From NCBI RefSeq assembly GCF_001530125.1, contig NZ_LDUG01000036.1, positions 1 through 64,000 on the forward strand: DNA of 64,000 nt. The letters run 5' to 3'. A model generated the notes under the pieces. It saw only the letters and a program-made list of their open reading frames with translations, was not told the DNA's origin and made no database searches. Of the stretch, positions 1 through 64,000 are shown one piece after another. Source of the stretch: Thiobacillus denitrificans (lineage in GTDB: Bacteria > Pseudomonadota > Gammaproteobacteria > Burkholderiales > Thiobacillaceae). The position numbers were made by a program, and so were the translations under genes. Position 1 is the stretch's first letter. Each line of letters begins with the position of its first letter.

Positions 1-161
1 TTCCGCCCGCGCGGGGCCACGACCGATGCAACGCCACGTCCAGAATTCGATCCCCACATTGCGCTTCCGCCTCGCAGCTGCCATCGCAAAAGGCTTGCTG
101 CAATGTCCATGCTGCGGGAGATCAGCAAATCAGGTCATGAATGTTTAATAACACAGTAGAA
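1..161. other. Left edge, no confident gene
   Basis: Both strands have short open stretches running off the window edge, for example a minus-strand frame beginning with an ATG near 112. None shows a recognisable motif, and codon usage is not decisive over so few bases. I cannot say whether this belongs to a neighbouring gene. Confidence 0.3.
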
Positions 162-762
162 CTAGGCTTCTGGATTGTTGGGCTCCTGCGTGCACCATTC
201 GCTGGCCAGACGGGACAGCGGACGCCAGCGCTTGTTCGCGCCGAGGTCGCAGGCGGCAAGGAAGTAGCTGCTTTCTGTGCCGGGTTTTTCCCAGAAAGTG
301 CTGCCGTCGCCGACGGCTTTGATCGGGTGATCCGCCATGTGCCGCAGCCAGCCCACTGGCAGGGCGAAGTGGAAATTGCCGCCGTTTGTCGACTTGAAGG
401 AGAGGATGCCGACGGCCTTCCTGGTCGAACAGGCCGCCGCCGCTGGCGCCGCGGTCGAATGGCGCCGAAGTCTGGATCACCTTGCCGCCGTCGCATTCAC
501 AGGTGTGCAGGCCGATGATCCTGCCTTCGCTGACGGCAGGCGCGCCGCCTGGATAGCCTACCGCCCTCACGTTCAGGCCCACCCGGGTCTGGCCGAGGCC
601 GATCATCGGCACCGGATCGGCCTGGTATCCGGGAACGTTGAGAGAGCACAGGTCGCGGTAGACATCGCGCTGATCGGGCCACGCCTGGCGGCGTGTGCCG
701 GCCTGCTCGACTTCGCTGTCGATCAGTGGATCGACCCTGATACGGAAGACGGCGTTTTGCAT
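162..762 (-). pseudogene. Trypsin-like serine protease remnant, frameshifted
   Basis: The reading frame carries the middle and end of a chymotrypsin-fold (S1/S1C-like) protease: a DLCSLNVPG stretch, a VGYPGG turn and the serine motif GASGGGLF. After FDQEGR, near 405, homology jumps to another frame, where VGILSFKSTNGG and ALPVGWLRHM continue and end in a stop at 162-164. One inserted base or two deleted bases would explain this. The N-terminal part with the catalytic histidine (usually ATNCHV-like) is not visible. In this family the proteins are trypsin-like peptidases of unknown substrate. With both a frameshift and a missing N-terminus, I read it as a dead gene; a sequencing error could explain the shift but not the missing histidine region. 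Confidence 0.6.
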
Positions 763-1115
763 GAGATGGAGCGTCCTGGCTATGTTGGCACCAGCCTCTC
801 GCTCTCGGACACGCGGCCACGCCTATAGGTTTTTGGCGCGCCAAACAGTGCTTTCCCCAACCCTGATATTGACGAAACGGGGTTTGTCGTTGGCACGTCC
901 GGCCTGGAGAAAGGGGAGGGCGATCTGTACGGCTCGATCTTGTATGACGTCGGTGCATCGCAGTAAGCCGTCGCTGAAAAGCGGTTGGTAGAAATCTTGA
1001 CCGTTGAGGGTGATGACGACCCGGAGCACGACCCTTGAACGATCAGGGGTCGTGTCTGTTGCGCGCGCAGTGGGCTGCACCAAGCAGCAGTGGTTTGCGG
1101 CATGAGTCGCAAACT
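763..1115 (-). other. Gap with possible coding scrap upstream of the protease remnant
   Basis: On the minus strand, in the same frame as the protease remnant and separated from it by a TAG at about 823, runs roughly 70 codons with GC-rich third positions (it includes LNGQDFYQPLFSDG and FVNIRVGESTVW). It has no clear start and I do not recognise the family. It could be an upstream part of the decayed gene or a separate fragment. Nothing else is visible here. Confidence 0.25.
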
Positions 1116-1580
1116 TCAGTGCGCCATGAATCGGCGCGCCAGCCAGTGGTCCAGGCTTAGCTTGCCGGGCCCGCTCAGTAATAGCGGCATGAACATCACC
1201 AGGTACATCAACGGCAGCTTGAACCCGTTGTCGCACACGTTGTAGCCGTTGCCCGCGTGCACGCTGGCCCAGGCGACGATCGTCAGAATGATGAGCGACA
1301 GGCTGAAGAAGCGGGTGCCCAGACCGATCACCAGCGCAATGGCACCGATCAGCTCGAACCAGGTGGACATGAACCACGAGATGTCAACCGGTACCAGGTT
1401 GAACGGGAAGGGAAAGGCGCTATAAATATCCGCGAACCAGTTGTCGCCGTTGAATTTCTCGACACCGGATTCCCAGAACTCCCAGGCCAGCAGCAATCGC
1501 AAGCCCAGCAGGCCAAGGTAGCTGCCGGCCTGATTGAGTAGACCGGTGAGCCCCGCATAAAGATGAATGATTGAATTCAT
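1116..1580 (-). CDS. DoxX family membrane protein
   Basis: A 154-residue protein with four hydrophobic helices, of normal DoxX length, starting LYAGLTGLLNQAGSYLGLLGLRLLLAWEF. DoxX-family proteins are small integral inner-membrane proteins; in HvfABCX and gig-type operons a DoxX protein is the usual last gene. It lies 76 bp downstream of the secreted Cys-rich peptide gene on the same strand and is probably in the same ECF-controlled transcript. Its biochemical role is unknown; a membrane redox or anchoring role for the peptide system is inference. The start ATG at 1580 gives an intact first helix. Confidence 0.85.
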   Translation of the reverse strand: MNSIIHLYAGLTGLLNQAGSYLGLLGLRLLLAWEFWESGVEKFNGDNWFADIYSAFPFPFNLVPVDISWFMSTWFELIGAIALVIGLGTRFFSLSLIILTIVAWASVHAGNGYNVCDNGFKLPLMYLVMFMPLLLSGPGKLSLDHWLARRFMAH

Positions 1581-1656
1581 GGTGAAAGCCTAATGGTTGA
1601 AGGGGAAGCGGAGTGAAAAATGGCCTGAAGCATTAACTCCAGGCCATGGTCATCAC

Positions 1657-1962
1657 TTACTTATTGCCATCCTTGGCCATGGCGTCCTTTTTAGTGGCGC
1701 CGCATTTGCCTTCGCCGCACTTGCCATCCTTGGCCTTGGTGTCCTTGGCCTTGGCATCTTTGGCACCGCCACATTGTCCATCTTGGACCTTGGCATTCTT
1801 ACTGGCGCCGCACTTGCCGTCCTGGGCCTTGTCGGCGGCGGCGACCATGTAGCCTTGCGAGAGCGCGTTCAGGGCAAACGGGTTGCCGGCAGCGTGAGCG
1901 ATGCCGGCTGCGCCGATGGCGGCGGTCAATGCGAGGGTGAGGGTGATTTTGCTTGAGTTCAT
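1657..1962 (-). CDS. Secreted Cys-rich peptide, HvfA/bufferin-like with EGKCG-type motifs
   Basis: A 101-residue protein with a Sec signal peptide (Lys near the start, hydrophobic core, cleavage near AHA-AGN), then the family-typical NPFALNALSQGYMVA segment. A low-complexity Lys/Ala/Asp tail follows with four motifs: DGKCG, DGQCG, DGKCG and EGKCG. In characterised relatives, Cys in such motifs is modified by a DUF692 (MNIO) enzyme with a DUF2063 partner, and the product binds copper. Neither partner is encoded between this gene and the DoxX gene, where they usually sit. The peptide is either modified by enzymes encoded elsewhere or acts unmodified as a thiol metal sponge. The ECF sigma and anti-sigma genes directly upstream suggest metal or oxidative-stress induction. 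Confidence 0.8.
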   Translation of the reverse strand: MNSSKITLTLALTAAIGAAGIAHAAGNPFALNALSQGYMVAAADKAQDGKCGASKNAKVQDGQCGGAKDAKAKDTKAKDGKCGEGKCGATKKDAMAKDGNK

Positions 1963-2051
1963 GATGGTTCTCCTAAAGTTTGAGTCAGTGGTTTGCCCGT
2001 GCAGCCGGTTTCAAAAGCGTGGCCGCGGTGCGTTTACGGCGATATTCCCGA

Positions 2052-2327
2052 TCAGGCGGATGGCTTGCTGTGTTGACGCTGCTGTTCGGCAAGCGCCCGG
2101 TTGATGCGCTCACGCGCCTCGGCCGAAAGCGCCTGGTCCGTGGCTTTGGCTTCGGCACGCCGGTCTGACAGACGCAGCAAGCGCCGCATCAGTGCAATCT
2201 GGCGTTCGAAACGTCGGCAGTTGACGCACATCCACAGGTGGATGCGCAGTCCCCAGCGTTCGCGAAAACTCAAAGGTCGATCCTGGCCTTGCGAGACCAG
2301 GTGGCTTGCGTCCTTGCATGTCAACAT
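2052..2327 (-). CDS. Zinc-finger anti-sigma factor
   Basis: A 91-residue soluble protein beginning MLTCKDASHLVSQ, with a Cys near position 4 and a HLWMCVNCRRF motif typical of the zf-HC2/ZAS anti-sigma fold (H-x3-C-x2-C). No membrane helix follows, so it is probably a cytoplasmic ZAS-type anti-sigma factor. The start at 2327 lies 4 bp after the sigma-factor stop and puts the zinc-binding residues at the N-terminus; the longer upstream frame is only the sigma gene read out of frame. It likely holds the neighbouring sigma factor inactive until thiol or metal stress disrupts zinc binding. Confidence 0.8.
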   Translation of the reverse strand: MLTCKDASHLVSQGQDRPLSFRERWGLRIHLWMCVNCRRFERQIALMRRLLRLSDRRAEAKATDQALSAEARERINRALAEQQRQHSKPSA

Positions 2328-2331
2328 CGCA

Positions 2332-2919
2332 TTAGTTCCGGGCGCGCCCGGCTCCGTTCTGGTCGAGACACTGCCGGAGCCCCATGCGGGCCCGATACAG
2401 CATCGTCCACACGTTCGTCGGCGAGATTTCCATTTCCTGACAGATGGTTTCGGTGGACTCCTCCATGACCTCGCGCAGCATGAACAATCTCCCGAGGCGT
2501 TCGGGAAGCGCATCCAGGCAGCGTTGCAGGATGGCGATCAACTGACTGCGCGCCAGCGAATCTTCAGGATTGCCCCAATCGGAGACTTTTTCACGCCAAC
2601 TGCCGTTGGCGTCGAAGAAATCCTCATCGGCAAACAAGTCGTTGTCGGCTGATACAAGATCGGGAGATTCCAGGGGCGCTTCGCGTGCTTCGTGACGAAA
2701 CTGATCCATGATCTTGTGCTTGAGGATGCCGATGAGCCAGGTCCGCACCGACGCCCCGCCGTTGAATCGCGCGTGCGCCTGCAGGGCGGCGACCAGCGTG
2801 TCCTGTACCACTTCCTCCGCCTTGTTGGCGTCGCGCAGGCGCAGCATTGCAAAGCGATACAGCGCGCTGCCATGCTGTTCGAGCCATGTTTCCGGACTTT
2901 CGCTGGTCGTGTCGCTCAA
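2332..2919 (-). CDS. ECF RNA polymerase sigma factor
   Basis: A 195-residue sigma-70 factor of the ECF type. Region 2 contains HGSALYRFAMLRLRDANKAEEVVQDTLVAAL and TWLIGILKHKIMDQFR (a contiguous match to sigma2), and region 4 contains LPERLGRLFMLREV with the ISPTNVWTMLYRARMGLR helix-turn-helix. I choose the TTG start at 2919, because AGGAG sits 7 bases upstream and the protein then starts at normal length; the longer frame to 3036 would add an atypical tail. First gene of a four-gene unit with the anti-sigma factor, the Cys-rich peptide and DoxX. The layout resembles ECF-controlled gig operons of metal-tolerant betaproteobacteria. Confidence 0.85.
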   Translation of the reverse strand: MSDTTSESPETWLEQHGSALYRFAMLRLRDANKAEEVVQDTLVAALQAHARFNGGASVRTWLIGILKHKIMDQFRHEAREAPLESPDLVSADNDLFADEDFFDANGSWREKVSDWGNPEDSLARSQLIAILQRCLDALPERLGRLFMLREVMEESTETICQEMEISPTNVWTMLYRARMGLRQCLDQNGAGRARN

Positions 2920-3132
2920 TGCTGTCTCCTGATCGTGTGACTGTCGAAATAAAACTATGCAGAATAATGAACCAGACGGTACATAATAATAGAGTCGGTT
3001 TTCTGTTTGTTTCCTTACACGCGCCATACCCGGCACCCCATGGATTCCCGGTTTGAAAAATGTTGATGGGGTGGTTGTCAGGATCGGGTTGTTGAATCGA
3101 CCAATTGGATTGTCAAAACAGGAGAGAAACGT

Positions 3133-3207
3133 ATGTCACGTCTTGCCATAACCACACTGATGCTTGCCTGGCTGATTCCGCCTGCCAGGGCAGCCGCGAT
3201 CCAATAG
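3133..3207 (+). CDS. Possible 24-residue signal-peptide-like ORF or truncated secreted protein
   Basis: An ATG at 3133 with GGAGAG 6-7 bases upstream opens a frame reading MSRLAITTLMLAWLIPPARA then AAIQ and a TAG at 3205-3207. The sequence is a textbook Sec leader with an ARA cleavage site and almost nothing behind it. It could be a secreted-protein gene cut by a nonsense change, since the frame stays open for about 26 codons past the stop, or a chance ORF. It occupies the 440-bp space between the divergent sigma-factor and tetR genes, which otherwise holds only the tetR promoter. Confidence 0.3.
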   Translation: MSRLAITTLMLAWLIPPARAAAIQ

Positions 3208-3323
3208 CGGACGCAGCTACAGAGGTTTGCCTGGCATCAATACCCCAGGGGCGCGGAGCGTCGTATTCGGACTGGTACTTGGAAATAGATCATGTTCAGG
3301 AGCAAAGGATTGAGCCTTTGCGG

Positions 3324-3354
3324 TTGACATTGTGAACCAACCGGTTCATATATA
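3324..3354 (+). promoter_or_regulatory. Predicted tetR promoter overlapping its operator
   Basis: TTGACA at 3324-3329 is a perfect -35 box. TATATA or CATATA around 3347-3354 serves as -10 at 17-19 bp spacing. The operator 3333-3348 fills the spacer, the standard arrangement for TetR autorepression. The predicted start point falls at about 3360, the tetR ATG, with no Shine-Dalgarno before it. Confidence 0.55.
3333..3348. promoter_or_regulatory. TetR-family operator 1 (TGAACC-N4-GGTTCA)
   Basis: A perfect 6-4-6 inverted repeat, TGAACCAACCGGTTCA, directly before tetR. It has the same architecture as the site at 3981-3996, which supports autoregulation by the adjacent TetR protein. Confidence 0.65.
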
Positions 3355-3359
3355 AAAAT

Positions 3360-3953
3360 ATGAAGCCATCTCCTGGTCGACCGCTCGAATTCGATCCTGA
3401 CGCCGCGCTCGATGCGGCGATGCAGGTTTTCTGGCGCAATGGCTATGAAAATACTTCGATGCAGGATCTGCTCGAAGCCATGCAGATATCCAAGAGCAGC
3501 CTGTACCAGGCGTTTGGCGGCAAGCAGGCCTTGTTCGAGCGCTGCATGGCGCGTTACGGCGATTACATGATCGGGGCCCTGCGTGATGCCTTGCTGGCTT
3601 CACCCAGCGGACTGGGATTTGTCCGGCAGTTTCTGGAGGGCGTACTGGATGAGGCGCGCGGGGTGTGCGAGGTGCGTGGATGCCTGGTATTGAATACCGC
3701 CAACGAATTCGCCCGCCGCAACCCACAGATTGCCGAGGCGGTGTCGCATGGCCTGAACCGCTTTCATGGCGTATTGCTGGCTGCGGTCGAGCGTGCCCAG
3801 CAAGAAGGCGATATCCCGCCGGAGCGCAATGCAGTAATGCTGGCCACGTATCTGGTCAGCAGCATGAGCGGCCTGAAGACGATGATCAAGGCCGGTGCAG
3901 GCGAAGAGAGCCTTAAAGGGATCATCGAACTGACTTTGAAGGCGTTGCAGTAA
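3360..3953 (+). CDS. TetR/AcrR family transcriptional repressor
   Basis: A 197-residue regulator. The N-terminal DNA-binding domain (about residues 10-60) shows ALDAAMQVFWRNGYENTSMQDLLEAM, spanning helix 1 to helix 2, and ISKSSLYQAFGGKQALFERCM, the recognition helix and following turn. The C-terminal ligand-binding half includes EVRGCLVLNTANEFA, typical of the AcuR/NemR-like branch, whose members often sense electrophiles through cysteines; the Cys here fits but is not proof. It lies 57 bp upstream of a carboxymuconolactone-decarboxylase-like gene. Matching operators before both genes suggest it represses itself and that enzyme. The ATG coincides with the predicted transcription start. Confidence 0.9.
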   Translation: MKPSPGRPLEFDPDAALDAAMQVFWRNGYENTSMQDLLEAMQISKSSLYQAFGGKQALFERCMARYGDYMIGALRDALLASPSGLGFVRQFLEGVLDEARGVCEVRGCLVLNTANEFARRNPQIAEAVSHGLNRFHGVLLAAVERAQQEGDIPPERNAVMLATYLVSSMSGLKTMIKAGAGEESLKGIIELTLKALQ

Positions 3954-3980
3954 GGATTCGACCTTTTGTTCGACCAATAA

Positions 3981-3996
3981 TGGACCGTCAGGTCCA
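3981..3996. promoter_or_regulatory. TetR-family operator 2 (TGGACC-N4-GGTCCA)
   Basis: A perfect 6-4-6 inverted repeat, TGGACCGTCAGGTCCA, between tetR and the downstream peroxidase-related gene. It matches the shared form TGRACC-N4-GGTYCA with operator 1. Confidence 0.6.
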
Positions 3997-4010
3997 CTAA
4001 TCAAGGAGTC

Positions 4011-4583
4011 ATGATGCAAGCGGAATACAAACTGTCCCTCCCACCCCTCACCGAAGCCAATGCCGACATGATCGCCGCCGACCGGATGCGTGCTGCGCAG
4101 GCCGGTTTTGGCTTCGTACCCAACATGTATGGCGTGATGGCCAACTCGCCCGGGCTGCTCGATACCTATGTGCATGGCTATGAGCGATTTCGGGCCTTGT
4201 CCGGCTTTACGCCGGCCGAGCAGGAGGTGGTGCTGCTGGCGGTCAGCCGCGAAAACGGTTGCACCTATTGTGTCGCTGCGCACAGTTTCATCGCCGACAA
4301 GATGTCCGGTGTTGCTGACGCCGTTACCAATGCCATCCGCGATGGCCGGCCGATCCCGGATGCCAGGCTGGCCGCCCTGCATGACTTCACCCGCGCCATG
4401 GTGACGAAGCGTGGACTGCCCGGCAAGACTGACGTGAGCGCCTTCCTCGCCGCGGGTTACAGCGAACGCCAGATTCTGGAAGTCGTATTGGCGATTGCAG
4501 TGAAAACCCTGAGCAATTACGCCAACCACCTGTTCCATACCCCGGTAGACGCCATGTTTGCCGGCCGGACGTGGACGGATTGA
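4011..4583 (+). CDS. Carboxymuconolactone decarboxylase-like / peroxidase-related enzyme (AhpD fold)
   Basis: A 190-residue AhpD-fold protein. The active-site motif ENGCTYCVAAHS holds the CxxC plus downstream His that AhpD relatives use for thiol-based hydroperoxide reduction. The N-terminal LPPLTEANAD and FVPNMYGVMANSP stretches are typical of the uncharacterised peroxidase-related branch. An AAGGAG lies upstream of the paired ATGs at 4011/4014. Control by the preceding TetR gene is likely from the operator at 3981. The substrate is unknown; organic peroxide or electrophile detoxification is the family expectation. Confidence 0.85.
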   Translation: MMQAEYKLSLPPLTEANADMIAADRMRAAQAGFGFVPNMYGVMANSPGLLDTYVHGYERFRALSGFTPAEQEVVLLAVSRENGCTYCVAAHSFIADKMSGVADAVTNAIRDGRPIPDARLAALHDFTRAMVTKRGLPGKTDVSAFLAAGYSERQILEVVLAIAVKTLSNYANHLFHTPVDAMFAGRTWTD

Positions 4584-4656
4584 TCGCTGACATACGACAA
4601 ACGCGCAATACACGGCTGGGCGCGTAAAAGAATCAGCCGTTTTTTAGGAGATCAGC

Positions 4657-4884
4657 ATGAACTTCGATAAAGAACTGGATGCACGCGGCCTCAACTGTCC
4701 GTTGCCTATTTTGCGCACCAAAAAATCCCTGGGTGAACTGGAAAGCGGGCAGATTTTGAAAGTGAGTTCCACCGACCCTGGCTCGGTCAAGGACATGCAG
4801 GCGTTTGCCAAGCAGACCGGCAACGAACTGTTGTCCACCGCCGAAAACGGGGGGCAGTTCATCTTCCTGATGCGCAAGCATTGA
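4657..4884 (+). CDS. tusA: TusA-type sulfurtransferase
   Basis: A 75-residue protein with the diagnostic LDARGLNCPLPILRTKK segment; the Cys of CPxP (about residue 14) carries the persulfide in this family. TusA proteins pass sulfane sulfur between carriers, for tRNA thiolation or, in sulfur oxidisers, towards the Dsr or sHdr oxidation pathways. The dsrE2-type gene starts 33 bp downstream. This tusA-dsrE2 pairing is known from sulfur-oxidising bacteria and favours a dissimilatory role over tRNA modification. Confidence 0.9.
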   Translation: MNFDKELDARGLNCPLPILRTKKSLGELESGQILKVSSTDPGSVKDMQAFAKQTGNELLSTAENGGQFIFLMRKH

Positions 4885-4917
4885 GTCGTCATCCACCCAA
4901 GGAACAGGAGGGACATC

Positions 4918-5427
4918 ATGGAAACCAAGAAAATGGCGATCATCGCCACCAAAGGCACGCTGGACTGGGCTTATCCGCCCTTCATCCTCGCCTCCACCGC
5001 CGCCGCGCTGGGTTACGAGGTGCAGATGTTTTTCACCTTCTACGGCCTGCAACTGCTGAAAAAGGATTTGTCCGGGCTCAAGGTTAGCCCGCTGGGCAAC
5101 CCCGGCATGCCGATGAAAATGCCGTTCGGCCCTCGCTGGTTCAAGGGGATCAACTGGAATATCCCGAATGCGTTGCAGTCGCTGGTGCCGGGGTATGAAA
5201 ATCTTGCCACCTCGCTGATGAAACAGACGATTGCCAACAACGGTGTGGCTTCGATTCCCGAGCTGCGCGAACTATGCGTCGAGGCCGATGTGAAGATGAT
5301 CGGCTGCCAGATGACGGTCGAGCTGTTCGGCTTCGACCAGCGCGAGTTCATGGATGGTATCGAGTACGGCGGCGCGGCGACGTTTTTCGAGTTTGCGGGC
5401 GAAACGGACATCTGCCTGTTCATTTAG
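4918..5427 (+). CDS. DsrE2/DsrE-like sulfur carrier protein
   Basis: A 169-residue DsrE/DsrF/DrsH-like protein. The N-terminus KKMAIIATKGTLDWAYPPFI and the conserved Cys in MIGCQMTVELFG (about residue 130) match the DsrE2 group, whose Cys is persulfidated. Hydrophobic stretches near residues 20-45 fit the membrane association reported for some DsrE2 proteins. AGGAGG lies 8 bases before the ATG. It forms a two-gene unit with tusA for sulfane-sulfur trafficking. Confidence 0.85.
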   Translation: METKKMAIIATKGTLDWAYPPFILASTAAALGYEVQMFFTFYGLQLLKKDLSGLKVSPLGNPGMPMKMPFGPRWFKGINWNIPNALQSLVPGYENLATSLMKQTIANNGVASIPELRELCVEADVKMIGCQMTVELFGFDQREFMDGIEYGGAATFFEFAGETDICLFI

Positions 5428-5672
5428 GCGGCATGGTCAGGCGGCGGCGTGCGGGCCGCCCGCTCGGACATGGACGGGGGGGCTCGCCTGACTTCGCTTG
5501 AGCCTGTGTCGCAGAGAAAAGCGTTGCCGCCCCGGAGCATCGCCGGTATAGTGCGGCCTCCCGCATCCTGCCAATCGATGCGCGGTTCTCTTACCCCGAT
5601 CTCACGATCCCCTATTCGTCTGCCTCGATTGGTGTTGCCACAAGCGCAACAGGCCGTCGCAGGAAAACCTAC

Positions 5673-7085
5673 ATGACTACTGAAACAACCCTTGCCGGCC
5701 CAGGCTTTAACGAGCTTGGCCTGGCCGAACCCATCATGCGTGCGATTGCCGATGCCGGCTACACCACGCCCACCCCGATTCAGGCACAGGCAATTCCGCA
5801 GGTGCTGGCGGGCGGCGATCTGCTCGCCGCCGCGCAGACCGGCACCGGCAAGACCGCCGGCTTCACGCTGCCGATCCTGCATCAACTGTCGACGCGCGCA
5901 GTGCAGGCCTCCAAGCCGGGCCGTCCGCGCTGCCTGATTCTGGTGCCGACGCGCGAACTCGCCGCGCAGGTCGAGGAATCGGTCAAAACCTACGGCAAAT
6001 ACCTGTCGCTCACCTCGATGGTGATGTTCGGCGGCGTCAACATCAACCCGCAGTTCAAGGCGCTGAAGTCGCGCGTCGACATCCTGGTGTCGACGCCGGG
6101 CCGTCTGCTCGATCACATGGGGCAGAAGACGGTGGACCTGTCCGGCGTCGAAATCCTGGTGCTCGACGAAGCCGACCGCATGCTTGATATGGGCTTCATC
6201 CGCGACATCAAGAAAGTGCTCGCCGTGCTGCCCAAGCAGCGCCAGACCCTGCTGTTCTCGGCGACTTTCTCCGACGAGATCCGCACCCTGGCCAACGGCC
6301 TGCTGAACAACCCGAAGAGCGTCGAAGTCGCGCGTCGCAACACCACGGTGGAGATCATCGAGCAGTCGATGCACCGGGTGCCGCAGGCGCACAAGCGCGA
6401 TTTGCTGGCGCACCTGATCAAGCACCATGACTGGCAGCAGGTGCTGGTGTTCACCCGCACCAAGCACGGCGCCAACAAGCTCGCCGAGAAGCTGGTGAAG
6501 GACGGCATCGGCGCCGCCGCGATCCACGGCAACAAGAGCCAGTCGGCGCGCACCAAGGCGCTGGCGAGCTTCAAGGACGGCAGCGTGCGCGTGCTGGTGG
6601 CGACCGACATCGCCGCCCGCGGCATCGACATCGACCAGTTGCCGCAGGTGGTGAACTTCGAACTGCCCAACGTGCCGGAAGACTACGTCCACCGCATCGG
6701 CCGCACCGGCCGCGCCGGCACCACCGGCTCGGCGCTGTCGCTGGTGGATGACGAGGAAATGAGCTACCTGCGCGACATCGAAAAGCTGATCAAGCGCGCG
6801 ATCGTGCGCGTCGAAATCGAACCCGGCTTCGTTCCGCCGGCCAAGGCCGATCTGATGTCCGACGAGCGTCCGCCGCGTCCGCCGCAAGGCCGTAGTGGCC
6901 CGCGTCAAGGGCAGGGCGCGGGCAATCGCAACGCGTCCGGCCGTGCGCCGCAGGGCCGCTCCGCAGCAGGCAGTGCCAAGCCCGCAGCCAGCCGCGCCGC
7001 CGCGCCGAGCACCGCTGCCCAGCCGCGCAAGCCGCGTCCGCCAGCCGCCTTGTTTGCGGGCAAGCCGGGGACGCGCGGACACTAG
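5673..7085 (+). CDS. rhlE: DEAD-box ATP-dependent RNA helicase RhlE
   Basis: A 470-residue helicase with the full DEAD-box set: Q motif [19 protein letters not shown], motif I AQTGTGKT (about 54), PTRELA, DEAD (about 165), SAT (about 196), ARGIDI and [10 protein letters not shown]. The C-terminal 80 residues are a basic, low-complexity Arg/Pro/Ala tail, as in RhlE, probably for RNA binding. It unwinds structured RNA in ribosome assembly or RNA decay. No gene is co-oriented tightly; the strong palindrome at 7175-7226 follows it. Confidence 0.92.
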
Positions 7086-7132
7086 TTTTTTTCGTCATCG
7101 CGCGGCTCGTCGAGCCGTGGTGAATCCGTCCT

Positions 7133-7242
7133 GATTCGTGCTTCTGGATTTGCCTGAGGGATTTCGATTCACCCAATACCATGGCCCGTATTGCGCAGCG
7201 TGCTGCGCAATACGGGCCATGGTATTTTCAACTGCACGAATC
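7133..7242. repeat. Nested inverted-repeat element with a perfect 25-bp-arm palindrome
   Basis: The core at 7175-7226 is a perfect inverted repeat with 25-bp arms and a 2-base centre (left arm begins AATACCATGGCCCGTATTGC). A second pair, GATTCGTGC at 7133-7141 and GCACGAATC at 7234-7242, frames it, giving the look of a small non-coding mobile element. The core is followed by TATTTTC, so it could also terminate rhlE transcription. The arms are unusually long and perfect for an ordinary terminator. Confidence 0.75.
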
Positions 7243-7328
7243 CCTGCCATGGCGGCGCCAGTGCGTGATGGCTGCCGACTTGTCGGCTTTACAACCACGG
7301 CCTCCCATTCGCTGGGACAATTGCCGTC

Positions 7329-8831
7329 ATGGATACCCTCGCCAGCTACGACGAACTCCCCTACGACAGCCTGCCGCTGCCCGAAACCCAGCCGGATTTT
7401 CTGGCTGCGGTTGCCAGGCTGCATGGCTTTGACGCACCCGATCCGTCCCGCGCGCGCATCCTCGAACTGGGCTGCGCGCAGGGCGGCAACCTGATTCCGC
7501 TGGCGTGGCGCTGGCCCGGGTCAGACTGTGTGGGGGTGGAGTTGTCGCGCGTGCAGGCCGAGACGGGCGCCGCTTTCATCCAGGCGCTGGGGCTGCCCAA
7601 CGTGCGTATCCAGCATGGCGATCTCGCCGCGCTGCCGGGCGATCTGGGCGAATTCGATTACATCATCGCGCACGGTGTGTATTCCTGGGTGCCGCCGTCG
7701 GTGCGGCAGGCGCTGCTCGATGTCTGTCGCCGTCATCTTTCACCGCAGGGGATTGCCTACATCAGCTTCAACGTCGCGGCCGGCTGGCAAGCCCTGCAGC
7801 CGCTGCGCACCGCGCTGATCGAGCGCACCGCGGCCAACCTTCCGGCGCCCGCGCGTTTTCAACAGGCGCTGCGCGTGCTGGACGAACTGCAAGCCGAATG
7901 GCGCGATCCGGTCTTGCTGAAGGAAATCGCCTATCTCAAGTCGGCTGCGCCGTCCTACCTGTTCCACGAATACCTCGCCGATCTCAATGCGCCGATGGCG
8001 TTTGCCGAATTCGCCGCCCAACTCGATACGCATGGCCTGCGCTATGTTGGCGAGGCCGGTCCGCGCCGCGCCGTGGTCGAACTCGAAAACGCCTGGGGCC
8101 TGATGCCCGAGGGCATGGCCGGGCGCTGGCTGGACGCCGAAGCCGCGCTCGACGATGCGTTCGCCATCCGCTTTCGTCGCGCGCTGATTGCGTGCGACGA
8201 CGCCCCCTGCGCCCAGCCGCCGCAGGCCGAGGCCTTGAGCGGGCTGTCGTTCCATGCTGACTTGCGCAGCGACGAAGAAATCGATCTGGAGGCCGCCACC
8301 GAACAGGGTTTCGTCAACCCGGCGGGCAATACCTTTCCGATTGCGCAGCCGGCAATGAAAGCGGCGGCCATGGCCTTGTCGGCCGCCTATCCCGGCGCAC
8401 TCGACTACGCGGCGCTGCTGTCTGCCGCCCGCGAAGTGCTGGCCGAACACGAAGCCGGCGCGCAGATGGATGAAGCCGTGTTCCGCCAAGCGCTGTTTCA
8501 GCTGACGATGGCCCATGGCGTGATGCCGACCGTTTGGGCCGGGTCATTTGCCGCCGAGCCGGGCGAGCGTCCGTGCGCGAATGCCCTGGCGCAACAGCAG
8601 GCGCGTTCGCCGGGCTGGGTGGTGAGCGGCGAGCGCCATGTGGCAATGGACCTGGACCCGGCCGGACGCATGCTGTTGAGTGCGATGGATGGCAGCCAAA
8701 CAGTCGATGAACTCGCGGCAACCATGCAGGCCACGCTGGCGCAATCCGGGCTGGAGGTGCAGCTGCAGCGGGTAAAGGAACTGACGTGGCAGCAGCTGTG
8801 GCTGTTCGCGCGCCAGGGCCTGTTGGTGTAA
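7329..8831 (+). CDS. SAM-dependent methyltransferase with regulatory domain (PKMT-like)
   Basis: A 500-residue protein. An N-terminal class I methyltransferase domain has motif I ILELGCAQGGNLIPLA (about residues 43-58) and a YDELPYDSLPLPETQP lead-in. A central MethyTransf_Reg-type domain and a winged C-terminal part follow. This architecture matches bacterial protein lysine methyltransferases such as those acting on rickettsial outer-membrane proteins; the target here is unknown. It stands alone between the palindrome and a nitroreductase gene. Its upstream frame has no strong Shine-Dalgarno; ATG 7329 preserves the conserved N-terminus. Confidence 0.85.
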   Translation: MDTLASYDELPYDSLPLPETQPDFLAAVARLHGFDAPDPSRARILELGCAQGGNLIPLAWRWPGSDCVGVELSRVQAETGAAFIQALGLPNVRIQHGDLAALPGDLGEFDYIIAHGVYSWVPPSVRQALLDVCRRHLSPQGIAYISFNVAAGWQALQPLRTALIERTAANLPAPARFQQALRVLDELQAEWRDPVLLKEIAYLKSAAPSYLFHEYLADLNAPMAFAEFAAQLDTHGLRYVGEAGPRRAVVELENAWGLMPEGMAGRWLDAEAALDDAFAIRFRRALIACDDAPCAQPPQAEALSGLSFHADLRSDEEIDLEAATEQGFVNPAGNTFPIAQPAMKAAAMALSAAYPGALDYAALLSAAREVLAEHEAGAQMDEAVFRQALFQLTMAHGVMPTVWAGSFAAEPGERPCANALAQQQARSPGWVVSGERHVAMDLDPAGRMLLSAMDGSQTVDELAATMQATLAQSGLEVQLQRVKELTWQQLWLFARQGLLV

Positions 8832-8934
8832 AGACGCCCCGGTTGGGGCATGGCTTTCGTTGCTGCCGGCTTGAGCGACGCAATCCGGGGTGATGCACTA
8901 TGGTGGAAGGGTCGCTCATCCAAGGCGCCCCCAG

Positions 8935-9519
8935 ATGACTGCCCTGCTCGACGCAATTCAACAACGCTATGCCTGCCACCAGTTTGTTGTGGGGCAAGCC
9001 GTCTCTGCAAACACGCTGGCCTTGCTGCTGGAAGCGGGCCGGCTGGCGCCTTCGGCCTTTGGCCTGGAGCCGTGGCGTTTCATCACCGTTCAGGATGAAG
9101 CGGGCCGGGCAGCTGTGGCGCGAGCTTGTTACGACCAGCCGACCGCGGCGACGGCTGCCGCATTCATCGTGATCGTGGCGCTGGTCGCGGCACTCGATCC
9201 GGATTCGGATTACGTGCGCGCGCGTTTGGAGGCGGAAGCGCGCGGCCAGGACCTGGCACCGATCGATGAAGCTTATCGCGCGTTCTACTGTGCCGAATCG
9301 GTGGGGAACTGGGCGCAGGGCCAGTGCAATTTTGCCGCAGCGCACATGCTGTTGCAGGCGGCACACCTGGGGCTCGGCAGTTGTCCGATCGGGGGATTCG
9401 ACGCGGAAAATCTCGCTTCTGTCCTGGCCGTTCCGCCAGGCGAAACGCCCGCGCTGGTGATTGCGCTGGGGCACTGTGCCCAGGGTGCGCCGCAACGGAT
9501 ACGCAAGCCCCCGGTGTAG
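8935..9519 (+). CDS. Nitroreductase family protein
   Basis: A 194-residue FMN-dependent nitroreductase-fold protein: QQRYACHQFV near the start, RLAPSAFGLEPWRFI, and the C-terminal GLGSCPIGGFD loop with a family-typical length. I take ATG 8935, not 8890, because the conserved N-terminus (MTALLDAIQQRYA) starts there. Such enzymes reduce quinones, nitro compounds or flavins with NAD(P)H; the substrate cannot be told from sequence. It ends about 200 bp before the convergent sensor kinase gene, a space with no visible feature. Confidence 0.85.
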   Translation: MTALLDAIQQRYACHQFVVGQAVSANTLALLLEAGRLAPSAFGLEPWRFITVQDEAGRAAVARACYDQPTAATAAAFIVIVALVAALDPDSDYVRARLEAEARGQDLAPIDEAYRAFYCAESVGNWAQGQCNFAAAHMLLQAAHLGLGSCPIGGFDAENLASVLAVPPGETPALVIALGHCAQGAPQRIRKPPV

Positions 9520-9719
9520 TGCGTCGCAAATATTCGGACTTGTTCGCGGCGTTTTTTTGCACCTGGCAGCGTTGCGCCGCCTCGCTATAGAGCGACGATG
9601 GCTCGTTGTCGCACCTTGCCCGATACAAAAAGCCGCACGCGACCCATATCCGCTATTTACAAAGCACTACACGGCTTGATCGCCGCGTCCAGGAGGGCGG
9701 TCATATGCGGGCGTTCACA

Positions 9720-11114
9720 TCATTCCGCCAACGCAGGCAATGTGAGTTGGAAGCGCGTTTTCTGCTCATCGGACGTCACGGCAATTATGCCGCCATGCGC
9801 GTCAACGATGGACTTGACGATGGCAAGCCCGAGTCCCGCGCCATCGCCCTGGCGTTGACGCGAGGGGTCGATACGGTAGAAACGGTCGAACAGTCGGGGG
9901 AGGTGTTCTGCCGGGATTTCCCTGCCCGGGTTCTCGACAGAAACGGTGGCTTTATCCCCTGGCCCGGCCAGGGATACCTGCACGATTTGGCCTCTCGGCG
10001 TGTGCCGGATGGCGTTCGATATGAGGTTGCTGAGCGCGCGCCGCAACATCAGCCGGTCGCCGGATACGGTAGCCGATCCCGTCTGGGCCAGCGTAACGGC
10101 GCGCTCTTCCGCCCAGGCTTCAAAGTAATCAAACAAATCCTGTATTTCATTGGCCAGATTGACTTTTTCCACGCCCGGCTTGAGCAGGCAGTTGTCGGCC
10201 TGGGCAAGGTAGAGCATGTCGCCAACCATCTGGGCCATGCGCTCATATTCTTCCAGGCTCGAGTAGAGCACTTCCTTGTATTCGTTCTTGTCGCGCGCGC
10301 TGGAAAGCGCGACCTGGGTCTGGGTCATGAGGTTGGAAATGGGGGTGCGCAGTTCGTGCGCAATGTCGGAAGAGAACTCGGAGAGCCGCCGGAAGGAATC
10401 GTCCAGGCGGGCCAGCATGGCGTTGAAGGCATCGGCGAGAGGCTTGAGTTCCGTCGGCAGGCCGGTCGCCGGCAGGCGGTCTGCCAGGTGTTCGGCGGAC
10501 ATGCCGGCCACCATGTGGGTGACCTGACGCAAGGGGGAGAGGCCCCAGCGGGTGGCCATCCAGCCCAGGCCGGCGGTGGCCAGGGCGGCCAAAGCGATGG
10601 CGATTCCCAGCACCGAGCGGAACGTGTCCATGAAAAGCTCGTGGTGCTTGATGTCCTGCGCCACAGCTACGGTGTATGGCTTGCCACTGCCTGCGGTGAT
10701 CGATACGGCCATGCCCCGGTGGCTTACGCCGTTTTGCTTCCACTGATGCAAGGTCCCGTACTTACACGCTGCTGGTTTGGTTTGGCAGGCTTGCAGCAGC
10801 GTGCGTGGGAAATCCGCGCCCGACGTGGCGAACCAGATATTCCCCGTTGCCTCCGTCACGACGACGGCGAGCCCATGATGCCCAACTAGGGCGTTGTCCA
10901 GTTGCTGGGGCAGATGGTCCAGCTCTTGACTGCTTGAGGCATGCCTGAACAGGCTCTGGATGAGCTCCAGCTTGCCATTGAGTTCGAACCGATCCTCCTG
11001 CTCAAAATGAGTCTCCACCACTTGCGTCAGAAAATAGCCCGTCGTCAGCAGGACCAGGGATGCGGCCACCGCGAAAAGCAGGCTGATCCGGGCTGTCAGT
11101 GACAGGGGTTTCAT
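9720..11114 (-). CDS. copS: Heavy-metal sensor histidine kinase (CopS/CusS-like)
   Basis: A 464-residue inner-membrane sensor kinase. Two membrane segments flank a periplasmic domain (about residues 35-165), followed by HAMP, the H-box [15 protein letters not shown]-box [16 protein letters not shown] and G-box [13 protein letters not shown]. The layout matches CopS/CusS, which sense periplasmic copper or silver. Its ATG overlaps the copR stop by 4 bases (ATGA), so the two are translationally coupled. It heads the metal-resistance island. Confidence 0.9.
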
Positions 11115-11803
11115 GGTTTCGCGTTTTCCGGGAGGGTTTCCAGCACGTAACCCATCCCCCGCACGGTGTGGATGAGCTTGGACTCAAAGCCCTCGTCGAT
11201 CTTGAGCCGCAGCCGGCGCACCGCCACATCGATGACGTTGGTATCGGAGTCGAAATTCATGTCCCAGACCTGCGAGGCGATCAGGCTGCGGGGCAGTACT
11301 TCTCCCTTGCGGCGCAGAAACAGTTCCAGCAGAGTGAACTCCTTGGCCGTCAGTTCGATCTTGCGGCCCGCCCGCATGGCCCTTCGCCGCAGCAGGTCCA
11401 GCTCCAGGTCGGCCGCCTTGAGGACGGCGGGTTCCAGACCGGCATGCCCGCGGCGCACCAGGCTGCGCACCCGGGCCAGCAGTTCTGCAAAGGCGAAGGG
11501 TTTCACCAGGTAATCGTCGGCCCCCAATTCCAGCCCCTTGACGCGGTCTTCCACCTGATCGCGCGCGGTGAGAAACAGCACCGGCATGTCGAGTCCAGCC
11601 CGGCGCACGCCTTCGAGCACCTGCCAGCCATTCAGCCCCGGCAACATCACATCCAGAATCATCAGGTCGTAGTGGCCCGCCTTGGCGAGTTCCAGCCCGT
11701 CCCAGCCATCGCGCGCCAGATCCGTGACGAAACCGGCCTCGGTAAGACCTTGCTTCAGGTAGTCCCCTGTTTTGGGTTCGTCTTCAACGATCAGGATTTT
11801 CAT
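11111..11803 (-). CDS. copR: OmpR-family response regulator CopR/CusR
   Basis: A 230-residue regulator with an N-terminal receiver ([20 protein letters not shown]; phospho-acceptor Asp in [11 protein letters not shown]) and a C-terminal winged helix ([28 protein letters not shown]). The start at 11803 is set by homology; the open frame extends upstream without family similarity. Divergent from the RND operon, with a putative CopR box in the shared spacer. A partial duplicate of its 5' end and leader lies at 18628-18860. Confidence 0.92.
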
Positions 11804-11874
11804 GGCTGGAATACCGGGCTGGATGGAAGCATCCTGCCACAGCTCGCGCCTTGTGGATGCGCGCATTACAGATT

Positions 11875-11891
11875 TGTAATCCACTTGTCAG
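11875..11891. promoter_or_regulatory. Putative CopR box 1
   Basis: TGTAATCCACTTGTCAG, read on the other strand as CTGACA-N5-ATTACA, the direct-repeat-like form of cop boxes in pseudomonads. It lies between divergent copRS and the RND efflux operon. The same pattern recurs at 18803 and 22516, each time in front of a copper transcription unit. Confidence 0.7.
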
Positions 11892-12045
11892 ATTCATGTT
11901 GGGCGCGACCTTGCAGGATGCAGTCAAACGAGCGTCGCCTGGGTGCCGTATTGGTGAACGAGGGCAACCATGACGACAACTGTGGGGCTACATTCGCCAG
12001 GCTTCCGGGTTCCCTTACGACTTAACCTGAACATTCGAGGACATC

Positions 12046-13236
12046 ATGCGTCACACCCTGTTGATTTTTGTTGGCTTGCTGCTCATACAACCCGTTTACG
12101 CTGCCAGTCTGCGCACAGCGCTGGATCAAGCCTGGGAAAAGAACCCCCAAGCGCAAACGCTGGAGGCCAAGCGCGCGGAAAGTATTGCCCAAGGCGTCGC
12201 TGCGAACAGCCTGGTGCCCGGTGCCCCCGTCGTCATCCTGGGCCACCGCAACGACCAGTTGAACAGCAATGCTGGCGTGCGCGAGTGGGAGGCCGGTATT
12301 GCTTTGCCCATCTGGCTGCCTGGCCAGCGCGACGCGCGGCAACGCCAGGCTAAAGCCGGCCGGGGCGGCCTGGAAGCCAACATCCTTGCACTGCGTTTGA
12401 GACTGGCCGGGGAACTGCGCGAAGCCATTTGGCAGGTGCGCCAGGTGGAGGCGCAAATCCGGCTCGATGAAGCGCGCACACTTACCGCGAAAAAGCTCGC
12501 GGAGGATGTCGCCAAGCGGGTACGGGCAGGGGAGTTAGCCAAGACCGATTTGAATCTGGCGCAAAATGAATGGCGCACCGCCCAGGCCGCCGTTTTGCAA
12601 AACCGCAACCGGCTGCTCCAGGCACAGCAAGCCTATGCCACGCTCACCGGCACCACCGTATTACCGGACGACAGCGCAGAAAGCGCGCAATCGAAGCCGT
12701 TGTCGGACGACCATCCCTTAATGGAAGAAGCGCGACTAGCGATCGAGGTTGCGCAGGCGCAGGTGCGTGTGGCCAGCCAATCGCGCCGCGACAATCCGGA
12801 GCTTGAACTCAGCACGCGCCGGGCGCGCGGCAACCTGAACGATCCCTACGCCAGCACCGTGGCGCTCGCGTTGCGCTTGCCTTTGGCTACCGATGCACGC
12901 AACCTGCCGCTCACGAGCGCCGCCCAAACCGCCCTCACCAGCGCGCAAAGCGAATATACCCGCACCCGGCTTACGCTGGAATACCAGCGACAGCAAGCCG
13001 ATCAGGCCTTGCAAGCCGCCGATCAATTACTGGATCTGACGCGGCAGCAACGCACTGCCTCAGGGGAAAACCTCGATCTGATCCAGAAATCATTCAGCCT
13101 CGGCGAATCCGGCCTGTTCACCTTGTTACGCGCCAGAACGGCAGCCTTTGAGGCGGAGCAGGCTTACAACCAACAAGAAATCGCGCAGGCGCTGTCCCGC
13201 GCCCGCCTCAATCAAGCCCAAGGAGTCTTACCGTGA
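12046..13236 (+). CDS. Outer-membrane efflux protein of a metal RND system (CusC/CzcC-like)
   Basis: A 396-residue TolC-family protein with a signal peptide (IFVGLLLIQPVYA-A) and long helical repeats: ASLRTALDQAWEKNPQ at the start of repeat one and EVAQAQVRVASQSRRDNPELELSTR-like stretches at the start of the second half. It forms the outer-membrane channel of the three-part exporter. It overlaps the adaptor gene by 4 bases (GTGA). CopR box 1 lies 155 bp upstream. Confidence 0.88.
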   Translation: MRHTLLIFVGLLLIQPVYAASLRTALDQAWEKNPQAQTLEAKRAESIAQGVAANSLVPGAPVVILGHRNDQLNSNAGVREWEAGIALPIWLPGQRDARQRQAKAGRGGLEANILALRLRLAGELREAIWQVRQVEAQIRLDEARTLTAKKLAEDVAKRVRAGELAKTDLNLAQNEWRTAQAAVLQNRNRLLQAQQAYATLTGTTVLPDDSAESAQSKPLSDDHPLMEEARLAIEVAQAQVRVASQSRRDNPELELSTRRARGNLNDPYASTVALALRLPLATDARNLPLTSAAQTALTSAQSEYTRTRLTLEYQRQQADQALQAADQLLDLTRQQRTASGENLDLIQKSFSLGESGLFTLLRARTAAFEAEQAYNQQEIAQALSRARLNQAQGVLP

Positions 13237-14942
13237 ACCTATTCAATTTACTGCCTAATTTTAGGGCATGGGCGCTGGCGTTGCTGTTTTCACTTGTGCC
13301 GCTGTTCGCCTTTGCCGGCGGCGGCGATGACCACAGCCACGGCCCCGAGGTGAGCGTGCCGGTTGCCGCAACTGCCACAAGCGGGGAGCGGCTGGAATTG
13401 AAATCGCCGGACGTGGAGCTGTTGGGCATACTCGGTGACGGCAAACTCACCCTCTATGCCGACCGTTACGCCACCAACGAGCCTATTCTCAACGCGAAAA
13501 TCGAACTGGAAAGCAATGGGCGCAAGCTTCAGATGCTGGCTACAAAGGACGGCAGTTACACAGCCGCTGCGGATTGGCTGAAGCAGCCCGGCAAGCATGA
13601 AATTGTGGTGAGCGTGGAAGCAAACGGCCTGCAGGATTTGCTGATAGGCACCTTGCTAGTATCCGACTTGAAGCCGGAAACCGACGGGCGTTCCTGGCTT
13701 GCCTACGGAAAATGGGCGGCGGTCGGCATCGCAGGGGTCATCGCGCTGCTTGTGCTGTTCAAACGCATGCGCCGCCGCAAGGGTGCAGCAGCCCTGGTGT
13801 TGCCCGTGTTTGCGGCTTTCCTGCTCGGCGGACACAGCAATCCCGGCTTCGCCCACGGCGACGAGGATCATAGCGAGAAACCCAAAACCCCGGTGGTGAG
13901 TGGGGTGCCAGCAGGCCCGGCAAACAGCGGCAACCCTGCCGCAGGTGCTGCTCCCGTGCGGCTGCCGGACGGCAGCATTTTCGCGCCCAAGCCCGTGCAG
14001 CGGCTGCTCGGCATCCGCACCGTGCTGGGCGAGCCGCGCGACATCGCCAAAACGGTGGAGCTCAACGGCCATATCAGTGTCGACCCGAATTTCAGCGGGC
14101 GCGTGCAGTCCAGCCAATCCGGGCGGATTGCCGCGCCCGGCGGGGGCTTTCCCGCCATGGGCATGAAGGTGAGCAAGGGGCAAATCCTGGCTTACATCGA
14201 ACCCGCCGCCAGCAGCATCGAGAAGGGTAATCAGCAGGCGCAACTGGCCGAACTGGCGAGCAATCTGGGGCTTGCCGAACGGCGCGCAAAGCGCTTGGAG
14301 CAACTGGTGGGCAGCCTGCCGCAAAAGGAAATCGACGCGGCGCGGGCCGAAGCGGCAAGCCTCAGGGCGCGCCGTGCGGCGGTGGCGGACAGTTTGTTCC
14401 AGCGCGAAGCCCTGCGTGCGCCGGTTTCCGGCGTGATCAGCCAGGCCGGTGTGGTCGCGGGCCAAGTGGTGGAAGCGCGCGAAGTATTGTTTGAAATCGT
14501 CGACCCGGCCAGGCTCTGGGTGGAAGCCATCGCCTACGATACCGCGCTGTCCGGCCAAGTGGCGGGCGCCGCCGGCATGACCGCGGGCAATCAGCCGCTG
14601 ACGCTGGCGTTCATCGGCCAAAGCTATCAACTGCGCGAACAGGCGCTGCCCATGCAGTTCGCTGTCAAACCACCTCTACCAATATTAAGTGTGGGCCAAC
14701 CGGTTAAGGTGTTTGTGCAAACCAGGCAAGCCATCCGCGGCATCCCCGTGCCGCAAGGCAGCGTCATGAAAAACAGCAGCGGGGAAACGATCGTGTGGGT
14801 GCATGCCTCAGCCGAACGCTTCGTGCCGAAAAAGGTGAAAGTGCAAGCGGTGGACGCCAATACGATCGCGGTGCTGGAGGGGCTGCAGGATGGCGACCGG
14901 GTGGTGACGCAGGGCGCGGCATTGCTGACACAGATACGCTAG
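13233..14942 (+). CDS. RND periplasmic adaptor with N-terminal extra domain (CusB/CzcB-like)
   Basis: A 569-residue membrane-fusion protein, longer than the usual 380-500. Residues 1-27 are a signal peptide. A His/Asp patch ([11 protein letters not shown]) and a beta domain of about 100 residues follow. A hydrophobic segment with a basic flank (KRMRRRKG) and a second leader-like stretch lie near residues 160-210, then another metal-rich patch (HGDEDHSE). The true adaptor follows: [20 protein letters not shown] barrel-sandwich, coiled coil, and [18 protein letters not shown]. It looks like two secreted modules joined. It links the outer-membrane channel to the pump and may deliver metal. Translationally coupled to both neighbours. 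The start is GTG. Confidence 0.85.
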
Positions 14943-14950
14943 GGGCAGAC

Positions 14951-17900
14951 ATGTTTAAAGCAATCATTCAATCCAGCCTGAGCCAGCGCCTGTTTGTCGT
15001 CGCGGCGTCGCTCCTGCTGCTGGTGTACGGCATGCTCACCCTGAAGCAACTGCCGGTGGACGTGTTTCCAGACCTCAACAAACCCACCGTGACGCTGATG
15101 ACCGAGGCCGCAGGCATGGCGCCGGAGGAAGTGGAGCAACTCATCAGTTTCCCCGTCGAGACGGCGATGAACGGCATACCGGGGGTGACGCGGGTACGCT
15201 CGGTTTCCGGCATCGGTCTTTCCATCGTATACGTGGAGTTCGACTGGGGCACCGACATTTACCGCAACCGCCAGCAGATCGCGGAGCGCCTCTCCCTGGT
15301 GAAAGAGCAAATTCCCGCCGGCATCACGCCACAGATGGGGCCGATCAGTTCCATCATGGGCGAGATCATGTTGATCGCGATGACCGCCGACCCCGACAAG
15401 GCGAGCCCGATGCAGGTGCGCGAACTGGCGGACTGGGTGGTGCGTCCGCGGCTGCTCACGATCACGGGCGTATCGCAGGTGATTCCCATCGGCGGCGAGG
15501 TGAAGCAATACCGGGTGACGCCCGATCCGGTCAACCTCGACCGCCTGGGTATCACCCTGGAACAAATGGAAAAGGCGCTGGCGAATTTCGCTACCAACAC
15601 CAGCGGCGGTTTCCTGGAGTCCCAGGCGCAAGAATATTTGATCCGCAATATCGGGCGCACCACCAAACTGGAAAATTTGCAGGACCTGGTGATCGACTAC
15701 CGTGAAGGGACACCGATTCTGCTCAAGCAAGTCGCCAAGGTGGACTTCGCTGCCCGCCTGAAGCGCGGCGACGCGAGCTTCATGGGCAAGCCCGCGGTGA
15801 TCCTGTCGGTGCAGAAGCAGCCTGGAGCGGACACGGTAAAACTCACGCGCGAAATCGAGGCGGCGCTCGCGGAGCTGAACAAGAACATGCCCGCCGGGAT
15901 CGCGGCGAAAGATATTCTGTTCAAGCAGGCGAATTTCATCGAAAGCTCGGTGAGCAACGTGGAAGAGGCCTTGCGCGACGGCGCCATCATGGTGGCGGTG
16001 GTGCTGTTCCTGTTTCTGCTCAATTTCCGAACCACCTTCATTTCGCTCACCGCGATTCCCGTCTCCATCCTGATCACAGTGCTGGTGTTCAAATACTTCG
16101 GGCTGTCGATCAACACCATGACGCTGGGGGGGCTGGCGATTGCCATCGGCGAACTGGTGGACGATGCGGTGGTGGGGGTGGAGAACGTATTTCGGCGTTT
16201 GAAGCAGAATCGGGCGGAAGGCGGCAAGACATCCGTGCTGGAAGTCATCGCCGCCGCCACGCTGGAAGTGCGTTCCGCCATCGTCTATGCCACCCTCATC
16301 ATCGTGCTGGTGTTCGTGCCGCTGTTCGTCCTTTCCGGCATCGAGGGCAAGCTGTTCGCGCCGCTGGGTGTCGCCTACATCGTGTCCATCCTCGCCAGCA
16401 TGCTGGTGTCGGTAACGTTGACGCCGGTGCTGTGCTATTACCTGCTGCCGAAAATGAAGCGCCTGGAGCACGACGACAGCCCGGTCGTCAAAAAGCTCAA
16501 GCAGTGGGATACGGGCCTGCTGCAATGGTCGTTTGACCACAGCAAGCTGGTGCTCGGCGGAGGGTTGCTCGCAGTGGCGCTCGCGGCAGCCGCCGTGCCG
16601 TTCTTCGCCCGTTCCTTCCTGCCTGCGTTTAACGAAGGCACGCTCACCATCACGGCCGTCATGAATCCGGGCACCTCCTTGCCGGAAGCCAACCGCATCG
16701 GCACCCTGGCGGAACAGCTGATACTGCAAGTGCCGGAAGTGACCCAGGTGGGGCGGCGCACCGGCCGCGCCGAGCTGGACGAGCATGCGGAAGGCGTGCA
16801 TTACAGCGAGATCGACGCGGACCTGAAAAAATCCGCCCGCTCCCGCGAGGCCGTTTTGCAGGATATTCGCGACCGCCTCGCACCGCTTCCCGCCTCGGTC
16901 AACACCGGCCAGCCCATTTCGCACCGGCTCGACCACATGCTGTCCGGAGTACGCGCGCAGATCGTGCTGAAAATTTTCGGCGACGACGTGGACACGCTGC
17001 GCGGCCTGGCGGCGGAGTTGCAAACCCGGCTCGCCAACATCCCCGGCCTGGTGGATTTGCAACTGGAAAAACAGGTGCGCATCCCGCAACTGCAAATCCG
17101 TGTCGATTACGCCAAGGCCGGGCAGTATGGCGTCACCCCGGCGGCCATCAACACCGCCCTGGAGACGCTTTCCAACGGCGCCACCGCGGCGCAGGTGATC
17201 GAAGGCAACCGCCGCTTCGATGTGGTGATCCGCCTTGCAGATACCGACCGCAGCGCGCAAGGCTTGAGCAAGCTCTTGGTGGAAACGCCGAGCGGACGCA
17301 TCCCGCTGCGCCTCATCGCGGAAATCGAGGACAGCGATGGCCCCAACCAGATCCTGCGCGAAAACAGCCGCCGCCGCATGGTGCTGATGGGCAACAGTGA
17401 CGGCACCGACATGGCGCAGATCATCCGCGACATCCGCGCCGAGCTCGCGAAATATCCGCTGCCGGAAGGCTATTTCACCAAGCTGGAAGGCCAGTTCCAG
17501 GCGCAGGAAGAAGCCAGCCAACTGATTTCGGGGCTGTCGCTGGTGTCATTGGCCATGATCTTCCTGGTCTTGTACAGCCGCTACAAATCCACCGTGCTGT
17601 CGCTGATGATCATGGGCAATATTCCGCTGGCATTGGTGGGCAGCGTCATTGCGCTCTGGCTCTCCGGCGGCGCGCTGTCGGTGGCAAGCCTGATCGGCTT
17701 CATCACCCTGGCCGGCATCAGCACGCGCAACGGCATCCTGAAGATCAGTCATTACATCAACCTGGTGGCGCACGAAGGCGAGGTATTCGGCAAGAAAATG
17801 ATCATCCGCGGCAGTCTGGAACGCCTGACGCCGGTGTTGATGACCGCGCTGGTGGCAGCCTTCGCCCTGATTCCGCTGATGCTGTCCGGCGGCGATCCGG

Positions 17901-18055
17901 GCAAGGAGATTCTGCATCCGGTGGCGGTGGTGATTTTCGGCGGGCTGGTGAGCTCCACGCTACTGGACACTTTGCTTACACCGGTGATGTTTTACCTGTG
18001 GGGCGAAAAACCGATGATGAAACTGCTGGCACAAGGCAGCAAGGAAAACTTCTGA
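14951..18055 (+). CDS. Heavy-metal efflux RND pump (CusA/CzcA family)
   Basis: A 1034-residue inner-membrane transporter of the HME-RND class: TM1 [16 protein letters not shown], porter sequence [16 protein letters not shown], and in TM4 the charged motif [17 protein letters not shown] (about residue 402), which carries the proton-relay acids. Full length and uninterrupted. The motif differs from textbook CusA and CzcA forms, so the substrate is open; copper-gene neighbours and the CopR box favour Cu/Ag. The ATG at 14951 follows the adaptor stop by 8 bases; upstream starts overlap the adaptor and add no conserved residues. Confidence 0.92.
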
Positions 18056-18132
18056 TCTGGCTCAATAAATGAGCGAAATCAGAAGAATCAAAAATAGCAG
18101 CTATTTTTTAACCTTATCCAAGGAGCCACAAA

Positions 18133-18564
18133 ATGAAATACCTGAAACCTTCCGTCCTCGCCTTGACTATGCTCTTCTCGCAAGGTGCGTTTGCCCATAC
18201 CGACGAATATCTCGACACCCAACCCGCACCGCACGGCGGCCAGTTGCGCATGGTGCAGCAGTACCACTATGAACTGGTGGTGAAAGCCAACGAGGTGAGC
18301 GTCTATGTCACGGACCACGGCGGCAAAAAATTTGATACGCGCGGCGCAACGGGAACCGCAACGCTGCTTTCCGGCAAGAGCAAGGCCAGTGTGAAGCTCA
18401 TGCCTGCTGGCGATAACCAGATGAAAGGCTCGGGCAAATTCGAGCTTGCGCCAGATATGAAAGCCGTAGTTTCCATCGCATTGGCCGGCCAGACGGCGCT
18501 ACAGGGCCGTTTCACCCCCATGCAGAAGGCGCCATCCTCTTCCTCAACCGCCCCTTCTCACTAA
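18133..18564 (+). CDS. Small periplasmic protein of the efflux operon, function unknown
   Basis: A 143-residue protein with a signal peptide ([14 protein letters not shown]), then [22 protein letters not shown] and a short beta-rich domain ending in a Ser-rich tail. AAGGAG lies 7 bases before the ATG. Small proteins of this appearance often close CzcA-type operons. The His/Met residues suggest metal contact, but no fold or function can be assigned. It lies 77 bp behind the pump gene and is probably co-transcribed. Confidence 0.75.
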
Positions 18565-18627
18565 AAATAATTGCGTAGGCTTCCTGTCCGGGCGCAGGAA
18601 TAAAACGGTATTCGTCAGAAGTGGCCC

Positions 18628-18733
18628 GGTTCCATCCCTCGCGCGCCAGGTCCGTAATGAAACCGGCCTCGGTGAGGCCCTGCTTCAGATATGCGCCCGT
18701 CTTGGGTTCGTCTTCGACGATCAATATTTCCAT
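18628..18733 (-). pseudogene. Truncated duplicate of copR (first about 35 codons)
   Basis: Starting at ATG 18733 on the minus strand, [20 protein letters not shown] and [14 protein letters not shown] match the copR N-terminus, then similarity stops and an unrelated frame runs to 18512. The upstream DNA is duplicated too: 18734-18860 resembles 11804-11930, including the CopR box. The fragment lacks the phospho-acceptor Asp and DNA-binding domain, so it cannot be a regulator. It records a duplication that placed a copper-responsive leader before copA. Confidence 0.8.
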
Positions 18734-18802
18734 GGTGGGAATACTCGGCTGGATGCACACATCCTGCCACAGCGCGCGTTGCCGAGGCGCACATTGCAGA
18801 TT

Positions 18803-18819
18803 TGTAATCTGCCTGTCAG
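18803..18819. promoter_or_regulatory. Putative CopR box 2
   Basis: TGTAATCTGCCTGTCAG fits CTGACA-N5-ATTACA on the other strand. It lies 147 bp upstream of copA inside the duplicated copR leader, so copAB and followers probably use a borrowed divergent promoter. Confidence 0.7.
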
Positions 18820-18965
18820 CTTCATGTCCGCAGCAAAAATGCAGGATGTCGTCAGGCGTGCAAAGAACACGGCGCATGGGTGCAGACCGACAGCAAAACT
18901 GGTTCGCCCCGGCAAAGACCGATTGATTCAGGCAGAACATCATATTTTATGGAGGGCAGTCCCGC

Positions 18966-20813
18966 ATGAAACCTTATTCTTCTCTTTATTTGCCGGTTCC
19001 GGATTTGCCGCGTCGCCGGTTCGTTCAGGGGCTTGCGGCGGGTGGCGTTCTGCTCGGCCTGTCGTCGGTCGTCAAGCCGGGCTGGGCAAGCGGCACTGAA
19101 GCGGTCAACCGCGGCGCACCGATGCTCAGCGGCACCGAGTTCGATCTTGTCATCGCCGAATCGCCGGTCAATTTCACCGGCAAACCGCGCATGGCCACCA
19201 CCATCAATGGCTCGATCCCGGCGCCCACGCTGCGCTGGCGCGAAGGTGATACGGTCACGATCCGCGTGACCAACAGGCTGCGCGAGGATACGTCCATTCA
19301 CTGGCACGGCATCATCCTGCCGTTCCAGATGGACGGCGTGCCGGGCATCAGCTTCAAGGGCATCGCGCCGGGAGAAACCTTCACCTACCGGTTCAAGGTC
19401 GAGCAGAGCGGCACCTACTGGTACCACTCGCATTCCGGCATGCAGGAACAGACCGGGATGTACGGCGCCATCGTCATCGAGCCGGCCGCTGGCGAGACGA
19501 ATCGGGCCGACCGCGACTACGTGATCCAGCTGTCGGACTGGACCGATGAAAATCCGATGCGTGTCTTGTCCAAATTGAAGGTGCAGGGCGATTACTACAA
19601 CTTTAATCAGCCTACTGCGGCGGACTTCTTCCGCGACGTGTCGCGCAATGGCCTCAAGGCCGCGATCGACACGCGCAAGATGTGGAACGAAATGCGCATG
19701 AGTCCGACCGACCTGGCCGATCTCTCGGCCGCGACGCTCACTTATCTGATGAATGGCACGACACCCGCCGGCAACTGGACCGGGCTGTTCCGTCCTGGCG
19801 AGCGGGTTCGGCTGCGCTTTATCAACGGCGCGGCCAATACCTTTTATGACGTGCGGATTCCGGGGCTCAAGCTCACCGTGGTGCAGGCGGACGGCCAGAA
19901 CATCGAGCCGGTCACGGTCGACGAATTCAGATTTGGGCCGGGTGAAACCTACGATGTGATGGTGGTGCCGACGGACGAGGCCTACACGGTGTTTGCCCAG
20001 GCGATGGATCGCACGGGCTTCGCACGCGGCACCCTGGCCGTTCGCGCGGGACTCGATGCGCCCGTGCCCGAAGTTGATCCTGCTGAATGGCTGACCATGA
20101 CCGACATGATGGGCGCGATGGGGGGCATGGGCGGGATGGCCGGCATGGCCGGCATGGATCACGGCAGTTCCGGCGGCATGAATGGGACGGCTGGCATGAG
20201 CGGCATGAACCACGGCGGCATGGCGATGGACCACAGCAAGCACGCCATGCCCGCCGGGATGGCCATGGATGGCAAACAGGCCAGGCCGAGTACGCAGGCG
20301 CGCCACGCGAAAACCGAGTACGGCCCCAGCACCGATATGCGGGTGGACATGGCGCGCACCAATCTGGACGACCCCGGGATTGGCCTGCGCAACAATGGGC
20401 GCCGCGTGTTGACGCTGTCCGATCTTCGCACCGTCGATGGCCCGCTCGATCCGCGTGGACCCGAGCGCGAGGTCGAACTTCATCTAACCGGCAACATGGA
20501 GCGCTACGCGTGGTCGCTCGACGGTCTTGAGTTCGGCCGGTCCACCCCGGTGCACTTCCGCTATGGCGAACGGCTGCGGGTCATTCTCCACAACGACACC
20601 ATGATGACCCATCCCATGCACCTGCATGGGATGTGGAGCGAACTGGAGCAAGACGGTGGGGGCTTCCAGACACGCCGCCACACCATTCCCGTGCAGCCGG
20701 CGCAACGCATCAGCTTCCTCGTCACCGCCGATGCACTGGGACGCTGGGCCTGGCATTGCCATCTGATGCTGCACATGGATGCGGGCATGTTCCGCGAAGT
20801 GGTGGTGGCGTAA
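18966..20813 (+). CDS. copA: Periplasmic multicopper oxidase CopA (PcoA family)
   Basis: A 615-residue three-domain multicopper oxidase with a twin-arginine leader (LPRRRFVQGLAAGGVLLG). Copper ligands appear in order: HWHG (about 112-115), HSHSGM (about 155), HPMHLHGM and HCHLMLHMDAGM near the C-terminus. A Met/His-rich insertion at about 375-430 (GGMGGMAGMAGMDHG-type repeats) matches the extra copper-binding loops of CopA. It oxidises periplasmic Cu(I). GGAGGG precedes the ATG. First gene of the copAB-cupredoxin unit. Confidence 0.95.
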   Translation: MKPYSSLYLPVPDLPRRRFVQGLAAGGVLLGLSSVVKPGWASGTEAVNRGAPMLSGTEFDLVIAESPVNFTGKPRMATTINGSIPAPTLRWREGDTVTIRVTNRLREDTSIHWHGIILPFQMDGVPGISFKGIAPGETFTYRFKVEQSGTYWYHSHSGMQEQTGMYGAIVIEPAAGETNRADRDYVIQLSDWTDENPMRVLSKLKVQGDYYNFNQPTAADFFRDVSRNGLKAAIDTRKMWNEMRMSPTDLADLSAATLTYLMNGTTPAGNWTGLFRPGERVRLRFINGAANTFYDVRIPGLKLTVVQADGQNIEPVTVDEFRFGPGETYDVMVVPTDEAYTVFAQAMDRTGFARGTLAVRAGLDAPVPEVDPAEWLTMTDMMGAMGGMGGMAGMAGMDHGSSGGMNGTAGMSGMNHGGMAMDHSKHAMPAGMAMDGKQARPSTQARHAKTEYGPSTDMRVDMARTNLDDPGIGLRNNGRRVLTLSDLRTVDGPLDPRGPEREVELHLTGNMERYAWSLDGLEFGRSTPVHFRYGERLRVILHNDTMMTHPMHLHGMWSELEQDGGGFQTRRHTIPVQPAQRISFLVTADALGRWAWHCHLMLHMDAGMFREVVVA

Positions 20814-20836
20814 GCGCCGACGGAATCGAGAGGAAT

Positions 20837-21907
20837 ATGAAGATGACAAACAAGCGAATGAACGTTCTGGCAATGGCGATCATCGGCCTGGGCATGACGC
20901 CCGCCTGGGCGCAGACCCGTCCGGCCGCCGAGACGATGGATCATGCTCAGCATCAGGATGTTACGTCTCCTGACGCAGTCAAGCCCAAGGCGGCCCAGGA
21001 TGCGATGCCAGCAATGGACCACAGCGGTATGGATTCCAGTGCGATGCCCGGTATGAAACCGGAAAAGACGGAAACCGCCGCTGAAATGCTGGGCATGGAT
21101 CACGGCAGCCAGTCTGTAGCGCAGCAGGGTACGACCGGCATGGATCATGGCGAAATGGACATGCAGGGTGGATCGGCTCCGCCCGATGCGCGTGACCCGC
21201 ATGCCTATTCGGGCGGTTACACGCTTGAATCGGGGCCGTATGCACTCCCCGGGCCACGAGTCCTGCGCCTGTCCGACGAGCACAACTTCGGCGCGCTCCT
21301 TATCGATCGGCTGGAACGAAGCTACACCCGTGATGGCAATAGCACGTCCTATGATGCCCAAGCCTGGTTCGGCCGGGATTACGACCGCCTGGTCGTCAAG
21401 GCCGAGGGCGAGGTTGCCCAGGGTAAATTGCAAGAGGCCCGGACCGAATTGCTATGGGGCCATGCCATCGCCACTTTCTGGGATACGCAACTGGGTATGC
21501 GATACGACAGCGGCGTGGGGCCGGATCGCAGCTGGCTGGCCTTCGGCGTTCAGGGTCTCGCACCCTACTGGTTCGAAGTCGATGCAGCCGCCTATGTCGG
21601 CGACAACGGAAGAACTGCGCTACGCCTGGGTGCGGAGTACGAGTTGCTGCTCACGCAACGTCTGATCCTGCAGCCGCGTCTTGAAATCAACGTCTATGGC
21701 AAAAGTGACGAGGCCCTGGGCATTGGCAGTGGCCTTTCCGGCGGTGCGGCGGGCCTGCGCCTGAGATACGAATTCACGCGCCAGTTCGCACCCTATGTTG
21801 GCGTGGAGCGCGCCGGAAAATTCGGCAAGACCGCCGACCTGGCCCGTATCGCAGGCGAAAAAACAGATGAAACACGCTGGGTTGCCGGCGTGCGTTTCTG
21901 GTTCTGA
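20837..21907 (+). CDS. copB: Copper resistance outer-membrane protein CopB (PcoB family)
   Basis: A 356-residue protein: signal peptide (AIIGLGMTPAWA-Q), a Met/His-rich N-terminal stretch with MDHAQHQD, MDHSGMDSSAMPGM and MDHGEMDMQGG motifs, then a beta-barrel starting GDYAL-like SGPYALPGPRVLRLSDEH and ending WVAGVRFWF with terminal Phe. Start chosen at 20837, after GAGAGGA; the longer open frame overlaps copA. Sits 23 bp behind copA as usual. It is thought to bind copper and span the outer membrane. Confidence 0.93.
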   Translation: MKMTNKRMNVLAMAIIGLGMTPAWAQTRPAAETMDHAQHQDVTSPDAVKPKAAQDAMPAMDHSGMDSSAMPGMKPEKTETAAEMLGMDHGSQSVAQQGTTGMDHGEMDMQGGSAPPDARDPHAYSGGYTLESGPYALPGPRVLRLSDEHNFGALLIDRLERSYTRDGNSTSYDAQAWFGRDYDRLVVKAEGEVAQGKLQEARTELLWGHAIATFWDTQLGMRYDSGVGPDRSWLAFGVQGLAPYWFEVDAAAYVGDNGRTALRLGAEYELLLTQRLILQPRLEINVYGKSDEALGIGSGLSGGAAGLRLRYEFTRQFAPYVGVERAGKFGKTADLARIAGEKTDETRWVAGVRFWF

Positions 21908-21954
21908 TGTATTGCAACGACGATCGAATCACTCAACCCATTAGGAGCAACATT

Positions 21955-22479
21955 ATGAAACTGAAGACACTGTCAATTCTGATTCTTGGCGTGCTGCCGG
22001 CTGTTGCCCTGGCGGCGGGGGACCACGCCGGCGGGCACGGCATGGATGGCCACCAGATGATGCCAGGCGGCCATGACATGTCCGCCATGGAGAAGGCAGC
22101 ACCTGCGTCGATGACGGGCAAGCCGGGCGACCCGGCCAAAGTGAGCCGCACCATTGAAGTCACCATGGACGACGCCATGCGATTCACGCCGGACAATATC
22201 AGCGTCAAGGCCGGCGAGACCGTCCGCTTCTTCGTCAAGAATGCCGGCAAGATTCCGCATGAAATGGTGATCGGCAGTCTGGACGAGCTCAAGGCGCACG
22301 CTGAAATGATGCGCAAGATGCCCGGCATGCAGCATGCCGAGCCCAACATGATCACGCTGAAGGCCGGCCAGCGCGGCGGCATCGTCTGGCAGTTCGATAA
22401 GCCGGGGACAGTGGACTTTGCCTGCCTGGTGCCCGGCCATATGGAGGCCGGCATGATGGGCAAGGTGATGGTCGAGTGA
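21955..22479 (+). CDS. Cupredoxin-type copper-binding protein
   Basis: A 174-residue secreted protein: signal peptide (ILGVLPAVALA-A), a His/Met linker (GHGMDGHQMMPGGHDM), then a plastocyanin-like fold. Type 1 ligands are visible as His in GKIPHEMVIG and Cys-His-Met in FACLVPGHMEAGMMG. ATG 21955 follows AGGAG and restores the leader. It may shuttle or store periplasmic copper for CopA; electron transfer is also possible. Placed 47 bp after copB. Confidence 0.88.
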   Translation: MKLKTLSILILGVLPAVALAAGDHAGGHGMDGHQMMPGGHDMSAMEKAAPASMTGKPGDPAKVSRTIEVTMDDAMRFTPDNISVKAGETVRFFVKNAGKIPHEMVIGSLDELKAHAEMMRKMPGMQHAEPNMITLKAGQRGGIVWQFDKPGTVDFACLVPGHMEAGMMGKVMVE

Positions 22480-22515
22480 CGGCAGCATCCCTATCTGGAT
22501 CGAAGATGACACAAA

Positions 22516-22532
22516 TGTAATCCATCTGTCAG
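22516..22532. promoter_or_regulatory. Putative CopR box 3
   Basis: TGTAATCCATCTGTCAG matches the other two boxes exactly in the TGTAAT and TGTCAG halves and their 5-base spacer. It lies 55 bp before the DUF411 gene and suggests an internal promoter for the small periplasmic gene set that follows. Confidence 0.7.
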
Positions 22533-22586
22533 GTTGATGTGCGAACCCCATTCCATACTGACCCTAATCCTGAACAAAGGCCCCGT

Positions 22587-23024
22587 ATGAAGAAATTTGT
22601 TGCCAGCCTTCTCGTCCTTGGTCTTGCCCAGGCATCCTGGGCCGCCCCGACAACCCCGGTGATCGATGTCTACAAGAGCCCGACATGCGGGTGCTGCAAT
22701 AAGTGGATCGACCACCTCAAAACGAATGGATTTACTGTCAGAAGTCACGACACAGACAACGTGACGCAGCACAAAGTCCGCCTCGGCGTACCGCCCGGCT
22801 ACGGCTCCTGCCATACCGCGGAGGTCAACGGGTACGTGATCGAAGGCCACGTCCCGGCGAAGGAAATCACGCGCCTGCTCAAGGATAAACCGCGTGCCCG
22901 CGGGCTGGTCGTACCGGCCATGCCGGTCGGTTCGCCCGGCATGGAAGCTGGCGGACGCATGGATCCCTATGACGTTTTTCTCGTGAACCAGGACGGGTCC
23001 ACCCGGACCTACGCCCAATATTGA
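22587..23024 (+). CDS. DUF411 periplasmic metal-binding protein
   Basis: A 145-residue DUF411 protein: signal peptide, then VIDVYKSPTCGCCNKWIDHL with the CGCC motif, GSCHTAEVNGYVIEGHVP, and a C-terminal PMPVGSPGMEAG segment. DUF411 proteins occur in copper and silver operons and are thought to bind Cu through the Cys and Met residues. ATG 22587 follows an AAAGG and begins the leader. First gene after CopR box 3; the CusF-like gene follows within 12 bp. Confidence 0.9.
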   Translation: MKKFVASLLVLGLAQASWAAPTTPVIDVYKSPTCGCCNKWIDHLKTNGFTVRSHDTDNVTQHKVRLGVPPGYGSCHTAEVNGYVIEGHVPAKEITRLLKDKPRARGLVVPAMPVGSPGMEAGGRMDPYDVFLVNQDGSTRTYAQY

Positions 23025-23035
23025 AAGGAATGAAG

Positions 23036-23371
23036 ATGAGACCTATGCTGAATGCCTTGGCGCTTGGTTTGAGCCTGACCCTCGGACTGCCTGCCTGGGC
23101 CGATATGCAGCACGCACGCCATGTCGCGGCTGCAGATCATTCCTCTACGCTTGCCGAAGGTCTGGTGAAAAAAGTCGACAAGACCCAAGGCAAGCTCACC
23201 CTCAAGCATGGCCCCCTGGCAAACCTGGAGATGCCCGGCATGACCATGGTTTTCCGGGTCCAGGATGCCAACTGGCTCGACCAGGTCAAACCGGGCGACA
23301 ACATACGGTTCCTCGCAGACCGGGTGAATGGCGTGTTCACCGTGACCACACTCGAAATCGTCAAACCGTAA
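23036..23371 (+). CDS. CusF-like periplasmic copper chaperone
   Basis: A 111-residue protein with a signal peptide and a single CusF-type OB domain: GLVKKVDKTQGKLTLKHG then LEMPGMTMVFRV. The His and two Met ligands of CusF are kept, while the Trp that caps Cu(I) in E. coli CusF is not evident. ATG 23036 has AAAGGA at proper spacing; the TTG at 23021 and ATG at 23030 are less likely. It probably hands Cu(I)/Ag(I) to the RND adaptor. Confidence 0.85.
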   Translation: MRPMLNALALGLSLTLGLPAWADMQHARHVAAADHSSTLAEGLVKKVDKTQGKLTLKHGPLANLEMPGMTMVFRVQDANWLDQVKPGDNIRFLADRVNGVFTVTTLEIVKP

Positions 23372-23406
23372 TACTCATTCATTTTTCCCACGCAAAGGAG
23401 TCAACC

Positions 23407-23880
23407 ATGAAACGCCACACACTATTTGCCGCCCTGATGCTGTCCGCTCTGGCTATGCAGCCCGTACTCGCGGTTGAGGCGCACCACCCCGATCAAAAAG
23501 CCGGCGCGATAGCGCCCGCCGCCGATCAGACGATTCAAAAGATGCAGGCCAATACCAAGCGAATGCAAAGTCAGTTGGAACAGATGGCAAAGTCCAAAGA
23601 CCCGGCCCAGCGCCAGAAGCTGATGCAGGAGCATATGCAGACCATGCAGGAAAACATGATGGCGGGAAAAAGCATGACCGGCGGCGGCATGATGGACTGT
23701 CCGATGATGAAAGATGGAATGATGGGCGGCGGCATGGGCATGATGGGGGGCCAGGGCGGCATGGGCATGTCGGGCGGCGACGACATGATGGCCAAGCGCA
23801 TGGAGATGATGGAAAAGCGCATGGACATGATGCAGATGATGATGCAGACCAATATGGGCAAACCCCAGGGCGGCCAGTAA
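23407..23880 (+). CDS. Met-rich secreted protein
   Basis: A 157-residue protein: signal peptide, a helical segment (QKMQANTKRMQSQLEQMAKS), then a low-complexity stretch extremely rich in Met and Gly (GGGMGMMGG-type, MEMMEKRMDMMQMMMQ). AAGGAG precedes the ATG. Met clusters bind Cu(I); a periplasmic copper buffer is a reasonable inference, with no family name I can give. A shorter relative in style is at 26864-27265. Confidence 0.75.
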   Translation: MKRHTLFAALMLSALAMQPVLAVEAHHPDQKAGAIAPAADQTIQKMQANTKRMQSQLEQMAKSKDPAQRQKLMQEHMQTMQENMMAGKSMTGGGMMDCPMMKDGMMGGGMGMMGGQGGMGMSGGDDMMAKRMEMMEKRMDMMQMMMQTNMGKPQGGQ

Positions 23881-23934
23881 AACCGGACAGGTGATGGCCG
23901 TCGTGTTTACTTAACTGAAGAGAAGGAGCAAGTC

Positions 23935-24231
23935 ATGAAAGCCATCATTACGTTCACTACCCTGGTCCTGCTGGTTGCCCCGGCCTGGGCTTATCACCAG
24001 GACAATGACCCAGATCAGAAACAGAGCATTACCAACGTGCATGCCAGTCATTTCCCCCACGTTGAGGGGGACAGGCATGACCCGGAAAGGGGTGAAGGCG
24101 ACGCATACGGTTCGATCCTGCTCAATATTCAGGCGGGCGAGCGGCTGTTCCCCACAAGCCCGGCGATAGCCATGCGTCCGGCAAAGGGAATGGGGGCGCC
24201 TATGGTTCGGCGCTCAATAACTGAGCTATAA
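23935..24231 (+). CDS. Small secreted protein, possibly frameshifted near its end
   Basis: A 98-residue ORF: signal peptide (LVLLVAPAWA-Y), then an acidic/His segment (NVHASHFPHVEGDRHDPERG) and GDAYGSILLNIQAG. After about 24150 the other frame reads HKPGDSHASGKGNGGAYGSALNN before a TGA near 24224, echoing the earlier DAYGS motif, whereas the annotated frame turns unremarkable. One extra C in the TTCCCC run would explain it. Function unknown; secretion and copper context are the only clues. Confidence 0.55.
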   Translation: MKAIITFTTLVLLVAPAWAYHQDNDPDQKQSITNVHASHFPHVEGDRHDPERGEGDAYGSILLNIQAGERLFPTSPAIAMRPAKGMGAPMVRRSITEL

Positions 24232-24321
24232 ACAAGCAGGAGAAAGTGCACCGGCGGGGCAACCCGTCGGCGCGTAAGTGCGTGGTGCGTTGTCAGGTAT
24301 TCCAGACAAAAGGGGCGGGAT

Positions 24322-24534
24322 ATGTATGGTTTTGAACATTTCGGCATGGGGGGGTGGATGATCCTGATCTGGCTTGTTCCGATCCTGCTGGTCGCACTTG
24401 TCATTCTCTACGGCATCCGCGGCCGGAATGGGAAACCCGAGCGTACCGCCCTGGACATCCTGGAAGCACGCTATGCACGCGGCGAAATCGACCGTGATGA
24501 GTTTCTGAAACGGCGTGCCGATCTGGCGGAGTGA
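24322..24534 (+). CDS. Small membrane protein with C-terminal SHOCT domain (copy 1)
   Basis: A 70-residue protein: one hydrophobic helix (WMILIWLVPILLVALVILYG) and a SHOCT motif, TALDILEARYARGEIDRDEF. SHOCT segments are short helical pieces, often at the end of membrane proteins, thought to mediate oligomerisation. A paralogue at 27330 shares LDIL-x2-RYARG-x-ID-x3-F. Role in metal handling unproven. Confidence 0.75.
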   Translation: MYGFEHFGMGGWMILIWLVPILLVALVILYGIRGRNGKPERTALDILEARYARGEIDRDEFLKRRADLAE

Positions 24535-24657
24535 GGCCGTGACCGCTTGGCCTGCAATGAATCTGCAGGCCAATATCTGGAGCCGGCGGCGGGGCCGCTG
24601 CCAGGTGTCCAGGCAAATGGCACTTCTATGGAACCAATAAATTTAAGGGGGTGTGGC

Positions 24658-24912
24658 ATGACTGATTCCTGGAAAGTGCATGCGTTTTCGCTGGCGACGA
24701 CTCTGGGTGTGACATATATCCTCTGCGCCATTTTCGATGCGCTGTTTCCACCCTTCGGGCTGCTCGCCGCGCTTGCGCCGGCCAGCCCGTGGCCGATCTC
24801 CGGCAGCCCCATCGCTTTCCTGGCGGGATTCGTGCTGTTCACCGCCGCCGGTTTTGTGCTCGGCGCGCTCTATGGAATCGCGTGGGGGTTCTGGAGCAAA
24901 AAACTGCGGTGA
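24658..24912 (+). CDS. DUF5676-like small membrane protein
   Basis: An 84-residue protein with two membrane helices (VHAFSLATTLGVTYILCAIF and AFLAGFVLFTAAGFVLGALY) and a short basic tail, resembling DUF5676 proteins often found in metal-resistance islands. ATG 24658 is favoured by AAGGGGG upstream; the longer frame has no similarity. Function unknown. Confidence 0.65.
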   Translation: MTDSWKVHAFSLATTLGVTYILCAIFDALFPPFGLLAALAPASPWPISGSPIAFLAGFVLFTAAGFVLGALYGIAWGFWSKKLR

Positions 24913-24926
24913 GGTGGCATCAGGAT

Positions 24927-25028
24927 ATGGATACCCTGAAAAGTGTCGACTGGTTGCCACTCTGGGGCGTCGCGCTTTTCGTGATGTGCACTTCGACTAC
25001 GGTATGGGGGTGGGAAAATGTGGAATGA
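24927..25028 (+). CDS. Possible 33-residue membrane peptide
   Basis: MDTLKSVDWLPLWGVALFVM followed by a short Trp-containing tail. It overlaps the next small ORF by 11 bases and starts 15 bp after the preceding gene. One hydrophobic helix. Tight packing and no intervening space support it, but it is short enough to be chance. Confidence 0.4.
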   Translation: MDTLKSVDWLPLWGVALFVMCTSTTVWGWENVE

Positions 25029-25143
25029 CGGCATGAATGGTTGGGGTTGGGGCATGGGCTGGATGGGCATCCTGTTCTGGATCGTACTCATCCTCGCGCT
25101 TGCCGCGCTGATCAAGTACCTGTTCGGCAAGTCCGGCGATTGA
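25018..25143 (+). CDS. 41-residue Gly/Trp/Met membrane peptide
   Basis: MWNDGMNGWGWGMGWMGILF followed by a Leu/Ile/Ala helix and a KYLFGKSGD tail: one transmembrane segment with an aromatic, Met-rich N-terminus. A decayed second copy lies at 25566-25661, which shows that this piece has been duplicated and supports it as a real gene. Its stop overlaps the next ATG (TGATG). Unknown function, possibly a membrane component of copper handling. Confidence 0.6.
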   Translation: MWNDGMNGWGWGMGWMGILFWIVLILALAALIKYLFGKSGD

Positions 25144-25283
25144 TGAAGCGGCACCGAACAACGATCGGTAGCTTGTTTGCCATTACGCTCGCCGCATCGA
25201 TAGCCATCGCAGTACCCATGGTCTACATACGCTCGACAGCGGCAATCAGGGAATCGACGATGACGAGCAAGTCGGATAAGTGA
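25143..25283 (+). CDS. 46-residue single-pass peptide
   Basis: MKRHRTTIGSLFAITLAASI, a basic N-terminus and a hydrophobic stretch ending near VPMVYIRS, then a polar tail. It resembles a signal anchor. It starts on the TGATG overlap with the preceding small gene, suggesting translational coupling. No known family. Confidence 0.5.
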   Translation: MKRHRTTIGSLFAITLAASIAIAVPMVYIRSTAAIRESTMTSKSDK

Positions 25284-25310
25284 AGTCCTTACCCTATAGG
25301 AGATCAAGTC

Positions 25311-25538
25311 ATGAACGTCAGGATTATTGCTACACGCGGTTGCAGCCACCGCCACAACCTTGAACGCGAGCTCAAAGATTTGGCTATCGTCTACGAAGTG
25401 TTGTTTGTAGAGGACCATCCGGAAATCGTGCAACGATATAACATCCGGCACTCCCCCAACCTTGTCGTAGATGAGGAAGTGGTGTTCCGCCGCCAGCCAA
25501 CCGAAGATGAACTGCGGGCGCTCTTCAAGAGTAACTGA
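25311..25538 (+). CDS. Thioredoxin-fold / glutaredoxin-like small protein with CSHR site
   Basis: A 75-residue protein of glutaredoxin size: VRIIATRGCSHRHNLERELK at the start, a beta strand VLFVEDHP, the cis-Pro-type loop RHSPNLVVDEEVVF and a final helix. The active-site position reads C-S-H-R, so only the first Cys of CxxC remains; it could act as a monothiol or bind metal through Cys and His. TAGGAG upstream supports the ATG. Confidence 0.7.
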   Translation: MNVRIIATRGCSHRHNLERELKDLAIVYEVLFVEDHPEIVQRYNIRHSPNLVVDEEVVFRRQPTEDELRALFKSN

Positions 25539-25565
25539 GGGCGCGCATCATGGGGAACGAAGAAC

Positions 25566-25661
25566 GAAGAGTTCGGCTGGATGGGCATCCTGTTCTGGAT
25601 CGTGCTCATCCTCGTGATCAGCCGTGCTGATCAAGTACCTGTTCGGCAAGTCCGGCAAATG
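25566..25661 (+). pseudogene. Degenerate copy of the 41-residue membrane peptide gene
   Basis: GGCTGGATGGGCATCCTGTT and the following DNA nearly repeat 25051-25140, but an extra stretch near 25612-25622 shifts the frame, and the ATG-proximal part is missing. No intact product is possible. It marks a local duplication. Confidence 0.7.
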
Positions 25662-25731
25662 ACGCGGCGCATGTGCCGCATCGCGGTCGTCCGGTTCCTG
25701 AACGAAGACAACGAAACGGGAGAACGTTGAC

Positions 25732-26724
25732 ATGAAAACAGCATTTTCCATTGCACGGGCCACGACCGCCGCGCTGTTCCTCGGCGCGGCGTCGGCCATG
25801 GCCGCGCCGACCGTGTACATCGCGCTCGGCAGCGGCAACCAGGTGATCGCGGTGGACGCCGCGACCAGCCGCATCACCAAAAGCTACCCGGGCGTCGACA
25901 ACCCGCACGGCCTGGTGGCGACGCCGGACGGCGAATATCTCGTCGCCGGCAGCATGCTGGAGACACCGCTGCCGGCGGACAGTCCGTCGAACGCACCCAA
26001 CAGCAGGCTGTTCCTGGTGCACCCCGGCCACGGCCACGTGATGCTCACCATCCCGGTGTCCGGCTGGACGCACCATCAGGCGATCACGCCCGACGGCCGT
26101 TACGTGATCTCGACGCATCCGACGCGCGGCGGCATCAGCGTGGTGGACCTGCAGTCCAACCAGGTGATCAAAACCGTCGAAACCGGGCCGGCGCCGAACT
26201 ACACCGCCATCACGCGCGACGGCAAGCGCGCCTATGTGAGCAACAGTGGCAACGGCAGCGTGAGCCAGATCGATCTCGCCACGTGGCGCGTGACGCGCAC
26301 GCTCGACGGCGGACCAGTGCCCGAGCACGTGGTGCTGTCGGCCGACGAGCAGACCCTGTACGCGCTCAACCCGCGCGCCGGCACGGTCTCGGCGGTGTCG
26401 GTGGAGAGTGGCAAGGTCGTCGGCGCCCACAAGATCGGCGCGAACCTGCACGGTCTCGACCTCGGCGACGACGGCAAGACGCTGTTCGTGAGCAGCGTCA
26501 GCGACAACAAGCTGGTGGCGCTCGATCCGCGCAGCGGCACGCAGCGCGTGCTCGCGCTGTCACCCGCGCCGTACCACCTGAACACCATCCGCGGTACCGG
26601 CAAGGTGTATGTTTCCAGCCGCAGCGATCCCGTGATCTGGGTGGTGGACCAGAAAAGCTTGAAGCTCACCGGCACCATTAAGCTGCCGGCGGGCGAGGGG
26701 CACCAGATGGCGGTGCTGCCGTAG
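25732..26724 (+). CDS. Secreted beta-propeller protein (YncE/YVTN family)
   Basis: A 330-residue protein: signal peptide (ALFLGAASAMA-A), then repeated blades of the YVTN type, for example VIAVDAATSRITKSYPGVDN, LVATPDGEYLVAG, ISVVDLQSNQVIKTVETG, VSQIDLATWRVTRTL. Propellers of this family are periplasmic, sometimes linked to metal or PQQ systems; no catalytic residues stand out. Codon usage is strongly GC-rich, unlike the small genes upstream. Monocistronic appearance, with the Met-rich gene 139 bp away. Confidence 0.82.
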   Translation: MKTAFSIARATTAALFLGAASAMAAPTVYIALGSGNQVIAVDAATSRITKSYPGVDNPHGLVATPDGEYLVAGSMLETPLPADSPSNAPNSRLFLVHPGHGHVMLTIPVSGWTHHQAITPDGRYVISTHPTRGGISVVDLQSNQVIKTVETGPAPNYTAITRDGKRAYVSNSGNGSVSQIDLATWRVTRTLDGGPVPEHVVLSADEQTLYALNPRAGTVSAVSVESGKVVGAHKIGANLHGLDLGDDGKTLFVSSVSDNKLVALDPRSGTQRVLALSPAPYHLNTIRGTGKVYVSSRSDPVIWVVDQKSLKLTGTIKLPAGEGHQMAVLP

Positions 26725-26863
26725 CGATCCTGAGAATCGGATGCGCCGGCGAAGTGGTTGGTGGAGACCCCGAAAGTTCGATGATTGCGCTTTCGGGATC
26801 CCGCTAAGTGTCTCCCACTGGGAGCGTATGGTTGGTCATTTTCTAAAACCGAAAGGAAGAATC

Positions 26864-27265
26864 ATGAACATGAAACAGCATTTCACTTTATCCGCGTTGT
26901 TGTCTTCCCTGGTCGCGGCCAGTGTTTTCGCGCTGGCGCTTCCGGCCAACGCCCAAATGGGCTCGGGCATGATGGACGCTAAAAAGGGTGGCCCGGGTTC
27001 CGGGACGCAGCAGATGTCCACGATGACGAACGACATGGCCGATCAGGTGATGGGCATGTCCGGGGAAATGTCCAAAGGCAACCTGAGCGCGGCGCAACAA
27101 AAGCAGATGGGCGAGCGCATGCGCATGATGGCGACCATGATGGACGATATGTCCGGCATGATGGGCAAGGGCATGATGATGGACGCCGACACCCAGAAGC
27201 GCATGGATCAGATGCGCAAGCAGATGGACGAGATGTCACCCAACACCACGCCCAAGAAGAAGTGA
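26864..27265 (+). CDS. Met-rich secreted protein (second)
   Basis: A 133-residue protein: signal peptide (ALALPANA-Q), then Met-rich helical repeats (ERMRMMATMMDDMSGMMGKG, DTQKRMDQMRKQMDEM). ATG 26864 follows GAAAGGAAG. Composition and size recall the protein at 23407, so the two probably both buffer Cu(I) or Ag(I) in the periplasm. Two hairpins (CCCGAAAG/CTTTCGGG and CTCCCA/TGGGAG) lie just upstream at about 26770-26825. Confidence 0.72.
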   Translation: MNMKQHFTLSALLSSLVAASVFALALPANAQMGSGMMDAKKGGPGSGTQQMSTMTNDMADQVMGMSGEMSKGNLSAAQQKQMGERMRMMATMMDDMSGMMGKGMMMDADTQKRMDQMRKQMDEMSPNTTPKKK

Positions 27266-27329
27266 ACGGGGTGCGTCCGGCGGCGCAGTTTCAGCCGGGT
27301 TTTGCGTACAGTTAAGAGGAGACAAAGCG

Positions 27330-27563
27330 ATGATGAGCGGTTACGGCATGGCCGGTGGCTTCGGCTGGATATTCATGATTTTGTGGTGGGTACTCATCGT
27401 CGTCGGCATTGTTGCGCTGGTGAAATGGATGGGTACGTCTTCCGAGGCGGGTGGCCGAATCAGTGGTGGCAGCAAGGCACTGGACATCCTCAAGGAGCGT
27501 TATGCGCGCGGCGACATCGACGATCAGGACTTTCAGAAACGTAAGCGCGATTTGACGCAGTAG
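27330..27563 (+). CDS. Small membrane protein with C-terminal SHOCT domain (copy 2)
   Basis: A 77-residue protein: Gly/Met N-terminus, one helix (WIFMILWWVLIVVGIVALVK) and the SHOCT motif ALDILKERYARGDIDDQDF. Paralogue of the gene at 24322. AGGAG precedes the ATG. Function unknown. Confidence 0.78.
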   Translation: MMSGYGMAGGFGWIFMILWWVLIVVGIVALVKWMGTSSEAGGRISGGSKALDILKERYARGDIDDQDFQKRKRDLTQ

Positions 27564-27628
27564 CCAAGTCACCCGTGTGGCATGAATACCGCACGGGCAT
27601 CGTTGCATGTCGTGAGAAAGGAAAAGCG

Positions 27629-28273
27629 ATGAATCGAAAGAATGGATTCTGGGTTGCCTTATGGGCAATTCTCATCGTCGTGACGGGATTCCTTGCCTTG
27701 GGCTCGGGATCGGGCGGCATGGACTATGGGCCGTGGCAGGGCCGGGGCCGGATGGGAGTCTGGGACAGCCATCATCGATCGGACGGCGCTTTCGGCGGCT
27801 ACGCCATGGGGCCGGGCCTGATGGGGGGCGCGGCGTCAGGCCAGGGTTGGGGCATGGGTATGCCTTACGCGATGACGGGCCAGTATTGCGTGGGGATGCA
27901 GGGGATGGGCGCAGGCATGGAGTTCGGCATGCCGGGTGGCGGTTCCGCCACGATGCCCTGGCAGCTGCCCAACTTGACGCCGGAGCAGGAACAAAAGATC
28001 AGCCAGCTGTGGCGCGACTCGGCGGAACGCAATCGCAGCCTGATGCAGCAGCGCTGGGAAGCGCAGGCCCGGCTAAGCGATCTGTATGCAACCGGGAAGC
28101 GCGACTGGAACGCGATTCGTACCGCCTCGCGGACCGCGCTTGATCTGCAGCGCCAGCAACTCGACGCGGCGATTAACCTGCAGCAAAAAATCGATGGCCT
28201 GCTGACCGATAGCCAGCGCCAGGACATAGTACGCGCCTGGCACGGTTATGGGTGGATGGGCGCGCCACCATGA
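27629..28273 (+). CDS. Spy/CpxP-like periplasmic protein with Met-rich region
   Basis: A 214-residue protein: N-terminal membrane or leader helix, a Gly/Met-rich stretch (about residues 30-110), then a helical part with LTPEQEQKISQLWRDSAERN and LLTDSQRQDIVRAW, matching the paired LTxxQ motifs of Spy/CpxP/ZraP proteins. These bind metals or unfolded proteins in the periplasm. ATG 27629 follows GAAAGGAAA. The next gene is the P1B ATPase. Confidence 0.75.
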   Translation: MNRKNGFWVALWAILIVVTGFLALGSGSGGMDYGPWQGRGRMGVWDSHHRSDGAFGGYAMGPGLMGGAASGQGWGMGMPYAMTGQYCVGMQGMGAGMEFGMPGGGSATMPWQLPNLTPEQEQKISQLWRDSAERNRSLMQQRWEAQARLSDLYATGKRDWNAIRTASRTALDLQRQQLDAAINLQQKIDGLLTDSQRQDIVRAWHGYGWMGAPP

Positions 28274-28425
28274 TATGGCCTGGTTGAATCAGCCGGGACG
28301 CAGACGTCCTCGCTGTACAGGGCGAACCTTGCTGGATGCGGTCCAGCGGCTCGCCGCCGTTGAGCCTGATGTCTACGTAGGCCAGCATGGCTAACCGCCC
28401 AAATGTAAAGGCGAAGGGAACGATC

Positions 28426-30774
28426 ATGGCAACGGATCCGGTATGCGGAATGACGGTGGACGAGCGCGCGGCGGCGGGTAGTGTCGTGCATGCGGGCAAA
28501 ACCTATTATTTCTGCTCGCCCCGCTGCCAACATGAATTCGAAGCCCATCCGGCTCACTACGCCGCTAGCGGCAAAACCGCAACGGAGGCGGCTCACGGCC
28601 ACGATCATGGCCATGAGCCGTCCGCAGCTCCAGCGCCGAAAACAGGCAAGGCCATGGCCAAGGACCCCATTTGCGGCATGATGGTGGACAAGGCCACCGC
28701 CCTGAAATCGGAGCGCGCCGGCCGTGCCTATTATTTTTGCAGTACTGGCTGCCAGCGCACTTTCGAGTCGCCCGAGCAAGAACTCAAATCGATGAAGACG
28801 CGCGTCATGATCGCGCTCACCGGCGTGCTGGTGCTCGCCATCCTGCGTGCCGGGGCGTTCCTGACGCTGGCCACCGGCGCCACCATCGTCAGCTGGGCGC
28901 CGGTTTCGGCGCTGCCGTGGTTCACTTGGGGCATGTGGCTGTTTATTCTGGTGACGCCGGTGCAGTTCATCGGCGGCTGGAGCTTCTATAAGGGCGCGTG
29001 GAACGCCATCCGCAGCCGCCGCATCAACATGGATTTCCTGATCGCGATGGGCACCTCGGTGGCCTATTTCTATAGCGTGGCGGTGGTGTTTTTCCCCGAA
29101 GTGTTGCCGGTCGAGGTGGATGAGCGCGCGGTGTACTTCGAAGTCTCCGCCGTCATCATCGCTTTCGTGCTGATGGGAAAATACATGGAGGAGATCATCA
29201 AGAAACGCTCCTCGGCCGCGGTGAGGAAACTGCTCGACCTCCGGCCCGCTGTCGCACGCGTCATCCGCGAGGGCGTCGAGATGGAAGTGCCGGCCGAGTC
29301 GGTGATGGTGGATGAGACCGTGGTGGTGCGCCCCGGCGAGAAAATTCCCACCGACGGCCAAGTGCTGGAGGGCAGCTCCTCGGTGGACGAATCGATGCTC
29401 ACCGGCGAATCCATGCCGGTGGAAAAGGCAGCGGGCGCTGCTGTGATCGGCGGCACCATCAATCGCACCGGCTTGTTCCGTTTCAAGACGACGCGGGTGG
29501 GGGCCGAGACGGCGCTGGCCCAGATCATCAAAATGGTGGAAGACGCGCAGGCCAGCACCGCAGCCGTGCAGCGCCTTGCCGATAAGGTGACCGCCTATTT
29601 CGTCCCGGCGGTGGTGGCAGTCGCTTTCCTGGCCTTTTTCGGTTGGTGGGCAGTCGGCAACTTCCCGCAAGGACTGCTCGCCTTCATCGCGGTGCTGATT
29701 ATTTCCTGCCCGTGCGCGCTGGGCGTCGCCACCCCGGCAGCACTGATGGTAGGCGTGGGCAAGGGGGCCGAGGCCGGGATATTGATCCGTGGCGCCGAAG
29801 TGCTGGAGCGCGCGGAAAAGCTCACCACTGTGGTATTCGACAAGACCGGCACGCTGACCCGGGGCGAGCCCAACGTCACTGATATCGTTGCGCTCGGCGA
29901 TGCGACTGAAGCCGACATCTTGCGCCTCGCCGCCGCAGTCGAGGCCGGTTCCGAGCATCCCTTGGGTGAGGCCATCGTAAGAGCCGCGAAACATCGAGAA
30001 ATGACGCTGTCCGAGGTGGCAGGTTTTGAAGCGATTCCCGGCCACGGTATTCTCGGCCAGGCCGAGGGCCGGCAAGTGCTGATGGGAAACCGCCGCCTGT
30101 TCGCGCGCGAGAACATTGATGTATCTGCTGTCGAAGTCGCCATGGCACGCCTGGAAACGGAAGGCAAGACTGCCATGCTGGTGGGCTGGGACGGCGCGCT
30201 GCGCGGTATCATCGCCGTCGCTGACACGCTGAAACCGGAGGCGCAGGAGGCGGTGTCCGCGCTGCAGCAAGAAGGCATCGAGGTGATTCTGCTGACCGGC
30301 GACAACCAGCGCACCGCGCACGCCATCGCCGCGCAACTCGGCATCGCGCAAGTGATCGCGGAAGTGCTGCCGGGCGACAAGGCGCGCATCATTCAGGAGC
30401 TGCAGCAACAAGGCAAGTCGGTCGCCATGGTGGGCGACGGCGTCAACGACGCGCCGGCGCTGGCGGTGGCTGACATTGGCATCGCCATCGGTTCCGGCTC
30501 CGATGTGGCGAAGGAGACCGGCGGCATCATCCTGATCAAGAACGACGTGCGCGACGTGGTGCTGGCCATTCGCCTGTCGCGCGCCACCATGCGCAAGATC
30601 AAGCAGAACCTGTTCTGGGCCTTCATCTACAACAGCATCGGTATCCCGGTGGCGGCCCTGGGATTTTTGAACCCGATCATCGCGGCTGCGGCGATGGCCT
30701 TGAGTTCACTGTCGGTGATCGTCAATTCGGCGCTGCTGAAGCGCGCGAAATTGGCGCAAGTGGAGGCGGCATGA
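28426..30774 (+). CDS. Cu-type P1B ATPase with tandem YHS domains
   Basis: A 782-residue transporter. Two N-terminal YHS/TRASH-like domains ([11 protein letters not shown]...FCSPRC, residues about 3-43; [11 protein letters not shown]...FCSTGC, about 86-125) are joined by a His-rich linker (HGHDHGHE) and replace the usual HMA domain. Core motifs: SCPCALG (about 428-430 CPC), DKTGT (Asp about 472), [16 protein letters not shown]. The CPC motif is that of Cu(I)/Ag(I) pumps. It exports metal from the cytoplasm, or loads a periplasmic partner. ATG 28426 follows AAGGG. Confidence 0.92.
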
Positions 30775-30839
30775 TGAACCGGCGGTCTGGGCTGTGCCCC
30801 TGGTTGACGGTAGCGCAGCAACACGGTCGCCAGTAATGG
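30774..30839 (+). pseudogene. Short decayed gene start ([11 protein letters not shown]...)
   Basis: The ATPase stop overlaps a pair of ATGs that open [20 protein letters not shown] before a TAA. The beginning resembles the methyltransferase start at 32947 (MNRWSWLCPWLAIA) and a further scrap at 31520. The following 150 bp to the DUF302 gene hold nothing else recognisable. Confidence 0.4.
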
Positions 30840-30987
30840 TCGCGCCACTGGGCGCAAGGGTTTTGGCCCATACATGGTCAGGGGATGGATTGTCGTCTAT
30901 GGTTTGAACAGGGAGTTGAAAGTATTTCACTCCCCCCAGCCGAGCCTGTGGGCACGGTTGTTCAACAACCTTTTGGAGGAGACGCAC

Positions 30988-31497
30988 ATGAAAGCGATTC
31001 CGATTCGGATGGTGGCGGTGTTCACGATTCTGGCTGCGCTGTTCCCGCTGACAGTACGCGCGGCGGAGAACCCCGCGTTTTGGAAGCACCAGGTCAAGGG
31101 CGAGTTCGCGACAGTGCTGGCCAATCTTAAAGCCAGCCTGGAGGCCAAGCAGTTCCTCATTACCGGCGAGGAAAATCTTGCCAAGGGACTGGAAAACAAC
31201 AAGCAGATTTTCGGCGAGGATAAATGGAACACCATCGGGTTCAAGGACGCGACTTCCGTCCATTTCTGCTCGCTGGTGTTCAACCAGGAGGTATTCAATC
31301 TCAACATGGACTGGTCCATCCTCTGCCCGTTCAAGCTCTCGGCCTACACCATGAAAAACAAACCGGGCGTGGTAAACATCATTACCGTCCGTCCAACTTA
31401 TCTGCTGGCCAAGGACCCACACCCGAAAGCCAAGGAGATCGGGCGCAAGATAGAAAACCGGATTATCGAAGCGCTGCGCGAAGGGGGCGCGCAATAG
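30988..31497 (+). CDS. DUF302-type secreted protein
   Basis: A 169-residue protein with a signal peptide (ILAALFPLTVRA-A) and a DUF302-like fold: GEFATVLANLKASLEAKQFL and FCSLVFNQEVFNLNMDWSIL. The start at 30988 follows TTGGAGGAG. DUF302 proteins are common in sulfur oxidisers and metal islands; their role is unknown. Placed alone between two decayed stretches. Confidence 0.75.
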   Translation: MKAIPIRMVAVFTILAALFPLTVRAAENPAFWKHQVKGEFATVLANLKASLEAKQFLITGEENLAKGLENNKQIFGEDKWNTIGFKDATSVHFCSLVFNQEVFNLNMDWSILCPFKLSAYTMKNKPGVVNIITVRPTYLLAKDPHPKAKEIGRKIENRIIEALREGGAQ

Positions 31498-31516
31498 CCA
31501 TTGCGGCGGAGCGCGG

Positions 31517-31640
31517 ATGATGCGCCGGCGAGACTGGCTCCCGTGGCTGGGATGCGGAGTGGCCGGGTATGTAATATGACGGTGGACAAGGCCGCGGCGT
31601 TGAAGTCGGAGCGCGTCGGCAGGCCAGGGCCACAAGAACG
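31517..31640 (+). pseudogene. Scraps: decayed gene start plus YHS-domain piece
   Basis: First, ATGs at 31517/31520 read MRRRDWLPWLGCGVAGYVI before a stop, similar to the starts at 30774 and 32947. Then ATG 31576 reads MTVDKAAALKSERVGR, which matches the second YHS domain of the ATPase ([15 protein letters not shown]) at protein and DNA level before breaking off. Neither gives a functional product. This is debris from local recombination. Confidence 0.6.
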
Positions 31641-31652
31641 GGGTGAGAGAAA

Positions 31653-32339
31653 ATGTTCCACCGTTTAATCTTATCGCTTCTCGGCTGGGCCGCGGCCGCC
31701 CTCCTGGTCGGCGGTACGCTGGCCGCGGGCAACGCCGCCGCCCAGGCGAACCAGCCGGCGGCAGCGCCGGGCAGCGCCGAATTCATCCGGCCGGTCACGT
31801 CGCGCGACCATATTCGCGGCGATCCGAACGCGCCGGTCAAGATCGTCGAGTTCGGCGACACCGAATGCCCTTTGTGCAAACGTTTCCACCCGACGCTGCA
31901 ACGCATCGTGGCGGAATATCCGGGCAAGGTCGCTTGGGTGTTCCGCCATTTCCCCATTGACGCCATCCATCCCAAGGCGCGCAAGGAGGCGGAAGCCACC
32001 GAGTGCGCCGCGGAGTTGGGCGGCAACGATAAGTTCTGGACCTATCTCGACCGCTTGTACGAAATCACGCCCTCCAACGACAAGCTCGACCCGGCGGAGC
32101 TGCCGCGCATCGCGGCGCACGTCGGCCTCAACCGCGCGCAATTCGAGTCCTGCTTGCAAAGCGGCAAACACGCCCAGCGCGTGGCTGAGGACGTGGACGA
32201 CGCGCTCGTCGCGGGTGCGACGGGCACGCCGTACACCGTGGTGATCGCGCCGAACGGGCGCCTCTTCGCCATCCTCGGCGCGCAGCCGTACGCCACGGTG
32301 AAACTGGTGGTCGACATCGCCTTGCAGCAGCGAAAATGA
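31653..32339 (+). CDS. DsbA-like thioredoxin-fold protein
   Basis: A 228-residue exported protein: leader (AAALLVGGTLAAGNAAA), then a Thioredoxin_4/DsbA-type domain with KIVEFGDTECPLCKRFHPTL (CPLC site) and the cis-Pro loop GATGTPYTVVIAPNG. Expected to oxidise, reduce or isomerise thiols in the periplasm. It starts the overlapping gene set that runs to 35235; its stop overlaps the next ATG by 4 bases. Confidence 0.88.
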   Translation: MFHRLILSLLGWAAAALLVGGTLAAGNAAAQANQPAAAPGSAEFIRPVTSRDHIRGDPNAPVKIVEFGDTECPLCKRFHPTLQRIVAEYPGKVAWVFRHFPIDAIHPKARKEAEATECAAELGGNDKFWTYLDRLYEITPSNDKLDPAELPRIAAHVGLNRAQFESCLQSGKHAQRVAEDVDDALVAGATGTPYTVVIAPNGRLFAILGAQPYATVKLVVDIALQQRK

Positions 32340-32950
32340 GCGCCATGAACAAGCCGCATCTCATCCGCACCATCGTCGACGCCGCCAAAGAGGTATTCGC
32401 GCGGCCGGCGTATCTCGGGCTGGCGGCGCTGATCGGTCTTGCCGCCTTCGTCGCGCAGTTGTGGCTGCCCAACTACCGCCTGCTCGGGGCGGTGTTCGCC
32501 ACGCCGGAGGCGGCGTTCGCGGTCAAGGCGCAACTGCTGGCGAGCCTGCTCGGCGGGCTCTTCACCAACTTCGACGCGGTCGCCGCGTTTTCCGCAGTGG
32601 CGGTTCCGCTGCTGTTCGGCGTCGATATCGCCATGATTGCTTATTTCCTGCGGCGCCGGCGCGCGCAACTGCCGCGCGGAGAAATCGCGGCCGGCCTGGG
32701 CGGCGCCGCGAGCGGGGCGATCGCGGCGGGGTGCGCCGCCTGCGGCTCCTTTCTCCTCATCACCATCCTGTCCTTTTTCGGCGCAACGGGCGCGCTGGCG
32801 CTGCTGCCCTTGCGCGGCGGGGAGCTGGGGCTGCTGAGCATTGCGCTGCTGCTGCTGTCGATCTTTCTCATCGCGCGCAGAATCGTCGCGCCGGCGGTGT
32901 GCGAAATCCGGCCGCACGACAACACGCCCGTTTTGAAGGAGCAGCCATGA
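32336..32950 (+). CDS. Polytopic membrane protein with CAAC motif
   Basis: A 204-residue protein with about five hydrophobic segments. One carries AAGCAACGSFLLITILSFFG, a CxxC pair near the membrane face, and another Cys lies in the last loop. It overlaps the DsbA-like gene upstream (ATGA) and ends at the methyltransferase start. By position it could be a redox partner of the DsbA-like protein, as DsbB is for DsbA, but it does not look like DsbB. No family assigned. Confidence 0.7.
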   Translation: MSAMNKPHLIRTIVDAAKEVFARPAYLGLAALIGLAAFVAQLWLPNYRLLGAVFATPEAAFAVKAQLLASLLGGLFTNFDAVAAFSAVAVPLLFGVDIAMIAYFLRRRRAQLPRGEIAAGLGGAASGAIAAGCAACGSFLLITILSFFGATGALALLPLRGGELGLLSIALLLLSIFLIARRIVAPAVCEIRPHDNTPVLKEQP

Positions 32951-33759
32951 ATCGCTGGTCCTGGCTCTGCCCCTGGCTCGCGATAGCACTCGCGGCGGCG
33001 GTGTTCATGTTGTTTGGACTCACCTGGTGGAGCGCCCTGCTTGCCGCATTCCTGCTGGTGTGCCCAGCGCTGTTACTGTGGGGCTTGTTCATCATCCGCC
33101 AAAAATCGGACGAACCGGCGGTGCATACCCGCGGCATGACCATGAATTGGGCCGCGCCGTTCTACGACGTGTATTGCCGCGCGGTTGGCCTGGGCCAAGG
33201 CTTCCGCGGCCAAACGCTGCAAGTGGCTGCGATACGGGCGGGCGAAGCCATCCTCGATGTGGGCTGCGGCACCGGGGTGCTCACGCGCCGCGCGGGCGAG
33301 GCCGCCGGTCCGGCGGCCTCGGCTGTCGGCATCGACCCTGGACAGGACATGATTCGCGTAGCGAAGGAAAACGCGCAACGGCTCGGCAGCCGCGCCGCAT
33401 TCAAGGTCGCCGCGATCGAACAATTGCCTTTCGAGAACGCACGTTTCGATGTCGTCCTGGCCAGCCTCATGCTGCACCACCTGCCGCCCGACTTGAAACG
33501 GCAGGGCTTGCGCGAGGTGTATCGCGTGCTCAAGCCGGGCGGCCGCTTCATCGTGGCGGATTTCTACCGCCCCGCGAATCCCTTGTGGTGGCTGGTGGCC
33601 TGGCCGTTCTTGTTCATGCCCACGACCGCAGACAACTTCCACGGAACACTCCCGGACTATTTCCGGGAAGCGGGTTTCGATCCGGTGCAAGGCAATGGCC
33701 GGCGCGCCGGCATTCTGGCGTTTTGGACTGCAATCAAACCTGAGGAGAAAACATCATGA
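32947..33759 (+). CDS. Membrane-anchored class I methyltransferase (UbiE-like)
   Basis: A 270-residue protein. Two N-terminal helices (about residues 8-50) anchor it, followed by a Methyltransf_11/UbiE-type domain: EAILDVGCGTGVLTRRAGEA (motif I), VGIDPGQDMI, FDVVLASLMLHHLP and VLKPGGRFIVADFYRP. ATG 32947 overlaps the preceding stop. The substrate is unknown; a lipid or quinone is plausible from its membrane position. Confidence 0.85.
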   Translation: MNRWSWLCPWLAIALAAAVFMLFGLTWWSALLAAFLLVCPALLLWGLFIIRQKSDEPAVHTRGMTMNWAAPFYDVYCRAVGLGQGFRGQTLQVAAIRAGEAILDVGCGTGVLTRRAGEAAGPAASAVGIDPGQDMIRVAKENAQRLGSRAAFKVAAIEQLPFENARFDVVLASLMLHHLPPDLKRQGLREVYRVLKPGGRFIVADFYRPANPLWWLVAWPFLFMPTTADNFHGTLPDYFREAGFDPVQGNGRRAGILAFWTAIKPEEKTS

Positions 33760-34316
33760 AAACGGAGCGAAGCGGAGTTTCAGTGAAGGCTAACGTGAGC
33801 GAAGCGAGCGTTAAGGATGATAGTCCGGCCGAAGCTAAGACCAGTTATCTCAAAGTGCTGTTGCGCATAGCCGTGGTAAGCATCGCCACTTTACTGGCGA
33901 GCACCGCATTCGCGGCCGATAGCGCCACGCACAAGGTGGTGCATGGCGTGGCCATTTATCTCGGCGTGATTCCGGCCGAGATGATTCTGGGCCACCCCAA
34001 ACCCCACATCGAAGCGGAAATGCACGGTGGCGTGCCGGCCGGCAAGCACCAGTATCACGTGCTGGTGAGTTTGTTCGACGCCGCCAGCGGCAAGCGCATC
34101 GGCGGCGCGAAAGTGAGTGCGCGAGTATATGAAATCAACCGCGCCGGGACGCAGAAAAAACTCGAACCCATGCTCATCGTGGACACGATCACCTATGGCA
34201 ATTACTTCAACATGCCGGCCACCAACAACCCTTACCGCATCCAGGTGCGGATCGAATTGCCCGGGGTGGCGGACGTAATCGAAACCGAATTCGACTACCA
34301 GCATGCGCGCGCCTGA
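33756..34316 (+). CDS. Secreted protein of unknown function
   Basis: A 186-residue ORF. Residues 1-30 are polar and low-complexity, followed by a leader-like helix (LLRIAVVSIATLLASTAFAA) and a beta-rich domain with GVAIYLGVIPAEMILGHPKP and MHGGVPAGKHQYHVLVSLFD. The extra N-terminus may mean that translation really starts at an internal GTG/TTG near the leader; its DNA holds a CTAACG/CGTTAAG inverted repeat. Overlaps the methyltransferase stop by 4 bases. No family recognised. Confidence 0.7.
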   Translation: MKTERSGVSVKANVSEASVKDDSPAEAKTSYLKVLLRIAVVSIATLLASTAFAADSATHKVVHGVAIYLGVIPAEMILGHPKPHIEAEMHGGVPAGKHQYHVLVSLFDAASGKRIGGAKVSARVYEINRAGTQKKLEPMLIVDTITYGNYFNMPATNNPYRIQVRIELPGVADVIETEFDYQHARA

Positions 34317-34339
34317 CTTCTATGCGAAAAGGTGACGCC

Positions 34340-34582
34340 ATGAAACGCCATGATTCCGTTCCGCATCGCCAGGCTGGCACTGTCCAGGTCAACCTGGCCG
34401 TGCTGGCTTTTTTCGCCATCGCAGCTTTTTTTCTGCTGACCGAGCACCGTGCCCACCTGTTCGGTGCCCTGCCCTTCCTGCTGCTGCTTGCCTGTCTGCC
34501 GCTGCATTTTTTCATGCATCGCGGTCATGGCGGCAAGGGCGAGCACCGGCATTCCCATGACAGCGCAGGAGACAAGACATGA
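34340..34582 (+). CDS. DUF2933-like small membrane protein
   Basis: An 80-residue protein with two hydrophobic stretches and a His/Gly tail, LPLHFFMHRGHGGKGEHRHS. This matches DUF2933 proteins, frequent neighbours of ICMT-type methyltransferases in copper islands. ATG 34340 lies just after AAGGTGA. Overlaps the next gene by 4 bases. Confidence 0.78.
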   Translation: MKRHDSVPHRQAGTVQVNLAVLAFFAIAAFFLLTEHRAHLFGALPFLLLLACLPLHFFMHRGHGGKGEHRHSHDSAGDKT

Positions 34583-35235
34583 ACGGCACTGCGCCCGCGT
34601 ATGGCTTATGGCTGTTGGTACTGGTCAACTCCGCCGTATTCATCCTGTTCGCGTTCAGCTTCTCCAAGCCGGTAACGACGCGCGACTGGCGCTCGTTCGG
34701 CGCATTCTCGGCATTCCTCGTTGCGCTGTTCACCGAGATGTACGGTTTTCCGCTGACGATTTATCTGCTCTCCGGCTGGTTGCAGAGCCGCTATCCGGGC
34801 GTGGATTTCTTGTCGCACGATGCCGGCCATCTGCTGGAAATCTTGTTCGGCTGGCGCGCCAACCCGCACTTCGGCCCGTTTCACCTGCTGAGCTTCGTCT
34901 TCATCGGCGGCGGTTTTTGGCTGCTATCCTCGGCCTGGAAGGTGCTGTTCGCGGCACAAACCAGCCACACCCTGGCGGTAACCGGGCCTTATGCCTATAT
35001 CCGTCATCCGCAGTACGCGGGGTTCGTGCTCATCATGCTGGGTTTTCTGGTGCAGTGGCCGACGATCCTGACGCTCGCCATGTTCCCGGTGCTGGTGTTC
35101 ATGTACGTGCGCCTGGCGCGGCGCGAGGCGCGCGAGGTGGCGGCCGAGTTCGGCGAGGCATATGCGCGCTACGCGGCGCGCGTGCCGGCGTTTTTTCCGA
35201 GGCCAGACGTCCAGCACCGGGATACTACGGGCTAA
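34579..35235 (+). CDS. ICMT/PEMT-type membrane methyltransferase
   Basis: A 218-residue polytopic protein. The C-terminal half has the SAM-binding signature of isoprenylcysteine carboxyl methyltransferase-like enzymes: GPYAYIRHPQYAGFVLIMLG and the RREAREVAAEFGEAYARYAA tail. Bacterial members methylate lipids or unknown substrates. Coupled to the DUF2933-like gene; these two often travel together in metal islands. It is the last gene of the overlapping set. Confidence 0.85.
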   Translation: MNGTAPAYGLWLLVLVNSAVFILFAFSFSKPVTTRDWRSFGAFSAFLVALFTEMYGFPLTIYLLSGWLQSRYPGVDFLSHDAGHLLEILFGWRANPHFGPFHLLSFVFIGGGFWLLSSAWKVLFAAQTSHTLAVTGPYAYIRHPQYAGFVLIMLGFLVQWPTILTLAMFPVLVFMYVRLARREAREVAAEFGEAYARYAARVPAFFPRPDVQHRDTTG

Positions 35236-35266
35236 AACCAGGGCACGATCTCCAAAGGAATAGACC

Positions 35267-36466
35267 ATGATCCATGACGCAGGTGAGGTGGTGCTTATGA
35301 ACGATAACGTGCATCGAACGTCGTTCCACGCGCTGCGCCTCAAGCGCCTGGGCATCGACACCTACCAGGAGCCCGTGATCTATATGCGCAGCGATTGTCA
35401 CGTGTGCCGCGCCGAGGGCTTCGAGGCGCAGTCGCGCGTGCAGGTGACTCTCAACAACCATTCCATCATCGCTACGCTGAATGTCGTCACCGGCGATCTG
35501 CTGGCGCCGGACGAGGCGGGCCTCTCGGAGGCGGCGTGGCGGCTCCTGGGTGCGCGCGCAGGCGATGCGGTGGCCCTGTCCCACCCGCCGGTGCTGGAGT
35601 CGCTGAGCCGGGTGCGCGCCAAGGTGTACGGCAAGCGGCTCGGCGACGCCGACATGCGCGCGATCATGCGCGACGTTGCCGCGGGGCGCTATGCGGACAT
35701 TCACCTCTCGGCCTTCCTCGCCGCCTGCGCCGGCGACCGGCTGGATCTCGACAGCGAGGGCCAGCTGGTCGCCTCGGTACTGTCGGAGAAGGCGGCGGCC
35801 GGATCGAGCCATGTCGTCATCGATATCCCGGTGGGCGATACCGCCAAGGTGCGCAGCCGCGACGCTGCGCAGACGCTGAGCCATCGCCTGGTGGAAATTG
35901 GCCGCATCATCGGCCTCACCGTGCAGACGGTCGTCACCGACGGTGCTCAACCCGTGGGCCGCGGCATCGGCCCGGCGCTCGAGGCGCGCGACGTACTCGC
36001 GGTACTGCGCCGCGAAGCCGACGCGCCGGTGGACCTGCGCGAGCGCGCGCTGCGGATCGCGGGCGCAGTGCTTGAATTCGCGCCGGGGGTTGCGCCGGGC
36101 GCGGGCGTGCACCTGGCGCGGGAATTCCTGGATGACGGCCGCGCATGGAAAAAATTCGAGGCCATCTGCGCGGCCCAGGGCGGTCTGCGCGAGCCGCCGG
36201 TAGCGGCGCATACGCACGCGGTGACGGCCGCGCAGTGCGGGCGCGTGACGGGAATCGACAATCGCTGGCTGGCGCGCGTGGCGAAACTCGCCGGCGCGCC
36301 GCGCGCCCCGGCCGCGGGACTCGAACTGCATGTCCCGCTCGGTACGGTCGTTGAGCAGGGTCAGCCGCTCTTTACCGTGCACGCCGAGGCCCCGGGCGAA
36401 CTGGCTTACGCGCTCGACAACATCGCCGCGCAGCCAGGAATCGTGCGTGTGGAGGCCGAGCCATGA
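35267..36466 (+). pseudogene. Thymidine phosphorylase-family gene with catalytic segment deleted
   Basis: A 399-residue open frame of the thymidine/AMP phosphorylase type 2 family (usually about 500). The N-terminal part (LKRLGIDTYQEPVIYMRSDC) and C-terminal part (GQPLFTVHAEAPGELAYALD) are well kept. Near residues 156-162 the sequence goes from HLSAFLAACAGDRLDLD straight into SEGQLVASVL. About 100 residues normally between are absent, including the Gly-rich phosphate-binding and nucleoside-binding stretches (KHCVGGLPG-like, ITSPAGTADTME-like). LDLD occurs at both ends in intact relatives, so recombination at this short repeat fits. The reading frame survives but activity cannot. Confidence 0.75.
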
Positions 36467-36611
36467 AGCCGGTGCGGCCAGCGGCTTCGGGCGCGCGCTG
36501 TTCGGAGCGGAAACCGCGCGCGCCGAAGGCCTGTCGCTCGACCGGCTCGAACGCTTGCTTAACGAGGAGGCCGGCCTGTTAGGCCTGTCGGGCGTAATGG
36601 CGACCATGAGG
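36460..36611 (+). pseudogene. ackA: Acetate kinase remnant
   Basis: In the frame through 36522-36605, AEGLSLDRLERLLNEEAGLL followed by GLSGV matches the acetate kinase stretch before SSDMR. No other part of ackA is present. It starts within or next to the phosphorylase end. Acetate kinase and this phosphorylase family can be neighbours, so the scrap likely records a deleted part of the same metabolic cluster. Confidence 0.5.
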
Positions 36612-36679
36612 CATTCGGGCTTCAGGAAGTCCGGTCATGAACGAAACCACGGGGCTATCCGAGGTCGCAAAGAGCCCGC

Positions 36680-38473
36680 ATGGCAATGGCCTATAGTGCC
36701 AAGGGGGACCGCGTGAGCGCGCTGAGCGGGGAGCGACGCAGCGACGAAGAACTTGCGATCCCCCGGGGGATCATGCTTGATGATTTCATCCACGAACCAC
36801 GCATCGCCTATTTTTCCATGGAGATCGCGCTGCGCAACGAGATCCCGACCTACTCCGGCGGTTTGGGCGTGCTGGCCGGCGATACCGTGCGTTCGGCCGC
36901 CGACCTCGTGCTGCCGCTGGTGGCGGTGAGCCTGGTGAGCCGTGCCGGCTATTTCCGCCAGGCGATCGACGCCCAGGGCCGGCAGGTCGAGCAAGCGGCC
37001 GTGTGGGAGCCACGCAAGTGGGCCAAGCCCCTGGATGCCAAGATCGCCGTAAATATCGAAGGTCGGGCGGTATGGATCGGCGCGTGGCTATATGTGCTCG
37101 ATGGCTACCTGGGCGGGCGCCAGCCGGTGCTGCTGCTCGACACCGATCTGGACGAGAACCAGCCCGAGGACCGCGAGATCACCCATTACCTATACGGCGG
37201 CGACGACGTCTACCGGTTCAAGCAGGAAATCGTGCTCGGCATCGGCGGGGTGCGCCTGCTGCAGGCACTCGGTTTCAGAATCCGCCAGTACCACATGAAC
37301 GAAGGGCATTCCGCGCTGCTCGGCCTCGAACTGCTGCGGCGTTATGCTTATCCGCCCGGGGACCTGCGTCCCGGTGAACTGCCCTACGACCTCCCGCGGG
37401 TGCGCGCGCTGTGCAACTTCACCACGCATACGCCGGTCGAGGCCGGCCACGACCGTTTCTCCTACGCGCTGGCGCAGCGCATGCTCGGCACCACCGTCGA
37501 ACTTGCGACGCTCAAGCATCTCGCGGGCGAGGATAGCCTCAACATGACGCGGCTCGCGCTTAACCTGAGCGAATACGTGAACGGCGTGGCCAAGCGCCAT
37601 GCCGAAATCTCGAATACGATGTTCCCCGGCTACCGCGTGCACGCCGTCACCAACGGCGTACCCCCGTTCACCTGGACCAGCGAGCCCTTCCGCAAGCTCT
37701 ACGACCATTACCTTCCGAGCTGGTGTCACGAGCCCGAGCAGCTCGTGCGCGTCGACTGCTGCATCCCCGACGACGCCATCTGGGATGCACATCTGCAGGC
37801 CAAGCAAACGCTCATCGAGCAGGTGCGCGCGCGTACCGGTGTTGCCTTGCAACCGGAGGTGCCGATCCTCGGGTTCGCGCGGCGCATGACCGCGTACAAG
37901 CGTCCCGACCTGTTGTTCGCCGACCTCGAACGCCTGAAGGCCGTCGCCCGGCAGCACGCGTTCCAGATCGTGCTCGCCGGCAAGGCCCATCCGCACGACG
38001 AGGGCGGCAAACGGCTGATCGAACAGTTGCACGCCCAGGCGCGCGCACTCGAAGGCGTTGTGCCGGTTGTCTATCTGCCCGACTACGACATGGATATCGC
38101 CCAGGCGCTGGTGGCCGGCGTCGACCTCTGGCTCAACACACCGCTGCGTCCGTTCGAGGCCTCCGGCACCAGCGGCATGAAGGCGGCGTTCAACGGCGTG
38201 CCGAATCTGAGCGTGCTCGACGGCTGGTGGGTCGAGGGCTGCATCGAGGGCGTGACCGGCTGGGCGATCGGCAATGCCGTGGGCGCGGACGACGGCGACG
38301 CGCGCGCCCTGTACGACAAGCTCGAACAGGTGGTGTTGCCGCTTTACTACGGCTACAGCGGTGACCCCGGCGGCTGGATCAAAGTGATGAAGGGCGCGAT
38401 CAGCAAGAATGCGTCGTACTTCAACAGCCACCGCATGATGCGCCGCTACGCGACGGAGGCGTACATCCGATGA
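36680..38473 (+). CDS. Alpha-glucan phosphorylase (GT35, short form)
   Basis: A 597-residue GT35 enzyme, the compact bacterial/archaeal type. Motifs: [54 protein letters not shown], and [15 protein letters not shown] with the PLP-binding Lys (about residue 500). It releases glucose-1-phosphate from glycogen or maltodextrin. Start uncertain: ATG 36680, or the GTG near 36713 behind AAGGGGG, or ATG 36772, which begins at the conserved region. Stop at 38471-38473. Just after it, GCGGCGCAAGAAAA is repeated in tandem. Confidence 0.88.
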
Positions 38474-38552
38474 ATCGCGGCGCAAGAAAAGCGGCGCAAG
38501 AAAATCTCCATCAAGCGCCTGTTACCGACAATGCTGCCAAGGAGCCAACACC

Positions 38553-39290
38553 ATGAGCCTGAACCGACGTGATTTTCTGGGCCTAGCCGGTGCGGCCGCA
38601 GCCGCCACCGCCCTGGGGCCCGGTTTGCGTTTGATCGAACTCGCCCGGGCGCGCGCCCCCGAGGAAGCGGCCTCCAGCCTGCAACGCTGGGGGCTGTTGA
38701 TTGATGTAAACCAGTGCGCTGACGGCTGCACCGCCTGTGTCGATGCCTGTTTCGTGGAAAACGGCGTCTACGGCCACGGGCGGCCCAGGACCGATGCGCA
38801 GTGGATTCGCAAGGTGACCGTCACGGATGAGCAGTACGGGCACACGCAAGCATTCCCGGTCATGTGTCAGCACTGCGAATTTCCGCCCTGCGTGGACGTT
38901 TGTCCGACCGGGGCGTCCTTCCGGCGCGCCGACGGCATCGTGCTCGTGAACAAGCACACCTGCATCGGCTGCCGCTACTGCATGATGGCCTGTCCCTACA
39001 AGGCGCGCTCGTTCCTGCACGAAGATGCCCATGACCAGAAACCCTACGCGCCGCGGGGCAAGGGTACGGTCGAGTCCTGCACCCTGTGCGTTCACAAGGT
39101 GGATCGCGGCGACGGCATCACCGCCTGTGCCGAGGCCTGCCTGCGTGAGGGGCACCAGGCGATTCTGTTCGGGGACCTGAAAGACCCCGATAGCGAGATC
39201 AGCAAGCGCCTGACGGCGCAGCCTTCGAAGCAGATCCGGGCGGACCTGAATCTGAATACCGGCGTGCGTTACCAGGGTTTATTGGGATGA
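38553..39290 (+). CDS. Tat-exported 4Fe-4S ferredoxin, DsrO-like
   Basis: A 245-residue periplasmic electron carrier. Twin-arginine leader NRRDFLGLAGAAAAATALG. Four cluster-binding sets follow: CADGCTACVDAC, CQHCEFPPCVDVCP, CIGCRYCMMACP and CTLCVHKV...CAEAC. The C-terminus IRADLNLNTGVRYQGL resembles DsrO of DsrMKJOP; the NrfC/TtrB group is the alternative. No NrfD/DsrP membrane partner or dsrMKJ gene is nearby, so it is an orphan subunit. AAGGAG precedes the ATG. A ferredoxin-like gene follows within 30 bp. Confidence 0.8.
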   Translation: MSLNRRDFLGLAGAAAAATALGPGLRLIELARARAPEEAASSLQRWGLLIDVNQCADGCTACVDACFVENGVYGHGRPRTDAQWIRKVTVTDEQYGHTQAFPVMCQHCEFPPCVDVCPTGASFRRADGIVLVNKHTCIGCRYCMMACPYKARSFLHEDAHDQKPYAPRGKGTVESCTLCVHKVDRGDGITACAEACLREGHQAILFGDLKDPDSEISKRLTAQPSKQIRADLNLNTGVRYQGLLG

Positions 39291-39318
39291 GGCGAACGGC
39301 GTTAGCCAAGGAGAATCG

Positions 39319-39681
39319 ATGAGTGCCACGGTCAAGGATCCGGTCTGCGGGATGGAGGTCGCCCCGGCGCAGTTCGAAACAATATACGAGGGGCTTCACT
39401 ATGCCTTCTGCTCGGAGCAATGCCGGCAGCGCTTCGCCGCCAATTTCCTGACCATTGACCCGGATGATTGCATCGACTGCACGTTGTGTGTTGTGGAATG
39501 CCCAGTGGATGCGATTTTTGCTGACGAGGACGTTCCGAAAGGCCAGGTACGCTTTATTGCGCTCAATGTGGAGCTGGCAAGAGCCTGGAACTGGCAGCCG
39601 ATCATCGAGAAGAAACCCCCTCCATTCGATGCGGACGAATGGGCCAAGGTGAAAGATAAATTTGATCTGCTGGAGCGCTAG
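39319..39681 (+). CDS. YHS domain fused to the second half of a 7Fe-type ferredoxin
   Basis: A 120-residue chimera. Residues 1-41 form a YHS metal-binding domain (KDPVCGMEV, then YAFCSEQCRQRF; Cys 10, 31, 35). From about residue 42 the protein is the C-terminal half of an FdxA-like ferredoxin: NFLTIDPDDCIDCTLCVVEC (Cys 51, 54, 57, 61) and the DEWAKVKDKFDLLER tail. In FdxA the missing N-terminal half supplies three Cys for the two clusters. Here at most one ordinary 4Fe-4S cluster can form from Cys 51-61. AAGGAG precedes the ATG. It sits between a DsrO-like gene and an FNR-type reductase. Confidence 0.85.
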   Translation: MSATVKDPVCGMEVAPAQFETIYEGLHYAFCSEQCRQRFAANFLTIDPDDCIDCTLCVVECPVDAIFADEDVPKGQVRFIALNVELARAWNWQPIIEKKPPPFDADEWAKVKDKFDLLER

Positions 39682-39894
39682 CAGGCTGACGCAGAGCCCT
39701 ACGTAGTCGCAGCGCCGACTTTCGAGATGAGGCGCGACAGTATGCCGGCGCTGAACTAAACGATAGGCGAGAGAATGAATCATGAGTGTCGCTACCCACT
39801 GTCAGAGAAACCCGGGTAGCGCATGCTTGATTTATGCATTTCTTGCAGATTTGACCAGGCTGTGAAATTTGGTTGTCATCGGATTGGAGTTGTC

Positions 39895-40638
39895 ATGGTG
39901 CAATGGGTGGAAGGTCACGTCGTTGGCAAAACAACCTGGAGTCAACGGCTTGTTTCGCTCCAGGTTGATGCGGATATCGCGCCGTTCGAAGCCGGTCAAT
40001 TCATCAAGCTCGGACTGGAGGTTGGGGCCGAAGCTGTCGGCCGGCCTTACTCGCTGGTCAATGCACCGGGCGAACGACCTCTCGAATTCTGCTTTTCCGT
40101 GGTACCGGGCGGGCCACTGAGCAAGCGGCTGGCTGCCTTGAATGCGGGGGATTCCATTCTTGTCGCACCTCACGCCAGCGGTTTTCTGATCCTGCGCGAA
40201 GTAATAAGCGGTTCCCACCTGTGGCTAATCGCCAGCGGCACTGGCATCGGGCCATTTCTTTCCATCCTGAAAACAGCGGAGCCATGGCAGCGCTTCGAGC
40301 GTATCGTGTTGGTGCATGCGGCGCGTTTGGTGAGCGAACTAATGTATCGAGACACAATCAGTGAATTCGCGGAAACGCATACGGACAAGTTTGTATTTAT
40401 TCCGTTTGTCAGTCGGGAGCCGACCGATTTTGCCCTCCCCGGCCGCATTCCGCAAGCCATCGAAAATGGACAACTGGAAACTCGCGCCGGCATCAAATTC
40501 AGTGCAGCGCAAAGCCAGATCATGCTGTGTGGTAATCCGCAAATGGTGGACGAGATACAACAACTGCTTATCGAGCGCGGCCTTAAAAAACATCGCCGAC
40601 GCGAACCGGGGAATATCAGCGTAGAGAGTTACTGGTAG
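39895..40638 (+). CDS. Ferredoxin-NADP reductase-like flavoprotein
   Basis: A 247-residue FNR-fold enzyme: FAD site GRPYSLVNAPGE, phosphate loop PGGPLSKRL, NAD(P) site LIASGTGIGPFLSIL, and the C-terminal ends MLCGNPQMVDEIQQLL and VESYW typical of bacterial FNR/Fpr. ATG 39895 is chosen because the conserved N-terminus begins there. It probably moves electrons between NADPH and the adjacent ferredoxin-type protein. A 213-bp spacer separates them. Codon usage is less GC-biased than its neighbours. Confidence 0.88.
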   Translation: MVQWVEGHVVGKTTWSQRLVSLQVDADIAPFEAGQFIKLGLEVGAEAVGRPYSLVNAPGERPLEFCFSVVPGGPLSKRLAALNAGDSILVAPHASGFLILREVISGSHLWLIASGTGIGPFLSILKTAEPWQRFERIVLVHAARLVSELMYRDTISEFAETHTDKFVFIPFVSREPTDFALPGRIPQAIENGQLETRAGIKFSAAQSQIMLCGNPQMVDEIQQLLIERGLKKHRRREPGNISVESYW

Positions 40639-40688
40639 TCACGGGAATGGTTAGCGTAGTAATCGGCCCGCAGCCGCAAATCGCGCCG

Positions 40689-40740
40689 AAGTAAGTAAAA
40701 ATAACACTCATACATATCAATCACTTAAGATTACTTACTT
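40689..40740. repeat. Inverted repeat AAGTAAGTAA / TTACTTACTT
   Basis: Ten-base perfect arms separated by an AT-rich 32-base loop in the spacer after the reductase gene. Could be a regulatory site, a weak terminator or an element end. Confidence 0.45.
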
Positions 40741-40827
40741 GAGAGGTTCAGCGAGCGCATTGGCGAACTGGTTAACTATGATTTACCGACCTTGCTCGAC
40801 GCCCCCGAGGCTGAGCGCGCTAAATAG
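40729..40827 (+). pseudogene. C-terminal coding scrap before transaldolase
   Basis: After a TAA at 40726-40728, an open frame reads DYLLERFSERIGELVNYDLP and ends EAERAK at a TAG overlapping the transaldolase ribosome-binding site. GC-rich wobble bases and the tight spacing to the next gene suggest the tail of a lost upstream gene, perhaps another sugar-phosphate enzyme. I do not recognise the family. Confidence 0.4.
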
Positions 40828-40835
40828 GAGGAACG

Positions 40836-41360
40836 ATGAAAGCCACACAACAACGGCACCATCTCGGGCAAAGCCTCTGGCTCGACAATATCACACGCGG
40901 GCTGCTGACGAGCGGCACACTGGCCCGCTATATCAGCGAGCTTTCCGTGACAGGGCTGACCTCCAATCCCACTATCTTTGAGCACGCCATCAAAGATGCT
41001 GATTTCTACGATGATGCCATTCGCCAAAAGGCGCTTGCCGGCAAGTCGGGCGAAGCACTCTTTTTCGAACTGGCGCTGGAGGACCTGATCCAGGCCGCCG
41101 ATCTGTTTCGCCCGGTTCACGACGCCACTGGCGGGGTTGACGGTTGGGTGTCGCTGGAGGTGTCGCCCTTGCTGGCGGATGACACGGCCGGTAGTCTTCA
41201 GGCGGCAGTGCAACTGTATGCGCAGGCGCAGCGTCCGAATCTTCTCATCAAGATACCCGGCCCCCCCGCGCGCCATCCGGCACATAAAAGGGCGTCTTTT
41301 TGGTCAGCGCCGCGTTGCAAATCCTCGCGATACTTTGAGTATCGCTGCGCCTTGCTCTGA
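40836..41360 (+). pseudogene. tal: Truncated transaldolase
   Basis: Residues 1-142 match the N-terminal half of transaldolase: QSLWLDNITRGLLTSGTLAR, GLTSNPTIFEHAI, VSLEVSPLLADDT and NLLIKIPG with the Schiff-base Lys. After about 41262 the sequence leaves the family (expected TPEGL...) and runs into the palindromic element 41278-41389, ending at 41360. The rest of the barrel is missing. AGGAGG precedes the ATG, so a stub may still be made, but it cannot fold normally. Confidence 0.85.
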
Positions 41361-41389
41361 CCAAAAAACCATCCATTTTATTTGTGCCG
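41278..41389. mobile_element. 112-bp imperfect palindromic element (MITE/REP-like)
   Basis: The outer ends CGGCACA and TGTGCCG are reverse complements. Inside, TTTTTGGTCAG (41297-41307) pairs with CTGACCAAAAA (41357-41367), and GCGATACT pairs with AGTATCGC around the centre. It has no coding capacity. It sits exactly where the transaldolase gene is lost and just before the convergent gene at 41409. Confidence 0.7.
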
Positions 41390-41408
41390 TCAAGCATGCA
41401 ACACCCCA

Positions 41409-41900
41409 CTAGCGCGGCGCCTGCCAGCAGTTATTGCTGATCTGCCAGGTCATCGAGAGTTGCTCGCTGGTGGGATACAGCACGTATTTGACCCCCATGT
41501 AGTCGGCGCCTTTGCGCCAGAACATCGCCAGCAGGTTTTTTTCGCCGTTGGCGATGACGCTGGTGTAGGGAATGACCTTGAGCGGATTGCCGTACAGGTT
41601 CGAATAGTTCGACGCGATGATGACGAAGTGGCGGAAATCCGGTTCGACTTCCTGGTCGAATGCCACCAGCTTGTCGTTGCAGAAGGTGAACAGGAAGCGG
41701 CGGCCGGCGGGGTGGTCGGGGGGATCGTAAACAAGCAGGCCATCGATGCCGACCGACAGGGTCTTGCCGAAATTCCAGGTCTTGAGCGCCTGTTCGACCT
41801 CGGTGCGGCTCATGCCATGTTTGAATTCGCCGATTTCCCAGGCCTGCGCAGGCAGGGCGAGCAGCAGTCCGGCGAGGAGGGCGCTAAGGGCGGTTCTCAT
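41409..41900 (-). CDS. Secreted protein of unknown function
   Basis: A 163-residue protein: signal peptide (LLAGLLLALPAQA-W), then WEIGEFKHGMSRTEVEQALK, LLVYDPPDHPAGRRFLFTFC and a final QISNNCWQ. Two Cys could pair. The HGMS-x2-EVE-type start recalls small outer-envelope proteins that are compared with BamE/SmpA folds, but I cannot assign it. It lies 14 bp downstream of the DUF4197 gene and is probably co-transcribed with it. Confidence 0.75.
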   Translation of the reverse strand: MRTALSALLAGLLLALPAQAWEIGEFKHGMSRTEVEQALKTWNFGKTLSVGIDGLLVYDPPDHPAGRRFLFTFCNDKLVAFDQEVEPDFRHFVIIASNYSNLYGNPLKVIPYTSVIANGEKNLLAMFWRKGADYMGVKYVLYPTSEQLSMTWQISNNCWQAPR

Positions 41901-41914
41901 GCGCGGCGTGACGG

Positions 41915-42676
41915 CTATTTTCCGGTGACGGCACCAAACACTTTTTTCAGCAGATCGCTGCCGGCCTGCATGGGGTTGGCGCGGATTGCGGCTTCATTTT
42001 CGCCGATCACGGTGTAGAGCCGGTCGAGCGCCTGCTGGGTGACGTACTGCTCGACGCTGGCCTGCTTCTTGTCGATCAGGTTGAACTGCGCGGCCGCGCC
42101 GGCGTACTGGTTGTACTGCTGTGCCAGCCCGACCTTGTCGGTGGTCGCCTTGACGATGGGGCCGAAGCGTTCGGTGAGTGTGGATTCGGTTTTCCTGCGG
42201 AAGAAGTCGGTGGCCGAAGTCTGGCCGCCGGTCAGGATGCCGCGGGCGTCTTCCAGCGTCATTGCCCTCACCGCATCGACCAGCAGGGTTTTAGCCTCCG
42301 GCACGGCAGCTTCGGCGGCGCGGTTCATCGACAGCACCAGCTCGTCGGCCTGCCGCCCCATGCCGAGCATGCGCATGGCTTTTTCGGCCTTCTGCAGGCT
42401 GGGCGGCAGCGGGATTTTCAGCGCGGGGTTACCGAAGAAGCCGTCCTTCTGCCCCAGCTGGGCGACTGCGGCATCCGCCCCGCGGGTGAGCGCCTCCTTC
42501 AGTCCGGCATTGATGTCGGCGTTGGAGAGCGCATCGGCGCCGCTGGCGGCTGGCTGGCTGGCAGGCTTGCCAAGCACGCCACGCAGCATTTCGTTCCAGT
42601 CGACGGCGTGGGCGGGCAGGGCCAGGGTGAGGCCGGCGGCCAGAATGATACAGCGCGTTGAAATCAGGGTGGTCAT
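41915..42676 (-). CDS. DUF4197 secreted protein
   Basis: A 253-residue protein with a signal peptide (ILAAGLTLALPAHA-V) and the DUF4197 pattern: LSNADINAGLKEALTRGADA, IPLPPSLQKAEKAMRMLGMG, LDRLYTVIGENEAAIRANP. Function unknown; common in proteobacteria. The start at 42676 begins the leader; the longer frame overlaps the phoH gene. Confidence 0.85.
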   Translation of the reverse strand: MTTLISTRCIILAAGLTLALPAHAVDWNEMLRGVLGKPASQPAASGADALSNADINAGLKEALTRGADAAVAQLGQKDGFFGNPALKIPLPPSLQKAEKAMRMLGMGRQADELVLSMNRAAEAAVPEAKTLLVDAVRAMTLEDARGILTGGQTSATDFFRRKTESTLTERFGPIVKATTDKVGLAQQYNQYAGAAAQFNLIDKKQASVEQYVTQQALDRLYTVIGENEAAIRANPMQAGSDLLKKVFGAVTGK

Positions 42677-42701
42677 GGCGCGTCTCTTAGAGATGTTTGG
42701 C

Positions 42702-44099
42702 TTACAGTACTTCTGCAGCATAGTCTGCCAGACGCGAACGTTCACCCCGCTGTAGCGTAACGTGACCATTGTGCGGCCAGCCCTTGAAGTGGTCGACCAC
42801 GTAGGTGAGGCCGGAGCTGCCCTCGGTGAGGTAGGGCGTGTCGATCTGCGAGATGTTGCCCAGGCACACCACCTTGGTGCCGGGCCCGGCGCGCGTGATC
42901 AGCGTCTTCATCTGCTTGGGCGTGAGGTTTTGCGCTTCGTCGATGATCAGGAACTTGTTGAGGAAGGTGCGCCCGCGCATGAAGTTCAGTGACTTGACCT
43001 TGATCCGGCTGCGGACCAGGTCCTGCGTCGCCGCGCGCCCCCAGTCGCCGGCCTCGTCGTCGCTCTTGTTCAGCACGTCGAGGTTGTCTTCCAGCGCGCC
43101 CATCCACGGCGTCATTTTCTCCTCTTCGGTGCCGGGCAGGAAGCCGATGTCCTCGCCCACCGGCACGGTGACGCGGGTCATGATGATTTCGCTGTAAAGC
43201 TTCTTGTCCAGCACCTGCGCCAGCGCGGCGGCGAGCGTGAGCAGGGTCTTGCCGGTGCCGGCCTGGCCGAGCAGGGTGACGAAATCGATCTCGGGATCCA
43301 TCAGCACGTTGAGCGCGAAGTTCTGCTCGCGGTTGCGCGCGACGATGCCCCACACGTTGTTTCGGGTGTGGCTGAAGTCGCGCACCGTGATCATTTCCGC
43401 CTGCTTGCCCTCGACCTTCAATACCTTGGCGTAGAGCGGGTTGGGGCCTTCCTGGTAGACGAATTCGTTCGGCAGCAGGCTCGCCACCAGCGGACCCGTG
43501 ATGCGGTAATAGGTATGGCCGTTGGCCTGCCACGACTCCATGCCCTTGCCGTGGGTCTCCCAGAAGTCGGCGGGCAGTTCGCGCAGGCCGGCATATAGCA
43601 GGTCGGTGTCTTCCAGCACCTTGTCGTTGAAGTAGTCCTCGGCCGGCAGCCCCAGCGTGCGCGCCTTGATGCGCATGTTGATGTCTTTCGACACCAGGAT
43701 GACCTGACGCTTGGGGTGGTGGCGCGCCAGGAACAGCACCACGCCGAGAATCTGGTTGTCGACCTTGGAAGTCGGCAGGGAGAGCGGGATGTCGCCGGTG
43801 ATCGCCTGGGTCTGCAGGAACAGCTTGCCGCTGGCGGCGTTGTGGCTGTGCGGCGCGAGCGGCACGCCTTCCTCGATGGTGTCGAGCTTAGAGACCATCT
43901 CGTCGAGAAAGCGGCTGGCCTGGCGGGCGTTGCGCGAGACTTCGGTCATGCCCTTCTTGTGCATGTCGAGTTCTTCCAGCGTGGCGATCGGCACGTAGAT
44001 GTCGTGCTCCTCGAAGCGGAACAGGCTGGTGGGGTCGTGCATCAGCACGTTGGTATCCAAAACGAACAGCTTGGTCTGGGCAGCAGCTTTTCTCGGCAT
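42702..44099 (-). CDS. PhoH family ATPase with N-terminal PIN domain
   Basis: A 465-residue protein. PIN nuclease-like domain first (FVLDTNVLMHDPTSLFRFEE, acidic residues kept), then a PhoH-type ATPase with Walker A LGQAGTGKTLLTLA and FLIIDEAQNLTPKQ as Walker B. PIN-PhoH proteins are thought to couple ATP use to RNA unwinding and cleavage. Full length, with a normal start at 44099. Divergent from the HIRAN gene across a repeat element. Confidence 0.92.
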   Translation of the reverse strand: MPRKAAAQTKLFVLDTNVLMHDPTSLFRFEEHDIYVPIATLEELDMHKKGMTEVSRNARQASRFLDEMVSKLDTIEEGVPLAPHSHNAASGKLFLQTQAITGDIPLSLPTSKVDNQILGVVLFLARHHPKRQVILVSKDINMRIKARTLGLPAEDYFNDKVLEDTDLLYAGLRELPADFWETHGKGMESWQANGHTYYRITGPLVASLLPNEFVYQEGPNPLYAKVLKVEGKQAEMITVRDFSHTRNNVWGIVARNREQNFALNVLMDPEIDFVTLLGQAGTGKTLLTLAAALAQVLDKKLYSEIIMTRVTVPVGEDIGFLPGTEEEKMTPWMGALEDNLDVLNKSDDEAGDWGRAATQDLVRSRIKVKSLNFMRGRTFLNKFLIIDEAQNLTPKQMKTLITRAGPGTKVVCLGNISQIDTPYLTEGSSGLTYVVDHFKGWPHNGHVTLQRGERSRLADYAAEVL

Positions 44100-44282
44100 G
44101 GCGTGGTGGTGGGGGCGGTTGAGAATGCATTCATCCTACATCAAGCTGAAGTGGGCTTGTCGAGTCAAAAAAGTAAACCTGAAACCTGCCCGCCAGCGCG
44201 GATATGGCAGCGGTTTTCTCAGTAGAATGCTGCGTTAACCCTGAAATTCGGGCCATCGCATGAAGCTAAAAACCGCAGTTGA

Positions 44283-44413
44283 ACCACAGAGGCACAGAGA
44301 GCACAGAGGAAAAACAACAAGCTGCGTGTGCCAGTGCGCTCACCTGATGGGTGAAGGCTCGTTGATCGATCGATAAGCCATTGGTTTTTTACTTTTCTCA
44401 GTGCCTCTGTGGT
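44283..44413. repeat. Dispersed inverted repeat, copy 1 (ACCACAGAGGCAC / GTGCCTCTGTGGT)
   Basis: Thirteen-base perfect ends at 44283-44295 and 44401-44413 enclose about 105 bp. The same ends, slightly varied, appear at 47935-48036. It lies between divergent phoH and the HIRAN gene. The ends face inward like a small mobile element and have no ORF between. Confidence 0.75.
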
Positions 44414-44426
44414 GAGGATTTTTAGG

Positions 44427-44807
44427 ATGAATCGTCGGCTGGCGTTGCTGTGTCTGGTTTGGGTGTGGGCGCAACCGCTCTACGCCCAGGTCGCTGCGCA
44501 CATCCTGCTGCAGGATTCGCCGCTGGCCGGGTTCCAGTACCACGCGGGCAAGACGCTGTGGCCGCAGATGCAGGTGGGCGATGCGCTCACCCTGGTTCGC
44601 GAGCCGGACAATACCCATGATGCCAAGGCCGTGCGGGTGGAATGGCAGGGCCACAAGATCGGCTACGTGCCGCGCCGCGAGAATGCCGACGTCGCGCGCT
44701 TCATGGATGGCGGCCAGACACTGGTGGCCCGGATCGTCCGGCTGGCCGAAGTGCGCAACCCGTGGTCGCGGGTGCGTTTCGAGATTCTGATTCCCTTGCA
44801 GCCCTAA
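44427..44807 (+). CDS. HIRAN domain secreted protein
   Basis: A 126-residue protein with a signal peptide (LCLVWVWAQPLYA-Q) and a HIRAN domain: FQYHAGKTLWPQMQVGDALT and REPDNTHDAKAVRVEWQGHK, GYVPRRENADVARFM. HIRAN usually binds DNA ends in nuclear proteins; exported stand-alone bacterial versions have no known role. Followed after 12 bp by the sorbosone dehydrogenase-like gene. Confidence 0.85.
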   Translation: MNRRLALLCLVWVWAQPLYAQVAAHILLQDSPLAGFQYHAGKTLWPQMQVGDALTLVREPDNTHDAKAVRVEWQGHKIGYVPRRENADVARFMDGGQTLVARIVRLAEVRNPWSRVRFEILIPLQP

Positions 44808-44818
44808 AGGAGCAAGCC

Positions 44819-45907
44819 ATGAAGCGACTGATCGTATTCACCCTGATGGCGTTCGGCTGGCTGGCGCAGGCGGCTGCGGATGCCTTGCCGCTTGCCAGTC
44901 TCAGCCTGCCGCCCGGATTCGAGATCGAGCTGTTTGCCCGCGTGCCCAATGCGCGGCAGATGGCGCTTGGCAAAAACACCCTGTTTGTCGGCAGCATGCG
45001 TGCTGGCAAGGTCTATGCGATTCCGCTCAAGGGCGCGCGCAAGCCGGTGGTGATTGCCGATGGCCTCAATCTTCCGGTGGGCGTGGCGTTCCGCGACGGC
45101 GACCTGTACGTGTCGGCGGTGAGCCGCATCCTGCGGCTGCGCGATATCGAGGCGCGCCTGAACAAACCACCGCGCCCCGAGGTGGTCAGCAGCGCCTATC
45201 CCACCGACACCCATCACGGCTGGAAATTCATCGCCTTCGGCCCCGACGGCAAGCTGTATGTGCCGGTGGGCGCGCCGTGCAACATCTGCGAGCCTGATCC
45301 GGATCGCTACGCCAACATTACCCGGCTCGATGTGACGAGCGGCAAGGTCGAGGTGGTCGCGCGCGGCGTGCGCAACAGCGTGGGCTTCGACTGGCAGCCG
45401 CAAAGCGGCGAGCTGTGGTTCACCGACAATGGCCGCGACCTGATGGGCGATGATGTGCCGCCGGACGAACTCAATCGCCTGAGCCGGTCCGGCCAGCATT
45501 TCGGTTACCCGTATTGTCATGGCGGCACGATCGCCGATCCCGAGTTCGGCCAGACTCGACGCTGTGCCGAGTTTGTGCCACCGGTGCAAAACCTGGGTGC
45601 GCACGTGGCCAGCCTGGGCATGCGCTTCTACACCGGCACGCAATTTCCCGAGCGCTACCGCAATGCGGTCTTCATCGCTGAACACGGCTCGTGGAACCGC
45701 AGCAGCAAGGTTGGCTACCGTGTCAGCATGGTGCGGCTGCAGGGCAACCGCGTGGTGAGCCACGAACCCTTCGTCAGCGGCTGGCTGCAGGACGAGTCTG
45801 CATGGGGCCGTCCGGCCGACGTGCTGGTGATGCCCGACGGCAGCCTGCTGGTGTCGGACGACCATGCCGGTGCGATTTACCGCGTCGTCTACCGTGGCAA
45901 CCGGTAA
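44819..45907 (+). CDS. PQQ-dependent sugar (sorbosone-type) dehydrogenase-like protein
   Basis: A 362-residue secreted beta-propeller: signal peptide (FGWLAQAAADA), LPPGFEIELFARVPNARQMA, NLPVGVAFRDGDLYVSAVSR, and HHGWKFIAFGPDGKLYVPVG. The GELWFTDNGRDLMGDDVPPD stretch carries acidic residues usual for metal/PQQ binding in this family. Likely oxidises an aldose or sorbosone-like compound in the periplasm, if PQQ is available. ATG 44819 follows AAAGGAG. Confidence 0.82.
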   Translation: MKRLIVFTLMAFGWLAQAAADALPLASLSLPPGFEIELFARVPNARQMALGKNTLFVGSMRAGKVYAIPLKGARKPVVIADGLNLPVGVAFRDGDLYVSAVSRILRLRDIEARLNKPPRPEVVSSAYPTDTHHGWKFIAFGPDGKLYVPVGAPCNICEPDPDRYANITRLDVTSGKVEVVARGVRNSVGFDWQPQSGELWFTDNGRDLMGDDVPPDELNRLSRSGQHFGYPYCHGGTIADPEFGQTRRCAEFVPPVQNLGAHVASLGMRFYTGTQFPERYRNAVFIAEHGSWNRSSKVGYRVSMVRLQGNRVVSHEPFVSGWLQDESAWGRPADVLVMPDGSLLVSDDHAGAIYRVVYRGNR

Positions 45908-45917
45908 AATATCAGTC

Positions 45918-46095
45918 TTCCGAATTGGAAATTAGCGACATAAAAATGCCGAAACCGTCCCCATCCTTTGTTGCCGCGCTTGCCGGGTGTCCGACCCGGC
46001 TGCGCGCGCCGTCGCGGCTGGAAACGGTTTCGTCATTTTTATTCTGCGAAGGTCTTTTCGGGGCAATGTTCCAGTCGCGAATGTCCAATTCGGAA
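45918..46095. mobile_element. 178-bp inverted-repeat element before tsaB
   Basis: Ends TTCCGAATTGGA (45918-45929) and TCCAATTCGGAA (46084-46095) are perfect reverse complements. Inside, ATAAAAATG-c-CGAAACCGT (45940-45958) pairs with ACGGTTTCG-t-CATTTTTAT (46024-46042). No ORF of its own is convincing. It stops 5 bp before the tsaB start codon, so it supplies the whole tsaB leader. Confidence 0.75.
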
Positions 46096-46100
46096 CACTC

Positions 46101-46790
46101 ATGAAATTGCTCGTTCTCGATACCTCCACCGAATATTGCTCGGCCGCGCTGTGGCTGGATGGCCGCATCCAGGCACAGCGCGTGCTGGCCGGACAGCGGC
46201 ATAGCTCCCTGCTGCTGCCGATGGTGGACGAACTGCTGCGCGAATCGGACATCAGCCTGCGCCAGCTCGACGGCATCGGCTACGGTGCCGGCCCCGGCTC
46301 CTTTACCGGGCTGCGTATCGCCTGTGCGGTGACGCAGGGTCTGGCGTTTGGTGCCGACCTGGCGGTGGTCGGCATCTCCACGCTGGAATCGATCGCCGAG
46401 CAGACCGGGGCCGAGCGGGTATTGACCGTGCTCGATGCGCGCATGGCCGAGGTCTACTGGGCGGCCTATCAGCGCGACGGCACAGGCTGGCGTGCCGTCA
46501 GCGAACCGCAACTGGCGTTGCCCGAATCGGTCGCCGTACCGTCTGGCGGCGAGTGGGTCGGCGCCGGCAATGGCTTTGCCGCGCTGGGCGCAGTGTTGCG
46601 CCCGCGTCTGGCATCACAACTCGCGCACATCGACGACACCCTCATGCCCGACGCCGCGGCGATGGCGCCGCTGGCCGCCCGGGCATTCGAACGCGGCGAG
46701 GGCATGGACGCTGCGCTCGCCGCGCCGATTTATCTGCGCGACAAGGTGGCACTGACGGTGGACGAGCGCCGCGCCAAGAAATCCGCATGA
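46101..46790 (+). CDS. tsaB: tRNA t6A37 biosynthesis protein TsaB
   Basis: A 229-residue protein of the TsaB/YeaZ family: KLLVLDTSTEYCSAALW, GYGAGPGSFTGLRIACAVTQGL and LTVLDARMAEVYWA. It scaffolds the TsaBDE complex that makes threonylcarbamoyl adenosine at tRNA position 37. The start at 46101 begins the conserved strand; the leader is donated by an inverted-repeat element and lacks a strong Shine-Dalgarno. Overlaps rimI by 4 bases. Confidence 0.92.
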   Translation: MKLLVLDTSTEYCSAALWLDGRIQAQRVLAGQRHSSLLLPMVDELLRESDISLRQLDGIGYGAGPGSFTGLRIACAVTQGLAFGADLAVVGISTLESIAEQTGAERVLTVLDARMAEVYWAAYQRDGTGWRAVSEPQLALPESVAVPSGGEWVGAGNGFAALGAVLRPRLASQLAHIDDTLMPDAAAMAPLAARAFERGEGMDAALAAPIYLRDKVALTVDERRAKKSA

Positions 46791-47269
46791 GCGCCCTGCC
46801 AGACACGCCGGTCCACGAGGTCGCGCACCGCCTGCGCCCGATGGCCGAAGCCGACCTGCCGCGCATCCACCGCATCGAGCTGGCGAGTTACGAATACCCG
46901 TGGAGCCTGGGCAATTTCGCCGATTCGATGAGTGCCGGCTACAGCATGTGGGTACGCGAAGCCGAGGGCGAGGTGATCGGGTATTACGCGATGACGGCGG
47001 CGGCGGGCGAAGCGCATCTGCTCAACCTCACCATCGCACCGATCTGGCGGCACCACGGCCTCGGGCGCGATCTGCTCGACCACTGCCTGACGTGTGCCCG
47101 CGACCACAAGGCCGAAAGCCTGTTTCTCGAAGTGCGCACCTCCAACACCCCCGCGATTGCGCTGTATCACAGCAGCGGCTTCGTCGACCTGGCGGCGCGG
47201 CGCGGCTACTACCCGGCGCGCGACGGCCGCGAGGACGCGCTCATCATGAAGAAAGACCTGACATGCTGA
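46787..47269 (+). CDS. rimI: Ribosomal protein S18-alanine N-acetyltransferase RimI
   Basis: A 160-residue GNAT: RLRPMAEADLPRIHRIELAS, acetyl-CoA loop LTIAPIWRHHGLGRDLLDHC and the C-terminal YHSSGFVDLAARRGYYPA typical of RimI. Acetylates the S18 N-terminus, possibly other proteins. Start on the ATGA overlap with tsaB, the standard order. Overlaps the next gene by 7 bases. Confidence 0.92.
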   Translation: MSALPDTPVHEVAHRLRPMAEADLPRIHRIELASYEYPWSLGNFADSMSAGYSMWVREAEGEVIGYYAMTAAAGEAHLLNLTIAPIWRHHGLGRDLLDHCLTCARDHKAESLFLEVRTSNTPAIALYHSSGFVDLAARRGYYPARDGREDALIMKKDLTC

Positions 47270-47928
47270 GCCGCGACGACGTCTTCAACGAACTCGGCAT
47301 CGGACCGGCATGGCGCCTGCGCGAGACGCCGGCCTCACCCCTCTCCACTCTCGGCTCTCCGCTCTCGGCTCCTGCTTACACCTGGGACACGCTCGCCGAA
47401 GCCGTCGCCCATTGCAGCGCCTGCAAACTCTCCGCCACCCGCACCCAGGGTGTGCTCGGCGTGGGCGACCGCAACGCCGACTGGCTGATCATCGGCGAGG
47501 CGCCGGGCGTGGAGGAAGATGCGCAGGGCGAGCCTTTTGTCGGTCAGGCAGGCAAGCTGCTCGACGCCATGCTGGTCTCGATCGGCCTGAAACGCGGCAA
47601 TAACGTCTACCTCACCAACGTGCTGAAATCGCATCCGCCCGGCAATCGTAATCCCGAGCCGGACGAAGTGGCAGCTTGCCGGCCCTATCTGCTGGCGCAG
47701 ATCGAACTCATCCAGCCCAAGCTCATCCTCGCGCTGGGACGCGTCGCCGCGCAAAGCCTGCTCGATACCGACGAAGCGGTCGGCCACCTGCGTGGCCGGG
47801 TGCACGCATTCCAGGGTGTGCCGCTGGTGGTGACCTATCACCCTGCCTACCTGCTGCGCAAGCCGACCGAAAAGGCGCGCGCGTGGGAGGACTTGTGCCT
47901 GGCGCGGCGCACCATGCAGAACTTGTAA
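47263..47928 (+). CDS. Uracil-DNA glycosylase, family 4
   Basis: A 221-residue UDG family 4 enzyme: Fe-S Cys in [15 protein letters not shown], motif [40 protein letters not shown] with further Cys in AACRPYL, and motif [12 protein letters not shown]. Removes uracil from DNA. The Ser/Leu/Pro-rich linker (about residues 24-38) looks like a short simple-sequence expansion. tsaB-rimI-udg is a common order. Confidence 0.9.
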
Positions 47929-47934
47929 AACCCT

Positions 47935-48036
47935 TCACCACAGAGACACGGAGAAAACCGTTCAATCTATTTGCCTTTCCTCTGTGTCCCAAGGGATACC
48001 ATCCCTGCGGGACATATCTCTGTGCCTCTGTGGTGA
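47935..48036. repeat. Dispersed inverted repeat, copy 2
   Basis: TCACCACAGAGACACGGAGA (47935-47954) faces TCTCTGTGCCTCTGTGGTGA (48017-48036). It shares its ends with copy 1 at 44283-44413 and fills the spacer between udg and the methyltransferase gene. Confidence 0.75.
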
Positions 48037-48067
48037 GATTCTTTTGTATCCGGATAACTGAACCCCT

Positions 48068-49174
48068 ATGAAACTCCTGCATTCCGCGCTGCGTTTTCGC
48101 GTCAATTATTTCTCCGACCTTGGCCGCCATCAGGTGGTGATCTGGATGCCGGGCGACACGCCGCCGGTTGATGCCCAGGTCGATGTCGGGCCGAAAATCG
48201 AGCACGAGGTGCCGAACGAGGCGTTCCGTAGCGACATCGCACCGCTCAAGCTGGGGCGCTTTTATCCCTCGCAGCTGCTTCACGCCGCCGACGCGCCGGG
48301 CCCGATGTTCCGCGTAATGAAGCTGAACGACGAAAGCTTTGTCGCCAACTTCAGCCACCCGCTGCAGGGGCGCATCTTCAGCATTGACAGCGGCAAGAGC
48401 GATGTCTCGACCGAGCCGGTCGGCAAGGTGGAGCAACTGCTGGAATGGAGCGGCATGGAAACGCAGCTGCAAACGCCGACCGACTTCGAGGGGCCGGACG
48501 CGTTCAGCCGCGAGGACGAGTTCCCCGATACCGAGTTCTACGCGCTCGCCCGCAAGCTCACCCACGTCGACGCCGTGTGTGCGCGCCGCATCCAGGCGCT
48601 GTACCGCACCGTGCTGCCGGAGAACGCGCGGGTGCTGCGCCAAGACCGCCCGGAGGGTGAGCGTCTGGCGGCGTACCCCTTGCGGGTGCTCGACCTGATG
48701 GCGGGCTGGCGTTCGCACCTGCCGGACACGGTGCAATCCGCGGTGGGACTGGGGCTGAACGCCGAGGAACTGGCCGACAATCCGCAGCTCGCCGAGCGCA
48801 TCGTCAAGGACATCAACGCCGATCCCAGGCTGCCGTTTGCCGACGCCAGCTTCGACGCGGTGGTGTGCACGGTGTCGTTCGAGTACCTGACGCAGCCGCA
48901 CAAGATCGTCGCCGAGGCCAGGCGGGTGCTGAAGCCGGGCGGCATGTTCGTGGTGACGCTGTCGCACCGCTACTTCCCGCCCAAGGTCATCAAGCTGTGG
49001 ACCGAGCTGCATCCGATGGAGCGCATGGCCTGGGTCGGCATGCTGATCAAGCAGGCCGGTTTCAAGAAGGTGGAAACCTACGTCGAGCGCGGCCTCAAGC
49101 GCCCCAAGGACGACCGCTACGCCGACACGCTGACCGAGTCCGACCCGCTGTTTGTCACCTGGGGCGTGGCGTAA
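48068..49174 (+). CDS. Methyltransferase domain protein with unusual N-terminal half
   Basis: A 368-residue protein. The first about 180 residues (LGRHQVVIWMPGDTPPVDAQ, SHPLQGRIFSIDSGKSDV) show a SlyD/FKBP-like feel but no firm match. The second half is a Methyltransf_11-type domain: RVLDLMAGWRSHLPD replaces the usual GxGxG motif, then LPFADASFDAVVCTVSFEYL and RVLKPGGMFVVTLSHRYFPP. Substrate unknown. Alone, after repeat copy 2. Confidence 0.75.
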   Translation: MKLLHSALRFRVNYFSDLGRHQVVIWMPGDTPPVDAQVDVGPKIEHEVPNEAFRSDIAPLKLGRFYPSQLLHAADAPGPMFRVMKLNDESFVANFSHPLQGRIFSIDSGKSDVSTEPVGKVEQLLEWSGMETQLQTPTDFEGPDAFSREDEFPDTEFYALARKLTHVDAVCARRIQALYRTVLPENARVLRQDRPEGERLAAYPLRVLDLMAGWRSHLPDTVQSAVGLGLNAEELADNPQLAERIVKDINADPRLPFADASFDAVVCTVSFEYLTQPHKIVAEARRVLKPGGMFVVTLSHRYFPPKVIKLWTELHPMERMAWVGMLIKQAGFKKVETYVERGLKRPKDDRYADTLTESDPLFVTWGVA

Positions 49175-49207
49175 ACTAAGCTCATACAATAATCACAGGA
49201 GACTGAC

Positions 49208-49888
49208 ATGTTCAAGTGGCCCGATGTATTCAAATGGGTAAGCGCGACATTCGTGGCGTTGACCCTTAGCGGTTGCGGCTACAACACGCTGCAGAGCACC
49301 GACGAGGACATCAAGGCCACCTGGGCCGAGGTGCTGAACCAGTACCAGCGCCGCGCCGACCTGGTGCCGAACCTGGTCAACGTGGTGAAGGGCTACGCGG
49401 CCCATGAAAAAGAGGTGCTCATCAGTGTGACCGAGGCGCGCGCCCGCGTCGGGGCGATCCAGGCGACGCCCGCGCTGATCAACGACGAAGCCGCGTTCCA
49501 GAAATTCATCGCCGCGCAGGGCGAACTTACCGGCGCCATCTCACGCCTCTTGCTGGTGGCCGAAAACTATCCGCAGCTCAAGGCAGACGGCCTGTTCCGC
49601 GACCTGCAGGCGCAGCTCGAAGGCACCGAGAACCGCATCACCGTCGCCCGCAACCGCTACATCGCCGCGGTGAAAACCTACAACGTCACGGTGCGCTCCT
49701 TCCCGTCCAACCTCACCGCGATGGTTTTCGGCTACAAGACCAAGCCGAGCTTCACGGTGGAAAACGAGCAGGCCATCGCCGTGCCGCCCAAGGTCGATTT
49801 TGGCACCTCCGCCCCGGCACCGGCTCCCGCGCCGGCTGCACCGGCCAGCGGCGGTGACGCATCCGGCAGTCTGTCGCCCGGCTATTGA
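49208..49888 (+). CDS. lemA: LemA family lipoprotein
   Basis: A 226-residue LemA protein: lipobox LTLSGCG (Cys about 22), the hallmark WAEVLNQYQRRADLVPNLVN and SRLLLVAENYPQLKAD, RNRYIAAVKTYN, then a Pro/Ala tail. LemA proteins form a helical bundle anchored at the membrane and are often linked to TPM-domain proteins and proteases. AGGAG precedes the ATG. First of a five-gene envelope cluster. Confidence 0.92.
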   Translation: MFKWPDVFKWVSATFVALTLSGCGYNTLQSTDEDIKATWAEVLNQYQRRADLVPNLVNVVKGYAAHEKEVLISVTEARARVGAIQATPALINDEAAFQKFIAAQGELTGAISRLLLVAENYPQLKADGLFRDLQAQLEGTENRITVARNRYIAAVKTYNVTVRSFPSNLTAMVFGYKTKPSFTVENEQAIAVPPKVDFGTSAPAPAPAPAAPASGGDASGSLSPGY

Positions 49889-49895
49889 GTCCCGG

Positions 49896-50741
49896 ATGAA
49901 CAGGCTGTTCCGGACGCGGTTCGCGTTCGGCCTTTTGCTGGCGAGTCTTGCGCTGTCCGCCTGGGCCCAGGTCGCAGTGCCAGACTTGTCGCGCCGGGTC
50001 ACCGACCTGACCGCCACGCTCAGCGTCGATCAGGTCGCCGCGCTGGACGGCAAGCTGGCCGCGTTCGAAGCGCAACAGGGCAGCCAGATTGCCGTCCTCA
50101 TCATCCCCACCACCCAGCCCGAGGACATCGCCCAGTTCGGCATCCGCGTCGCCGAGCAGTGGAAAATCGGCCGCGCGAAAATCGACGACGGCGTGATCCT
50201 GATCATCGCCAAGGATGACCGCACGCTGCGGCTGGAAGTCGGCTACGGGCTGGAGGGCGCGATTCCCGACGCGATTGCCAAGCGGGTGATCGCCGAAACC
50301 ATTACGCCCCACTTCAAGGCGGACGATTATTACGGCGGCATCGACGCCGGCGTGCAGCAGCTGATGCGGCTGATCGAGGGCGAGCCGTTGCCGCCGCCCA
50401 GCGAGGCGGGCAGCAACGGGGACGATGGCGCCCTCGTCATCCTCATCATCGGTGGCATGGTCGCCGGCTGGCTGCTCTCCCTGCTGATGGGCCGCCCGGC
50501 CGCGGGCGGGGTCGCCGCGCTCGGCAGCGGGGCAGTGGGGGCGATGCTGCTGGGGTTCACCCCGCTGTTGCTGTTCATTGCCGTGTTCGTGTTCGCTGGG
50601 GTGGCCGGGGGATTCCGCCCCGGCGGCGGCTGGTCCAGCGGCGGCGGAGGTGGATTCGGCAGGGGAGGTGGATTGGGAGGCGGCTCCTGGGGCGGCGGCG
50701 GAGGTGGATTCGGCGGCGGAGGCGCATCGGGCTCATGGTGA
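49896..50741 (+). CDS. TPM-domain membrane protein (YgcG-like)
   Basis: A 281-residue protein: signal peptide, a TPM_phosphatase domain (VPDLSRRVTDLTATLSVDQV, IGRAKIDDGVILIIAKDDRT, VGYGLEGAIPDAIA), a hydrophobic pair and a Gly/Ser-rich tail ending GGGGASGSW. Family often linked with LemA; role in envelope or photosystem maintenance in other lineages. The start at 49896 lies 8 bp after lemA; the stop overlaps the next gene by 7 bases. Confidence 0.9.
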   Translation: MNRLFRTRFAFGLLLASLALSAWAQVAVPDLSRRVTDLTATLSVDQVAALDGKLAAFEAQQGSQIAVLIIPTTQPEDIAQFGIRVAEQWKIGRAKIDDGVILIIAKDDRTLRLEVGYGLEGAIPDAIAKRVIAETITPHFKADDYYGGIDAGVQQLMRLIEGEPLPPPSEAGSNGDDGALVILIIGGMVAGWLLSLLMGRPAAGGVAALGSGAVGAMLLGFTPLLLFIAVFVFAGVAGGFRPGGGWSSGGGGGFGRGGGLGGGSWGGGGGGFGGGGASGSW

Positions 50742-51241
50742 ATTTCAAACGTTGGCTCAAACATGCATTCATGCCGCCGTGGGCATGGCGGCGCGCGTTT
50801 CCGCAGGCCACCCTCGACGCCATCGAGGCCGCAATCGGTGCCAGCGAAACCACCCACGGCGGCGAAGTCCGCTTCGCCATCGAGAACAGCCTGCCCGGCA
50901 TCCTGGCCTGGCGCGGCATGCGCGGCCGCGAACGCGCGATCGAGATGTTCTCCAACCTGCGCGTATGGGACACCGAACACAACAGCGGCGTGCTGATCTA
51001 TCTGCTGCTGGCCGACCATGACATCGAAATCGTCGCCGATCGCGGCATCGCCGCGCGGGTGGCCCCGGCCGCATGGGAGGCGGTGGCGCAGACGATGGAA
51101 GCCGCGTTCAGGCAGGGCGAATTCGAGCGCGGCGCGCGGGCGGGGGTCGAGCAGGTCGGCGCGCTGCTGGCAGCGCATTTCCCGCCGTCCGGGCATAATC
51201 CGGACGAGCTGGCGAACCGGCCCGTGATTGTGAGGAGATAA
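50735..51241 (+). CDS. TPM-domain protein, second
   Basis: A 168-residue cytosolic-type TPM protein: TLDAIEAAIGASETTHGGEV, FSNLRVWDTEHNSGVLIYLL, IVADRGIAARVAPAAWEAVA. No leader. Paired with the upstream TPM gene by a 7-base overlap, as in many proteobacteria. Exact function unknown. NfeD follows immediately. Confidence 0.85.
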   Translation: MVNFKRWLKHAFMPPWAWRRAFPQATLDAIEAAIGASETTHGGEVRFAIENSLPGILAWRGMRGRERAIEMFSNLRVWDTEHNSGVLIYLLLADHDIEIVADRGIAARVAPAAWEAVAQTMEAAFRQGEFERGARAGVEQVGALLAAHFPPSGHNPDELANRPVIVRR

Positions 51242-51242
51242 G

Positions 51243-51650
51243 ATGCAGGCGTATGTGGTGTGGTGGATTCTGGCGGCGGTGCTGGTGGGCGTGGAGCTCA
51301 CCAGCGGCACGTTTTACCTGCTGGTGTATGGCCTGGCCGCAGCGGCGGCGGGCGGGGCCGCCTGGCTCGGCGCCGGGTTGTTTACACAGTTGCTGACGGC
51401 AGGCGTGATCGCCACGCTGGGCACCCTGGCACTGCGTCACTGGAAACGGAGCACCGAACATCCGGAATCCTCTTTACAGAACATGGACATCGGCCAGACC
51501 GTATGGGTCGAATCCTGGCAGGGCGGTCGCGGGCAGGTCAAATACCGCGGTGCACTGTGGGATGCCGAGGCCGAGTCGGCCGGCGTCGATAGCACGCACC
51601 CGCTGGTCATTCGTGCCGTCAAGGGCAATACGCTGATCCTGGGCAACTGA
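51243..51650 (+). CDS. NfeD-type membrane protein
   Basis: A 135-residue short NfeD protein: two or three membrane helices (WWILAAVLVGVELTSGTFYL) and a C-terminal OB fold (IGQTVWVESWQGGRGQVKYR). Works with stomatin/SPFH partners in membrane domain organisation; the stomatin gene follows 42 bp downstream. Confidence 0.88.
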   Translation: MQAYVVWWILAAVLVGVELTSGTFYLLVYGLAAAAAGGAAWLGAGLFTQLLTAGVIATLGTLALRHWKRSTEHPESSLQNMDIGQTVWVESWQGGRGQVKYRGALWDAEAESAGVDSTHPLVIRAVKGNTLILGN

Positions 51651-51692
51651 AATCCGGACAGCGCAATACTTAAATCAAAGGGAGAAAAATAA

Positions 51693-52613
51693 ATGGACGT
51701 TGTCGCACTCGTCATTCTGATTGTTATCGCTATCGTCGTCGCCAAGGGCGTGCGCGTCGTCCCGCAGCAAAACGCCTGGGTGGTCGAACGCCTCGGCAAG
51801 TTCCACGCCGTGCTCGGCCCCGGCCTCAACCTGGTCATCCCCTTCATCGACACTGTCGCCTACAAGCATTCGCTGAAGGAAATCCCGCTCGACGTGCCGA
51901 GCCAGGTCTGCATCACCCGCGACAACACCCAGCTGGCGGTCGACGGCATCCTCTACTTCCAGGTCACCGACCCCAAGATGGCGTCCTACGGCGCGAGCGA
52001 CTACATCGATGCCATCTCGCAGCTGGCGCAGACCACCCTGCGCTCGATGATCGGCCGCATGGAAATGGACCGCACCTTCGAAGAGCGCGACGACATCAAC
52101 CGCGGCGTCGTGCTGGCGCTGAACGAAGCGTCGACCAACTGGGGCGTCAAGGTGCTGCGCTACGAGATCAAGGACCTCACCCCGCCGAAGGAGATTCTCC
52201 ACGCCATGCAGCGGCAGATCACCGCCGAGCGCGAAAAGCGCGCGCTCATCGCATCCAGCGAAGGCCGCATGCAGGAGCAGATCAACATCGCCACCGGCGC
52301 GCGCAATGCGGCGATCCAGGAATCCGAAGGCGAGATGCAGGCGGCGATCAACGTCGCCCAGGGCGAGGCTGAAGCGATCAAGGCCATTGCCGCCGCCAAC
52401 GCCGAAGCCATCGCCCGCGTCGCGCGCGCCGTCGAACTGCCCGGCGGCATGCAGGCGGTGAACCTCAAGGTCGCCGAAAAATACGTCGAAGCCTTCGCCG
52501 GCATCGCCAAGACCGGCAACACCCTGATCGTGCCGTCCAACATGGCGGACATCAGCACGCTGATCGCGGGGGCGATGAGCGTGGTGAAGTCGAGTGGGGC
52601 GGGCGCGCAGTAA
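51693..52613 (+). CDS. SPFH/stomatin-family protein (QmcA-like)
   Basis: A 306-residue stomatin: one N-terminal membrane helix (VVALVILIVIAIVVAKGVRV), SPFH core (VPQQNAWVVERLGKFHAVLG), and a long coiled-coil region rich in Glu/Ala (QIAGAR-like NIATGARNAAIQESEGEM). Forms oligomeric rings or microdomains with NfeD. AAAGGGAG precedes the ATG. Last gene before the cassette array. Confidence 0.92.
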   Translation: MDVVALVILIVIAIVVAKGVRVVPQQNAWVVERLGKFHAVLGPGLNLVIPFIDTVAYKHSLKEIPLDVPSQVCITRDNTQLAVDGILYFQVTDPKMASYGASDYIDAISQLAQTTLRSMIGRMEMDRTFEERDDINRGVVLALNEASTNWGVKVLRYEIKDLTPPKEILHAMQRQITAEREKRALIASSEGRMQEQINIATGARNAAIQESEGEMQAAINVAQGEAEAIKAIAAANAEAIARVARAVELPGGMQAVNLKVAEKYVEAFAGIAKTGNTLIVPSNMADISTLIAGAMSVVKSSGAGAQ

Positions 52614-52676
52614 ACAAACTGAAATCCTGCGGCTTACTCATAACTGACAAAGATCCGGGCAGTGTGGAGAAAAAAA

Positions 52677-52754
52677 TGACACAGAATTATCAGCCTAACC
52701 CTGCATTCGAGCAGTACCGCCGCGAAGCGGAGGCTCCTCAATTTGAACGTTAGC
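52677..52754 (+). CDS. Possible 25-residue peptide running through attC1
   Basis: ATG 52677, with GGAG nearby, reads MTQNYQPNPAFEQYRREAEA and ends at a TAG inside the recombination site. Peptides read through attC sites are frequent by chance and are often left as C-terminal tails of cassette genes. Weak evidence for a real product. Confidence 0.2.
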
Positions 52755-52755
52755 T
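52693..52755 (+). other. attC-like recombination site 1
   Basis: GCCTAAC at 52693-52699 and GTTAGCT at 52749-52755 enclose a 49-bp imperfect palindrome with a central CCGCCGCGAAGCGG hairpin. This is the plan of an integron attC (R''-L''-loop-L'-R'). It precedes the first cassette gene. Confidence 0.7.
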
Positions 52756-52760
52756 CTTAT

Positions 52761-53333
52761 ATGGACGAATCGTCATTATTTGGAAACTCCAAGTCCTACT
52801 GGGACATGCTGAATGGTTTTGCAAACTGGTTCGCTGCAGCGGGTTCTTTTGCGGCAGCATCGGTTGCTCTGTACATTGCGAATCGCGCTGCTAAACCATC
52901 AGCAAGAGTTTCGGTTGGGCACCGGATTGTCCTTGGCCCAGGCAGCTCTAAACCCTACCCCGAGTTTGCTGTCTTTCGGATAGTTAATACCGGGGATCGC
53001 CCCATACGCGTCATCCAACTTGGTTGGAAAGTTGGCCTTTTCCGAAAACGCTCTGCTGTTCAAATGTACGAAGCAATACAGAGTAGCCCGCTCCCAGTTG
53101 AGTTAACACATGGCCAAGAAGCATCGTGGTTCGTTCCGCTCTCTGCAAGAGAAGAACCGTGGTTGGAGTATTTTGCAAAGGGCATGCTCACGCCTAGCTA
53201 CCGCACGGCACTGTGGACATTACGTGCTCAGGTATTCACCTCAGTAGGCTTTGTGTTCGAATCCAGGCCCGAAGAAGGTTTGCTAAAACGCCTGCGAGAT
53301 GCATGTATAAAGGTAACAAAGAATGGGAGCTAA
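52761..53333 (+). CDS. Cassette gene A: single-helix membrane protein, unknown
   Basis: A 190-residue protein: a hydrophobic helix near residues 18-40 (NWFAAAGSFAAASVALYIAN), then a soluble domain (FAVFRIVNTGDRPIRVIQLG). This kind of N-terminal helix plus beta domain is often seen in cassette hypotheticals. ATG 52761 is chosen; the TTG upstream lies inside attC1. Noticeably less GC-rich than the host genes. Its stop overlaps the R'' box of attC2. Confidence 0.7.
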   Translation: MDESSLFGNSKSYWDMLNGFANWFAAAGSFAAASVALYIANRAAKPSARVSVGHRIVLGPGSSKPYPEFAVFRIVNTGDRPIRVIQLGWKVGLFRKRSAVQMYEAIQSSPLPVELTHGQEASWFVPLSAREEPWLEYFAKGMLTPSYRTALWTLRAQVFTSVGFVFESRPEEGLLKRLRDACIKVTKNGS

Positions 53334-53427
53334 CCCCTCTATCAGTCAACCGGACGCCCCAACAGCTGCGCTGTTGGGGTTCCCTCCGCGCTACGCGCTC
53401 CGGCACCGATTACTTCAAACGTTATGC
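53328..53427 (+). other. attC-like recombination site 2
   Basis: R'' AGCTAAC at 53328-53334, R' GTTATGC at 53421-53427. AGCTAAC is the exact complement of GTTAGCT, which opens this cassette at 52749, as the circular-cassette model predicts. The interior has two stems, CCCCAACAGC/GCTGTTGGGG and GCGC-TACG-GCGC-type. Gene A ends in it. Confidence 0.75.
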
Positions 53428-54146
53428 CTCACATGACTGAGCTACCTCCCGACCAGCTTGCGCTCGAAATAGAAGACTTGATTCGCACTATGCCAGGGCC
53501 ACGAGACTTCTCAGTCAACCCGGATAAGTGTCTTCCATGGCTCGGGCGTGCCAATGCCGCTATGCGTGCGTGGGATACTGTTCAATCCCTCATTCACTTT
53601 GAACCGTTGGTGCGTACGGTATCCACTGGCGGTAATTTCGATTTCAGCGCCACTCGGCGAAATGTCCTTGTGCAACTACACCAAGCGCAAAGCGACTTGC
53701 GCTTTCGTATAACTGGACCGCTGTCTCTCGGAATTGATTCTGGCAGAGTGTTTGATTACTTCGACGAAGTCCGGAAACTTGTTGAGTCCGCGAAGGCCGA
53801 TCTTCTGTTCGTCGATCCCTTCCTTGATGCCGAATTTGTCTCGCGCTACCTCCCGCATGTACCCGATGGTACTGCGGTTCGCCTACTCGCACGGGAGCGG
53901 ATGGCCTCCCTTAAGTCAGCAGTCGCTGCCTTTTCGGCGCAGAACAATATTGTGGTCGAGGCTCGCAGCGCAGCAGGCTTCCATGACCGCTATATCTTTG
54001 TTGACGGCTTGGCGTGCTACCAGTCGGGCGCCTCGTTCAAAGATGGCGCGAAGAAGACGCCGACTACTCTCACCCAGATCACGGACGCCTTCGCGGTAGT
54101 CCAATCTACATACGAGAATCTATGGGCTCAAGGTACACCGGCATGA
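53424..54146 (+). CDS. Cassette gene B: PLD/HKD-like fold protein, unknown
   Basis: A 240-residue protein with no leader. The C-terminal half has a strand-helix pattern ending in AAGFHDRYIFVDGLACYQSG, similar to phosphodiesterase-like domains (PLD superfamily, H-x-K/R positions) found in defence and repair proteins; only one such motif is present. ADLLFVDPFLDAEFVSRYLP also fits this fold. ATG 53424 overlaps attC2; ATG 53433 is the alternative. Function unknown. Confidence 0.65.
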   Translation: MPHMTELPPDQLALEIEDLIRTMPGPRDFSVNPDKCLPWLGRANAAMRAWDTVQSLIHFEPLVRTVSTGGNFDFSATRRNVLVQLHQAQSDLRFRITGPLSLGIDSGRVFDYFDEVRKLVESAKADLLFVDPFLDAEFVSRYLPHVPDGTAVRLLARERMASLKSAVAAFSAQNNIVVEARSAAGFHDRYIFVDGLACYQSGASFKDGAKKTPTTLTQITDAFAVVQSTYENLWAQGTPA

Positions 54147-54227
54147 GGCCTAGCCTTTGTTGCAGGTGATTGCCAGCAAGCTGCGCTTGCCGGTGCGAAC
54201 GTCTAACCTCTCATTCCAACGTTAGAG
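54141..54227 (+). other. attC-like recombination site 3 (degenerate)
   Basis: R' GTTAGAG at 54221-54227 is clear. The expected R'' GCATAAC appears only as GCATGAG at 54141-54147, at the stop of gene B. A stem GCAAG-CTGCG-CTTGC lies in the middle. GTCTAAC just before the 3' end may be left from a lost cassette. Confidence 0.5.
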
Positions 54228-54230
54228 CGC

Positions 54231-54746
54231 ATGACCACTCTTGCCCAGCAACTGGAGAAGGCTGACCGTTTGGCGACTGTTACTCAGGGCGTCGGCTTTG
54301 CCTTGTGGCAGCTTCAGGAGTTGGAAGGTGTCGCCGCTCAGCATTTCGTCTTACTGGTGCAAGCAAAGAAAGGCATGGGCCTCGCCGAAGGAAACGCGCT
54401 TGTAGAGAAGGCGCAGACCAAAACGTTTGGGGCCACACTCCATCAAATTGCTAAGGCTGGTCTCATCTCGCCCGAAATGGAGAAACGTTTCACGAAGCTC
54501 CTCGCGGAAAGAAACTGGCTAGTCCATCGCTCTCGTGCAGAGAGTCGCAACGTCATACATAATGACAGCGCAATGGCGGCTCTTGTGGGTCGACTCGATG
54601 CCATGGCAGTTGAAGCCCTCGCTTTGCTTAAGTACATCGATGCGGAAACTGGCTCCTTTGTCCGGAAACATGGGGTATCAATGCACTACGTTGAGCAAGT
54701 CTCAAAACAACTGTTGGAGCAATGGTATGCCGCAGATGCGCTCTAA
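54231..54746 (+). CDS. Cassette gene C: protein with HEPN-type RNxxxH motif
   Basis: A 171-residue helical protein. LLAERNWLVHRSRAESRN contains the R-N-x3-H motif of HEPN ribonucleases, and a further pair of helices surrounds it. Size and all-helical character fit HEPN toxins and RNA-cutting effectors in defence systems. No antitoxin is encoded next to it in the cassette. The stop lies in the R'' box of attC4. Function is an inference from the motif only. Confidence 0.65.
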   Translation: MTTLAQQLEKADRLATVTQGVGFALWQLQELEGVAAQHFVLLVQAKKGMGLAEGNALVEKAQTKTFGATLHQIAKAGLISPEMEKRFTKLLAERNWLVHRSRAESRNVIHNDSAMAALVGRLDAMAVEALALLKYIDAETGSFVRKHGVSMHYVEQVSKQLLEQWYAADAL

Positions 54747-54806
54747 CCCTGCGTTCGAGGCTACCTGCGTGAAAAGCCGCGCCGGCACCTCAACTTCATG
54801 TTAGCT
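54741..54806 (+). other. attC-like recombination site 4
   Basis: R'' CTCTAAC at 54741-54747, R' GTTAGCT at 54800-54806. CTCTAAC is the exact complement of GTTAGAG, the opening of this cassette at 54221. The 52-bp interior folds with GCGTTCGAGG / CCTCAACTTC-type arms. Closely resembles attC1. Confidence 0.75.
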
Positions 54807-54826
54807 CGCAATATAAGGGAAATCCC

Positions 54827-56200
54827 ATGGCAATAGAGATTACTGACGAGCAGCGGGACGCCATCTTGGCCCTCGAAGAGGGGCATTTCCATGATTTAAA
54901 GCGCAAAGAAATTGCACCATCAAAACTTAGTCGCTCCGTTAGCGCACTCGCCAACGCGGCGGGGGGCGAGCTCTATATCGGAGTAGAAGAGCACGAGGTC
55001 GCTGGGCAGCAGGTGCGCAATTGGAATGGTTTTTCGGATGTTGAGGATGCAAATGCATTCCTCCAAATGTTACACACCATTGCGCCGTTGGCGGATTTTA
55101 TTGATACAACATTTCTTTCGCATCCGACGTCCAATGGTCAACTGCTAAAAATAGAAATTAGGAAAAATTCGACGTTAGTAAACACAACGGACGGCGTGGT
55201 TTATGTTCGCAAAGGGGCACAAAATCTGCCGGTGCCTGAAGGCGGTGCAATGGAACGGTTGCGCTTGGACAAAGGGATCGCGTCATATGAGGACTATACG
55301 GTTGATGTCGAACTTTCCGAAGTTGAAAACTCTGAAGTAATCATAGGATTCCTCATTAATGTAATCCCAACTGCCGAGCCAGAACCTTGGCTAAAGAAGC
55401 AGGGCATGATTCGTGACGGTAAGCCAACAGTAGCGGGCATCATGCTGTTTATGGATGAGCCGCAAGCAGCTCTGCCCAAACGAAGCGCCATCAAGATTTT
55501 TCGATATACCACATCAGATGCCACGCCCACACGGGATCAATTAGCGTTTGATCCGATCACGATTGAAGGTGCCGCCTATCATTTGATTTACGCCGCTGTG
55601 GAGCGGACCCAACACCTAATCGGAGAGATGAAAAAACTTGGGGCTGAGAGTCTTATTGAGATTACTTACCCACCAGAGACTCTGCACGAGATTATTACCA
55701 ATGCTGTTCTCCATCGAGATTACAGCATCGCCGCAGATGTCCAGATCCGAATATTCGACAACCGGGTGGAAGTGGAGAGCCCTGGGCGGCTCGCCGGTCA
55801 CGTGAGTCTTGAGAACATATTGGATACTCAATTCGCAAGAAATCAGCGGATTGTCAGGATGGTAAACAAATTTCCGAACCCGCCGAACAAGGATGTTGGC
55901 GAGGGACTAAATACAGCTTTTGATGCGATGAGGAAGTTGAGGCTAAAAGAACCATTTATAGAGGAAACGGAAAACTCCGTTAGGGTCATCATTCCCCATC
56001 AGAAGTTGGCTTCACCAGAAGATATGGTAATGGAATATCTGGAAGATTATGCCCAGATCGTCAATCGCGATGCGAGGCGTATTTGTGGCATTGCCTCGGA
56101 AAACACAATGAAAGGTGTCTTTAAGCGCCTCGAGGCCCGCGAGTTAATTGAACAAGTACCCGGAAGAAGTCGTTTCAGAGCGGCGTGGCGCAAACGGTAG
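54827..56200 (+). CDS. Cassette gene D: AlbA_2-domain ATP-binding protein
   Basis: A 457-residue protein. The N-terminal AlbA_2 (Schlafen-like) domain reads GHFHDLKRKEIAPSKLSRSV, SALANAAGGELYIGVEE. A middle HATPase-type region has PPETLHEIITNAVLHRDYSI and a winged helix ends the protein (ICGIASENTMKGVFKRLEAR). Proteins with this layout are putative transcriptional regulators or helicase-like factors and also occur in defence islands. AAGGGAAA precedes the ATG. AT-richer than the chromosome. Confidence 0.82.
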   Translation: MAIEITDEQRDAILALEEGHFHDLKRKEIAPSKLSRSVSALANAAGGELYIGVEEHEVAGQQVRNWNGFSDVEDANAFLQMLHTIAPLADFIDTTFLSHPTSNGQLLKIEIRKNSTLVNTTDGVVYVRKGAQNLPVPEGGAMERLRLDKGIASYEDYTVDVELSEVENSEVIIGFLINVIPTAEPEPWLKKQGMIRDGKPTVAGIMLFMDEPQAALPKRSAIKIFRYTTSDATPTRDQLAFDPITIEGAAYHLIYAAVERTQHLIGEMKKLGAESLIEITYPPETLHEIITNAVLHRDYSIAADVQIRIFDNRVEVESPGRLAGHVSLENILDTQFARNQRIVRMVNKFPNPPNKDVGEGLNTAFDAMRKLRLKEPFIEETENSVRVIIPHQKLASPEDMVMEYLEDYAQIVNRDARRICGIASENTMKGVFKRLEARELIEQVPGRSRFRAAWRKR

Positions 56201-56644
56201 GGTGAGAGCTAAATCGTTGCAGCAATGGGTCAAACGCCGCTTAACTCCCCTCCTGAGGTGTTGATGAAATCCAAAAATTCCATCATGGCACTTTCGATGC
56301 CGAACGCGGCAACTTCGCCGCAGCCACGAGACGGGGAAGTCCCTTTCATTCGTTAAACGTCTGCTTTTCAAACCGGCCAGCTTCCGCTACGGGTCGGGAG
56401 TATGCATTCGACGAAGTTGAAAGCAGCCGTTAAGCCATCCAGCGAAATTTCCCACCGTCGGCTTACGGGCATCGCGTCGAATTCACACAATCGGCCAGGA
56501 GCGGATGTTCAGGTTGAGGTGTCCGACCGTCTCACATTCGCCCAAAGCGGAAATGCGAGTCTGAGGCTCAACGGTTTCTAGTAAACTGGGGCCGATTCAT
56601 TACTAGCACTGGCCTTCTTCCAATTATAAGAATGGAAACTTTGA
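56201..56644. other. Gene-free 444 bp with a tentative attC5
   Basis: AGCTAAA at 56207-56213, one base off the complement of GTTAGCT that opens cassette D, and GTTAAAC at 56352-56358, a good R' box, could bound a 152-bp attC, longer than usual. The rest, to the restriction gene, shows no ORF or clear repeat. It may hold the promoter of the downstream gene. Confidence 0.4.
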
Positions 56645-59533
56645 ATGCCCCAGCGCTCTGACCAATTGCGCCATTTCGTGGATTGGTGTGCCGCGCACAT
56701 CAAAGGCGACGAAAAAGGCGAAGCACAGATTTTTCTCGACCAGTTTTTCCGCGCCTTTGGCCATGCCGGTGCCAAGGAAGCGGGTGCCACGTTTGAAGAT
56801 CGCATCAAGAAAGAAGGCAAGGGCACCAGCTTTGCCGATCTGGTGTGGAAGCCGCTGGTGCTGGTGGAAATGAAAAAACGCGGCGAAGACCTCACCAAGC
56901 ATTACCGTCAGGCCTTCGACTACTGGGTGCGGCTGGTCCCGGGAAGGCCGCGCTGGGTCTTGCTGTGCAATTTCGACGAATTCTGGGTGTACGACTTTGA
57001 AACCCAGATGGACAGCCCGGTCGATCAGGTTAGGCTTGCCGAACTGCCCGAGCGCTACGGGCCGCTCGCCTTCATGTTCCCCGAAGGCGACGAACCTGTG
57101 TTTGGCAACCATCAGGAGCAGGTCACTCGCGCAGCGGCCGATCAACTGGTAGCGCTATTCCGCGCACTGATCCGCCGCGGCATCGAACGCGGCCTGGCGC
57201 AGCGTTTCACCTTGCAGTCCCTGATGGCGCTGTTTGCCGAAGACATCGGCCTGCTGGAAAAATATTTCTTCGCCCGCCTGCTCGAAGACTGCGCCACCCC
57301 CACCCAGGCTTACGATCTCATCGGCCAGCTGTTCGTCGAAATGAATACGCCGGGCGTCACTGCCGGCGGCCGTTTCAAGGGCGTGTCGTATTTCAACGGT
57401 GGCCTGTTCGCTCAGCCGGCACGCATTGAATTGATGGCTGGCGAAATTCAGTTGCTGCGCGACGCAGCCCGGTTTGACTGGTCGAAAGTGCGGCCGGAGA
57501 TCTTCGGCGCCATCTTCGAGCACAGCATGGATGCCGAAGCCCGCCACGCCTACGGCGCGCACTACACCAGCCCGGTGGACATCATGAAGATCATCGGTCC
57601 CACCATCGTCGAGCCGTGGCGCGCGCAGATTGAAAAGGCCAAATCACTCGGTGCGCTGAAGAGGCTGCTAGTGCGCATTGAAAACTTCCATGTGCTCGAC
57701 CCCGCCTGCGGCTCCGGCAACTTTCTCTACATCGCCTATCGTGAACTCAAGCGGCTGGAAGCGCGCATCTACGAACGCATGGGCGAATATGCCAGCGTCA
57801 AGTCCGAGCAGCGCCCGTTCGGCTTCGTCACCGCGCGCAACTTCCACGGCCTGGACATCAACCCCTTCGCGGTCGAACTCGCCAAGGTCACCATGATGCT
57901 GGCGCACAAACTCGCCATCGACGAACTGCACATCGAGGAAGCCGCTCTGCCGCTCGACAATCTCGACGCCAATTTCATGGTCGGTGACGCGCTGCTGCGC
58001 GAAGACGGCAGCCGTTCGCCGTGGCCGGCAGCCGACGTCATCGTCGGCAATCCGCCCTTCCTCGGCGCCAAGCTGCTTAAGCCCAATTTCGGCACCGATT
58101 ACGTCAAGCGCCTGCGCAAGGCCTATCCCGAAGTACCGGGCATGGCGGATTTCTGCGTCTACTGGTTCCGCCGCGCCGAAACCCACCTGCCCACCTGCAC
58201 TGCGCAGGACCCGCTGGCCGGCCGAGGCGGCCTAGTCGGCACGCAAAACATCCGCAACAACGCCAGCCGCGTCGGCGGGCTCGACGCCATCTGCGCCAGC
58301 GGCACGGTGATCGAGGCGGTGGATAACCAGCCGTGGTCGGGCGAAGCCAACGTCCACGTCTCCATCGCCAACTGGGTGAAAACGCAGGACGACGTGCTGC
58401 TGCCGAAGCAGCGGCGGCTGTGGTTCAAGATCGAACCCGCCAAAGGTGGAGCCCGACGCCCCCGTGGCAGCGGGCAGGCCAGTAAAGACTACGAGCTGGA
58501 TATGCGCGAAGTGGCGCATATCAACGCTTCGCTGTCGGATAAGGTGGATGTAGGGGGCGCCGCGCTTCTTTCCTGCAATGAAGGTGTTTGCTATACAGGC
58601 CAATACCCACGCCATAAGGGATTCATGCTGACTGCCAAGCAAGCGCAGTCAATGCTCAAAGACTCAATCAACAACGATGTTGTGAAGTTATTCATGGTGG
58701 GCGAAGAGATGCTTACCACTGGTCGAACAGACCGCTACGTTATCGACTTCCAAACTCGCGACATTCTTGATGCCCAGCGCTATTTAGCGCCATTTGAACA
58801 TCTGCGACAGCAGGTACTGCCACACGTCCAAACACTTGCCGCTACTGAAAAACTGAAATCTGGGAAAGACACTGGCCAGGATCAGAACTGGCTCAAAACA
58901 TGGTGGCAGCATTTCCGCTGCCGTCCCGAGCTCATTGGAAAGTTGTCCAAACTACCGCGTTACCTCGCTTGCTCTCGCGTCACCAAGCGGCCCATCTTCG
59001 TCTTCGTCGATGCTGCTATTCGCCCCGGTGACGCCTTGCAGGTGTTTGCGCTGGCTGACGATTACAGTTTCGGTATCTTGCAATCGGTCGCACACGCCCA
59101 ATGGTTCATTGCCAACTGCTCGAAGCTAACCGAGCGACTGCGCTACACAACCGAAACCGTTTTCGACACCTTTCCTTGGCCGCAAGCTGCCGCCATCGAA
59201 CAGGTTGACGCCGTAGCCGAAGCAGGCCGTCGCTTGCGCGCCTTGCGCGACCAGTCGCTGCAGTCCATGAATGGTGGCCTGCGGGCGCTCTACCGCACAC
59301 TCGACCTGCCGGGCAAGAATCCTCTCCGCGACGCCCATGACGCGCTCGATGCTGCCGTACTTAAGGCTTACGGCTTCAACCCAAAATGCGACCTTCTGGA
59401 GCAACTGCTGCATTTGAACCAGCAGGTCGCCGCAGAAATAGCGGCTGGAAAAGCAGGCGTTGGGCCGGGTATTCCGGCGGGCTATCTCAATCCCTCTGGC
59501 TTGGTCTCAAGTGATGCCTACCAGCCAAGCTAA
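56645..59533 (+). CDS. Type IIL restriction-modification enzyme (MmeI family)
   Basis: A 962-residue single-chain enzyme. N-terminal nuclease: FADLVWKPLVLVEMKKRG has D65-x9-E75-x-K77, the MmeI spacing. Then a helical connector, the N6-adenine methyltransferase with DPACGSGNFLYIAYRELK (about 350) and VIVGNPPFLGAKLL (about 468), and a C-terminal target-recognition part. MmeI-type enzymes methylate one strand and cut about 20 bases away in one polypeptide. Full length and intact. A canonical start is ATG 56645, just past a weak leader. Probably active host defence. Confidence 0.85.
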   Translation: MPQRSDQLRHFVDWCAAHIKGDEKGEAQIFLDQFFRAFGHAGAKEAGATFEDRIKKEGKGTSFADLVWKPLVLVEMKKRGEDLTKHYRQAFDYWVRLVPGRPRWVLLCNFDEFWVYDFETQMDSPVDQVRLAELPERYGPLAFMFPEGDEPVFGNHQEQVTRAAADQLVALFRALIRRGIERGLAQRFTLQSLMALFAEDIGLLEKYFFARLLEDCATPTQAYDLIGQLFVEMNTPGVTAGGRFKGVSYFNGGLFAQPARIELMAGEIQLLRDAARFDWSKVRPEIFGAIFEHSMDAEARHAYGAHYTSPVDIMKIIGPTIVEPWRAQIEKAKSLGALKRLLVRIENFHVLDPACGSGNFLYIAYRELKRLEARIYERMGEYASVKSEQRPFGFVTARNFHGLDINPFAVELAKVTMMLAHKLAIDELHIEEAALPLDNLDANFMVGDALLREDGSRSPWPAADVIVGNPPFLGAKLLKPNFGTDYVKRLRKAYPEVPGMADFCVYWFRRAETHLPTCTAQDPLAGRGGLVGTQNIRNNASRVGGLDAICASGTVIEAVDNQPWSGEANVHVSIANWVKTQDDVLLPKQRRLWFKIEPAKGGARRPRGSGQASKDYELDMREVAHINASLSDKVDVGGAALLSCNEGVCYTGQYPRHKGFMLTAKQAQSMLKDSINNDVVKLFMVGEEMLTTGRTDRYVIDFQTRDILDAQRYLAPFEHLRQQVLPHVQTLAATEKLKSGKDTGQDQNWLKTWWQHFRCRPELIGKLSKLPRYLACSRVTKRPIFVFVDAAIRPGDALQVFALADDYSFGILQSVAHAQWFIANCSKLTERLRYTTETVFDTFPWPQAAAIEQVDAVAEAGRRLRALRDQSLQSMNGGLRALYRTLDLPGKNPLRDAHDALDAAVLKAYGFNPKCDLLEQLLHLNQQVAAEIAAGKAGVGPGIPAGYLNPSGLVSSDAYQPS

Positions 59534-59656
59534 AATTGAATCGCCCCCAGTCCACTAGATACATTTGAGCCCCAACCGGTTTGTCTGCTTTGGCCTTGCG
59601 AATTCAACCGGTGGATGCGGCTTTGTTGGCGTGTTTCGAGAAGGTCGAGGTTATGA

Positions 59657-60055
59657 CGCCCTGATCTCGTTCAGCAGGTCGGGGTGACGATCCAGCACCT
59701 TGAGTAGCTTCACCAAGGCCAGAGACGGCTTGGTTTTACCGTTCTCGTAGCGCGGAAGGCATTGACGCCACCGCCGAAGATTTCGGCGGCCGCGCGTTGG
59801 TCAACCGCGAGTATCTTGCTCGCTGGCGATGAAGTCTGGATCGACAATTGCCGCGTTGACCTGCTTCGAGAAGGCGCGCATCTCGCGCATGACGCGATCC
59901 GATTCCGCCGCATCCAGGACGGACTCGGCGCAGGCCGGGCAGAAGTCGCCCGTCACCGCCGCGATGACGGTGGTTTCACCCTTGTAGGTGTAGGGCACGT
60001 CGCGAGTGTCGTGGATCAGTTCAGCCGCGCCGCAAAGAGGACACTTCATGTTCAT
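59657..60055 (-). pseudogene. MqsA-type antitoxin, twice frameshifted
   Basis: The zinc-binding N-terminus is intact (MNMKCPLCGAAELIHDTRDV, FCPACAESVLDAAESDRVMR). At DPDFIASEQ the frame is lost near 59832; the next frame gives KILAVDQRAAAEIFGGGVNA and is lost again near 59750; the third gives YENGKTKPSLALVKLLKVLD and ends with a TAA about 59657. Reassembled, it is a normal MqsA of about 130 residues with its XRE-type HTH. Two shifts in one short gene point to real decay. Confidence 0.8.
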
Positions 60056-60058
60056 AGC

Positions 60059-60187
60059 TCCTTGAAGGACACAATCAGCACATCATCAATGACCGTCAGC
60101 TTGAGGTATACATCGCCAGCCGACGTGCTGGGGCGTATGGCGCAGCTATTGGCTACCGGTTTGTATCCTCCGGGCCGATATCACGAA
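60059..60187 (-). pseudogene. C-terminal remnant of the partner toxin (MqsR-like)
   Basis: Directly upstream of the antitoxin, the minus strand codes PGGYKPVANSCAIRPS and DVYLKLTVIDDVLIVSFKEL before a TGA overlapping the antitoxin start region. The strand pattern suits the end of an MqsR-family mRNA interferase. The catalytic part is missing, lost up to the glnS end. A remnant of about 43 codons. Confidence 0.55.
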
Positions 60188-60188
60188 C

Positions 60189-61919
60189 TCATTTCTCTGC
60201 CTTGCTCCACGAATCCTTCAGCGTCACGGTGCGGTTGAACACTGGCTCGCCAGGTTTCGAATCGACGCGGTCGGCGACGAAGTAGCCGTGGCGCTCGAAC
60301 TGGAAGCGGTCTTCCGGCGCGGCGTCTCGCAGCGCGGGCTCCAGCTGCGCGCGGATGACTTGCACCGAGTCGGTGTTGAGGTCGTCGAGGAATTCGCCGC
60401 TTGCCTGCCCCGGCTGGGCGGTGCTGAACAGCCGGTCATATAAACGGATTTCGGCTTCATAGGCATGCGCGGCGGACACCCAGTGGAGGTTGCCTTTGAC
60501 CTTGACCGAGTCAGCGCCGGGGGTGCCGGATTTGGTGTCGGGCAGATACTCGCAGTGCACCGCGGTGAGGGTGCCGTCGGTGTCGTGGTCAGCCCCGGTG
60601 CAGGTGACGACGTAGCCGTAGCGCAGCCGCACCGAGTTGCCGGGCTGCATGATGCCCGCCGCGTCGATGCGCGGCGGGTACAGGCGGAAGTAGCCCTTGG
60701 ACGGGGTTTCCATGAAGTCTTCGCGCTCGATCCACAATTCCCTTGAGAACGGCACTGCGCGCTTGCCCAGGTCGGGCTGCTGCGGGTGGTTGGGGGCAAA
60801 GCACTCTTCCGACTGGCCTTCCGGATAGTTGTCGATGATGAGTTTGACCGGGTCGAGCACGGCGATCCGGCGCAGCGCGGAATCGTTTAATCCATCGCGC
60901 TGGCAGGCCTCGAACACGCTGTAGTCGATCCAGCCGTCGGATTTCGAGACGCCGATCTGGTCGGTGAAGCGTTTGAAGCCTTCCGCCGTGTAGCCGCGCC
61001 GGCGCGCGCCGACGAGCGTGGGCAGGCGCGGATCGTCCCAGCCGGAAACGTGCTTTTCGTCGACCAACTGGATCAGCTTGCGCTTGGAGAGCACGACGTA
61101 GGTGAGGTTGAGCCGTGCGAACTCGATCTGCTGCGGCAGCGGGCGGGTGAAGAAGCCGCCGTCGGCCAGCTTATCCAGGAGCCAGTCGTAGAACGGCCGC
61201 TGGTCCTCGAATTCCAAGGTGCAGATCGAGTGCGTGATGTGCTCGATCGCGTCCTCGATCGGGTGCGCGTAGGTGTACATCGGGTAGATGCACCAGGTGT
61301 CGCCGGTGTTGTGGTGATGCGCGCGCTTGATGCGGTAGATCGCCGGGTCGCGCAGGTTGATGTTGGGCGAGGCCATGTCGATCTTCGCGCGCAGCACGTG
61401 CGCGCCGTCGGGAAATTCGCCGGCGCGCATCTTGCGGAACAGGTCGAGGTTCTCTTCCATGCTGCGGCTGCGGTGGGGGCTGTCCCTGCCCGCTTCGGTG
61501 AGCGTGCCGCGATGCGCGCGCATCTCGTCGGCCGACAGCGAATCGACGTAGGCATGGCCGGCCTGGATCAGGGTTTCGGCGCAGGCGTACATGGTGTCGA
61601 AATAGTTCGACGCGAAGTGGAGGTTCGATCCCCAGTCGAAGCCCAGCCACCTCACCGATTCGAGGATGGCGTCGACGTATTCCTGGCTTTCCTTTTCCGG
61701 GTTGGTGTCGTCGAAGCGCAGGTGGCAGACGCCGCCGTAGTCGCGCGCCAGGCCGAAGTTCAAAAAGATCGACTTGGCGTGGCCCAGGTGCAGATAGCCA
61801 TTGGGCTCGGGCGGGAAGCGCGTTTCCACGCGGCCGCCCCATTTCCCGGCGGCGTTCTGCTCGTCGATGATATTGCGGATGAAGTTGGCGGCGGGGGCGG
61901 GTGTGGTGTCGTGCGACAT
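60189..61919 (-). CDS. glnS: Glutaminyl-tRNA synthetase
   Basis: A 576-residue class I synthetase: FPPEPNGYLHLGHAKSIFLN with the HIGH motif as HLGH, RFDDTNPEKES, and VVLSKRKLIQLV as the KMSKS equivalent. The anticodon-binding C-terminus ends KPGEPVFNRTVTLKDSWSK. Normal length. Attaches Gln to tRNA-Gln. The neighbouring toxin scrap abuts its 3' end. Confidence 0.95.
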   Translation of the reverse strand: MSHDTTPAPAANFIRNIIDEQNAAGKWGGRVETRFPPEPNGYLHLGHAKSIFLNFGLARDYGGVCHLRFDDTNPEKESQEYVDAILESVRWLGFDWGSNLHFASNYFDTMYACAETLIQAGHAYVDSLSADEMRAHRGTLTEAGRDSPHRSRSMEENLDLFRKMRAGEFPDGAHVLRAKIDMASPNINLRDPAIYRIKRAHHHNTGDTWCIYPMYTYAHPIEDAIEHITHSICTLEFEDQRPFYDWLLDKLADGGFFTRPLPQQIEFARLNLTYVVLSKRKLIQLVDEKHVSGWDDPRLPTLVGARRRGYTAEGFKRFTDQIGVSKSDGWIDYSVFEACQRDGLNDSALRRIAVLDPVKLIIDNYPEGQSEECFAPNHPQQPDLGKRAVPFSRELWIEREDFMETPSKGYFRLYPPRIDAAGIMQPGNSVRLRYGYVVTCTGADHDTDGTLTAVHCEYLPDTKSGTPGADSVKVKGNLHWVSAAHAYEAEIRLYDRLFSTAQPGQASGEFLDDLNTDSVQVIRAQLEPALRDAAPEDRFQFERHGYFVADRVDSKPGEPVFNRTVTLKDSWSKAEK

Positions 61920-61979
61920 GATGAGGTTTGAAGCGGGAAAGCAGGAATTGTAATGGTCAAGCCGCTGATAGACATGCTT

Positions 61980-62069
61980 CCCCCTTTAGAAAAGGGGGAG
62001 TGAGGGGGATTTGAGGTTCTTTGGCACGACTCAAATCCCCCCCGGCCCCCCTTTGAAAAAGGGGGGAGT
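61980..62069. repeat. Dispersed C/G-rich inverted repeat (CCCCCTTT...AAAGGGGG)
   Basis: CCCCCTTTAGAAAAGGGGGA then GGGGGATTTGAG on one side faces CTCAAATCCCCC and CCCCCCTTTGAAAAAGGGGG on the other. Two nested stems. This sequence type occurs as an intergenic repeat in many bacterial genomes. It separates the divergent-facing glnS promoter and the mnmA end. Confidence 0.7.
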
Positions 62070-62084
62070 GGTCAACAACGCCCT

Positions 62085-63158
62085 TCAGGTAATGATGCCG
62101 CCGCCGAGACAGACCTCGCCGTCATACAGAACCACGGACTGGCCGGGGGTGACTGCCCACTGCGCGGCGTCGAACGCCAGTTCCAGGGTGTCGCCGTCGA
62201 GCCGGGTGATGCGGCAGGGCGCATCGGTCTGCCGATAGCGGGTCTTCGCAGTGTAGGGCTTGGCTGGGTCGGGCGCTGTGCCGCTGATCCAGTTGAGCTG
62301 GCCGGCGGCCAGTGTCGAGCGCTTGAGCAGCGGATGCTCGTGCCCCTGCACCACGACCAGCGTGTTGGTCGCCATGTCCTTGGCGGCGACGAACCACGGC
62401 GCGTCGCCGCCGTCCTTTGTTCCGCCGATGCCGAGGCCCTGGCGCTGCCCCAGCGTGTAATACATCAGGCCCTGATGCTGGCCGAGCACGCGGCCGTCGG
62501 GCGTTTTCATCTCGCCGGGGTTGCGCGGCAGGTAGCGCTCGAGGAATTCGCGGAAGTTGCGCTCGCCGATGAAGCAGATGCCGGTGCTGTCTTTCTTGGC
62601 GGCGTTGGGCAGGCCGATCTTTTGCGCCAGCGCACGCACCTCCGGCTTCGGCAGCTGCGCCAACGGGAACAGGGCAGGGCGGATCTGCGCCTGGCTCAGG
62701 CGGTAGAGGAAATAGCTCTGGTCCTTGTTGGCGTCCGCCGCTTTCAATAGCGTGGCGCGGCCGGCGGCGTCCGCGCCCTTGCCGACGTAATGCCCGGTGG
62801 CGATGAATTCCGCGCCGCGTGCGATAGCGTCGTCGAGGAAGGCTTTGAACTTGATCTCGGCGTTGCACAGCACGTCGGGGTTGGGGGTGCGGCCGGCCTG
62901 GTATTCGGCGAGGAAGTAGCTGAACACGCGTTCCTTGTACTCGGCCGCGAAGTTGACCGCCTCGACCTCGATGCCAAGTACGTCGGCCACCGCCAGCACG
63001 TCGAGGAAGTCCTGCCGCGCGGTGCACTGTTCGGTGTTGTCATCGTCGTCCCAGTTCTTCATGAAGACGCCGAGCACGTCGTAGCCCTGCTGCTTCAAGA
63101 GATAGGCGGCGACGGCGGAATCGACGCCGCCCGACATCCCCACGACGACTTTAGTCAT
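62085..63158 (-). CDS. mnmA: tRNA-specific 2-thiouridylase MnmA
   Basis: A 357-residue enzyme: PP-loop [19 protein letters not shown], the catalytic Cys in [14 protein letters not shown] and the second Cys in [16 protein letters not shown], and [13 protein letters not shown]. Thiolates U34 of tRNAs for Lys, Glu, Gln using sulfur from the Tus relay. The start at 63158 follows GGGGAG; the upstream GTG is less likely. It links functionally to sulfur relay proteins such as TusA. Confidence 0.95.
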
Positions 63159-63168
63159 GTGCACTCCC

Positions 63169-63253
63169 CGTCATTGCAAGGAACGAAGTGACGAAGCAAT
63201 CCAGCAGCGAACGACCGCAGCCTGGATTGCTTCGGCTTCGCCTCGCAATGACG
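63169..63253. repeat. Dispersed inverted repeat CGTCATTGC ... GCAATGACG
   Basis: CGTCATTGC (63169-63177) and GCAATGACG (63245-63253) form the ends; GAAGCAATCCAG (63193-63204) and CTGGATTGCTTC (63222-63233) an inner pair. A widespread intergenic palindrome type. Here it lies between mnmA and the Nudix gene. Confidence 0.75.
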
Positions 63254-63263
63254 AAATGGGGTT

Positions 63264-63728
63264 TCATTGGTGTGCAACGAAGTCGAGCGGAAAGCGCCGC
63301 CCGGCGAGGTAATCCTGCACGCAGCGCATCACCAGCGGGCTGCGCTGCGGAATTGGACTGGCAGCGAGCTCGCCAGGCGTCAGCCACACAGCGCGCACGA
63401 TGCCGGTATCCAGCGTGCGTTCGGCGTCGAAGCTGCTGACGCTGCAGACATAGGCGAAGCGCAAATAGGTGATGTCGCGCCGCGGGTAGTGGGTGCTGTA
63501 GCAGCCCAGCAATGCGAGCGGCTCGACGTGATGCGCGGTTTCTTCCAGCGCTTCGCGGCGCACCGCGTCTGTCAGCGTTTCGTCGCGCTCCCAGTGGCCG
63601 GCGGGCTGGTTGAGGCGCAGGCCTTCGGCGGTGTGTTCCTCCACCAGCAGGAATTTGCCGTCGCGTTCGACCATGGCGGCGACCACCACGTGCGGGGTCC
63701 ACGGTGTATTCAGGTTTGGCTCAAACAT
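63264..63728 (-). CDS. Nudix hydrolase (NudJ-like phosphatase)
   Basis: A 154-residue Nudix protein: [20 protein letters not shown] and the Nudix box [20 protein letters not shown], with E-T following, then [12 protein letters not shown]. Resembles NudJ, which removes phosphate from HMP-PP and other nucleotides. Start overlaps the rluE end by 8 bases, so they are co-transcribed. Confidence 0.9.
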
Positions 63729-64000
63729 GCCGTTCTTTCCATTCTCCGGGCTGCAGGGCGCCCAGGGTCCATTCGCCGATGGCGGCGCGGATCAGGCGCA
63801 GGGTGGGGAAGCCGATCTTGGCCGTCATCCGTCGCACCTGGCGGTTCTTGCCTTCGGTAATTATCAGTTCGATCCAGCTGGTCGGGATGGCCTGTCTGAA
63901 GCGGATCGGCGGATTGCGCGGCCACAGCCCGGCGGGTTCGTTGATGAGGCGGGCCTTGGCTGGGCGGGTGACGAAATCGCCAAGGTCAATGCCGCGGCGC
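63721..64000 (-). CDS. rluE: 23S rRNA pseudouridine synthase RluE (C-terminal part)
   Basis: The frame entering from the right edge reads [40 protein letters not shown] and [20 protein letters not shown], ending GEWKERHV at a TGA (63721-63723). NRQVRRM is the RsuA/RluE/RluF signature. RluE makes pseudouridine at 2457 in 23S rRNA; RsuA-type relatives cannot be excluded from the fragment alone. The N-terminus lies outside the window. Confidence 0.85.

Follow-up and report, generated by a model that had tools for sequence, protein, structure and literature searches.

Evidence for a CALIN, an integron cassette array lacking an integrase of its own, in a Thiobacillus genome

Integron cassette arrays without an integrase (CALINs) are defined by at least two attC sites with no intI nearby, and the available text of the IntegronFinder 2 report tallies 2961 CALINs against 2760 complete integrons (PMC9024848). 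In Xanthomonas, CALINs situated away from the integron at ilvD are present in about half of the genomes, according to the accessible part of that study (PMC12444791). Insertion of excised cassettes at ordinary chromosomal sites of attG type has already been published, as cited in the sections at hand of PMC12444791 and PMC12901181. In mobile integrons, delta-attI gene cassettes carry attI pieces away from intI, where they follow a gene within arrays of class 1 or class 2 (PMC12901181, available portion).

The locus described here is within a 64-kb window, the whole stretch of DNA analysed (bases 1–64000 of contig C30), of a Thiobacillus genome of 3.29 Mb in 86 contigs (99.99% complete, 2.49% contamination). 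Like other CALINs, it has at least two attC sites and no intI nearby, with the cassettes on one strand; it differs in that two of its four sites are degraded and that the same genome also holds intI-linked arrays with similar attC sites. With the Xanthomonas CALINs it shares a chromosomal place other than that of intI, and some of the Xanthomonas cassettes are of defence type, as is probable here; however, their places are partly common to the species (PMC12444791, accessible part), whereas here attC sites (E <0.01) were present in one of 46 relatives, with other cassettes. We are highly confident that the stretch 52693–54806 is a cassette array of integron type lacking an integrase of its own, which adds another CALIN to a kind that is already known and common. 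The array is tied to the Thiobacillus integron system because its attC sites resemble those beside the genome's own intI genes. Features of the locus are collected in Table 1.

Table 1. Features of the cassette array and its surroundings (positions in the 64-kb window).
Feature	Position	Strand	Details
NfeD-like gene	51243–51650		precedes SPFH gene
SPFH/band-7 (QmcA-like) gene, left flank	51693–52613	+	Pfam Band_7, E 2.7e-37
Variable insert (array and restriction gene)	52662–59650		homology breakpoints against L061 and L063
attC site 1, leftmost	52693–52755	+	R1 41.8 bits, E 4.2e-9; own cassette gene missing
Cassette 1	52750–53421	+	gene 52761–53333
attC site 2	53328–53427	+	R2 21.5 bits, E 2.6e-4; long extra hairpins mid-site
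Cassette 2	53422–54221	+	gene 53433–54146 (or from 53424); predicted PLD-superfamily fold
attC site 3	54201–54227	+	R1 13.1 bits, E 0.04; R2 20.0 bits, E 7e-4
Cassette 3	54222–54800	+	gene 54231–54746; predicted all-helical
attC site 4	54741–54806	+	R1 30.1 bits, E 7.5e-6
Cassette 4	54801–56352, right end uncertain	+	gene 54827–56200; SLFN AlbA_2 and HATPase_c_4
Inverted-repeat element (84 bases) of dispersed repeat	56352–56435	+	from sequence; partial copies across genus
MmeI-like type IIG restriction-modification gene, right flank	56645–59533	+	PADLOC REase_MTase_IIG, 1147.9 bits; MmeI Pfam domains

A comparison of the window with Rfam gave no family at gathering score, and therefore attC covariance models were built in this analysis. 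The first model (R1) was derived from 13 sites beside the two intI genes of the genome (nine on contig C27, four on contig C52), which were picked by script and by eye and then aligned, none of them originating from the window. The second and broader model (R2) consisted of 67 sites found by R1, and includes window sites 1 and 4. Over the window, R1 returned two sites at E <0.01 (sites 1 and 4), the next two matches having E-values of 1.2 and 2.9, and R2 identified four. From the four to five attC-like sites proposed in the initial annotation, which had suggested a covariance-model search, four were thus recovered (two clear, two more by R2), but not the fifth. Site 2 was not recovered by R1 as a full site, and site 3, for which the R1 match was obtained without speed filters on 51500–57500, is internally deleted, with both outer boxes retained and 13 bases separating them. 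A fifth candidate at 56206–56358 was rejected, with an R1 score of only 4.9 bits (56299–56358) and no R2 match. Across the whole genome, at least 19 R1 matches were obtained at E 4e-4 or better and one more at E 2.7, with 150 of the 4357 first-look candidates scored, so that further copies may exist. These comprised the training sites on C27 and C52, the two in the window, and single sites on contigs C5, C11, C15 and C47.

In cassette arrays, the opening bases of each cassette are complementary to those at which its own attC begins. The boxes initially named were present at their places (GTTAGCT at 52749, AGCTAAC at 53328, GTTAGAG at 54221, CTCTAAC at 54741), and both cross-cassette pairs, belonging to cassettes 1 and 3, match at all seven bases, while outer boxes inside single attC sites of the window match at only 4–6 of 7. 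Perfect pairing (7/7) was found in 12 of the 15 cassettes of the window and the two intI-linked arrays together, a level reached by none of 100,000 partner shuffles. The start of cassette 4 (GTTAGCT) pairs at six of seven bases with AGCTAAA at 56207, an end which is not attC by either model. The four cassette genes are on one strand and AT-richer, as had been claimed: G+C content is 48–55% in 1-kb windows over them, in comparison to 63–69% over 5 kb to the left and 56–64% within the restriction gene on the right-hand side.

Several results were counted against the array reading. Two of the four attC sites are degraded, and cassette 2 pairs at 5/7 bases only. The bottom strands of sites 1 and 4 fold to the hairpin shape with extrahelical bases that is expected of attC, but with no advantage over shuffles (z −0.24 and −1.13, respectively). 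Moreover, a search for consensus promoters found none, against a mean of 3.1 in shuffles.

The initial annotation had noted no integrase in the window, and none of the eight listed TIGR02249 matches of the genome was on contig C30. The genome does, however, carry intI on two other contigs. On C52, a full-length integron integrase (457 bits, over the cut-off) is accompanied by an attC array, and on C27 the intI gene beside an attC array is frame-broken into two overlapping pieces. C52, a contig of 25 kb, could belong to something else, given the 86 contigs and 2.49% contamination. Within the genus, intI over the family cut-off was identified in 38 of 56 genomes, and attC by R1 at E 0.001 in at least 53 of 56, with 93 first-look candidates scored per genome, so that copies may be missed. 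With attC sites recognised by covariance model, paired cassettes and no intI on contig C30, the naming of the locus as a CALIN was upheld.

The array is located in a variable, defence-rich stretch bounded by the SPFH gene and mqsA-glnS. Close copies of the SPFH gene (84–100% identical) were found in 47 of the 56 genomes of the genus, the copy being fragmented in three, and the remaining genomes have more distant relatives. Homology to the window ends at 52646 in L061 and at 52661 in L063, and that of L061 resumes at 59651. The same interval of L061 is occupied by an IS3-like transposase (by eye), an AbiU gene and a REase-like gene. None of the four cassette genes was found downstream of the SPFH gene in the 46 relatives (0.5–8 kb per relative), and relatives of three of them adjoin attC elsewhere; the gene order is thereby not fixed among relatives, a fixed order having been named as a finding that would speak against the array. 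The one relative with attC at this place at E <0.01, L068 of another Thiobacillus, has the SPFH gene followed by an array of two attC sites. Its cassettes are different; one gene is TIR-like (E 1.3e-7), and another resembles HEPN weakly (E 0.0027, short of the Pfam cut-off). In L063, a weak attC-like site (15.1 bits, E 0.13; also listed as L252) is joined to the dispersed repeat about 3 kb downstream. A clean empty site was not found among L061, which has other cargo, and L062 and L063, which diverge right after the SPFH gene.

Two versions of the CALIN reading account for the origin of the array. In the first, which we hold to have nearly an even chance, IntI acting in trans inserted excised cassettes into an ordinary attG-type site of the chromosome. 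An IntI encoded elsewhere in the genome, and at least four single attC sites scattered on C5, C11, C15 and C47, are consistent with this. However, a simple event of this type leaves no attC at the left end, where one is present, and by eye no clear GTT core is seen at the junction on the left, near 52661. In the second, which is possible but which we would not bet on, the array is the remnant of a complete integron at this place, with intI and attI deleted. The leftmost attC is without a cassette gene, as though the left part had been cut away, and the L068 array at the same place opens with an attI-like sequence with no adjoining intI. Against a remnant, contig C30 has no intI match, and in the genus genomes no intI over the cut-off was found within 20 kb of a close SPFH copy, the nearest being at about 26 kb (G053). 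An attI-like start was also sought for the window's own array and rejected, the motif of L068 and C27 being absent from the window.

The readings outside the CALIN interpretation are far less probable. An assembly artefact, i.e. a complete integron divided between contigs, is conceivable in a draft assembly, and the available text of IntegronFinder's authors warns of such splits (PMC9024848); we consider it very improbable here, as the array is inside the contig, which extends 52 kb to the left of it and 9 kb or more to the right, and both flanks match L061 at 92–94%. We give hardly any credence to ordinary genes accompanied by chance inverted repeats, a reading which the weak folding z-scores would allow but against which stand the covariance-model E-values, the box pairing and the relatives of the cassettes in other arrays.

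Returning to the locus as an integrase-less cassette array, its cargo had been described as proteins of uncharacterised function, which holds for gene 1 but not for two to three of the four genes, resembling nuclease or defence proteins. Cassette 1 encodes a protein with one membrane helix near the N-terminus (by eye), no Pfam family at E 0.1, and 152 relatives in the protein collection. Its reading frame was listed from a TTG at 52743, while the ATG at 52761 corresponds to the start of most aligned homologs.

The cassette 2 product and all of its 16 aligned relatives (1688 relatives found) match the PADLOC candidate family PDC-S05, and a structure model predicts a PLD fold at about residues 94–240. 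The classical PLD catalytic motif is HxKx4D. This motif is absent from the alignment of 16 sequences, in which H-D-R-x4-D is invariant (16/16), with arginine replacing the lysine; therefore the product is named PLD-fold only, and on the structure model it is a PLD-fold protein. Cassette 3 encodes a protein with R94-x4-H99 invariant in 19/19 aligned relatives (238 found), in agreement with the HEPN motif Rx4-6H. Its fold matches include HEPN structures, although chance resemblance gives helical bundles scores of this size, and with Foldseek alone no match was below E 0.001; the product is probably a HEPN RNase. Cassette 4 has Pfam matches to SLFN AlbA_2 (E 8.1e-13) and HATPase_c_4 (E 1.6e-16), and PADLOC matches to pAgo-linked models (E 3.2e-15). 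From homology, motif and predicted fold, it is reasonable to infer that the products of cassettes 2–4 act in defence, which leans also on the place, because relatives hold defence genes there too.

Relatives of the cassette genes were searched among 399 genomes of the order, the own genome included. Matches were obtained in six genomes for cassette 1, four for cassette 2 and three for cassette 3 (E up to 1e-5), and in 11 for cassette 4 (E up to 1e-20). A search for the same cassettes in other integrons had been suggested, and relatives of genes 1–3 indeed adjoin attC (R1/R2) in other genera: at one of five loci for cassette 1 (L220 in genome G441, 60% identical), at one of three for cassette 2 (L212; the count leaves out L215 of the same genome, E 8e-7), and at both loci for cassette 3 (L217, 80% identical; L218, 45% identical), with attC flanking on both sides in L218 and L220. 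The attC sites of these four loci were found by R1, which is independent of the window, and several later entered R2. Counted against the array reading, relatives without nearby attC outnumber those with it for cassette 1 (4/5 loci) and cassette 2 (2/3). None of the ten loci with cassette 4 relatives is in an array recognised by R1 and R2, which was likewise counted against it. There is accordingly no support for cassette 4 as a travelling cassette, L228 having one weak match (20.4 bits) on the opposite strand.

In the mechanism that we propose, each cassette would formerly have been a free circular molecule with its own attC as the closing point, and an integron integrase would have placed the short run of cassettes downstream of the SPFH gene, where it now stands without adjoining attI or intI. 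The full-length IntI of C52 may act in trans on the candidate sites of the array. If so, the highest activity would be expected of the pair of well-formed sites 1 and 4, and cassettes 1–3 would come free together as a circle of 2,051 bases. Excision of single cassettes would be rare, owing to the bulky site 2 and the deleted site 3 in between. The products, i.e. a PLD-fold protein, a putative HEPN RNase and an SLFN/AlbA protein, would mainly defend against foreign nucleic acid.

Two side observations were made in the draft genomes of the genus. An attI-like motif, taken from beside the C27 intI gene, occurs in 21 copies in 15 of the 56 genomes, with zero occurrences of the reversed pattern in the same 56. 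An intI gene immediately precedes seven copies (frame-broken in the case of C27), eleven are without intI similarity in the locus examined, 1.5 kb upstream included, two are too close to a contig edge to judge, and L158 (G050) has intI only on its other side. An attC on the same strand within 1.5 kb downstream was present for 7/7 intI-linked copies versus 6/12 of the others. The latter resemble the delta-attI pieces in being away from intI, but they are at chromosomal places, with no intI upstream, and half of them have attC downstream, the delta-attI pieces being those found behind a gene of a class 1 or 2 array (PMC12901181, available portion). The available portions of the open-licence literature (including PMC9024848, PMC12901181, PMC12444791, PMC2426708, PMC3108266, PMC9668308 and PMC11551772) hold no description of intI-less attI heading arrays in Thiobacillus, nor of the dispersed repeat treated below, and the observation of at least eleven attI-like copies without nearby intI in the genus may be new.

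Additionally, left-half copies of the dispersed repeat represented at 56352–56435 frequently abut an attC, the orientation being the same in all clear cases. Among 17 listed copies chosen by similarity, i.e. those covering about query bases 162–193, the abutting attC (R2) was clear in eight, weak in two and absent in seven; among 18 copies chosen by pattern it was clear in nine, weak in three and absent in six, L240 and L245 of these six being one-mismatch pattern matches that by eye are not the repeat. The two sets, both excluding the window, share ten loci, and at most 11 first-look candidates were scored per genome, so that copies may be missed. In the control set of 20 loci matched via other parts of the query (chiefly in the element's right half or after it), none had an abutting attC; in L203, a site used in R2 training is 51 bases off on the opposite strand. 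A repeat always standing behind attC would be too strong a statement, with 7/17 and 6/18 copies having no abutting site, and none was found at the window's own copy, the first bases of which may represent the R' box of a final attC that has been lost. The repeat may be a landing place for cassettes or a small element targeting attC. That it directly follows many attC, perhaps also ending the array of the window, may be a new observation.

We tentatively suggest, as an unlikely picture, a scattered integron in Thiobacillus in which numerous satellite arrays across the chromosome depend on one or two integrase genes, some starting at a detached attI that has no intI, with many attC abutting the repeat as preferred landing place or small attC-targeting mobile element; the array of the window would be one such satellite, ending at the repeat element.

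The array is a well-supported case of cassettes apart from their integrase, in an environmental genus rich in intI and attC. Three poorly described protein families are hereby named as cassette cargo, and for two of them a fold or motif can be recognised. How integrase-less arrays are founded would become directly testable, should the observations on detached attI and on the terminal repeat be borne out.

At the chromosomal place matching the window array, downstream of an SPFH gene, another Thiobacillus (locus L068) carries an attI-like sequence, a motif found beside the integron integrase gene (intI) of contig C27, without an adjacent intI and followed by cassettes, the products of which are TIR-like and weakly HEPN-like. 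Eleven attI-like sequences (L150, L157, L160, L161, L146, L151, L152, L153, L155, L156 and L159) had no intI in the locus (1.5 kb upstream), and in six of the 11 a cassette recombination site (attC) lay ≤1.5 kb downstream. Four of these copies (L150, L157, L160 and L161) belong to a single genome of the genus, G026, in which one intI was located elsewhere. In locus L158, from genome G050, one intI is flanked on each side by an attI-like copy, the two being in the same orientation, i.e. direct repeats.

The dispersed repeat, identified in the window and in loci L236-L260 across the genus, starts with TTRARCGTCTGCTTTC, and the right end of attC is often fused to it in a shared orientation. The single attC on C15 of the source genome, G000, is likewise joined to the repeat.

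Within the window, a 25-codon ORF, its ATG preceded by GGAG, spans the entire first attC and has its stop codon in the last box of that site; this reading frame is possibly due to chance.

Integron-related and neighbouring features. C numbers are contigs of G000, except in the L158 row, where C39 is a contig of G050.
Feature	Location	Strand	Remarks
Second integron integrase of G000	C27:118439-119400		two overlapping frames; nine attC sites adjoin
Single scattered attC	C5:19312
Single scattered attC	C11:156896
Single scattered attC	C15:27933
Single scattered attC	C47:7081
25-codon ORF	window 52676-52753
Dispersed repeat	window 56352-56435
MqsA-like antitoxin gene	window 59801-60055	(-)
attI-like sequence and cassettes	L068 8978-11107
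intI between attI-like copies	L158 (G050 C39:47572-49205)
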